A stretch of 33,602 nucleotides of DNA from Bacteroidota bacterium (GTDB lineage Bacteria > Bacteroidota > Bacteroidia > Chitinophagales > Saprospiraceae): NCBI GenBank assembly GCA_006226345.1, contig SBHD01000130.1:1-33602 (forward strand), given 5' to 3'. Positions 1-33,602 of this stretch are shown piece after piece. The position numbers and the translations under genes were made by a program. The notes beneath the pieces are model-generated. The model had not been told where the DNA came from, did no database searches, and saw only the letters and a list, made by a program, of their open reading frames with translations. Positions within the stretch are counted from its first letter, which is position 1. Every line of letters begins with the position of its first letter.

Positions 1-957
1 AATACGATACCTGACCGCACCAAACGGATGCCGCCACCGGAGGTTCGTATTTCTGATGCCAATCCGCAAACGGCGGAGTACCAGTGGGGGAGCGTGCAAC
101 TGGTGCATTGGACGGCGCCTTCCGGTGAAGTGCTGGACGGCCTGCTCTTCAAACCGGATGGGTTTGATCCGAACCAGCAGTATCCGATGCTGGTGTATTT
201 CTATGAAAAATCGTCGGATGGCCTGCACCGGCACCGGGAGCCTGATTTCGGCCGCTCGACGATCAATTTTAAAATGTATGCCAGCCGGGGATACCTGGTG
301 TTCGTGCCGGATATTCCGTACCACACCGGCTACCCGGGTGAAAGCGCCTTTAATGCGGTCATGAGCGGTGTGACCGCCATGCTGAACCGCGGCTTTGTCG
401 ACCGGAGCCGGATCGGGATGCAGGGGCATTCCTGGGGTGGGTATCAGGCGGCCTACCTGGTAACCCGCACCAACCTGTTCGCCTGTGCGGAAGCCGGTGC
501 GCCGGTGTCCAATATGACCTCCGCTTACGGCGGCATCCGGTGGGGCTCCGGGCTCAGCAGGCAATTCCAGTATGAGCAAACGCAAAGCCGGATCGGCGGC
601 TCGCTGTGGGACTATCCGATGCGCTACCTGGAAAACTCACCGCTTTTTGCGTTGGATAAAGTGCAAACGCCACTGCTAATTCTTCACAACGACGAAGATG
701 GCGCTGTGCCCTGGTACCAGGGTATCGAACTGTTCGTCGGCCTTCGCCGCCTGGGCAAACCCGCCTGGCTGCTCAATTATAACGGCGAGCCCCACTGGCC
801 GGTCAAACTGCAAAACCGGATCGACTTCCAGACGCGCATGCAGCAGTTTTTTGATCATTATCTGAAAGGAGCCCCGCAACCCTCCTGGATGGTGCGTGGT
901 GTGCCGCCCCTGGAAAAGGGTATCCTGCAGGGCCTCGAACCGGCCAGGAAGGAATAG
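1..957 (+). CDS. S9 family prolyl/glutamyl oligopeptidase, C-terminal part (5' end outside window)
   Basis: The frame is open from base 1, so this is the 3' end of a longer gene; the first ATG at 28 is internal. The protein is the catalytic alpha/beta-hydrolase domain of an S9 serine peptidase. The nucleophile lies in GHSWGGYQ (Ser codon 430-432), the acid in HNDEDGAVPW (Asp codon 697-699) and the histidine in NGEPHWP (His codon 793-795). The stretches SAYGGIRWGSG, QYEQTQSRIGG and AVPWYQGIE are typical of a large Bacteroidota group of secreted S9 peptidases that cleave oligopeptides in the envelope. The N-terminal beta-propeller and signal peptide should lie upstream of the window. Family assignment is firm; exact substrate preference (Pro or Glu) cannot be read from the sequence. 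A long AT-rich hairpin follows the stop. Confidence 0.9.
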   Translation, partial: NTIPDRTKRMPPPEVRISDANPQTAEYQWGSVQLVHWTAPSGEVLDGLLFKPDGFDPNQQYPMLVYFYEKSSDGLHRHREPDFGRSTINFKMYASRGYLVFVPDIPYHTGYPGESAFNAVMSGVTAMLNRGFVDRSRIGMQGHSWGGYQAAYLVTRTNLFACAEAGAPVSNMTSAYGGIRWGSGLSRQFQYEQTQSRIGGSLWDYPMRYLENSPLFALDKVQTPLLILHNDEDGAVPWYQGIELFVGLRRLGKPAWLLNYNGEPHWPVKLQNRIDFQTRMQQFFDHYLKGAPQPSWMVRGVPPLEKGILQGLEPARKE

Positions 958-975
958 TTATCTAGCGTTGCTAAT

Positions 976-1078
976 ACTTTTCCAATTTTTCTTTTCCAAT
1001 TTCAAATTTCAAATCAAATGGAAGTTCCCAAATCAGTTCATTTGAAATTGGAAAAGAAAAATTGGAAATTTGAAAAGT
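976..1078. repeat. Long AT-rich inverted repeat between the S9 peptidase gene and creD
   Basis: Positions 982-1007 and 1040-1065 form a perfect 26-bp inverted repeat around a 32-nt loop. The outer flanks 976-981 and 1073-1078 also pair if a 7-nt bulge is allowed. The arms are almost pure A/T with short CC/GG pairs, and the sequence has no coding look. It could end transcription of the peptidase gene or be a copy of a dispersed intergenic repeat. The rest of this 265-nt gap holds a TACTTTTA at 1202-1209, a possible -7 element for creD. Confidence 0.75.
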
Positions 1079-1222
1079 TGTACGTCCCTGAAACAGGTTG
1101 ACCGTTCTTCCCACATCCTATTGGCAAGTGCTACCCGGTTAAAAAACTTCCCGTCCAGGGTTGCAGTTTTGAAAATTAAAATCAAACTTTGTATTTCAAA
1201 GTACTTTTAAAATTTCGAAACC

Positions 1223-2554
1223 ATGCAATCTACCACACCTAATTCAACCGAGCCAACTTTTTTCCAGCGTCAATCCACTACCATAAAAGGCATACTGATC
1301 TTTTTGCTGGTATTGGTCCTGTTGATACCCGCCTTTATGGTCGAAGGGGTTATCCAGGAACGCGAGTCCCGGCAAACGGAGGCTGTTATGGAAGTGAGCA
1401 GCAAATGGGGGCATTCTCAGACGCTGATCGGCCCTGTTCTGGCCGTGCCTTATGAACTGGTCCACCACGACGACGAGGGTAAAGAACTCAGGCGGGAAAC
1501 CCAATTCGCATACTTTCTTCCGGAGTCCCTGAACGTGGCAAGCACGGTCGCCCCGGAAAAACGCCACCGGGGGATTTTCGATGTGGTCTTGTACAGTAGT
1601 GTTCTTCGGCTGGACGGGACTTTTGCCCCGCTTTCTACAGCGCGGGTAATCCCGGCAGAAGCCACTGTACAATGGGGAAAGGCCGTACTGGTGCTGGGTA
1701 TCCCTGACCTGCGGGGGCTTCGGGACCAGGTCCGGCTAAACTGGGCTGGCTCGACGCTGATCTCCGATCCCGGCATTCCGGTGCCCGGCATAGCAGAGAG
1801 CGGTATTCACGTGCCACTGGCACTCGATCCGGAAAGCGTCGCACAGGAGCATACCTTCCAGCTGGACGTTTCCCTGAAAGGGTCCGGGTCGCTTTTTTTT
1901 ACACCGGTGGGCAAGGTGACCGAAGTGCAGATGGAATCGTCCTGGCCTGATCCCAGCTTTACAGGAGCATTTTTACCGGATGACAAGACCATATCCACGC
2001 AGGGCTTTAATGCGGCCTGGAAGGTGCTCAACCTCAACCGGAACTTCCCGCAGCAATGGAACAGCGACCAAAAATATCAATTTGGAGAAAGTACCTTTGG
2101 GGTGAGCTTTCTGTTACCGGTCGACAATTACCAGAAAGCCACCCGCTCAGTGAAATACGCGATCCTGTTTATCGGACTCACATTTTTATGTGTATTCTTT
2201 ATTGAAATGCAGCACACCACACCGGTGCACCCGTTCCAGTATGCGCTGATCGGGCTCGCTTTGGTGATCTTTTATACGCTGCTGGTTTCGATTTCAGAGC
2301 ATTTGCCGTTCAACAGCGCCTATTTCATCGCGGCGCTTATGACGATCGGCATGACCGGCTTGTATGCCCGTTCGCTCTTTCAGTCTGCCCGGATGGGCGT
2401 GCTGGTAGGTGGTACGCTGGCTGCTTTGTACGGGTTCCTGTTCGTCACCCTGCAACAACAGGATTACGCCCTGCTTATCGGCAGCATAGGCCTCTTCTGT
2501 ATCCTGGGTATCGTAATGTATTTCTCCCGCCGGATCAACTGGTATCCGGAGTAG
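1223..2554 (+). CDS. creD: CreD family inner-membrane protein
   Basis: The 443 residues match CreD in length (about 450) and layout. There is one N-terminal membrane helix (about residues 22-42), a large periplasmic domain containing GHSQTLIGPVLAVPY, and a C-terminal block of about five hydrophobic helices from residue 312. The block ends in QQQDYALLIGS and a charged tail, RRINWYPE, both family hallmarks. In E. coli, creD is regulated by the CreBC two-component system and affects envelope integrity and colicin E2 tolerance; its biochemical role is unknown. No creB or creC homologue is present here, so regulation in this organism is open. The ATG at 1223 directly precedes the cytoplasmic N-terminus and fits the family. 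The gene is convergent with the next gene. Confidence 0.92.
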   Translation: MQSTTPNSTEPTFFQRQSTTIKGILIFLLVLVLLIPAFMVEGVIQERESRQTEAVMEVSSKWGHSQTLIGPVLAVPYELVHHDDEGKELRRETQFAYFLPESLNVASTVAPEKRHRGIFDVVLYSSVLRLDGTFAPLSTARVIPAEATVQWGKAVLVLGIPDLRGLRDQVRLNWAGSTLISDPGIPVPGIAESGIHVPLALDPESVAQEHTFQLDVSLKGSGSLFFTPVGKVTEVQMESSWPDPSFTGAFLPDDKTISTQGFNAAWKVLNLNRNFPQQWNSDQKYQFGESTFGVSFLLPVDNYQKATRSVKYAILFIGLTFLCVFFIEMQHTTPVHPFQYALIGLALVIFYTLLVSISEHLPFNSAYFIAALMTIGMTGLYARSLFQSARMGVLVGGTLAALYGFLFVTLQQQDYALLIGSIGLFCILGIVMYFSRRINWYPE

Positions 2555-2577
2555 CCGGGCAGCCTGTTGAAACATGA

Positions 2578-2610
2578 ACTCGTCCTACGACCCGGAGTCG
2601 TAGGACGAGT
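2578..2610. terminator. Perfect 14-bp hairpin between convergent creD and DPP IV genes
   Basis: Positions 2578-2591 and 2597-2610 are exact reverse complements around a 5-nt CCGGA loop. The hairpin sits 23 nt after the creD stop and 13 nt before the stop of the opposing gene, the usual place for a shared terminator. It has no T-tract on either side, so it may instead be a palindromic intergenic repeat that blocks 3' exonucleases. Confidence 0.55.
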
Positions 2611-2623
2611 AGTAAGAACCAGG

Positions 2624-4804
2624 CTACGGCGTAGCTGGCACGCCGCCCGGCGGGCAATGCGCGCGCAGGTAGTTGGTGAACAGCGTAGCGAGGTGTTTGG
2701 AGGTGCCTTCACCTTCCCGGATGCCGTGGGAGCGGTTGGGATAGGGCATAACCTGGAACTGTTTGTTGTATTTGATCAGCTCATTGATGAGCATTTCTGC
2801 ATTTTGGTAATGAACATTATCGTCGCCGGTACCATGAATGTACAGCAGGTTGCCCTGCAGGTTTTTGGCGTAGGTGATCGGCGAGCCGTTGATAAAGTCC
2901 TCCCTGTTTTCCTGCGGCAGCCCCATATACCGTTCCTGGTAGATATTGTCGTATGTCAGTTGGTTGGCTACAGCAGCTACGGAAATGCCGGTCTTGTAGA
3001 TCTCCGGATACTGAAACAACAGGTTCAGGGTGGCCGAACCGCCGCCACTCCAGCCATGAACCGCTACCCGGCTGGTGTCGATCCACTTCCAGCGGTCGAA
3101 CATTTCACGGGCGCCCATAGCCTGATCGCGGATGTTCACGATGCCAATCTTGCGGTAGATGGCCTTGCGCCAGGCGCGTCCTTTGGGCGCAGGCGTGCCC
3201 CGGCCGTCCAGTGAGGCATAGATATAGCCGTCCTTGGCCATATCGCCCTGGTAGAGCCGATTGCGGCCGGCGCCCCAGCGGTCGCGGACCGTGGCGCCTG
3301 CCGGCTCGGTATATACATAAAAGACGATCGGGTATTTTTTTGAAGGATCAAAATTGTCGGGGCGGACCATCCAGCCGTCCATAGTTACTCCGTCGGCAGT
3401 TGTTACCTGGAAAAATTCAGTGTTGTTGTTTTCCGGCGGCTCGATTACCGGCGGAATTGCATTTTCCGCATCGAGCGACTTATGGCGGGGCAGTGTTACC
3501 CATTCCGTTTTGGGGGACGTATAGTAGTTGGAGAAGGTATGGCGTGCATATTGGGCGTCAGGCGAAACAGCATAGTTGTGCGTACCTTTTTGTCCGGCCG
3601 GCGAGAGCCGCTCGGCCTGGCTGTTGCCATCCATCCGGATGCGGTACAGGTATGCCTGTGTGGCATTGTCCGGTGCCGCCAGAAAATACAGGTATCCGCC
3701 GATCTCATCGACACGTTCGAGGCTGATCACGTCATAATCACCTGGCGTCAGCAGGATCTCCTGGCCGCCGTCGCGGGCGATCCGGTACAGGTGCCGCCAA
3801 CCGTCTTTTTCGCTGGTCCAGAGAAAGGCATTACCATCGGCAAGCCAATCCCAGTAGCCGTATGCCCCGTCATCCTTCAGATCGATCCAGGCATCATCCT
3901 GCTCAGTGTAGATGGTCCGGACGCTGCCGGTGCGGACATCACAGAGCATGAGCTGGCTTTCGTTTTGCTTGCGGTTGAGTTGCTGGATCATCAGTTCCTT
4001 TTCGCTGGCTGCCCATTCCATCCGGGGCACATAGGTGTTGCGCGGGTCGCCGGGAATATTCATCCAGGTAGTTTTGCCGGATCCCACATCCGCCACGCCG
4101 ATCCGGTAGGGGGAGGGTTCTTCGCCGACCTTCGGGTATTCCACCGGGATCGTTTGGGCATAGATCGAGTCGGTATTGTTGATCATGAGAAAATCCCGGA
4201 TCTGATTGGCATCGATCTGCCAGTACGCGATTCGCTTGCTGTCGGGGCTCCAGCGAAAACCATCGCGGCAGCTAAACTCTTCCTCGTAGACCCAGTCGAA
4301 CGTACCGTGAATGAGTTTGCGTGACCCTTTGGTCTGGGTCAGCTGCTGGATAGCACCGGTGGCAACATCTTCCACATACAGGTTGTGTTCGCTGACATAG
4401 GCGACTTTTTTTCCGTTGGGGGAAAATTTTGCAAACATGAGCGACGACTCCGGTTTGTCTTTACCCAGCTGGCGTAGTTTGTTCGTTTCCAGGTTTAGCA
4501 CCCAGTAGTCGCCCCGGGTGTCATAGCGCCAGACCCGTTTGCTGTTGGTATAGATGAGCAGGTGCCGGTCGTCGTTGGAAAATGTGAAATCGCGGACAGG
4601 CAGGGGCGCGTCGGCGCCTGCAGGTGTGAGCTGAGCAGCGGTGACCAGGGTGGTTTTACTGCGTTCGGGCAGGGTAACCTTGACAATATTGCCACTATCC
4701 CGGTCAAAGTAGCTGTTGCCTTCAAAGGCCCATTTTATTCCCTGTGCCGGCAGGTTTGTCAGCAGGGAACACAGTATCAGGAGAAGCAGGATACGTTTTT
4801 GCAC
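2624..4804 (-). CDS. Dipeptidyl-peptidase IV family S9B serine peptidase (copy 1)
   Basis: A 726-residue secreted peptidase that should remove N-terminal X-Pro or X-Ala dipeptides. The signal peptide is MQKRILLLLILCSLLTNLPAQ. A DPP IV beta-propeller follows with the substrate-amine-binding DWVYEEEF motif (Asp170-Glu176). The C-terminal hydrolase domain has Ser586 in GWSGGG, Asp661 in HGTGDDNVHYQ and His693 in NRSHGIREG. The spacing Ser-75-Asp-32-His is close to human DPP4 (78 and 32). The start is GTG: the frame upstream reaches a stop within six codons and contains no ATG. The nucleophile loop is GWSGGGSA instead of the common GWSYGGY, so the Tyr next to Ser is absent. It diverges from copy 2 across 244 bp. 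Confidence 0.93.
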   Translation of the reverse strand: MQKRILLLLILCSLLTNLPAQGIKWAFEGNSYFDRDSGNIVKVTLPERSKTTLVTAAQLTPAGADAPLPVRDFTFSNDDRHLLIYTNSKRVWRYDTRGDYWVLNLETNKLRQLGKDKPESSLMFAKFSPNGKKVAYVSEHNLYVEDVATGAIQQLTQTKGSRKLIHGTFDWVYEEEFSCRDGFRWSPDSKRIAYWQIDANQIRDFLMINNTDSIYAQTIPVEYPKVGEEPSPYRIGVADVGSGKTTWMNIPGDPRNTYVPRMEWAASEKELMIQQLNRKQNESQLMLCDVRTGSVRTIYTEQDDAWIDLKDDGAYGYWDWLADGNAFLWTSEKDGWRHLYRIARDGGQEILLTPGDYDVISLERVDEIGGYLYFLAAPDNATQAYLYRIRMDGNSQAERLSPAGQKGTHNYAVSPDAQYARHTFSNYYTSPKTEWVTLPRHKSLDAENAIPPVIEPPENNNTEFFQVTTADGVTMDGWMVRPDNFDPSKKYPIVFYVYTEPAGATVRDRWGAGRNRLYQGDMAKDGYIYASLDGRGTPAPKGRAWRKAIYRKIGIVNIRDQAMGAREMFDRWKWIDTSRVAVHGWSGGGSATLNLLFQYPEIYKTGISVAAVANQLTYDNIYQERYMGLPQENREDFINGSPITYAKNLQGNLLYIHGTGDDNVHYQNAEMLINELIKYNKQFQVMPYPNRSHGIREGEGTSKHLATLFTNYLRAHCPPGGVPATP

Positions 4805-4900
4805 AGTAGTGTATTTTTATGTGAACGTGTTTGAAATGTGCCGGGGGCAAAACAGTTGCGAAAGCCGTGCGGCCGGAATCTCAGGATGATAGCAGTTCTG

Positions 4901-4949
4901 TGATTAAACCCGTTGCCGGGCTGCGCGTTGGCTTCACCAGGTTTAATCA
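4901..4949. promoter_or_regulatory. 10-bp inverted repeat in the divergent DPP IV promoter region
   Basis: TGATTAAACC at 4901-4910 is the exact reverse complement of GGTTTAATCA at 4940-4949, with 29 nt between. It lies between the two divergent peptidase genes and just downstream of the putative -7 element of the leftward gene, in its long leader. It could be an operator for a shared regulator or a leader hairpin. This is suggested by position only. Confidence 0.35.
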
Positions 4950-4958
4950 GCGATTGGG

Positions 4959-4966
4959 CAAATATA
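4959..4966 (-). promoter_or_regulatory. Candidate -7 element for DPP IV copy 1
   Basis: CAAATATA on the plus strand reads TATATTTG on the minus strand, a perfect match to the Bacteroidota -7 consensus TAnnTTTG. It would give a leader of about 150 nt ahead of the GTG start at 4804. No clear -33 TTTG is seen at the expected distance. Confidence 0.35.
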
Positions 4967-4989
4967 GGCTTTGTGCGGCTTGTATTTAG

Positions 4990-5020
4990 TTGTCAGTATG
5001 CACGGGAGTGGCTACATTTA
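4990..5020 (+). promoter_or_regulatory. Candidate promoter for DPP IV copy 2
   Basis: A TTG at 4990-4992 and TACATTTA at 5013-5020, 20 nt apart, resemble the Bacteroidota TTTG-N(17-23)-TAnnTTTG promoter with one mismatch in the -7 box. It lies 28 nt before the ATG at 5049. Confidence 0.4.
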
Positions 5021-5048
5021 CCAACCTTATCCACTTTTTTGATTTCGT

Positions 5049-7286
5049 ATGCAACTTCGTATTCTGACTATCCTGTTGCTGTGTGCTGTAGTGGCAAGCA
5101 GCCAGAAACCCATTACGCTTGAAGCGATCTGGACAAACGATACCTATCAGGCCAAAACATTACCCGAATTTGAATTCTACCATGATGGGGTACACTTCAC
5201 CCAGCTGATCGATGGCAGAATAGAACAGTTTGACATCCAGACCGGAGCAAGTGCCGGCGTGCTTTTTGATCCTGCTGTCATCGCTCCGGATCAGGCAGCA
5301 GACTGGACCGGAACTGTCGATGCTTATCAGTTCAGCACCGATGGCCGGCGGCTACTGATCGCTGCCGGAAGGGAGAAGATATACCGGCACAGTACCCGGG
5401 CAAACTTTTTTGTATACGACACCCGCTCCCGGCAGCTCCGGCCTCTGCATCCCGGTACCAAACAACGCTATGCCGGCTTTTCCCCGGACGGCACCAAGGT
5501 CGCTTATGTTCTGGAAAATGACCTGTATTATCTCGACCTCGTTTCCGGGAATACTACCCAGGTGACCACCGACGGACAGGTGAATGCAATTATCAATGGC
5601 GCCTCCGACTGGGTATATGAAGAAGAGTTCAGGCTGGTGCAGGCGTATGCCTGGAGCCCCGATGGAAAGACCCTGGCCTTCCTGCGTTTTGATGAGCGGG
5701 AAGTGCCGGAGTTTACCATGGAAATGTACCATGGCGATGCCTATCCCGAACTGGTGCACTACAAGTACCCGAAAGTGGGGGCGAAAAATGCCGTTGTCAG
5801 TGCCCACCTGTACGACCTGGCAGCGGCCCGGACAACCCGTATCGCTATTCCCGGCCGGCAAGATACCTTGTCGGATGATTATCTGCCCCGGCTGGCCTGG
5901 ACCCCTGCCAGACAACTCTGCCTGACCCGGATGAACCGGCACCAGAACCAGGTACAGCTTTTCCTCGCTGATCCTGCTACGGGTGCCTGCACCATGCTGT
6001 ACGAAGAGACGGACCCCAGTTACCTCGACCTGCAGGAGCCGCATTTTCTGTCCGGAAATGCCGGATTTATCTGGCAAAGCGAAAAGAGCGGTTATAACCA
6101 CCTGTACCATTTCGACATGCAGGGCCGCCAGGTGGCTGCCCTGACAAAAGGCAACTGGGAAGTAACCGATTTTTATGGCTACGACGAAAAACGCGGACTG
6201 GCATATTTCCAGGCTGCAGCTGATACGCCGATGGAGCGCGAGCTATATGCAGTTAACCTGAAGGGTAAACGGCGGGAAAAACTGAGCGGTAAACCCGGTG
6301 TGCATGCCGCCCGGTTCAATCCGACATTCGACTATTTTATTGATACTTATGCGACGGTGAACACGCCACCACAGTATGATCTGTACAATTCGGAAGGCCG
6401 GCTGGTCCGCCAGCTGGAACAAAATGCAGCCCTGCGTGCCGAACAGGAAGCCTGTAGTGTGCTTCCGATCGAATTCTTCCAGGTACCGGTCAAAAATGCC
6501 TCCACACCTTCCGGCTTTTCCTGGGACGGTACGTTGAATGGCTGGCTGATCCGGCCCACAGCTCCGCAGTTCCAGGGGAAAAAACTGCCGGTCCTGATGT
6601 ATGTGTACGGCGGACCGGGTAGCCAGCAGGTGCTGGATTCCTGGAAGGGTACTAATTACTGGTGGTTCCAGCACCTGGCTCAGAAAGGGTATGTGGTGGC
6701 ATGTGTGGACAACCGCGGCACCGGCGGCCGGGGAGCGGCATTCCAGAAGATCACCTACCAACGCCTCGGCCAGTTTGAAACGGAGGACCAGATCGCAGCG
6801 GCACGTTATATCGGCTCCCTGCCTTATGTCGATCCTGCCCGAATCGGGGTCTTTGGCTGGAGTTACGGCGGGTATATGTCCTCGCTCTGCCTGCTCGAAG
6901 GCAATGATGTATTCAAGTCTGCTATTGCCGTTGCACCGGTGACACACTGGAAGTGGTACGATACGGTTTATACCGAACGTTATATGCGCACGGAGCAGGA
7001 GAACCCCGAGGGATATGCCAATTTCGCACCGGTAAACCTGGCCGAACGCTTGAAAGGCAATTACCTGCTGGTGCACGGGCTTGCTGATGATAACGTGCAC
7101 TTCCAGCACAGTGCCGAAATGGTCGATGAACTTATCGCCCGAAATAAACAATACGATAACATGTTCTATCCCAATCTCGACCACGGGATCCGGGGTGGGA
7201 ACGCCCGTCTGCACCTGTACACCATGATGACGCGTTTTCTGGATGAAAAATTAAAGGGCATAAGTCCCGAAGGTGCCAGGCCCTGA
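5049..7286 (+). CDS. Dipeptidyl-peptidase IV family S9B serine peptidase (copy 2)
   Basis: A 745-residue paralogue of the divergent neighbour. A signal peptide (MQLRILTILLLCAVVASSQ) precedes the propeller domain, which has DWVYEEEF at residues 187-194. The catalytic domain has Ser605 in GWSYGGYMS, Asp680 in HGLADDNVHFQ and His712 in LDHGIRGG. Ser-Asp-His spacing (75 and 32) is identical to copy 1. Here the canonical Tyr after the nucleophile is kept, so this copy is closer to the typical enzyme. Likely exported, releasing dipeptides for uptake. It ends 11 nt before the convergent nuclease-domain gene. Confidence 0.94.
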   Translation: MQLRILTILLLCAVVASSQKPITLEAIWTNDTYQAKTLPEFEFYHDGVHFTQLIDGRIEQFDIQTGASAGVLFDPAVIAPDQAADWTGTVDAYQFSTDGRRLLIAAGREKIYRHSTRANFFVYDTRSRQLRPLHPGTKQRYAGFSPDGTKVAYVLENDLYYLDLVSGNTTQVTTDGQVNAIINGASDWVYEEEFRLVQAYAWSPDGKTLAFLRFDEREVPEFTMEMYHGDAYPELVHYKYPKVGAKNAVVSAHLYDLAAARTTRIAIPGRQDTLSDDYLPRLAWTPARQLCLTRMNRHQNQVQLFLADPATGACTMLYEETDPSYLDLQEPHFLSGNAGFIWQSEKSGYNHLYHFDMQGRQVAALTKGNWEVTDFYGYDEKRGLAYFQAAADTPMERELYAVNLKGKRREKLSGKPGVHAARFNPTFDYFIDTYATVNTPPQYDLYNSEGRLVRQLEQNAALRAEQEACSVLPIEFFQVPVKNASTPSGFSWDGTLNGWLIRPTAPQFQGKKLPVLMYVYGGPGSQQVLDSWKGTNYWWFQHLAQKGYVVACVDNRGTGGRGAAFQKITYQRLGQFETEDQIAAARYIGSLPYVDPARIGVFGWSYGGYMSSLCLLEGNDVFKSAIAVAPVTHWKWYDTVYTERYMRTEQENPEGYANFAPVNLAERLKGNYLLVHGLADDNVHFQHSAEMVDELIARNKQYDNMFYPNLDHGIRGGNARLHLYTMMTRFLDEKLKGISPEGARP

Positions 7287-7297
7287 TGCAGGCTGGG

Positions 7298-7756
7298 TCA
7301 GTGGGGGTAATCCGGCAGGTCGGGCAGGAACGAAAAGGAGGATTCATCGAAATCGAGTGCGCAGCTAAAGGTCGCCAGGCCGTTGGTAACCGCCAGAAAA
7401 GGGGCCCGGAATTGCAGGTTGTACACAGCGACCTGCTCGAAGGTCGCCTGGCGAAGGGCCACTTTGGGCGACTTGCATTCAATGATGAGCCAGGGCCGGA
7501 CCTGGGTGTCAAACACAGCAATATCGCAGCGTTTAGGTCGCTGGTTCAGTACCAGGCCGACTTCCGACCGGATCCGGTTGGCCGGATATTCCTTTACCTG
7601 GAGCAGGTATTGCAGTACGAGCTGCCGCAGCAATTCCTCCGGCGTCAAAACGACGTGTTTCCGGCGAATAGGATCGAAGATCAGCTTGGTGCCTTCCCCC
7701 GCGGAGGATAGTTTCAGATCCGGTTCAAATTGCAGAAAATCCAGCTGGAGCAGCAT
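7298..7756 (-). CDS. Stand-alone HsdR N-terminal-like PD-(D/E)XK domain protein
   Basis: Using the ATG at 7756 gives 152 residues starting MLLQLDF, the usual beginning in this Bacteroidota family; longer in-frame starts at 7864 and 7822 add a segment without resemblance. The core matches the type I restriction enzyme R protein N-terminal fold (HSDR_N_2-like). KLIFDPIRRKHVVLTPEE is followed by the nuclease signature, Asp78 in KRCDIAVFD and Glu93-Cys-Lys95 in IIECKSP. No helicase or specificity subunit is nearby, so it is a free-standing domain of unknown substrate rather than part of a restriction system. It is convergent with the DPP IV gene. Confidence 0.8.
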   Translation of the reverse strand: MLLQLDFLQFEPDLKLSSAGEGTKLIFDPIRRKHVVLTPEELLRQLVLQYLLQVKEYPANRIRSEVGLVLNQRPKRCDIAVFDTQVRPWLIIECKSPKVALRQATFEQVAVYNLQFRAPFLAVTNGLATFSCALDFDESSFSFLPDLPDYPH

Positions 7757-7895
7757 GGCTACGAAGATGCGAAACTGCGTGCATGCAGACAAATAAACTT
7801 GGTGCGTGTTTAAAAATAACATTTTGGCGTCAAACCGGCCTGAATACAAATAAATGCCGCACATTTGAAATGGAGACAACCCTATCTTTTATATC

Positions 7896-8816
7896 ATGTC
7901 TGCACCTTTTTGGTATATCATCGCAAATCCGGCGGCCGGGAACGGCCGGGCGGGGCGTCGTTGGGCGGAGGTGGAGGCGCTTTTGCAGGAGTTGGGTTTC
8001 TCCTACACGGTTAAGTTTACCGGTCATCGCGGCCATGCGATCCGGTTGGTGGAAGAAGCGGTTCTGAACGGACACCATCATATCCTGGGCATTGGCGGCG
8101 ACGGCACTAACCACGAGATCGCCAATGGAATCCTGCAACAGGCGCATGTGCCCGGCACCGAAATAACCTATGCGTTGTTGCCGGTGGGCACGGGTAACGA
8201 CTGGGCCCGGCAGTACCGGATCCCGGCTGATCCGCGGGAGCGACTGTTGCGGCTGCAGGCCGGCCAAACCGTTTTACAGGATGCCGGCAAGGTGACCTAT
8301 CTCCGTGACGGGCAGCAGCAGCACCGGTATTTTGTCAATGTTGCCGGTATGGCCTACGATGCGTTTATTGCCCGAAAACTGGAGCAACACCGGTTTGTGT
8401 CCCGCCTGCAATATTTACTCATGGTCGGACAATACCTGATGGAGTACCGGCTGACGCCGGCCCGGCTGATCGCGGCTGAAGAGGCGGCAGAGGATGCCTT
8501 TTACACGATCAATATTGGCATTTGCCGGTACTCGGGCGGGGGCATGCAGCTGGTACCGCATGCCGTGCCGAACGACGGGCTATTGGCAGTTACCTATGCC
8601 CGTAAATTGCCCAAATGGGAGGTGTTGCTGCAAACCCTTCGCTTTTATAATGGCACGATCTTACAGCATCCCCGGATCGGGGGCTTCCAGACCCGAAATC
8701 TTCGGGTAGAGCATATCGGCGCGGTGCCTACTTTATTGGAGGCCGACGGAGAGTTTCTGGGTGAAACTCCGGCCACATTTTCCATTATGGAAAATGCCCT
8801 GCGGATCGCGCTTTAA
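7896..8816 (+). CDS. Diacylglycerol kinase family lipid kinase (YegS/DagK-like)
   Basis: 306 residues, the usual length. The N-terminal catalytic domain has IIANPAAGNGRAG (ATP-binding region), GIGGDGTNHEIANG at about residues 65-78 and LPVGTGNDWAR at 95-105, the three signatures of the family. These enzymes phosphorylate lipid hydroxyls such as diacylglycerol, or sphingoid bases in many Bacteroidota, at the inner face of the membrane. The C-terminal beta-sandwich ends in VPTLLEADGEFLGETP, which is also conserved. Substrate cannot be told from sequence. Its stop codon overlaps the stop of the next, convergent gene by three nucleotides. Confidence 0.92.
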   Translation: MSAPFWYIIANPAAGNGRAGRRWAEVEALLQELGFSYTVKFTGHRGHAIRLVEEAVLNGHHHILGIGGDGTNHEIANGILQQAHVPGTEITYALLPVGTGNDWARQYRIPADPRERLLRLQAGQTVLQDAGKVTYLRDGQQQHRYFVNVAGMAYDAFIARKLEQHRFVSRLQYLLMVGQYLMEYRLTPARLIAAEEAAEDAFYTINIGICRYSGGGMQLVPHAVPNDGLLAVTYARKLPKWEVLLQTLRFYNGTILQHPRIGGFQTRNLRVEHIGAVPTLLEADGEFLGETPATFSIMENALRIAL

Positions 8817-9262
8817 CGCAGGCGATCCATCGACTTTACCAGCGACTCGTCTTTACGGATAGCTCGTGCGGCCAGCCAGTTGAGCAGGATCGCGGCTACC
8901 GGCAATGCAAGGCCGGCTGCCAGTTGGGTCGTACCGCCTTCCGGAGTCTGGTCAAGCGTGGCTTTGGTGGTGAACAGTGCCAGGGCAAGTAAAAAAGCCC
9001 CGATCAGGATCGCGATCAATGCCAGTTTGGCCTGAAGCGGGCGATTCTTAAAGAGAAAAACAGCGATCACCGAAACCAGGGCGCCCAGGGCGGTCAGTCC
9101 GAGCAAACCAGGGTTATCCAGCGGATTGAGTACACCGTCGGACAATACAGCCAGGCTTCGGGCCGGGTCGTCGGCACCGGTTTGGGCATATGGCAGGGCA
9201 AACTGGCCGCCTAAGGCACCTGCTGCCAGGAGCAGAAAGATCGATTGTATACGTTGGATCAT
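8813..9262 (-). CDS. DUF4293 family four-helix membrane protein
   Basis: 149 residues beginning MIQRIQSIFLLLAAGALG, the hallmark start of the DUF4293 family found in Bacteroidota. Four hydrophobic helices can be seen: about residues 5-25, 50-70, 78-97 and 113-133. The tail is charged (RKDESLVKSMDRLR). Function is unknown; it is presumed to sit in the inner membrane. It lies downstream of the isc operon but behind its terminator, so it is probably transcribed alone. Confidence 0.85.
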   Translation of the reverse strand: MIQRIQSIFLLLAAGALGGQFALPYAQTGADDPARSLAVLSDGVLNPLDNPGLLGLTALGALVSVIAVFLFKNRPLQAKLALIAILIGAFLLALALFTTKATLDQTPEGGTTQLAAGLALPVAAILLNWLAARAIRKDESLVKSMDRLR

Positions 9263-9272
9263 GTTTTTAGGG

Positions 9273-9280
9273 CAAAGGTA
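9273..9280 (-). promoter_or_regulatory. Candidate -7 element for the DUF4293 gene
   Basis: CAAAGGTA on the plus strand is TACCTTTG on the minus strand, a perfect TAnnTTTG. It lies only 10 nt upstream of the ATG at 9262, implying a very short leader. No obvious -33 box is seen. Confidence 0.35.
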
Positions 9281-9340
9281 GGAGGAATGGCTCTGGCTTG
9301 GGGCGGTTCGCTACCGGTTTTTTCCGGTGCTGGCCGGCTG

Positions 9341-9380
9341 AAAATAAAACACCCGTAGCCGGATCGCCGGTCACGGGTGT
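9341..9380 (-). terminator. Rho-independent terminator of the isc operon
   Basis: On the minus strand ACACCCGT pairs with ACGGGTGT (9373-9380 with 9349-9356), with an inner CCGG/CCGG pair extending the stem. It is followed by TTTTATTTT (9348-9340). It lies 21 nt after the iscA stop codon, the expected place for the end of the leftward transcript. Confidence 0.85.
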
Positions 9381-9401
9381 CACAGGTTGTATTGACCTTC
9401 T

Positions 9402-9728
9402 TTAGACGGCAAAACTTTCTCCGCAACCACAGGTACGGGTAGCATTCGGGTTGTTGAAGAAAAAGCCTTTACCATTCAGGCCGCCCGAAAACTCCAATGT
9501 GGTATTGAAGAGGTAGAGAAAACTTTTAAGGTCGGTCACGATTTTTACTCCGTTGTCTTCGAATACCTGATCATTCTCTTTTGACTCGTTGTCAAAGTCA
9601 AGTTTATACGACAAGCCGGAACAGCCACCCGACACGACGCTCACACGGAGGAAAAAGTCGTCCGCAAGTTTTTCGGTGTTACGGATTTCCGAAATCTTTT
9701 GTTTCGCACTTTCTGCAACAAAGATCAT
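9402..9728 (-). CDS. iscA: A-type iron-sulfur carrier (IscA/HesB family)
   Basis: 108 residues from the ATG at 9728; a longer frame begins only with TTG and adds 15 unrelated residues. The three cluster-binding cysteines are present in the classical spacing: Cys36 in SGGCSGLSY and Cys100/Cys102 in TCGCGESF. A-type carriers take Fe-S clusters from the scaffold and pass them to apo-proteins. It follows iscU by 47 nt on the same strand and is probably co-transcribed from the iscS promoter. It could equally be called ErpA-like; the isc context favours IscA. Confidence 0.9.
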   Translation of the reverse strand: MIFVAESAKQKISEIRNTEKLADDFFLRVSVVSGGCSGLSYKLDFDNESKENDQVFEDNGVKIVTDLKSFLYLFNTTLEFSGGLNGKGFFFNNPNATRTCGCGESFAV

Positions 9729-9775
9729 GGCATTGTAGTATTGACCCGGCTGTGCCGGGAGTGAATTAGTCAATT

Positions 9776-10198
9776 TCAGGCAGAAGCGGGGGTATCCTCA
9801 GCCTGTTCGGTGGTGATACCGTTCTTTTCCTGGTAATCTTTGATCGCCGCCTTTATGGCATCTTCTGCCAGTACCGAGCAGTGAATCTTTACTGGCGGCA
9901 GGGCCAGTTCTTCCACGATGTCCATATTATCGATACTCAGCGCTTCATCAACGGATTTGCCTTTGAGCCATTCGGTAGCCAGCGACGACGACGCAATGGC
10001 CGAACCACAGCCGAACGTCTTAAAGCGCGCATCCGTGATTTTGCCGGAATCCTCGTCCACTTCGATCTGAAGACGCATTACGTCGCCACACTCCGGTGCG
10101 CCGACCAGTCCGGTACCGACATTCTTTTTGTTTTTGTCGAGTACACCAACATTGCGGGGGTTTTTGAAGTGATCCAGTACTTTATCACTGTATGCCAT
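9776..10198 (-). CDS. iscU: Fe-S cluster assembly scaffold IscU
   Basis: 140 residues with all scaffold residues in place: Cys37 and Asp39 in GAPECGDVM, Cys64 in FKTFGCGSA, and His106-Cys107 in LPPVKIHCS, the segment recognised by HscA-type chaperones in other bacteria. The C-terminus carries a short acidic, Thr/Ala-rich extension (TTEQAEDTPASA) beyond the usual end. It receives sulfur from IscS encoded upstream. No hscA, hscB or ferredoxin gene is in this window. Confidence 0.95.
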   Translation of the reverse strand: MAYSDKVLDHFKNPRNVGVLDKNKKNVGTGLVGAPECGDVMRLQIEVDEDSGKITDARFKTFGCGSAIASSSLATEWLKGKSVDEALSIDNMDIVEELALPPVKIHCSVLAEDAIKAAIKDYQEKNGITTEQAEDTPASA

Positions 10199-10231
10199 AG
10201 CTGAAAATTGATATCAGATTATAGTTAATGG

Positions 10232-10336
10232 TTATTTTTTTGTTTTGCCGAACGTATTATACCAAAGACCCCGTACGAAATAAAAGATGCGGTAAAGCAG
10301 CTTGGTGAAAGGATCGGGTGGACTTTGGATCGGCAT
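10232..10336 (-). CDS. Putative 34-residue small ORF between iscS and iscU
   Basis: The minus strand encodes MPIQSPPDPFTKLLYRIFYF followed by VRGLWYNTFGKTKK, from ATG at 10336 to TAA at 10232. It starts 13 nt after the iscS stop and ends 33 nt before the iscU start, so it fits an operon of four genes. It is aromatic-rich and has a basic tail; the middle could be a short membrane-associated helix. The upstream bases are A-rich without a Shine-Dalgarno, as for neighbouring genes. I do not recognise it; it may be a real microprotein or chance. Confidence 0.4.
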   Translation of the reverse strand: MPIQSPPDPFTKLLYRIFYFVRGLWYNTFGKTKK

Positions 10337-10349
10337 GTTATGTATTCGT

Positions 10350-11570
10350 TTAGTGGGCGCTCCACTCGATCTTGGTCAGGTCAACGCCTTCCTTGTACAT
10401 TTCCCAGATCGGGCTGAGCTCGCGCATGTGATTGACGCCTTTGGAAACAGCCTCGACAGCAAAATCCACCTCTTCTTCCGTAGTAAAACGGCCCAGTGAG
10501 AAGCGGATCGAGGAGTGCGCGAGGTCGTCGCCGAGCCCCATGGCTACCAGCACATAGGACGGCTCAAGTGAAGCCGAGGTGCAGGCAGAACCGGAAGATA
10601 CGGCGATATTCTGGTTGAAGGTCATCATCAGGCCTTCACCTTCCACGTGTTTAAACGAAATATTGCTTACGTGGGGCATGCGGCTGTTAATATTGCCGTT
10701 CACCTTGGTCTCTTCGAGTTTCGTGAGTGCAGCCTCCAGTTTGTCCCGCAGTTTGCTGAGCCGTTCGGCATCCTGGGCCATTTCCAGGCGGGCAAGTTCG
10801 GCGGCTTTGCCAAACCCTACGATGCCCGGTACGTTCAGGGTGCCGGAACGCATGCCGCGTTCGTGGCCACCGCCGTCGATCTGTGCGGTTACTTTTACAC
10901 GGGGATTTTTCCGGCTGACGTACAAGGCGCCAACGCCTTTCGGTCCGTACATTTTATGCGCAGTGAAAGACATCAGGTGAATACCTGTTTCCCGCGGGTT
11001 GGTCGGGATCTTGCCAACTGCCTGTGTCGCGTCACTGTGGAACAGGACACCGTGTTTTTCACATATCTGCGCAATTTCCCGCATAGGCTGGATCACGCCG
11101 GTCTCATTGTTGGCCCACATGATAGATACTGCAATCGTAGTCGGCTTGATCGCAGCTTCCAGTTTAGCCAGGTCAACCTGGCCGTCTTCCTTTACCTGGA
11201 GATAGGTTACTTCAGCGCCCTGTTTTTCCAGGTGCTTGCAGGCATCCAGCACAGCTTTATGTTCTGTTTCGGCCGTAATGATATGGTTGCCTTTGCGGGC
11301 GTACATTTCAAAAATGCCCTTCAGGGCGAGGTTGTTACTTTCGGTGGCGCCGGAAGTAAAAATGATCTCTTTCTCGTCTGCGCTGATCAATTGTGCGATC
11401 TGCTCCCGGGCATAATCCACGGCCTCTTCTGCTTCCCAACCAAAGTGGTGGCTGCGGCTGGCTGCGTTACCGTGTTTTTCAAAGAAGTACGGCACCATAG
11501 CCTCCACCACGCGCGGGTCGCAGGGGGTAGTGGCATTGTTATCCAGGTAAATAAGTCTGGTCTTGTCCAT
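10350..11570 (-). CDS. iscS: Cysteine desulfurase IscS
   Basis: 406 residues from the ATG at 11570 ([16 protein letters not shown]); a longer frame starts only with TTG. It is a PLP-dependent enzyme that takes sulfur from cysteine for Fe-S cluster synthesis. His104, Asp180, the PLP lysine Lys206 in [12 protein letters not shown] and the persulfide Cys330 in [10 protein letters not shown] fall at or within two positions of their E. coli IscS numbers. The long active-site loop with [13 protein letters not shown] marks class I (IscS/NifS). First gene of the isc operon, divergent from the mutase gene. Confidence 0.95.
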
Positions 11571-11624
11571 GTAGGGATGTCTTGTCTTTATATTTAGATT
11601 TATTCTAAGCAATTTTTCAGCCTG

Positions 11625-11632
11625 CAAATATA
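11625..11632 (-). promoter_or_regulatory. Candidate -7 element of the isc operon
   Basis: CAAATATA reads TATATTTG on the minus strand, a perfect TAnnTTTG, 54 nt upstream of the iscS ATG. The nearest TTTG upstream (rc of 11659-11662) is 26 nt away, longer than the usual 17-23. No IscR-type palindrome was recognised. Confidence 0.45.
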
Positions 11633-11738
11633 ACAGCTTGCCCGGAAAAAAGTTTGTGCAAAGATTTGATTTCAGGCGTGGCTTTAAAAAATCCCGGATT
11701 TTCCATTTGTATCCTGAAAAAAAGGGGCGGGGAAAAAG

Positions 11739-11746
11739 TACATTTG
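11739..11746 (+). promoter_or_regulatory. Candidate -7 element immediately before the mutase start
   Basis: TACATTTG at 11739-11746 is a perfect -7 match but ends only 8 nt before the ATG at 11755. If used, the mRNA would be nearly leaderless. A TTTG lies at 11706-11709, 29 nt upstream, which is long for a -33 box. Confidence 0.3.
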
Positions 11747-11754
11747 CTGGGTAT

Positions 11755-12906
11755 ATGAGTCAGGATACCCATTTTTTCGCCGAGTTCCAGCCGGTAGATA
11801 AAGCAAAATGGCTGGAGCGGATTACCCGGGATCTGAAGGGTAAGCCCCTGGAGGATCTGTATTGGCATCTGAATGAAACACTTACGGTAGATCCGTTTGG
11901 TCATCCGGATGATCAGCTTGTCCCGCCCCTGCCCATCGGTGGTGCACAGACCTCCTGGGAGATCAGTGAATCCATGGAGCCGGGTGACCCGGCTGCTGCC
12001 AACCGGCAAGCGCTGGAGGCACTTGCATTCGGGGCGGAGGGCATCCATTTCCCACTTGGACAATCCGATACCGCTGCTGAACTGGAGGTTCTGCTCGATC
12101 GTATTCACCCTGATTATATCGGGCTGCAATTCAGCGGCGCCGGCGTTGAACAGGGACCGGCTGCCGTACTGGCCGTACTGGCCGGTGTGGCGGAAGCGCA
12201 CGGACTGCAGTCCACGGACCTGCGTGGCGCGCTCTATTACGATCCGGCCGGGGTAACCGGTCAGATCCGTGACCCGCGTTACCTGGCTGACCTCCTGGAC
12301 TATGCACAAAATACTTTCCCGGGTTTTCGCTGCATTACTGTCGATGGCCGGCCGGTCTACCGGGGTCCGAAAGCGGCGACCGACGAGCTGGCTGCTGTTC
12401 TGCAGCGCGCGCTGCTCTACCTGCAAACCCTGAAAGACCGGGGGCATGATCTCAATGCCGCTGCCGCTTCGATACAGGTATCGTTTTTTATCGGCAAGAG
12501 CTATTTTGTCGAAATGGCCAAGCTGCGTGCCTTTCAACTGCTCTGGTTCAACCTGCTTCAGGCACTCGGCGGCCGGCCGAAATACCCGTACCTGGACGTG
12601 CATTTTGCTCCGGCGGCATACACCGATGACCTGTACACCAATATGATCGCAGCGACTACTATGTCCATGTCAGCGGTGTTGGGGGGAGCCAGTAGGCTGA
12701 CGGTATTGCCTTATGATTCCGGGCGAGAGGAAGAGGCCCGGTATCCAAAAGCATTTTCCCGGCGGATAGCCCGGAATGCGCAACATTTGTTGAAGATGGA
12801 AAGCGGATTTGAGACCCTTACTGATCCCGCAGCAGGCAGCTACTATATCGAAAAACTGACAGCGCAACTGGCCGCTGCTTCCTGGAAAAAACTCCAGGCG
12901 GGTTGA
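11755..12906 (+). CDS. Methylmalonyl-CoA mutase small (beta) subunit-like protein, C-terminally short
   Basis: 383 residues from ATG 11755 ([19 protein letters not shown]); a longer frame has only a TTG start. The TIM-barrel domain of the small subunit is recognisable: [18 protein letters not shown] near the start, later [29 protein letters not shown] near the end. In the two-subunit enzyme this chain pairs with the B12-binding catalytic subunit to interconvert methylmalonyl-CoA and succinyl-CoA. The frame ends right after the helix SWKKLQAG, where family members continue through a Gly-Gly turn for at least 60 residues. No remnant of that tail is seen in any frame downstream, and no large-subunit gene follows. 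It may be a truncated, decaying gene or a minimal barrel. Confidence 0.8.
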
Positions 12907-12935
12907 TTTTGAATAAACCTGACAAAAGGCCGGCG

Positions 12936-12964
12936 TTGTGCACCTGCCGGTGAAAATAATTTTG
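12936..12964 (+). promoter_or_regulatory. Candidate promoter of the SprB-repeat protein
   Basis: TTG at 12936-12938, 18 nt, then TAATTTTG at 12957-12964, a perfect TAnnTTTG -7 box with correct spacing. It lies 100 nt upstream of the ATG at 13065 and just after the end of the mutase frame. Confidence 0.5.
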
Positions 12965-13064
12965 TATGTTTCCGATGCCGCTTCGTTCGGTTTCCGGCCG
13001 CTGATCAGTTGATGGCGGACGCCTCCTGTGTCAATCCATCCTTCACCAATATACCCATGATCGT

Positions 13065-16000
13065 ATGAAGAAATTTTTACTGCTCGCAACCAGTGTTTTG
13101 CTTTGCAGCACTGGACTGTCGGCGCAAAACACATCGGACATCGTTGTGCCGGTCACCGTTACGACCACCAACAACCCAGCGTCCATTACCCTGGATTATC
13201 CAGCCACCGCTAATGCGGTGAATACACTGATCGGCCGTAAGCTGATCAACCAGACTACCTGGAATTTCATCGTCCTCGGGGCCAACTCAACCACATTTAC
13301 AGATAATAATGTACTCCCGGGTATTGGCTACGAGTATATCGTGATCAAACAGGCCAGTGTGGCGCCCACTACCCGCGTAGGTCTGGTGTATGCCGGGATT
13401 GAACTGCCGGCCCGCGCATACCGCGGGAAAATGCTCCTGATCGTGGATGACGCGCTCAGTGCGCCGCTTGCTGATGAACTGGATCGCCTGGAATGGGACC
13501 TGCGGGGCGACGGCTGGCAGGTCCTGCGCCAGGATATCACTGTTGCTACCAGCACGGTGGCATCCGTAAAATCAGTCCTGACCGATCTGTACAATGACGA
13601 TCCGGACAATACCGTCACAGCCTTGCTGTTCGGCGATATTCCGGTGCCCTATTCCGGCGATATAGCACCCGACGGGCATCCGGACCACCAGGGCGCCTGG
13701 CCAACGGATTATTACTACGGTGATATGGACGAAGATGCGTGGACGGACACTTTGGTGAACAACCCGGGTGCTTCCCGCGCTGCCAACCGCAACATACCCG
13801 GCGATGGCAAATTTGACCAGAGCCAAACGCCGACATTGCCCGAAATGGTGGTCAGCCGGGTAGATTTCTCCAACCTCAGCGGCTGGGATGTATCGAACGT
13901 CGAATTGTACCGTCGCTACCTCAACAAAAACCACGCATTCCGGACCGGTGCGTACAAGCCGGACAACCAGACCCTGATCGATGATAACTTCGGCTATTTT
14001 GGCGGAGAGGCCTTTGCCCAGAATGGCTGGCGGAATGCCTATGCCCTGACCGGCGCGAACTCGGCTGTGCCGGGCGACTTTTTTGGCGATACAGACAACA
14101 AAAGCTTTCTGATCGGATATGGTTGTGGCGGTGGTAATTACCAGGGGGCTGCCGGTGTCGGCACCTCGGCCAATTTCAGCACCGACAGTGTCAACGTAGT
14201 TTTTGCGCAACTTTTCGGCAGCTATTTTGGCGACTGGGATTTTGAAACCAACCCGTTTATGCCGAGCGCGCTCGCCTCAAAAGGTGGCATTCTGACCTGT
14301 TCGTGGGCAGGCCGCCCGAACTGGAGCCTGCATCATATGGGCCTTGGCGAACCGATCCTGACCAGTACGTTTTGGGTATGGCTGAACAGTTTTTTGCCCA
14401 ACCCGGTCTATCCGCCTAACTTTGGCGACGACCTCATACATGTGGGGTTGCTGGGTGACCCGTCTATTCGGGCGCATGCCATGCAACCACCGGCAGACCT
14501 GATCGCACAGGCGTCCTGTAATGATATTTCACTGGTCTGGAAAGCTTCACCGGATGCCGACCTGGGTTACCTCGTATACCGGGCGCCTTCACCGGATAGT
14601 GTTTTCCAAGTCATTGTGAACAGCCCGGTATTGGGGAATACTTACATGGACACTATGCCGCTGGCCGGATCCAACTATTATATGGTAAAGGCGTTCCGCC
14701 TGGAAAATACGCCGACCGGATCGTTTTACAACCAGAGCGGCGGCGCCCATACCAATGTGGATTTCAACGCCAGTGCCCTGACCGTAACAGCTAACCCAAC
14801 GGATATTTCCTGCTTTGGCGCTGCCGACGGTGCTATCGACCTGACGTTGAGCAGTGGCGGAATGAACCTCACCTACCTTTGGTCGAACGGAGAAACGGGG
14901 TCCAGCCTGACCGGCCTGACTGCCGGCACCTATACTGTAACGGTGACGGGCATGCTGGGGTGCACCGCGACGGACAGTGCAACTGTGGCCGAACCCGACG
15001 CGATCGGACTTACGCCAACCCCGGCAGATGCATCCTGCTTTGGTGCGGCTGACGGCAGTATTGATCTCGCGGTTTCGGGCGGCACACCGGGTTATGCTTA
15101 TGCCTGGTCAAATGGATCGACAACACAAAACCAAAACGGCCTGACTGCCGGTACCTACACGGTTACGGTTACCGATTTGAACAACTGTACCGAAAGTGCC
15201 ATGGCCACGATTACGGAACCTGACGCCCTGGCGCTTGCCCTGACGCCGGAAAATGTGGCTTGTAACGGCGCCTCCACGGGAGGAGTGATGTTGACCGTTA
15301 GCGGCGGCACACCGGGTTATGCTTATGCCTGGTCGGATGGGTCCACGTCGCAGAACCTGAGCAATGTTGCAGCCGGTACCTACACCGTAACGGTTACTGA
15401 TGATAACAATTGTACGTCTTCCGAGGCAGCAATGGTGACTGAGCCGACAGCGATCACGACCAATACGGTAGTGACGAATGCCGGTTGCGCAGGCGCCACG
15501 GATGGCAGTATCGAACTGACTGTAGACGGAGGCACGCCGGGCTACACTTACCAATGGTCCAACGGGGCAACTACACAGAACCTGGTTAATGTGGCTGCCG
15601 GCGATTATACTGTGACCATCACCGATTCGAATTCTTGCACCCAAACCACCGCTGCTACTGTCGGGCAGGCTACCTCGCTGGTTGTTTCTGTTTTAGCTGA
15701 TCCGGTATCCTGTTTTGGCGCGGCTGATGGTGAAGCGACCGCTACGGTCGGTGGTGGTACCCCGGGCTATACCTACCTGTGGTCCAACAATGCTACGACG
15801 GAGATGATCACCGGTCTGACAGCCGGCTTATATACCGTTACCGTGACAGATGAGGCTGGATGCAGCCAAACATCGCAAACTACGGTTTCCCAACCTGCGG
15901 CTGTCAACGCGGCATTGGTTGTAGACAATGTGGCCTGTAACGGCGAGACAAATGGCCAGATCGATCTGACAGTTTCCGGTGGAACACCGCCATATGCTTT

Positions 16001-17324
16001 TGCCTGGTCGAATGGGTCTGCCGATGAGGATATTGATGCACTCGCGGCCGGTACCTATACCGCTACAATTACGGATGTTAACGGCTGTACCTATAGCTCC
16101 AGCGCAACGGTTACCGAACCTGCAGCCCTGGTTGTTGACACCAGGTTTGAAGTAACTTCCTGCCCTGATGAGACACCGGTCGGGAACCTCAGCATTACGG
16201 TTAGCGGTGGTACGCCAATATATACCTATCTGTGGTCAAATGGTTCAAATTCGCCTGAGCCACAAGGCGTGCCCTACGGAACATACACTGTTACGGTTAC
16301 GGATGCCAATGGTTGTGTGTCAGTGCACGAAAATATAGTGGTGCAGACGCCGCAACCCTGGTCCGTTAATACAACGGCAACCGATGCGCTGTGCGCTGGC
16401 AATGCCAATGGTTCCATTGATCTTACGGTAAATGGCTCCTATGGACCAAACTACACGTATGCCTGGTCCAACGGCGGAACAACCCAGAACCTGACGGACC
16501 TGACTGCTGGCACCTATACCGTTATCGTAACGGACGAATCCGGGTGCACGACGACGACTGATGCAGTCGTAGGCCAACCGGACGCATTGGTTGCTGCATT
16601 TGTCAATGTTTCGGCAGCCAGTTGCCCGGGTGCGGGTGACGGTGCAGCCGAGGTGGCGGTGACAGGCGGTACCACGCCGTACAGTTATTTGTGGCAGAAC
16701 GGCGCTACTTCCGCAGCAGTACAAAACCTGCCGGCGGGCACGGCGCAGGTCATGATTACCGATGCCAACAACTGTATGTTATCCGAAACGGTGGCGATTG
16801 AAGAACCGGTGCCGCCGGTAGTCTCTATCGCCGGCATGGATACGGCCTGTGTCAACCTTACTGCACTCTTCTCGCTGCCGGATACTCTCGGCAATTTTGA
16901 ATGGGCGGCTTCCGCTGGCGGCCAGATCTCTGCCGGCCAGAGCACGGCACAGGTAGAGGTGGTGTGGCCCAATGCCGGCACGAGCACCCTGACAGCCTAT
17001 TACACCTATGGTGCCGGTTGTCAGGACTCTGCCCAGACCACTGTAGTCGTCGATATCTGTGTTGGTACCAAGGAGCCGGTACTTACTGGCGTATCGGTTC
17101 AGCCTAACCCGTTCGGGCAATCGCTGACGGTGCTTTTCGATCGCCCGGTACAGCCGGATGCACGCCTGCAACTGTGGAATGTGCAGGGACGGCTGGTCCT
17201 GGAGCAGACTGCGTTGACAGACTGGACCGAACTTGAAACCGGAGCACTGCCCGCCGGCGCTTACATCCTGCAGGTAGTGGAAAGCGGTCATATCGGTACC
17301 TGGAAGCTGATAAAAGTGGATTAA
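13065..17324 (+). CDS. T9SS-secreted multidomain protein: gingipain-like N-terminal domain, FnIII-like domain, nine SprB repeats, type A sorting tail
   Basis: 1419 residues. The signal peptide is MKKFLLLATSVLLCSTGLSAQ. Residues about 125-460 resemble the C25 (gingipain) peptidase fold: VTALLFGDIPVP, TDYYYGDMDED, PEMVVSRVD, then GYGCGGG (351-357), FGSYFGDWD and SKGGILTCSWAGRPNW. The peptidase His and Cys positions appear substituted (Tyr352, and Ser386 in FGSYFGD), so activity is doubtful. A fibronectin-III-like segment follows (about 475-565), then nine SprB repeats (571-1253), a PKD-like stretch, and a C-terminal T9SS type A sorting domain (VSVQPNPFGQSL to GAYILQVVESG and WKLIKVD). It should be exported, anchored or released at the cell surface, and act as an adhesin or scaffold. 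SprB itself supports gliding; a motility role here is not shown. Confidence 0.85.
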   Translation: MKKFLLLATSVLLCSTGLSAQNTSDIVVPVTVTTTNNPASITLDYPATANAVNTLIGRKLINQTTWNFIVLGANSTTFTDNNVLPGIGYEYIVIKQASVAPTTRVGLVYAGIELPARAYRGKMLLIVDDALSAPLADELDRLEWDLRGDGWQVLRQDITVATSTVASVKSVLTDLYNDDPDNTVTALLFGDIPVPYSGDIAPDGHPDHQGAWPTDYYYGDMDEDAWTDTLVNNPGASRAANRNIPGDGKFDQSQTPTLPEMVVSRVDFSNLSGWDVSNVELYRRYLNKNHAFRTGAYKPDNQTLIDDNFGYFGGEAFAQNGWRNAYALTGANSAVPGDFFGDTDNKSFLIGYGCGGGNYQGAAGVGTSANFSTDSVNVVFAQLFGSYFGDWDFETNPFMPSALASKGGILTCSWAGRPNWSLHHMGLGEPILTSTFWVWLNSFLPNPVYPPNFGDDLIHVGLLGDPSIRAHAMQPPADLIAQASCNDISLVWKASPDADLGYLVYRAPSPDSVFQVIVNSPVLGNTYMDTMPLAGSNYYMVKAFRLENTPTGSFYNQSGGAHTNVDFNASALTVTANPTDISCFGAADGAIDLTLSSGGMNLTYLWSNGETGSSLTGLTAGTYTVTVTGMLGCTATDSATVAEPDAIGLTPTPADASCFGAADGSIDLAVSGGTPGYAYAWSNGSTTQNQNGLTAGTYTVTVTDLNNCTESAMATITEPDALALALTPENVACNGASTGGVMLTVSGGTPGYAYAWSDGSTSQNLSNVAAGTYTVTVTDDNNCTSSEAAMVTEPTAITTNTVVTNAGCAGATDGSIELTVDGGTPGYTYQWSNGATTQNLVNVAAGDYTVTITDSNSCTQTTAATVGQATSLVVSVLADPVSCFGAADGEATATVGGGTPGYTYLWSNNATTEMITGLTAGLYTVTVTDEAGCSQTSQTTVSQPAAVNAALVVDNVACNGETNGQIDLTVSGGTPPYAFAWSNGSADEDIDALAAGTYTATITDVNGCTYSSSATVTEPAALVVDTRFEVTSCPDETPVGNLSITVSGGTPIYTYLWSNGSNSPEPQGVPYGTYTVTVTDANGCVSVHENIVVQTPQPWSVNTTATDALCAGNANGSIDLTVNGSYGPNYTYAWSNGGTTQNLTDLTAGTYTVIVTDESGCTTTTDAVVGQPDALVAAFVNVSAASCPGAGDGAAEVAVTGGTTPYSYLWQNGATSAAVQNLPAGTAQVMITDANNCMLSETVAIEEPVPPVVSIAGMDTACVNLTALFSLPDTLGNFEWAASAGGQISAGQSTAQVEVVWPNAGTSTLTAYYTYGAGCQDSAQTTVVVDICVGTKEPVLTGVSVQPNPFGQSLTVLFDRPVQPDARLQLWNVQGRLVLEQTALTDWTELETGALPAGAYILQVVESGHIGTWKLIKVD
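14775..16823 (+). repeat. Nine tandem SprB-type repeats (about 76 codons each) inside the T9SS protein gene
   Basis: Each unit runs from a beta strand through SCFGAADGSIDLTVSGGTPG-like and YTYLWSNG-like cores to LTAGTYTVTVTD and GCT. Every one of the nine units keeps two cysteines (near the start and after VTD), which suggests one disulfide per unit. Units 2 and 3 share an identical 32-nt stretch at 15078-15109 and 15303-15334, exactly 225 nt (75 codons) apart. This indicates recent duplication or gene conversion in an otherwise diverged array. Unit 7 is the most divergent (SCPDETPVGNLSITV). Confidence 0.9.
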
Positions 17325-17360
17325 GAGGCTGTTTGGGTTAAGCATTCTCCTTTTTCTATT

Positions 17361-17401
17361 AATAGCCATAGTTCTGAAGGATCGGAACTATGGCTATTTT
17401 T
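17361..17401 (+). terminator. Rho-independent terminator after the SprB-repeat gene
   Basis: Positions 17361-17374 and 17385-17398 form a perfect 14-bp stem (AATAGCCATAGTTC with GAACTATGGCTATT) around a 10-nt loop. It is followed by a short T run and lies 36 nt after the stop at 17324. The stretch before the stem is TTTTTCTATT, so it is A-rich on the other strand and the hairpin is close to symmetric. Confidence 0.85.
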
Positions 17402-17441
17402 GCACATACATAAACGCATCACGAATTCAATCCCCCACATT

Positions 17442-18431
17442 ATGTTGCGCGCCTTCCTCTTCCTGTTACTCAGCCTGCCCCTTGCGGGCCGTGCACAAAC
17501 GACTATTACCGTAGATGACCAGACCTTTAAAATGGATGGTGAACACATCTACACCTATGCTTTTGCCCAGGGTGATCAGCTGACCCTGCAGATGGAACTG
17601 CTGGTTGGCCGAAAAGTGCAAAATGTTACGTTCGAACAGTTCAACGGCCCGTCGCTGTTCAGCGACTACGGTATGGACTCCTCGCTCCACAAAACTATCC
17701 GCATCCCGCAAACTGCCGTGTACCAGCTGCGTGTACGGGAAAGCGGCCTGGGTAAAAAGGTCTGCCGGTTTTCTTTGCACCGGACCCCGGCCGGTCCCCT
17801 GACCGAGCGGATGGACACCCGCGTCACCTGGGATGTGCGCCAGTACCCGCAATACCAGGAGCAGCGACGAATGATCAAAACCGGGTCCAAAACCGGCATC
17901 ACTTCACTGGGCGGACAGGTAAATGTCAGTGCCAGCAAGCTGGGTATTAAAAATCCGGTCAGTGCCTATCATTTTTCCTTGCCGCCAAACACAGTGCAGT
18001 GGGCTTACCGGATCACAGTCGGGCAGGCCATGCAGGAATCCCGCAAAAAAGACGCTGATCAGCTCACCAGTGCGATCAACTCCGGTGCAGCACGGCTGCT
18101 GCCGGTAGCCCCGCCCACAGCACTAGCGGCCTTTGCGCTGGGGATGGCCATCGATCTGACCGTGCCGAAAGTGGGTGAAGATGTGGAATACGCCCTCCTG
18201 ACGGCAGAGAACCTGCCTCTTTTCCGGAAACGGGAGCCCTATAAAGCCTTTATCTGGCAGGAAGGCGTGAGCTCCGATGTGCAGCGGCGATACAGCCCGT
18301 TGGAAGGAAGTTATTATTTTGCTTTTCGCAGCGATAACTGGATGGATGACATCACCATCAATGTGGACATTGAAGCTGTAACAGAAACACCTATTTTCGC
18401 CGAAGAAATATTTCTGGAGCCGGTTAAATAG
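17442..18431 (+). CDS. Secreted protein of unknown function
   Basis: 329 residues from the ATG at 17442; a longer frame begins only with TTG within the terminator stem. The start gives a clear signal peptide, MLRAFLFLLLSLPLAGRAQ. The mature N-terminal half looks beta-rich (ITVDDQTFKMDGEHIYTYAF and AVYQLRVRESGLGKKVCRF), like a jelly-roll or bacterial pre-peptidase domain. A hydrophobic Ala/Pro-rich stretch occurs near residues 208-232 (LLPVAPPTALAAFALGMAI), and the end again looks like beta strands (YYFAFRSDNWMDDITINVDIEA). I do not recognise a family. It has no T9SS tail. It lies 24 nt before the next gene on the same strand and may be co-transcribed with it. Confidence 0.75.
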   Translation: MLRAFLFLLLSLPLAGRAQTTITVDDQTFKMDGEHIYTYAFAQGDQLTLQMELLVGRKVQNVTFEQFNGPSLFSDYGMDSSLHKTIRIPQTAVYQLRVRESGLGKKVCRFSLHRTPAGPLTERMDTRVTWDVRQYPQYQEQRRMIKTGSKTGITSLGGQVNVSASKLGIKNPVSAYHFSLPPNTVQWAYRITVGQAMQESRKKDADQLTSAINSGAARLLPVAPPTALAAFALGMAIDLTVPKVGEDVEYALLTAENLPLFRKREPYKAFIWQEGVSSDVQRRYSPLEGSYYFAFRSDNWMDDITINVDIEAVTETPIFAEEIFLEPVK

Positions 18432-18455
18432 GGCTCTGGCTCACCCTGTATCAAA

Positions 18456-19148
18456 ATGGTTTTAACCAAGATCCAGTCGGCTATTGCGGACTACAAGAAC
18501 TGGCTGCTTCAGTTGCGGCATCACCCGTCAGTGTACAAGTGGGAGTCGCTCCAGCAGTTTCAGGCACATTGGGATCCGGATGCTTCCGATCCGGTGGCGA
18601 TGTTTGACCAGTGTTTTCAAAACAGCGTGACCAAACGGCTGTGGCAGCAGGAAAACTGGTACCCGAAAAAGATGATGCTGGCCTTCTGGGAACTGGAGCC
18701 ACAAATGGTCCGGGCGATGTTCGACGATCTTTTCAATGAAACCCGGGACGCAGAAGCCCGGATCGGCCGGTTTTTGTTTGGTTGCGACGAACTGTTGCGG
18801 GACTACAAACGCGCTCATCCCACTTCCGTAGAAAACAACCACTATCACGACGATTACCGGATGATCGCCTTGTACCTGGGATTCCGGTATCCGGATCAAT
18901 ATGCGCCGTATGAGTTTGTCGTTTTCAGAGAAGTGCTCGAGCAGTTTCAGGCCCGGGATATTCCCGAACAAAACGATATAGGGCGATACTTCAAGGTCTT
19001 GCGCACGCTGATGAACTTCCTGGAAAAGGACGGAGAAGTTGTGCCGGCCATAAACAGGCATCTGAAGCCGCAACAACATTTTCCGGCAAAGACACTTTTA
19101 CTGGCGGAAGACTTTTGCCAGTTTGTAGCAGCCCGGTCCGGCGGTTAA
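18456..19148 (+). CDS. Stand-alone protein resembling the N-terminal domain of McrB-like AAA+ restriction ATPases
   Basis: 230 residues, helical and soluble. The order of motifs VYKWESLQQFQAHWD, MFDQCF, RLWQQENWYPKKMMLAF, VRAMFDDLFNE, RIGRFLFGCDELL, NHYHDDYRMIALYLGFRYP, DIGRYFKVLRTLMNFL resembles the region preceding the AAA+ motor in McrB-type proteins of Bacteroidota. There the domain is thought to sense the DNA target or partner. Here the frame stops after this domain and no GTPase/ATPase or McrC gene follows. It could be an orphan remnant, a regulator that joins an McrB encoded elsewhere, or an independent family. Assignment is by remembered pattern, not by search. Confidence 0.65.
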   Translation: MVLTKIQSAIADYKNWLLQLRHHPSVYKWESLQQFQAHWDPDASDPVAMFDQCFQNSVTKRLWQQENWYPKKMMLAFWELEPQMVRAMFDDLFNETRDAEARIGRFLFGCDELLRDYKRAHPTSVENNHYHDDYRMIALYLGFRYPDQYAPYEFVVFREVLEQFQARDIPEQNDIGRYFKVLRTLMNFLEKDGEVVPAINRHLKPQQHFPAKTLLLAEDFCQFVAARSGG

Positions 19149-19156
19149 CTAATGTC

Positions 19157-19876
19157 TTATCTCGACCACAGGTTATATTTCAGGATGCAGTAGATCGCCC
19201 GGAACCCGTCGCGCCAGCCGATCTTTTTTCCTTCGGCATACGAGCGCCCGTAATAGGAAATGCCAACTTCATAGATCCGGATATCCGGTATGCGGCTGAT
19301 CTTGGCGGTTACTTCCGGCTCAAACCCAAACCTGTTTTCCCGAAGGTCAAGTCCTTTCAGGATGTCGGACCGGAACAGCTTGTAGCAGGTTTCCATATCG
19401 GTCAGGTTGAGATTGGTGAACATATTGGAAATGAAGGTCAGGAACTTGTTTCCGATGCTGTGCCAGAAAAACAGGATCCGGTGGGGCCGACCACCCATAA
19501 ACCGCGAACCGTATACCACATCGGCGTACCCTTGCAGGATGGGACGCAGCAGGATGTTGTATTCTTCGGGGTCGTATTCCAGGTCTGCGTCCTGGATGAT
19601 AATATAATCACCGCTGGCATGCCGGATGCCTGTGTGCAATGCGGCACCCTTGCCCTTGTTCACGTCGTGCTCGAGGTAGCGGATATTAAGTTCCGGATTT
19701 GCTTCCATATAGCGGCGGATAGCGCCGGCGGTATCGTCTTTGGAGCAGTCGTTGGTGATGATGAGCTCCTTTTGCATACCGTCGACCAGTTCGACCGCTT
19801 TTACCTTATCCAGAATGTAGTGAATGGTGCGTTCCTCGTTATATGCAGGCATAACGATGGACAAAGTCTTTGCCAT
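19157..19876 (-). CDS. Family 2 glycosyltransferase (dolichol-phosphate-mannose synthase-like)
   Basis: 239 residues of a GT-A fold: LSIVMPAYNEERTI (residues 5-18), TNDCSKDDT (41-49) and the metal-binding DXD-type IIQDADLEYDPEEY with Asp96/Asp98. VVYGSRFMGGRP and TDMETCYKLF further mark the DPM/DPG-synthase-like subgroup, which moves a sugar from a nucleotide donor to polyprenyl phosphate. It has no C-terminal membrane helices, so it belongs to the short soluble type acting at the cytoplasmic face. It ends 8 nt from the McrB-like domain gene, tail to tail. Confidence 0.9.
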   Translation of the reverse strand: MAKTLSIVMPAYNEERTIHYILDKVKAVELVDGMQKELIITNDCSKDDTAGAIRRYMEANPELNIRYLEHDVNKGKGAALHTGIRHASGDYIIIQDADLEYDPEEYNILLRPILQGYADVVYGSRFMGGRPHRILFFWHSIGNKFLTFISNMFTNLNLTDMETCYKLFRSDILKGLDLRENRFGFEPEVTAKISRIPDIRIYEVGISYYGRSYAEGKKIGWRDGFRAIYCILKYNLWSR

Positions 19877-19920
19877 GAATCAAGGTGTATTATTGATCTA
19901 TTACGTCTCTTTTGGAGCGG

Positions 19921-19928
19921 CAAAAGTA
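19921..19928 (-). promoter_or_regulatory. Candidate -7 element of the glycosyltransferase gene
   Basis: CAAAAGTA reads TACTTTTG on the minus strand, a perfect TAnnTTTG, 44 nt upstream of the ATG at 19876. A TTTT about 22 nt further upstream may act as a weak -33 box. Confidence 0.45.
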
Positions 19929-20015
19929 CGTCGAAGTTTCGGATTCGTTTAAAACTGGCATATTGGCTAAAAAAAGATTCATTATTAACAGTTTAGGCGC
20001 AATTTTGGAGAACTT

Positions 20016-20044
20016 TTTGCTGAATAATCTCGTTAGTAACTTAT
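20016..20044 (+). promoter_or_regulatory. Candidate promoter of the 56-residue small ORF
   Basis: TTTG at 20016-20019, 17 nt, then TAACTTAT at 20037-20044, close to TTTG-N17-TAnnTTTG (two mismatches at the end of the -7 box). It lies 43 nt before the ATG at 20088 in an AT-rich region. Confidence 0.4.
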
Positions 20045-20087
20045 AACAAATAAACATTTCATAATCCGAGCAAATCTGTTAAACAAA

Positions 20088-20258
20088 ATGGCTGATCGCT
20101 TCTTTAATTTTCGCCGTATCTGGCGTATTTCCCCCCTCCTGGCTTTTGCTTATCTCCGGCGCCGGATCACCCGGCAGGCCAAGCGCTTCCTTCCGGTTGA
20201 TGAGTGGAACAAAAACTGGTTGGGTGAAGAGATGCGCCCGTACAACAGCCTGCGTTGA
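20088..20258 (+). CDS. Putative 56-residue basic small protein
   Basis: From ATG 20088 to TGA 20256-20258 it encodes MADRFFNFRRIWRISPLLAF, then a strongly basic stretch (AYLRRRITRQAKRF), then LPVDEWNKNWLGEEMRPYNS and LR. It has a candidate promoter upstream, an A-rich start context (TTAAACAAAATG) like other Bacteroidota genes, and a hairpin terminator starting 35 nt after its stop. This makes it a self-contained transcription unit. The mix of an aromatic/Arg N-terminus, one short hydrophobic segment and a Trp-rich tail suggests a membrane-surface or nucleic-acid-binding microprotein. No family is recognised. It diverges from the glycosyltransferase gene. Confidence 0.55.
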   Translation: MADRFFNFRRIWRISPLLAFAYLRRRITRQAKRFLPVDEWNKNWLGEEMRPYNSLR

Positions 20259-20292
20259 TCGCAGCTTGTTGTAGCCCCTGAATACACGAGCC

Positions 20293-20361
20293 AGCGGGCA
20301 TGTTTTTTATTTTCTTCCGGTCTTTGACTGTGTAGAAAGTTAAAACATGCTCGCTTTTTTT
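20293..20361 (+). terminator. Terminator-like hairpin after the small ORF
   Basis: Positions 20293-20306 pair with 20342-20355 over 14 bp with a single G-U pair, around a 35-nt loop, followed directly by a seven-T run (20355-20361). The loop is longer than typical, but the stem plus T-tract is convincing. A second small hairpin (TACGGCA-TCTT-TGCCGTA, 20381-20398) follows before the efflux adaptor gene. Confidence 0.6.
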
Positions 20362-20455
20362 ATCCCCATTGTGGCCGGGATACGGCATCTTTGCCGTAAA
20401 ATGAACCAGTACTGCTGAGCGGCTGTTCTGGGATTGTTGACTACATCTCGCTGCC

Positions 20456-21505
20456 ATGAAAAAACATGTCCCCTTTTCACTCCTACTGTTCCTGGTTGTT
20501 TCTGCATGCACGTCGTCGGGTGATGAGCCCGGTGTGCCGGGCAAGCCGGCCCGCTCTTCCTATGATGTTGCGGCCATTGAAGGGTTTATTGTAAAAACCA
20601 GCCCGCTAACGGCCAGTATCACGGCCAGTGGCACCCTGCTACCCCTGGAAGAAACGGAGCTGCATCCGGAAACATCCGGCCGTGTAGTGTCGATCAACCT
20701 GCCAGAGGGCAAACGGGTAAACACGGGTGATCTGTTGGTCAAACTTTTCGATCAGGATCTTCAGACACAATTGCGCAAACTGGAAACTCAACTGAAGCAA
20801 GCCGAGATCACAGAAAAACGGTTGGGCGATCTGCTCCAGGTAAAAGGAGTGAGCCAGCAGGAGTACGACCTGGCAGCACTGGAAGTGCAGACCCTGAAAA
20901 GTGAAATGGAACTGATCCGTATCAATATTGGCAAAACCGAACTGCGCGCTCCCTACAACGGTGTGATCGGTCTCCGCCGGATCAGCCCCGGCGCCTATGT
21001 AACTTCCGCCACCGCAGTAGCTACGATCCGTTCTGCCGGTGCGCTGAAACTCGACTTTTCCGTCCCGGAAAAATATAGCAGCCTGATCCGGATTGGTCAA
21101 TCCGTTACGTTTTCGGTAGAAGGAAACAGCCAGACCTATCAGGCTACCATTCAGGCCACGGAGCAACGGATCACTGCCGATACCCGCAACCTGGAAGTCC
21201 GCGCAGTTGTAAAGGGGAGTCCGGCCGGGCTGCTACCCGGCGCCTTTGCAGAAGTGCAGCTGACCCTGGGGAATAAATCCCAGGCCATACTCATTCCGAC
21301 ACAGTGTATCGTGCCTAAAGCCCGGGACAAACAGGTGTTTGTCAGCCGGAACGGGAAAGCAGAAGCGGTGACGGTCAAGACCGGCGTGCGCCAGACGGAC
21401 ATGGTAGAGATCACCAGCGGGCTGAAAGTAGGCGACACATTGGCAACTACCGGGATACTGTTCCTGCGTCCCGGTGCTCCGATGCAGTTTGCCCGCGTCG
21501 AGTAG
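20456..21505 (+). CDS. RND efflux periplasmic adaptor lipoprotein (HlyD/AcrA family)
   Basis: 349 residues. The signal peptide ends in the lipobox VVSAC, so Cys18 should be lipidated. The barrel-sandwich halves are visible (ELHPETSGRVVSINLPEGKRVNTGDLLVKL and TELRAPYNGVIGLRRISPGAYV), joined by a short coiled coil (about 105-160). They are followed by the beta-barrel and membrane-proximal domains (VLIPTQCIVPKARDKQVFV for the latter, with minor differences). Such adaptors bridge an RND pump to an outer-membrane channel. No pump or TolC-like gene is adjacent. The stop codon TAG is the last part of the GTAG that begins palindromic element A, so the C-terminus (RPGAPMQFARVE) is set by that junction. 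Confidence 0.9.
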   Translation: MKKHVPFSLLLFLVVSACTSSGDEPGVPGKPARSSYDVAAIEGFIVKTSPLTASITASGTLLPLEETELHPETSGRVVSINLPEGKRVNTGDLLVKLFDQDLQTQLRKLETQLKQAEITEKRLGDLLQVKGVSQQEYDLAALEVQTLKSEMELIRINIGKTELRAPYNGVIGLRRISPGAYVTSATAVATIRSAGALKLDFSVPEKYSSLIRIGQSVTFSVEGNSQTYQATIQATEQRITADTRNLEVRAVVKGSPAGLLPGAFAEVQLTLGNKSQAILIPTQCIVPKARDKQVFVSRNGKAEAVTVKTGVRQTDMVEITSGLKVGDTLATTGILFLRPGAPMQFARVE

Positions 21506-21680
21506 GTCGAAATTGTATTTCGACTTTTGTCCGGCGGAAATTGCATTTCCGCTGATAAAAAGAATCCCCTGTACCTTGCTGTATGTTGGATGGATCCAGT
21601 CTTTAAGTAAGGCTTAGTGGCCTTTTTCTGCGGAAATACAATTTCCGCTGCACAGATGTCGAAATACAATTTCGACGTAC
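21502..21680. repeat. REP/BIME-like palindromic element A
   Basis: Four 19-nt palindromes in fixed order: 21506-21524 (GTCGAAAT-TGT-ATTTCGAC), 9 nt, 21534-21552 (GCGGAAAT-TGC-ATTTCCGC), a 77-nt core, 21630-21648 (GCGGAAAT-ACA-ATTTCCGC), 9 nt, 21658-21676 (GTCGAAAT-ACA-ATTTCGAC). The right half is the inverted copy of the left. GTAG flanks the left end (21502-21505, overlapping the adaptor gene's stop) and GTAC the right end (21677-21680). The 11-nt TTTCGACGTAC is tandemly duplicated at 21670-21691. Same build as elements B and C. Confidence 0.92.
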
Positions 21681-21702
21681 TTTCGACGTACAACCACCAG
21701 CC

Positions 21703-22821
21703 ATGAAAATCATGCTCTTCGCTATACCGGTCTTTTTTCTACTGATCGGCCTGGAACTCCTGATCGAGCGGCTGAAGAAGACCCGGCTTTACCGCTTCAA
21801 CGACGCGGTGACCAATATCAGTTGCGGTGTACAGCAGCAGGTTACCGGGGTATTGTTCAAAACAGTTCTCATCGCCGGTTACCTGTGGGTGTACGAACAC
21901 CGGATCTGGACGATTCCCGATACCTGGTGGACTTTTGTGCTGGTCTTCATTGGTGTAGATTTCTGTTACTACTGGTTTCACCGCAGTACCCATGAGGTCA
22001 GCTTTTTATGGGGCACCCATATTGTCCACCACCAAAGCGAAGAATACAACCTGAGTGTAGCACTCCGGCAATCAGCCATCCAGGCTTTTTTGGGCAATGT
22101 TTTTTACCTCCCCCTGGCCCTGCTGGGTTTTCATCCGGTTACCTTTTTGGTCATGAATACGTTCCAGACCTTGTACCAGTTCTGGATTCACACCCGCGCG
22201 GTAGGCAAGCTGCATCGGGTATTTGAGTATGTATTCAACACCCCGTCGCACCACCGGGTACATCATGGCATGAACCCGGCGTATATCGATAAAAACCATG
22301 GCGGCACCCTGATCATCTTCGACCGCTGGTTTGGCACGTTTCAGGAAGAAAAGGAAGAGCCGGTGTACGGTGTGACGGTACCACTCAACAGCTGGAACCC
22401 ACTCTGGGCCCAGATCGACTATTATGTTTGGCTGGCCAAACATCTCTGGTACGCACCATCCTGGCCGGATCGCTGGAATATGCTGTTTCGCAAACCGGGG
22501 TGGATGCCGCAGGCAATGGGAGGCCCGGTGACAGCCCAACCGGTATCAGCGAAGACCTTTCATAAATATGACCTGGCAGTTTCGCCGGCTATTAACCGGT
22601 ACGTATTGGTGAACTTCGTATTGCTGATCGGTGCTACCTTCCTTTTTTTGCAAACAGCAGGTTCTAATCCCGGCTTTAATACGTCCAACCTGGCACTTAC
22701 CGGTTGGATCATCTGGACGACGGCCAGCCTGGGCGGTTTGCTGGAAAACAAGCGCTGGGCGCGTTGGTCGGAAGTACTACGTTGGCTGACCGCTGCCGGA
22801 CTATGGTTCTGGCTGTCCTGA
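21703..22821 (+). CDS. Sterol desaturase/fatty acid hydroxylase family membrane protein
   Basis: 372 residues. The di-iron histidine clusters of the family are complete: His93-RST-His97, HIVHH (106-110), HHRVHH (183-188), plus His199 in KNHGG. Four or more membrane helices surround them (about 4-22, 48-66, 76-92, 125-150), and two to three extra helices follow at the C-terminus after residue 295, making it longer than the minimal family. These enzymes use O2 and a di-iron centre to hydroxylate or desaturate lipids; the substrate is unknown. It begins 22 nt after element A, so any promoter lies in or upstream of that element. The tail is 2 nt from the convergent HemC-like gene. Confidence 0.9.
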   Translation: MKIMLFAIPVFFLLIGLELLIERLKKTRLYRFNDAVTNISCGVQQQVTGVLFKTVLIAGYLWVYEHRIWTIPDTWWTFVLVFIGVDFCYYWFHRSTHEVSFLWGTHIVHHQSEEYNLSVALRQSAIQAFLGNVFYLPLALLGFHPVTFLVMNTFQTLYQFWIHTRAVGKLHRVFEYVFNTPSHHRVHHGMNPAYIDKNHGGTLIIFDRWFGTFQEEKEEPVYGVTVPLNSWNPLWAQIDYYVWLAKHLWYAPSWPDRWNMLFRKPGWMPQAMGGPVTAQPVSAKTFHKYDLAVSPAINRYVLVNFVLLIGATFLFLQTAGSNPGFNTSNLALTGWIIWTTASLGGLLENKRWARWSEVLRWLTAAGLWFWLS

Positions 22822-22823
22822 GT

Positions 22824-23663
22824 TTAGTCGTGCTGTAGTGTTTCCACGATCTTTTCCGCAAGGCCGAAGCTGGTACTTTGCGACAAGCGCACCTGTTTCA
22901 GATGTCCCTCCAATACAGCCGCGGCGCATGCGTGGAAATTGCCGGCCTTATCCCGTTCGACAAACACTCCCAGGGCATCCTGGTAGGCATGGCCCAAGAG
23001 TTGTAGCACTTTGCGTTCTACGTTAGTTACTGCGGATACATCGGGTTGGTGTATCTGTTTGAGTGCCCGCCGGGTGGGCAGGTCGTCGCGGTGGGTTACC
23101 CAGGCCGGTACGCCCTGGGCCGGTGCCGGTACGAATTCCCGTGGATTGAGCACCAGGGTTTCCAGCCCCTCGATGTCAGGTTGTAGCCATTGTAACCGGG
23201 CTGCTGCCAGTATGAGTGCGTCATACTTGCCTTGGTGGAGCTGTTTTAACTGGGAGGATATCTCTTCCGGGGCAGCACATGGCAGCACATCCGGGCGGTA
23301 AAAGTTGAGCTGAGCCTGGCGGATGGTCGTGGAAATCCCAACTGTAGCCTGTTCCCGGAGTTTAAAGACCCGGGTGGCGTCGAAAGCATCCGGCCGGATC
23401 AGCAGCAGATCGGCCGGATCGGTCCGCCGGCCAACGGCTGTAATGACGAGGCCGTCGGGCTGCCGGGTTGGCAGGGCGGTCATTTCAAAGACTGCCAGGT
23501 CGATTGCTCCGTGGAGCAGGGCTTCCTGGACGGGCTTTAGTGGTTCCTGTGCCGGAGTTTCCAGTTGGAGGAGTGTTCCGGTTATGCCAAATTGTTGTAG
23601 TTCCTCCTGAGTAAACCGGGCCAGCCAAACGGCCAATTCATTGCTGCCTGATCCAATGCGCAT
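22824..23663 (-). CDS. Porphobilinogen deaminase (HemC)-like protein lacking catalytic residues
   Basis: 279 residues that align along hydroxymethylbilane synthase (about 310): MRIGSGSNELAVWLA at the start, AIDLAVFEMTALPTRQPDGL, VGISTTIRQAQL, KYDALILAAARLQWL. Key positions differ. The Lys-Asp of MKDLP (E. coli Lys83-Asp84) is Thr62-Ala63. The first Arg of SLRRQ is Ile114. The RGNxxTR loop is absent (APEEISSQLK). The cysteine that carries the dipyrromethane cofactor (GGCQVPIG, Cys242) is Tyr227 in GHAYQDALG. A heme-pathway reaction is therefore very unlikely; the protein may be a binding or regulatory relative. The ATG lies directly against the GTAC end of element B. Confidence 0.8.
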   Translation of the reverse strand: MRIGSGSNELAVWLARFTQEELQQFGITGTLLQLETPAQEPLKPVQEALLHGAIDLAVFEMTALPTRQPDGLVITAVGRRTDPADLLLIRPDAFDATRVFKLREQATVGISTTIRQAQLNFYRPDVLPCAAPEEISSQLKQLHQGKYDALILAAARLQWLQPDIEGLETLVLNPREFVPAPAQGVPAWVTHRDDLPTRRALKQIHQPDVSAVTNVERKVLQLLGHAYQDALGVFVERDKAGNFHACAAAVLEGHLKQVRLSQSTSFGLAEKIVETLQHD

Positions 23664-23846
23664 GTACGTCGAAATTATATTTCGACATCTGTCCGGCGGA
23701 AATTGTATTTCCGCTCAAAATAGGTGTACCCAACAGATGCCGACAGATCTGGTTAATTCGTGTTTTTTGGAAAGTGAGCGGGTTAATAATTGGGGGCGGA
23801 AATACAATTTCCGCTGGGCAAAAGTCGAAATACAATTTTGACGTAC
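23664..23846. repeat. REP/BIME-like palindromic element B (left of the RAYT gene)
   Basis: Palindromes at 23668-23686, 23696-23714, 23796-23814 and 23824-23842, with 9-nt spacers and an 81-nt core. GTAC stands on both outer sides (23664-23667 and 23843-23846). The last palindrome has one change (TTTTGAC for TTTCGAC). The left end touches the start codon of the HemC-like gene, so that gene's leader is this element. The right end lies 52 nt before the transposase start. Confidence 0.92.
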
Positions 23847-23867
23847 AGAAAAAACAGGGGGATTATT

Positions 23868-23875
23868 TATTTTTG
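23868..23875 (+). promoter_or_regulatory. Candidate -7 element of the RAYT gene
   Basis: TATTTTTG matches TAnnTTTG perfectly, 23 nt before the ATG at 23899. A TTTG at 23837-23840, created by the single mutation in the last palindrome of element B, lies 27 nt upstream, a little far for a -33 box. Confidence 0.4.
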
Positions 23876-23898
23876 AAAGGAATATAACCAACCCGACC

Positions 23899-24510
23899 AT
23901 GCCTGCCCGTAAAGATTTTTACCGCAGAAACCTGCCCCATTGGCAGCCTTCCGGCGCCGATTTTTTTGTCACCTTCCGTTTGCACGGGTCGCTTCCCAAG
24001 GATGTGTTGCGCGCCCTGCAACAGGAAAAACACCGACTGGAGTTGGAGGCCGGCAACGACCTGGAAGCCCTTGACCTCGCCCGCAAACGGATGTACGGGA
24101 AATTTGATGCGGCCCTCGATCATGCCACGAACGAACCCTATTGGCTGAAACAACCGGCTATGGCACGAATTGTTGTGGAGGCACTTGAATTCCAGGATGG
24201 GTCGTCGTACATCCTGCATGCTTATACGATCATGCCTAACCATGTCCACGTACTCTTTTCACATTTGCAGGAAGGGCCGGAGTTGCATCGGATCATGCAG
24301 CGTATGAAGCGCCATACTGCCCGGGAGGGTAATATTTTATTAGACCGTACCGGCGCCCAGTTTTGGGAGCGGGAAAGCTACGACCGGGTTGTACGCGACA
24401 ACCGGGAATTTTGGCGAATCTATTGGTATATCCTGAAAAACCCGGAGAAAGCGGGACTGGTGGAGAAGTGGTTTCAGCATCCCTGGACTTGGGGGAAATA
24501 CGAACCGTAA
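23899..24510 (+). CDS. REP-associated tyrosine transposase (RAYT, Y1 HUH family)
   Basis: 203 residues. The N-terminal RNLPHWQPSGADFFVTFRL and GSLP are typical of RAYTs. The HUH metal-binding motif is His115-Val-His117 in MPNHVHVLF. The nucleophilic tyrosine is Tyr161 in FWERESYDRVVRD, and helix YWYILKNPEKAGLV follows. Such proteins nick single-stranded DNA at REP sequences through a 5'-phosphotyrosine link and are thought to spread or rearrange REPs. All catalytic residues are present, so the enzyme looks intact. It ends with a short PWTWGKYEP tail 2 nt before the GTAC of element C. One candidate promoter is noted upstream. Confidence 0.93.
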   Translation: MPARKDFYRRNLPHWQPSGADFFVTFRLHGSLPKDVLRALQQEKHRLELEAGNDLEALDLARKRMYGKFDAALDHATNEPYWLKQPAMARIVVEALEFQDGSSYILHAYTIMPNHVHVLFSHLQEGPELHRIMQRMKRHTAREGNILLDRTGAQFWERESYDRVVRDNREFWRIYWYILKNPEKAGLVEKWFQHPWTWGKYEP

Positions 24511-24512
24511 CT

Positions 24513-24714
24513 GTACGTCGAAATTCAATTTCGACATCCGTACAGCGGAAATTGTATTTCCGCTAATAAAGTCAATGCCCAAAAGATTCACAAAAAGCCG
24601 CTTTGGGAGCCGGGAGGTTAGGTTGTTCCCTGGTTTAGGAACTTAGTGGGTTCCTTGGTTCCGGCGGAAATACAATTTCCGCCGGACAAAAGTCGAAATA
24701 CAATTTCGACCTAC
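24513..24714. repeat. REP/BIME-like palindromic element C (right of the RAYT gene)
   Basis: Palindromes at 24517-24535, 24545-24563, 24664-24682 and 24692-24710, again with 9-nt spacers; the core is 100 nt. GTAC precedes the left end (24513-24516). On the right the flank CTAC (24711-24714) is GTAG on the minus strand and contains the TAG stop of bshA. The cores of A and C share only a short CTTAGTGG stretch before their right halves, so the core is poorly conserved. Confidence 0.92.
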
Positions 24715-25847
24715 GAGACGACGCTGCGTTCGAGCACCGCTTGGTAATAGGCTTCGTAGTGCGGTAGGATGTTGGACAGGTCGAAACGCTTGGCTTGCGC
24801 CAATGCGTTTTTCCGGAATTGTTCCAGCATCTGTTCATTTTGCAGGAGTTCAATAGCGTGCCGGGCCATACCATCGATATCGCCGGGATCGCTCAGGAAG
24901 CCGGTGACGCCATGGGTATTCACTTCCGGTAATCCACCGCTGTTGGAGGAGATGACCGGCACTTCACAGGCCATCGCTTCCAGAGCGGCCAGTCCAAAAC
25001 TTTCACTTTCCGACGGGATTATGAACAAGTCACAGATCGCAAGCAGCTCTTCGATGGCATCCTGCTTTCCGAGGAAGCGTACGTCGTCACATAAATTGAA
25101 CTGCCGGCACAGGCGTTCGGTGTTCTGGCGTTCGGGGCCGTCGCCGATCATCAGGAGCTTGGAAGGAACCTGGTCGTGTACCTGTTTGAAAATATGAATC
25201 ACATCCTCGACCCGTTTTACCTTCCGGAAGTTGGAAGTGTGGGCCAGGATACGCTCGCCATCCGGAGCAATGATCTTTTTAAAATGGTCTTTGTCTACCT
25301 TCCGGAAGCGCTCAAAGTCAATAAAGTTATAGATGACCTCGATGTCCTGATCGATCTTGAACAGGCGGAGGGTGTCGTTTTTCAGACTTTGCGATACCGC
25401 GGTAACGCCATCGCTTTTATTGATGCTAAACTCCACGACCGGAGCAAAAGCGCGGTTATTTCCAACAAGGGTGATATCGGTACCGTGCAGGGTAGTTACT
25501 ACCGGCACGTAACGGCCTTGTGTAAGCAATATCTTTTTGGCCATGTAGGCTACGGCCGCATGCGGAATGGCATAGTGCACGTGGAGGAGGTCGAGGTTCT
25601 GATATTTAACTACATCCACAATAGTGGAAGCCAGTGCAGTGTCATAGGGCGGGTATTCGAAGAGGGGATAATCTTCATTATCCACTTCGTGGTAAAACAC
25701 GTTTTCGTGGAAGTGGGCCAGCCGGACCGGCCGGCGGTAGGTGATAAAATGGACTTCGTGGCCGTTCCGGGCCAGGCCGAGGCCCAGCTCGGTGGCGATA
25801 ACGCCCGAGCCGCCGTAGGTCGGATAGCAAACAATGCCGATCTTCAT
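24711..25847 (-). CDS. bshA: N-acetyl-alpha-D-glucosaminyl L-malate synthase BshA (bacillithiol biosynthesis)
   Basis: 378 residues, the normal length, GT4 glycosyltransferase. MKIGIVCYPTYGGSGVIATELG at the start and the HVHYAIPHAA segment are specific for BshA. The UDP-GlcNAc-binding C-terminal domain shows ESFGLAALEAMACEVPVISS and GGLPEV. It joins UDP-N-acetylglucosamine and L-malate in the first step of bacillithiol, the low-molecular-weight thiol of many Bacteroidota. bshB and bshC are not in the window. Its TAG stop is part of the GTAG end of element C, so the last residues (ERSVVS) are defined by the repeat junction. Confidence 0.93.
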   Translation of the reverse strand: MKIGIVCYPTYGGSGVIATELGLGLARNGHEVHFITYRRPVRLAHFHENVFYHEVDNEDYPLFEYPPYDTALASTIVDVVKYQNLDLLHVHYAIPHAAVAYMAKKILLTQGRYVPVVTTLHGTDITLVGNNRAFAPVVEFSINKSDGVTAVSQSLKNDTLRLFKIDQDIEVIYNFIDFERFRKVDKDHFKKIIAPDGERILAHTSNFRKVKRVEDVIHIFKQVHDQVPSKLLMIGDGPERQNTERLCRQFNLCDDVRFLGKQDAIEELLAICDLFIIPSESESFGLAALEAMACEVPVISSNSGGLPEVNTHGVTGFLSDPGDIDGMARHAIELLQNEQMLEQFRKNALAQAKRFDLSNILPHYEAYYQAVLERSVVS

Positions 25848-25899
25848 GGATTTATCCTGCTGTGGAATGGGGCGGGCCCCATCCGCAATTAACTGACCG

Positions 25900-25907
25900 C
25901 AAAGATA
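25900..25907 (-). promoter_or_regulatory. Candidate -7 element of bshA
   Basis: CAAAGATA is TATCTTTG on the minus strand, a perfect TAnnTTTG, 52 nt upstream of the bshA ATG. No clear -33 box is seen. Confidence 0.4.
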
Positions 25908-26002
25908 CAGGCTTAACCCGGCCTTTAGCGGTGGAGTTGTTTATAGTTCCTGAATAAACAACGAAGCAGGGTAAAGGGTTGGAGGGAATCGACAAAACTG
26001 TG

Positions 26003-26076
26003 AACCTGACAGGTGTAAAACAACATACGGGACCGCCTGCAAGCCGCCCCATATGTTGTTTTACACCTGTCAGGTT
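26003..26076. repeat. 25-bp perfect inverted repeat left of the GldM-like pair
   Basis: Positions 26003-26027 and 26052-26076 are exact reverse complements with a 24-nt GC-rich loop. The arms begin AACCTGACAGGTGTAAAACA; ACCTGACAGGT is itself a small palindrome. The same arm occurs in the hairpin at 27887-27960. It lies 6 nt after the stop of the downstream GldM-like gene and may end that transcript. Confidence 0.85.
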
Positions 26077-26082
26077 ATGGCT

Positions 26083-26958
26083 TTACCGGACCGGGACCGT
26101 AAATATTTGCTCAACCATCCCGGGTGTAGATGCGTTGCACAGGCACTGGTTCTCTACACGCAGATGAACACTGTGCTTCCCGGGCTTTTCAAAAATAATT
26201 GGCGCCGCACCGGTGCGCGGGTCAATATGCCACTCGGTCCCATTAACCCACAAGTGATTATATTCAGAGGCTATTTCATTGGAGATGCCATTATTGCCCA
26301 ACAGTATTTTCACAGAAAAAGGCTCTCCTGCTACCGGGCATTGTAAGGGAAGAATAGCTTTTGGGAAAAAAGCATCAAAATTCCCACAATGAGACCCTTC
26401 AATTTTGCGATAACAGAATAGTAAAACCTGTTCATTGGCCCACCCAATATTGTAGAATAAACTCTGTTGTAAAATCCAGCACTGGGATTTTCCCGCGAGC
26501 GCCAACAGATGCGACAATCCGGATTTGTTGGCTTTGTCAGAAGAACGCCATAGTGCGGTTTGAAGCTCCGGAAGAATTATTGGATCAGCATCAGCAGCGG
26601 CAATAAGGGAATCGCAAAGGCTACTGATCTGCTCTGCTTTTTCTCCCCAGTTATACTTGTTGCTATTAAAGGCAGCACGTAACACACGGCAGTTCTGGTT
26701 GGTCCGGACAGACCGGTTATAGTATTGAAGGTTTAACTCATTCCAGTAAGCCTCCGTCTCGGCACAAATATTTTTACTGTATGTATTCCTGGAAACCGCC
26801 ACCTGCCTGTCTGCCTTCCGGAGGCAGATGGAGATAGCCTGGAACACGTCGGCCTCACCGGCATTCCGTTGCACGGTCTTCAAAATCAAGAGACCCAGCG
26901 TTGCAAGAATGGAGATATATACACCATGCACGATATATGCTTTCTCCGGTATCCTCAT
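26083..26958 (-). CDS. GldM-like membrane protein, second of a tandem pair
   Basis: 291 residues. One N-terminal membrane helix (about 12-27, VYISILATLGLLILK) is followed by a helical, Cys-containing middle (about 30-190) and a C-terminal beta domain. The latter reads LPLQCPVAGEPFSVKI, then LWVNGTEWHID and IIFEKPGKHSVHLRVEN. This mirrors the D1-D2 layout of GldM (PGEPYEAxIxL, then VNGKPL, then GTYxYxGxI), the periplasmic motor shaft of T9SS and gliding. It is only about half the length of GldM and lacks D3/D4. Its ATG overlaps the stop of the upstream paralogue (ATGA), so the two are translationally coupled. Similarity is at domain-pattern level only. Confidence 0.6.
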   Translation of the reverse strand: MRIPEKAYIVHGVYISILATLGLLILKTVQRNAGEADVFQAISICLRKADRQVAVSRNTYSKNICAETEAYWNELNLQYYNRSVRTNQNCRVLRAAFNSNKYNWGEKAEQISSLCDSLIAAADADPIILPELQTALWRSSDKANKSGLSHLLALAGKSQCWILQQSLFYNIGWANEQVLLFCYRKIEGSHCGNFDAFFPKAILPLQCPVAGEPFSVKILLGNNGISNEIASEYNHLWVNGTEWHIDPRTGAAPIIFEKPGKHSVHLRVENQCLCNASTPGMVEQIFTVPVR

Positions 26959-27824
26959 GGCTTTAAAACATGAATTTCGAATTCGTTGGTATAGATAGCT
27001 GCCTGATCAAAGGATGGATGTTTAACCCGGATCTCCATTTTATTGGTGTAGGTGCCGGGTTTAGCGTAGACCATTTCATAAGTAGCTATGCTATTTGCCG
27101 CCGGGCATGGTTTCCCGTTGACATAGAAGGTGAGCTGCTCCGGCTCGTTGACGTAACCAACCAGTTCGATATCGGCCTTTAAAGGCTCCCCTGGCACAGT
27201 ACATTGGTTGTTGGTCAATATAGGCAGCATATGTAGGCGCGGCCTTGCTATTTTGATCTGTTTAGCGGATGCATATTCCAGCACAGGGAAGAGGGCTAAC
27301 TGTGTCTTCCATGCCAGGTCATCGAGAAACAGCCGGACCGTCGATGGCCGGGCGTTTTTGAAAAATGCCGCCCATTTATCCGTCGTAAGAGCGGCAGCCG
27401 GTTGAAAGATCAGGGTGTCCAGTTCAGCAGCAATAACAGCATCCTGGCTGGTAAAAAGCAGCAATGAATCACCAAATTGCCGAAGTAGTCGGGAAAGGCC
27501 GGGCAAGTCAATTGGTTGATCACTTGTCTTTAATGCCAGAACTTTCTTCTTTAAGACCTTGCTCTGTTCTATTGCCGCCTGTGCCTGGCGCCGGATTGAA
27601 TCATTAAGCGGGATGTTCCAGGCATCGGCCTGTTTGTGCATTTCCATTATTTCTGCATCCTGCCAGTTCTCAGTTGATAAAAGGCCCCGTTGCATGGTCC
27701 CCACCAAATACGGTTCAATCTCTGTGTGATAGTCCGGTTGGTGATCATAGATCAAATACCCGCCCATGCTGAGCATAAGTACCCAGTAGAACAGGAAGAT
27801 ATGGTGTTTCCGGAAAGGCAACAT
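26955..27824 (-). CDS. GldM-like membrane protein, first of a tandem pair
   Basis: 289 residues with the same design as its downstream partner: one membrane helix (about 8-25, IFLFYWVLMLSMGGYLIY), then a helical region with LSTENWQDAEIMEM and AQAAIEQSKVLKKKVLALK. The beta domain reads MLPILTNNQCTVPGEPLKAD followed by IELVGY, FYVNGKPCPA and YAKPGTYTNKMEIRVKHP. The last part is close to the GldM D2 pattern. GldM works with GldL as a proton-driven motor for T9SS; no gldL-like gene is here, so this pair would need a partner elsewhere or do something else. A few hand-counted lines give GC near 47 percent against about 55-60 percent in neighbours. Confidence 0.6.
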   Translation of the reverse strand: MLPFRKHHIFLFYWVLMLSMGGYLIYDHQPDYHTEIEPYLVGTMQRGLLSTENWQDAEIMEMHKQADAWNIPLNDSIRRQAQAAIEQSKVLKKKVLALKTSDQPIDLPGLSRLLRQFGDSLLLFTSQDAVIAAELDTLIFQPAAALTTDKWAAFFKNARPSTVRLFLDDLAWKTQLALFPVLEYASAKQIKIARPRLHMLPILTNNQCTVPGEPLKADIELVGYVNEPEQLTFYVNGKPCPAANSIATYEMVYAKPGTYTNKMEIRVKHPSFDQAAIYTNEFEIHVLKP

Positions 27825-27886
27825 GGGAAGGGCGGTTTGTTGGGGTATAGAACGGTGGCCCGGAGTAGGGTATTGCCGGGTAAGCG

Positions 27887-27960
27887 AACCTGTAGGGTGG
27901 AAAACAAAAACCGGGACTGCGATTCACAGTCCCGGTTTTTGTTTTACACCTGTCAGGATT
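27887..27960. terminator. Symmetric hairpin terminator sharing arms with the 26003-26076 repeat
   Basis: The core stem CCGGGACTG/CAGTCCCGG with flanking A/T tracts pairs perfectly over 27901-27919 and 27927-27945 (19 bp, 7-nt loop). Either strand ends in TTTTTGTTTT, so it works as a terminator both ways. The outer right arm reads CCTGACAGGTGTAAAACAA on the minus strand, the same as the repeat at 26003; the left arm is a copy with four mismatches. It stops at the TAA of the DUF1684 gene and lies 62 nt upstream of the first GldM-like gene. Confidence 0.8.
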
Positions 27961-28576
27961 AGTGCTTTTTCTCCCCTTTATAATTCCGTTCCCCGGCGGA
28001 AACCGGCAGGTCCAGGTGGTTTTCAGCGGGCGGCACCGGGCAGTTGTACCCGTCGCTGTAGGCACACCAGGGATTGTGGGCTTTGTTGAAATCCAGCGTA
28101 ATAATGTCGTCGTTTGTAATGTCACTGGTGCGGAAGTCGAGGTAGCGACCACCCCCGTAGGTGACGTCGCCGTTGCTATGGTCTTTGAATGGCAGGAAGA
28201 GGCTGTCTTCGTATCCCTTCTTCTGGATGACGCGCAGGTTTTGGTACAGGGCCAATTTGCAGGGCTCACCGTCGATGTCGAAGGTGGCATAGCCATAACA
28301 GACAAAGGGTTTGGTCTTGCCACTGTAGGTAGCCATATCGAAGGGCTGGGCATCGGGTGTGCGTTCGAAGCGGGCCGTGATGCGCCAGGTCGGGTTAGGC
28401 GGATAGAAATCGAGCAGGGCGGTATCCTGAGCGGTCAGCGGCGAACGGGTGTTGTCGATAAATTCCTGTTTATAGTGTACGCGGTGCTGGTTGATCTCGG
28501 CAACGAAATCGGCTGTTGTTTGTGCTTCAAGCGTGCCGGTGGTCAAAAAGCAGAGACAGAATAGTATGTTTCTCAT
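27959..28576 (-). CDS. DUF1684 family secreted protein
   Basis: 205 residues with a signal peptide (MRNILFCLCFLTTGTLEAQ). The family signature is complete: LFLPFKDHSNGDVTYGGGRY and LDF, followed by LDFNKAHNPWCAYSDGYNCP and VPPAENHLDLPVSAGE. DUF1684 proteins are small, often exported or lipid-anchored, and have no assigned reaction; the conserved Cys, His and acidic positions suggest a binding or catalytic site. The stop codon overlaps the end of the hairpin at 27887-27960. Confidence 0.9.
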   Translation of the reverse strand: MRNILFCLCFLTTGTLEAQTTADFVAEINQHRVHYKQEFIDNTRSPLTAQDTALLDFYPPNPTWRITARFERTPDAQPFDMATYSGKTKPFVCYGYATFDIDGEPCKLALYQNLRVIQKKGYEDSLFLPFKDHSNGDVTYGGGRYLDFRTSDITNDDIITLDFNKAHNPWCAYSDGYNCPVPPAENHLDLPVSAGERNYKGEKKH

Positions 28577-28606
28577 GTATAGCGGTGGTTGGATGGACCC
28601 TGTGAA

Positions 28607-29836
28607 TCACTCCCTCCGGATTGCCTCTACCGGATCGAGTTTGGAGGCTTTCAAAGCCGGATAGGTGCCAAAGATAATGCCTACCAGCACAGCGATGATA
28701 CTGATCGTCAAAAAAGTATTCCTGGTATACACAGCCTCGAAGGGTAAATCAGTGACCAGTTTGATGATCGGAATAATGATCAGGGTGGCCAGCACGCCAA
28801 CGACCAGGCCTAATATGCTTCCAAATGCTGATACGGTGACCGACTCGGCCAGGAACTGCCGCATAATATCCCGGCGTTTGGCACCTACAGCCTTGCGAAT
28901 GCCGATCTCCGTAGTACGCTCGGTGACGGAAATGAGCAGGACGTTCATTACGCCCACGCCACCGACCACAATGGAGATCCCCACGATAAGGCCCATGATA
29001 ATTCGGAACAGGAAGAACCCTTTGGATGTCTGGTCTAACCGAAAATCATTGGTGATCACCTCGATATCTTCATGCTGGTCGGGAAATTGCCGTTTTAGCA
29101 GTGCCTGTACCTTTTCTTTGATCGCGGTGACCTGTTCGACTTCGGCAGCATTGAGAAAGATGTTTGGTGGTTCCCGGCGAAGTTCTTCGGCGCTAAGCAG
29201 GCTGATCGGGTAGCTGACAGCCGGCCTGGCCTCCTCATCGTCTGCCCGGGTCACCCCAATGATTGGGAGTTCGCGGTCTTTAACGTGCAAGGTTTGACCG
29301 AGTATCTCGGCGTAGCGTTCATGCCCCAGGGCCTGTTTGGCCAGTACCGTGTTTACTATTGCGCCGGGCTCCCGGTTTTGAATATCCGCTTCTGAAAATG
29401 CTTTCCCGGCTACAAGGAGCGTATCCACCCCTGGAGAGACCGTGCCTGCCTGGACTAAGGCGCCAATAGTACGGCTTCCTGTATCCACAGTAACCGCTGC
29501 CGGACTCCGGGTGGACAATTCGGCGCTTTCCAGTCCGTCCAGGCTGTCGAGCAGGCCGGTGAAGGTGGAATAGTTCAGCAGGGCAAAGGAGTCTTTTTTC
29601 AGCCGTACACCGTCCTTCCGTACATAGGGCTCCGAGCGAAGGATGATCGTGTTCAGGCTGGTGGTTTTGGTGATCTGTTCCTTGGCAAAACGCTCCAGCC
29701 CGTCGATAAATGACAACATGGCGACGAGGGCTGCCACACCGATCACGATACCCAGTACGGAAAGAAAGGTGTGGAACAGGTTGGCCCGGATATTCTGAAA
29801 TGCAAGGCCAAATGAAAATAGGGTGTTGCGCAGCAT
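28607..29836 (-). CDS. MacB/FtsX-type ABC transporter permease
   Basis: 409 residues. It has an N-terminal membrane helix (about 18-45, TFLSVLGIVIGVAALVAML), a periplasmic MacB-type core domain (about 50-275), and three C-terminal helices starting at GFFLFRIIMGLIVGISIVVGGVGVMNVLLISV. The coupling-helix motif ERTTEIGIRKAVGAKRRDI and the terminal PALKASKLDPVEAIRRE are hallmarks. MacB-type permeases move substrates such as lipoproteins or peptides by a mechanical cycle with a separate ATPase. No ATP-binding subunit or MacA adaptor is adjacent; the adaptor gene at 20456 is 7 kb away on the other strand. It lies 30 nt upstream of the DUF1684 gene and may share its transcript. Confidence 0.92.
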   Translation of the reverse strand: MLRNTLFSFGLAFQNIRANLFHTFLSVLGIVIGVAALVAMLSFIDGLERFAKEQITKTTSLNTIILRSEPYVRKDGVRLKKDSFALLNYSTFTGLLDSLDGLESAELSTRSPAAVTVDTGSRTIGALVQAGTVSPGVDTLLVAGKAFSEADIQNREPGAIVNTVLAKQALGHERYAEILGQTLHVKDRELPIIGVTRADDEEARPAVSYPISLLSAEELRREPPNIFLNAAEVEQVTAIKEKVQALLKRQFPDQHEDIEVITNDFRLDQTSKGFFLFRIIMGLIVGISIVVGGVGVMNVLLISVTERTTEIGIRKAVGAKRRDIMRQFLAESVTVSAFGSILGLVVGVLATLIIIPIIKLVTDLPFEAVYTRNTFLTISIIAVLVGIIFGTYPALKASKLDPVEAIRRE

Positions 29837-30035
29837 AAGATTGGTGTAAAAAGCAAAAGGAACTGCAGTTTAAGGTTCTTTGCGCAAGCAGGACGGGGAT
29901 TTAGAGCAAAGCTGGAAAAATGCCGATCAAGAAAAACCTGGGCTGGACAGGTAAACAGGTACAGCGTGCAGGAGGTCCACCCATTAGCCTGTGTTGCGGA
30001 TAGCTGACCTTTGCCTTCAAAATGCCTTTGCCCGA

Positions 30036-31229
30036 CTAGTTCTCCGGGTCATCCTTCCCGGCCAGCAGTCGCTCCAGGTAATGCTCTTTTACACCAAAAC
30101 CCGTTTTCAAGGCGTCCACTTTTTCCAGTGCTTCCTGTCGCCTGGTTGCTTTGGCCGGCCCGCTGTTGATGGCGGTGATCATGAGGTTTTTGGCGGTGTG
30201 TTCGGTCGAAATAAATTCGAATACATTGGTTTTGTATCCATTGGCCTCCAGTAGCAGGGCCCGGATGCCGTCGGTCACGATCTCAGCCTGGCGTTCTTCG
30301 AGAATACCATGACGGAGGATTGGCGCGAGTTCGTTGTGGGTATCCATGTCGCGGCGCACCTGTTTGTGGCAGCAGGGCGCCACAACAACAATACCGGCGT
30401 GTGCATGAATCCCTTTTGCCAGGGCCAGGTCGGTAGCGATATCGCAGGCGTGCAGGGCGATAAGCAGATCGAGGCGTTCGGTCTTGAAGTGGTTAATGTC
30501 CTGTGCGGCGAACTGCAGGCCGGTGAAACCGGTTGCCTTTGCGGTCTTGTTGCAAAAGTCTACCAGGTTTTGCCGAAGTTCAATTCCAGTGATCCGGGGC
30601 TGAAGCCCGAGTTGGTTGACCAGAAAATCGTACAACGCAAACGTGAGATAGCCTTTTCCGCTGCCCATATCGGCGATCACAGCGTCTTTTGGCAGTGGAT
30701 GGGTACGCAGCAGGCTCTCGATAATCTCCAGGTATTTATTGATCTGTTTCCACTTGTCCTGCGCCGAAGGCAGTACCTGGCCCTCTTTGTTAGTAATGCC
30801 AAGGGCGTGCAGCCAGGGCGCAGCCGGGTCGAGCAACCGTTGTTTCTGCCGGTCGTGGCTGGTATCGGCAGGCTGGGTTTGGCTGGGCTTACGGGTGGCG
30901 AACGTGGTTTTGCCTTTTTTCGAAAACGCAAGTTCGGCATCCTGTCGGGTGGTAAGCAGATTTGCCTGTCGGAAGGGGCCTCCCAGCAGGTTGCGTAACA
31001 AGTCCACAGCCTCGTCGAGGGTGTGATTCTTGACTTCGTCCCGTGTCTGGTACCGGTAGGTGAAAGCGATGCGGGGGCCGGCTTTGAGCGTGACGGGCCT
31101 CAGGTAAATATTCTTCAGGCCTTCCGGTGCTTGTGGCGTGGGTTTGCCAAGGGTGCACTTCAGAAAATGCCCGGCGGCGCAGGCCTGCTGTAAAAGATCC
31201 AGGAAACGGTGCGTGTTGGCGTCCAGCAT
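30036..31229 (-). CDS. Class I SAM-dependent methyltransferase with PCCH motif (METTL25/TRMT13-like)
   Basis: 397 residues from the ATG at 31229; a longer frame has only a TTG start. The N-terminal half (about 1-130) is a separate domain with RYQTRDEVKNHTLDEAV. The Rossmann methyltransferase follows: motif I ADMGSGKGYLTFALYDFL near residue 187, acidic motif ITGIELRQNLVDFCN, HACDIATDLAL near 260, and APCCHKQVRRD near 285. The DMGSGKGY and PCCH combination recalls RNA- or protein-modifying methyltransferases of the Methyltransf_32 group. The substrate is unknown. Confidence 0.82.
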   Translation of the reverse strand: MLDANTHRFLDLLQQACAAGHFLKCTLGKPTPQAPEGLKNIYLRPVTLKAGPRIAFTYRYQTRDEVKNHTLDEAVDLLRNLLGGPFRQANLLTTRQDAELAFSKKGKTTFATRKPSQTQPADTSHDRQKQRLLDPAAPWLHALGITNKEGQVLPSAQDKWKQINKYLEIIESLLRTHPLPKDAVIADMGSGKGYLTFALYDFLVNQLGLQPRITGIELRQNLVDFCNKTAKATGFTGLQFAAQDINHFKTERLDLLIALHACDIATDLALAKGIHAHAGIVVVAPCCHKQVRRDMDTHNELAPILRHGILEERQAEIVTDGIRALLLEANGYKTNVFEFISTEHTAKNLMITAINSGPAKATRRQEALEKVDALKTGFGVKEHYLERLLAGKDDPEN

Positions 31230-31304
31230 TCGATATCCGGTGAAAAAATGATGGGACCTGAGAGAATGTTTACTCAAACAGCCTCTGAAGGAGTATTGGT
31301 TGTT

Positions 31305-31727
31305 TTATAACGGCGCACTACGGCCATGCAGGGCGGCACGACGGCGGAGCTCTTCCTCGATGGTCCGGAGTGTATATTCCAGTTCTCCGCGGCTTTCATA
31401 TTTCCACTTCAGCAGCCAGGCGCCGGCAATAAAACCAGCCAGGACGACCCCCATGATACAGAAGGCGATCTGTGCTACTGTGATCCAGCCCGCTAACATG
31501 GCCCCCAGGCCAAGTGCCAGCCAGCCAATGGCAGTAAGGCCGATAAGCATATTCAGCCGTTGCAACCGATCAAACCGGGCCATACGCCAGCGCAGCCGCT
31601 CGTGGAGCTCCACGAGGTGCTCCGCACCGAAATAGGACGGCCCCAGCTCTGCGAGGAGGTGGAAGTCGTCGTTCGCCTCGCGTTCAAGGCGTTCCAGCGG
31701 CTGTTCTTTTGATTTTCGAAACCACAT
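31305..31727 (-). CDS. Small two-helix membrane protein of unknown function
   Basis: 140 residues. The charged N-terminal half (FRKSKEQPLERLEREANDDF, SYFGAEHLVELHERLRWRM) looks alpha-helical. Two close membrane helices follow at about 59-80 (NMLIGLTAIGWLALGLGAML) and 85-106, and an Arg/Glu-rich coiled tail ends it (YTLRTIEEELRRRAA). Both ends would face the cytoplasm. No family is recognised. It lies 75 nt upstream of the methyltransferase gene on the same strand and could be in one transcript with it. Confidence 0.75.
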   Translation of the reverse strand: MWFRKSKEQPLERLEREANDDFHLLAELGPSYFGAEHLVELHERLRWRMARFDRLQRLNMLIGLTAIGWLALGLGAMLAGWITVAQIAFCIMGVVLAGFIAGAWLLKWKYESRGELEYTLRTIEEELRRRAALHGRSAPL

Positions 31728-31886
31728 GGTCCGGTATATTCGGCTGTTTGATGTACTTTAACGGATCATACCGCTAAAAGGTTGGTACGTAGTTTTCTTT
31801 TTTTTGGTTGCGTTGATGCGGGTGGTTTATTTATCCTGCATTTTTACGCAACACACCTGCATATGCAAAATAAAACTGTTTCTGCC

Positions 31887-33596
31887 ATGTATTCGTACCT
31901 CACCTTTATTATTTGGCTTTTTTTTAGCATAAATATGACCGCACAAGTCCGTTTTGCCGTGCAGTACCTGCCAGCTGCAACTACAACGCCTTTGGATGGC
32001 CGCTTGCTGCTTCTTTTTTCCACGGACACAGAAAGCGAGCCCAGGTTTCAGGTCAATGAATCATTTCAGTCGGCTCAGGTATTCGGTGTGGATGTGGAGG
32101 AATGGAACGCCGGTCAGGACAAATGGATCACGGCGGATGCTTACGGCTACCCTGTCCGGGGCCTGGGCGATCTTCCGGCGGGCGTCTATAACGTTCAGGT
32201 GCTGTTTCACCGGTACGAAACCTTTCACCGGCAGGATGGCCATGTCGTTCGCATGCCTATGGACCGCGGTGAAGGGCAGCAATGGAACCGGGCGCCGGGC
32301 AACCTGTATTCCCAGCCGGTGCAAATCCGGTTTGACCCTGCACAAACCGAACCGTTCCGGATCGTGCTCGACCAGGTTATTCCTCCCATTGAACCACCGG
32401 CCGATACGAAGTATATCAAACATATCCGGATTCAAAGCAAACTGCTGACCGAATTCTGGGGGCGCCCCATGTACCTGGGCGCCCATGTATTGTTGCCGGA
32501 AGGTTTTGACGAACATCCCGATGTACACTACCCGCTGGCGGTGTTCCACGGGCATTTCCCGGCTGATTTTGGCGGATTCCGTGCGGAGCCGCCGGATCTC
32601 GGCCTCGAACCCGACTACAGCGAACGTTTTCGCCTGCATGGCTACAACCGTATCGTACAACAGGAGGCCTATGATTTTTATAAAATCTGGACGGGGCCGG
32701 ATTTTCCCCGGGTGCTGGCAGTAGAGATCCAACATCCCTGTCCGTTTTACGACGATTCGTATGCGGTCAATTCCGCCAATGTCGGTCCATATGGCGATGC
32801 GATCATGTATGAACTCATTCCCGAGATCGAACGCCGGTTCCGCGGTATTGGGGAAGGATGGGCCCGGTTGACCTATGGAGGCAGTACGGGCGGTTGGGAG
32901 GCGTTGGCCGTGCAGGTCTTCTACCCGGAAGCCTTCAATGGTTGTTATGCCGCCTGCCCGGACCCCGTGGATTTCCGGGCGTACATGACCGTCAACCTGT
33001 ATGAAGATAAAAACGCGTTTTACCGCCAGGGTCCCTTTGGTCAGGTCCCGCGTCCCAGCGCTCGGGACTACCTGGGACATGTATCTGCAACCATGAAAAG
33101 CGCCAACGATATGGAACGGGCGTTGGGCGACAAAAACCGCAGCGGACAGCAGCTACACATTTGGGAAGCAGTGTATTCACCTGTCGGGCCAGACGGGTAT
33201 CCGGCGTCAATTTGGGACAAGGAAACCGGTGCGGTCGACCCGGAAGTAGCAGCTTACTGGCGGGAAAATTACGATCTGTCTTATATGATCAAACGGGATT
33301 GGGCCCAGCTCGCTCCCAGGCTGCAGGGAAAGATCCATGTGTACTGCGGAGACATGGATAACTTCTACCTCAACAACGGAGTGTATTTGCTCGAAGAAGT
33401 ACTGAACGGTCTTGAACCGCCTTACCGGGGCGAAGTGGACTACGGCGACCGGGCCGAGCACTGCTGGAACGGCGATCACACGCAGCCCAATGCAATCAGC
33501 CGGCTGCGCTACCACCGGTATTTTATCCCGAAATGGACAGAGGAGTTGAAGCAACGGGCGCCGGAAGGCGCGGATCTGGAGTCGTGGAGATATTGA
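31887..33596 (+). CDS. Secreted alpha/beta hydrolase (putative esterase)
   Basis: 569 residues from the ATG at 31887, chosen because it gives a clean signal peptide, MYSYLTFIIWLFFSINMTAQ; an ATG at 31863 adds eight residues and the longest frame uses TTG. An N-terminal beta domain (about 20-190) precedes an esterase-type hydrolase. The nucleophile is Ser333 in YGGSTGGWEAL, the likely acid Asp489 or Asp491 in YCGDMDNFYLNNG, and the histidine His525 in RAEHCWNGDH. The layout is like the Esterase D/enterochelin-esterase group, but the substrate is unknown. The protein could hydrolyse esters outside the cell. Confidence 0.82.
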   Translation: MYSYLTFIIWLFFSINMTAQVRFAVQYLPAATTTPLDGRLLLLFSTDTESEPRFQVNESFQSAQVFGVDVEEWNAGQDKWITADAYGYPVRGLGDLPAGVYNVQVLFHRYETFHRQDGHVVRMPMDRGEGQQWNRAPGNLYSQPVQIRFDPAQTEPFRIVLDQVIPPIEPPADTKYIKHIRIQSKLLTEFWGRPMYLGAHVLLPEGFDEHPDVHYPLAVFHGHFPADFGGFRAEPPDLGLEPDYSERFRLHGYNRIVQQEAYDFYKIWTGPDFPRVLAVEIQHPCPFYDDSYAVNSANVGPYGDAIMYELIPEIERRFRGIGEGWARLTYGGSTGGWEALAVQVFYPEAFNGCYAACPDPVDFRAYMTVNLYEDKNAFYRQGPFGQVPRPSARDYLGHVSATMKSANDMERALGDKNRSGQQLHIWEAVYSPVGPDGYPASIWDKETGAVDPEVAAYWRENYDLSYMIKRDWAQLAPRLQGKIHVYCGDMDNFYLNNGVYLLEEVLNGLEPPYRGEVDYGDRAEHCWNGDHTQPNAISRLRYHRYFIPKWTEELKQRAPEGADLESWRY

Positions 33597-33602
33597 ATGG
33601 GT

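Follow-up and report, generated by a model that had tools for sequence, protein, structure and literature searches.

In the window, as the whole 33,602-nt stretch of DNA analysed, from a bacterium of the Saprospiraceae, is called here, a gene for a REP-associated tyrosine transposase (RAYT) lies between hemC and bshA and is bracketed by two of three palindromic elements, A, B and C. Each element is built of two inverted halves around a core and contains four palindromes of 8-3-8 format, two in each half. The features are as follows.

21502..21680, element A as a whole: two inverted halves around a core
21502..21552, plus strand, left half of A: tag GTAG (21502-21505), outer palindrome (21506-21524), 9-nt spacer, inner palindrome (21534-21552)
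21553..21629, no strand, core of A, 77 nt
21630..21680, minus strand, right half of A: inner palindrome (21630-21648), outer palindrome (21658-21676), tag GTAC on the minus strand
21703..22821, plus strand, gene for a protein of the fatty-acid hydroxylase superfamily, between A and hemC
22824..23663, minus strand, hemC (hydroxymethylbilane synthase), neighbour
23664..24714, no strand, B-RAYT-C as a whole (very probably a REPtron), filling the hemC-bshA space
23664..23846, element B as a whole: two inverted halves around a core
23664..23714, plus strand, left half of B: tag GTAC, immediately outside the hemC start codon
23715..23795, no strand, core of B, 81 nt
23796..23846, minus strand, right half of B: one mismatch in the outer palindrome
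23899..24510, plus strand, RAYT gene, 203 aa, between B and C
24513..24714, element C as a whole: two inverted halves around a core
24513..24563, plus strand, left half of C: tag GTAC, immediately behind the RAYT stop codon
24564..24663, no strand, core of C, 100 nt
24664..24714, minus strand, right half of C: the TAG within its tag is the bshA stop codon
24711..25847, minus strand, bshA, neighbour

All 12 palindromes that the first-pass annotation had placed in the three elements, four in each, were recovered at their positions, and the core lengths that it had given for A, B and C were correct. Of the window palindromes, six follow GTCGAAATnnnATTTCGAC, all but one of them exactly and that one with 1 mismatch, and the other six are identical to GCGGAAATnnnATTTCCGC; as a control, a search of dinucleotide-shuffled DNA allowing up to 2 mismatches gave on average 0.00 and 0.01 matches, respectively. 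The TAG in the tag of the left half of A is the stop codon of an efflux adaptor gene. A possible inner palindrome at 3451, with 2 mismatches and no partner, was attributed to chance and a match at 2588 with 5 mismatches was dropped.

The RAYT gene had been described as a complete Y1/HUH transposase gene bracketed by B and C, and the intact 203-aa frame agrees with this. Its product contains the HUH motif N114-H115-V116-H117, the pair W156-E157 and, about 62 residues behind the HUH motif, Y177 in YILKNP, presumably the catalytic tyrosine; R135, R138 and R158 are the putative REP-reading residues. The protein scored 23.4 with Pfam Y1_Tnp, just over the cut-off of 23, and 66.4 bits with the NCBIfam model for REP-associated tyrosine transposases, under the cut-off of 80. 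Both by sequence (2.9e-10) and by fold (1.4e-7) the nearest solved structure is 4er8, the E. coli TnpA-REP in complex with a REP hairpin, which places the protein among the Y1/HUH transposases of the TnpA-REP branch. The genome contains one RAYT copy.

The draft genome (410 contigs, with several copies at contig ends) was searched for the outer palindrome at up to 2 mismatches, a tag not being required, and 24 halves were located. This count leaves out one-mismatch inner matches in C1, C27, C146, C156 and C201:9550; weak matches in contigs C104, C137, C155, C184 and C212, lacking a partner palindrome and a tag directly at the foot, were not counted either. All 24 outer palindromes carry a REP-type tag on the outer side, GTAG in 17 and GTAC in 7, the last base of the latter departing from GT(A/G)G, and this outer-side tag, which the first-pass annotation had left unmentioned, is the key diagnostic of REP sequences here. 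Both hairpins of the proposed two-palindrome half-site are present in 23/23 readable halves. Among the halves the stems differ by 11 compensatory two-sided changes and by zero one-sided (G-U) changes. The spacer between the hairpins is 8 or 9 nt long and usually ends with GTCC plus one base, mostly found where the inner palindrome, which has no canonical tag, would carry one; base -6 of the inner palindrome is mostly G, against a near-universal C. Five loop-proximal pairs (GAAAT) are common to both hairpins. Of the rigid 19-9-19 ruler proposed earlier, the 9-nt spacers in A, B and C stood, but rigidity did not, since 8 of the 23 readable halves genome-wide have an 8-nt spacer; the idea of a dimer ruler found no support beyond the 8-9 nt spacing. 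Folding alone gave no strand preference, as the complementary strand also formed both hairpins in both halves tested.

Seven halves are solo (no partner at up to 3 mismatches on the stretch read), the others forming six inverted pairs and one cluster of three or lying at contig edges (two). The three simple inverted pairs other than A, B and C have cores of 47, 72 and 160 nt. When cores were compared with each other against shuffles, 12 of 15 comparisons were unremarkable and three were low (3, 3 and 10 of 200); the cores have no clear homology.

In 10 of the 17 GTAG ends a long frame terminates precisely at the TAG of the tag, and many copies lie directly behind the stop codons of housekeeping genes, e.g. 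secA, where the half motif was absent from the corresponding sites in the relatives looked at. In 9 of the 29 relatives examined hemC and bshA adjoin with no RAYT in between; in the other 20 no hemC was found on the stretch fetched. In relative G062 the hemC-bshA space holds a different REP array, and no RAYT was found on the stretch fetched. BshA ends with ..VVS here and with ..VVKVE or similar in relatives; since these last residues have been replaced, the junction at bshA is no clean join behind a pre-existing stop. What looked like in-frame bshA insertions in relative G017 are stretches of N in its assembly.

The exact half motif was found in one of 42 genomes of the genus, which is the genome analysed here, and another repeat family in three of the 42. 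The first-pass annotation had made its link with the transposase depend on the palindromes being neither confined to this locus nor widespread without a RAYT; within the genus the link withstood this check, the palindromes being dispersed over this genome and the exact half motif absent from the other 41. In a survey of RAYT loci that took the 80 best of 477 relatives, a family of at least three palindromes with the same arm was found near the RAYT gene in 47 of the 80, compared with 1 of 130 distant segments, and tags were present on 309 of 423 palindromes near RAYT genes and on 19 of 78 far from them. RAYTs and palindromes co-diverge (Mantel r 0.242; 0 of 5000 permutations), and this, together with the presence of the window family in a single genome of the 42, indicates a cognate repeat family for each RAYT. 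Inverted pairs of twin hairpins were detected by a strict scan in 9 of 158 loci, L018 and L121 among these being one locus, and never in block-shuffled sequences. An imperfect twin-hairpin case in L028, outside these nine, was seen by eye.

The window system is thus very probably a REPtron, i.e. one RAYT gene with cognate REP repeats, the unit of which is the half and not the four-palindrome element. Marks of such a system that recur here are the tetranucleotide GT(A/G)G abutting the hairpin on its 5' side (with GTAC as a departure), palindromes flanking the RAYT gene left and right (B and C), and dispersed, mostly extragenic copies beside a single RAYT. The earlier proposal of a REP-RAYT system in Bacteroidota is borne out by 4er8 as the closest structure in sequence and fold, tags on 24/24 outer palindromes, dispersed copies and RAYT-palindrome co-divergence. 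Because seven halves stand alone, the repeat unit looks like GTA(G/C), outer hairpin, 8 or 9 nt, inner hairpin. Counted against the REPtron reading were the NCBIfam score, the low copy number of 24 halves, the GTAC tags, the untagged inner palindrome with mostly G at -6, the lack of a folding strand preference, the bshA junction and the three low core comparisons.

By analogy with published TnpA-REP biochemistry, the tag strand would fold into two hairpins where the DNA is single-stranded, which would probably be at the replication fork. To read the loop-proximal stem the RAYT would use R138, and perhaps R135, of helix alpha3 together with R158 of the W-loop, and it would also read the tag; Y177 would cleave, and the half would be joined to a single-stranded target behind a GTA(G/C), stop codons that follow a G being tolerated as targets. 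Hits on both sides of one intergenic space could then leave native intergenic DNA enclosed by two inverted halves. Since the two hairpins share their loop-proximal pairs, both should be bound, and since only the outer one has the canonical tag, the outer hairpin is expected to guide cleavage and the inner one to serve as a second binding site.

Residue-to-base covariation was analysed in 99 RAYT-palindrome pairs from several phyla with short perfect palindromes, divided into training and held-out data (31 held-out cases for base -4). It suggests which amino acids may read which hairpin bases. In the candidate code, residue 158, two after the conserved Trp, would specify pair -4 (A with His; G with Asp, Ala or Glu), and residue 138 in alpha3, linked to bases -2 and -1, would specify these two (with Arg, A/T followed mostly by T; with Lys, mostly A/T followed by C; with Gly, mostly CT). 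Residue 158 predicted -4 in 23 of the 31 held-out cases, and in 16/16 of those with His, Ala, Asp or Glu. Residue 135 was weaker than 138 and 158: for base -3 independent pairs gave 7 as predicted, 1 opposite and 7 without difference, and it did not rank among the top six predictors of -3 in the held-out data. A link of residue 38 to base -4 seen in training was gone in the held-out data, and many top z-scores, coming from near-invariant columns with little information, were set aside. A joint reading, in which 158 sets -4, 138 sets -2/-1 and the window-lineage unit is a twin hairpin whose outer part guides the cut while the inner holds a second transposase molecule, is offered tentatively, as base -2 varies within loci; if it is right, the cognate repeat would be partly predictable from the RAYT protein sequence.

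Shared ancestry rather than recognition could also have produced the covariation. The overall co-divergence fits this, as do the success of nearest-neighbour transfer alone (22 of 31 held-out cases for -4), the equal performance of position 15 (23/31; Tyr with A at -4 in 14/19 training and 10/10 held-out cases) and the variation of bases -3 and -2 within loci. However, independent tip pairs for residue 158 (His versus Asp, Ala or Glu) gave 9 as predicted, 0 opposite and 1 without difference, residue 158 was right in all four held-out cases in which the nearest neighbour predicts another base, and position 138 corresponds in the alignment to K82 of E. coli TnpA-REP, for which contact with the REP has been published. 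A mere by-product of ancestry is therefore considered unlikely.

Three other explanations concern the repeats themselves. That RAYT, B and C form an insertion sequence like those of IS200/IS605, autonomous and moving as a unit, other copies being its non-autonomous derivatives, would suit the exact filling of the bshA-hemC space, from the tag at the bshA stop to the tag at the hemC start, and the nine relatives in which these genes adjoin without it; it is quite improbable given the different array without a detected RAYT on the stretch fetched from G062, and given one RAYT copy and YILKNP where several near-identical autonomous copies and the Y---Q motif of TnpA-IS200 (available text of PMC6006769) would be expected. 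A host function for which the repeats are kept (3'-end mRNA protection, termination or gyrase binding), the RAYT link being incidental, is made very improbable by the absence of the half motif from 41 other genus genomes and from corresponding sites in the relatives looked at, by the covariation with the RAYT and by the zero one-sided stem changes, although such roles are ascribed to REPs in the portion of PMC3733652 consulted and many copies follow housekeeping stop codons. The four-palindrome element could be a MITE-like unit that moves in one piece and has terminal inverted repeats some 51 nt long, as the six simple inverted pairs of similar format with tags outside and the three low core comparisons might suggest; this was rejected as very improbable because the cores lack clear homology (12/15 comparisons unremarkable) and halves occur alone, and core lengths from 47 to 160 nt and terminator-like sequence judged by eye in two cores also oppose it.

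With the REPtron reading preferred, REP-RAYT is a known kind of system, and what sets the present case apart is the repeat unit of twin unlike hairpins. The open questions addressed are the choice of a REP by its RAYT and the spread of REPs. The RAYT-REP literature, as far as its available parts go, describes the contacts of a single E. coli structure, SELEX with three proteins and RAYT-REP co-evolution, and no residue-to-base covariation. The 99 pairs are a natural experiment on RAYT specificity, and the covariation points to candidate positions, one of which aligns with a contact known from the literature, and makes specificity testable by single substitutions. The candidate recognition code, read from sequences, is the most interesting result, and the twin-hairpin unit, the solo copies and the stop-codon tags bear on the nature of the moving unit.

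Among known systems, IS200/IS605 elements (IS608, ISDra2) share the fold, by homology the chemistry, hairpins near the ends and a 4-nt guide 5' of the hairpin; they differ in the Tyr motif, and no multicopy autonomous element exists here. Subclass 2.6 (RAYT group 5) shares the host phylum, Bacteroidetes, but is characterized in the available text of PMC6006769 by the lack of a GT(A/G)G tag, weaker structures and a longer HUH-Tyr distance, whereas the window system has strong tagged hairpins. TnpA-Y1 subclass 2.4 (RAYT group 4), according to the same text, occurs in Cyanobacteria and Bacteroidetes, has the motifs NH(IFV)H, WQ and YIxNNP and shows REP insertions within tnpA-REP genes. The window NHVH agrees with this and YILKNP is close to YIxNNP (relatives L018, L022 and L045 have YILNNP); in relatives L026 and L044, though not in the window gene, the RAYT reading frame itself includes a cognate palindrome. 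The L030 palindromes were placed outside the RAYT gene by a strand check. The window protein differs from this subclass, so far as described there, in W-E instead of W-Q, in YILKNP and in the HUH-Tyr distance of about 62 residues, the relatives' insertions lie before HUH and not between HUH and Tyr, and the twin-hairpin unit is absent from that description. The REPtrons of Proteobacteria (REPINs/BIMEs) have in common with the window system an HUH single-Tyr transposase with a single-copy gene, flanking tagged palindromes, inverted pairs with a variable core, cognate pairs and, in the part of PMC3733652 available, tags supplying TAG stop codons. In contrast to them, 24 halves were found here where classical REP genomes have hundreds, the tag is GTAG or GTAC, and the repeat unit consists of two unlike perfect hairpins, 8-9 nt apart and in the same orientation.

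The double-palindrome elements described in the first-pass annotation, A (21502-21680), B (23664-23846) and C (24513-24714), are present in the window sequence as it said. Each reads GTA(G/C)-outer palindrome-9 nt-inner palindrome-core-inner palindrome-9 nt-outer palindrome-(G/C)TAC; a half comprises the tag, outer palindrome, spacer and inner palindrome, and the core is the DNA between two inverted halves. The outer and inner palindromes, both 8-3-8, have the five loop-proximal bases GAAAT in common and differ at the stem-base end (GTC vs GCG); mean matches in shuffled windows, with at most two mismatches, were 0.00 and 0.01. Directly past the right end of element A, TTTCGACGTAC is repeated (window 21670-21691), perhaps as the remnant of a second outer palindrome. 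The start codon of hemC, which with bshA flanks B-RAYT-C, adjoins the tag of element B (window 23661-23664), so element B would have to contain the hemC promoter and its ribosome-binding site.

Copies were sought in the 5.2 Mb assembly (410 contigs, the window being contig 177) and counted in the stretches fetched around matches. All 24 outer palindromes found with at most two mismatches carried an outer-side tag (GTAG in 17, GTAC in 7), the tag being no part of the search, and the inner palindrome was present in all 23 halves not running off a contig. The 19-9-19 ruler proposed earlier is not rigid: the spacer is 9 nt long in 15 of these 23 halves and 8 nt in the other eight. Two-sided stem changes occurred at 6 of 16 pairs (11 cells) and one-sided changes at none; paired stem cells made up 98.9 percent, vs 94.8 in shuffles. 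The absence of one-sided (G-U) changes suggests that selection acted on a DNA structure and not on RNA. When folding was computed for DNA, two hairpins arose on the tag strand in 4/4 halves (the tag of C's left half pairing with the spacer as well), and the complementary strand gave them likewise in 2/2, so a strand preference is not given by folding alone.

Twelve halves are arranged as six inverted pairs, whose cores span 47-160 nt; another seven lack a partner (at most three mismatches, within the stretch read), and the remainder form one cluster of three or lie at contig edges (two). Among the 15 pairwise comparisons of the six cores, 12 were unremarkable against shuffles and three were low (3, 3 and 10 of 200). 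Given the solo halves, the variable cores and these mostly unremarkable comparisons, the repeat unit is probably the half, and the core is probably native intergenic DNA. In two cores there are inverted repeats accompanied by T runs, terminator-like by eye.

An exact TAG stop is provided by the GTAG end in 10 of 17 cases, for frames of at least 123 codons reading into the element; PMC3733652 already notes that TAG stops frequently come from REP termini. Of the other seven ends, two are on contigs too short to judge, two let the frame continue to a stop 12 nt beyond where the tag begins, and three have their stop elsewhere. Of ten relatives searched, nine yielded secA; eight of these share the position of the stop codon, one stops a codon further on, and none of the nine has this element there. 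The native secA end is already AAG-TAG in three of them, as would be expected if the half joins behind a GTAG already present in the target. In the relatives, the genes for malic enzyme and kynureninase end in differing sequences, none of which bears this element. A further palindrome, GGCGAATT-nnn-AATTCGCC, follows secA in relative G061 (L193) and the kynureninase gene in relative G023 (L221). The bshA product ends in K/T-V/I-E in all 14 relatives compared and in another way in two further ones (L100, L101), whereas in the window a lone S takes that place ahead of the stop; this replaced end implies that some junctions are not clean. Apparent in-frame insertions in bshA of relative G017 (L104) were discarded as runs of N, that is, assembly gaps.

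The bshA stretch was fetched from 29 relatives, with hemC found on it in nine; in those nine no RAYT separates the two genes, which are adjacent and 11-273 nt apart. The window's gap of 1047 nt is exactly B-RAYT-C. In relative G062 (L076 / L106) the same space is occupied by another REP-like array, built of CGCCGTCT-nnn-AGACGGCG and tagged GTAA; the native end of bshA, GAG-TAA, provides its first tag. The array's core pattern was matched 34 times in G062, 11 times in G023 and once in G032, the remaining 39 genomes having no match; the reversed control gave one match, in G031.

The RAYT between B and C scored 23.4 bits with Pfam Y1_Tnp (cut-off 23) and 66.4 bits, below the cut-off of 80, with the NCBIfam REP-associated tyrosine transposase model. 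Its AlphaFold model (mean pLDDT 88.6) had as best Foldseek match 4er8, TnpA-REP with a REP hairpin (E 1.4e-7, TM 0.54/0.66), and a profile search agreed (2.9e-10). The genome holds one RAYT copy; matches at E 1e-3, some weak, were found in 27 of 60 genomes, its own included.

In loci of 80 named relatives (the best 80 of 477), a family of three or more same-arm palindromes lay near the gene in 47/80, vs 1/130 distant segments, and a GTA tag was present on 309/423 near palindromes vs 19/78 distant ones. A RAYT core together with two or more tagged palindromes from a single family was found in 68/90 loci; over these 68, protein and arm distances were correlated (r 0.242, reached by 0/5000 permutations), arms differing at 0.43 of 7 positions at RAYT distances <0.35 and at about 4 when >0.55. 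Base -6 of the arm is C in 60/68 loci and in the window's outer palindrome, not in its usual inner one. Close tandem tagged pairs (at most 15 nt) occur in 12/93 loci; seven of these, counting the window itself, belong to its genus. L027 and L028 show another twin-palindrome arrangement; in L028 the outer ACCGACT and inner GCGCCAT are wholly unlike and the inner is untagged. A cognate-family palindrome lies within the RAYT reading frame of relatives L026 (about 1426-1442) and L044 (about 2001-2021), where an insertion around residues 41-62 precedes the HUH motif and contains it, and in L018 (2118) and L044 (1468) the RAYT's own stop codon serves as tag (GTAA or GTAG) for the palindrome that follows.

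Residue classes, picked on the training set, were scanned against script-picked arm bases in 68 training pairs (55.7 effective). Informative links were 158 with -4, 138 with -2, 38 with -4, and 135 with -3 and -1 (window RAYT numbering). Held-out data came from 69 loci of a 395-genome search of the window's phylum and were not wholly independent of training; six were removed at 90 percent identity or more to training, and 31 of the remaining 63 had usable palindromes. The 32 RAYTs lacking usable tagged palindromes comprised 19 at most 40 percent identical to any training RAYT and 13 closer ones.

His at 158 went with A at -4 in 14/15 training and 9/9 held-out cases, Ala/Asp/Glu with G in 25/25 and 7/7, and Arg with A in 9/14 and 2/3, the remaining residues being mixed (held-out Fisher p 8.7e-5). 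The firm rule, for the four residues H/A/D/E, therefore covers 16/31 held-out cases. For 138, held-out Lys/Arg went with A/T at -2 in 13/15, Ser with C/G in 6/6 and Gly with C in 4/6; at -1, Lys went with C in 8/9 and Arg with T in 4/6. Position 38 failed as a predictor of -4 in the held-out data.

Shared descent was weighed through independent pairs on a tree of training and held-out sequences together, built without columns 135, 138 and 158. His vs Asp/Ala/Glu at 158 gave 9 pairs as predicted, 0 opposite and 1 without difference (12, 0 and 2 with His or Arg), Lys/Arg vs Ser/Gly at 138 gave 13, 1 and 5, and 135 gave 7, 1 and 7 for -3 and 3, 0 and 3 for -1. Over the 31 held-out cases, nearest-relative transfer gave 22 right for -4; where it contradicted 158 (H/A/D/E), in four cases, 158 was right in 4/4. 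Residues 158 and 15 tied as single predictors of -4 (23 each, baseline 13), 138 was best for -2 (16, baseline 11) and -1 (23, baseline 12), and 135 did not rank among the top six for -3. Inside the 56 loci that have two or more arms, variation was low at -6, -5 and -4 (0.02, 0.06, 0.04), while between loci -4 differs in 0.56 of pairs; at -3, -2 and -1 it was 0.28, 0.32 and 0.16, and the variation at -2 tells against a strict reading of that base by 138. Recognition by 158 and 138 is put forward as a candidate residue-to-base code, drawn from covariation. The window RAYT (R135, R138, R158) fits its own hairpins (A -4, A -3, A -2, T -1), R158 being less decisive for -4 than His. In training and held-out data together, Tyr at 15 accompanies A at -4 in 24/29 and Tyr at 16 accompanies A at -5 in 8/9; the N-terminal strand region may make a further contact through these residues.

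In open-licence literature no description of twin-hairpin REPs was found, nor a report of residue-to-base covariation of RAYTs or an account of REPs of Saprospiraceae; figures and supplements could still show any of these. Alignment to 4er8 places R138 at K82, R135 at E79, R158 at P96 and W156 at W94; the 4er8 numbering, counted by hand, agrees with W94, Q95, E100, H101 and R104 in PMC6006769. According to PMC8266576, K82, the counterpart of R138, contacts REP base C27.
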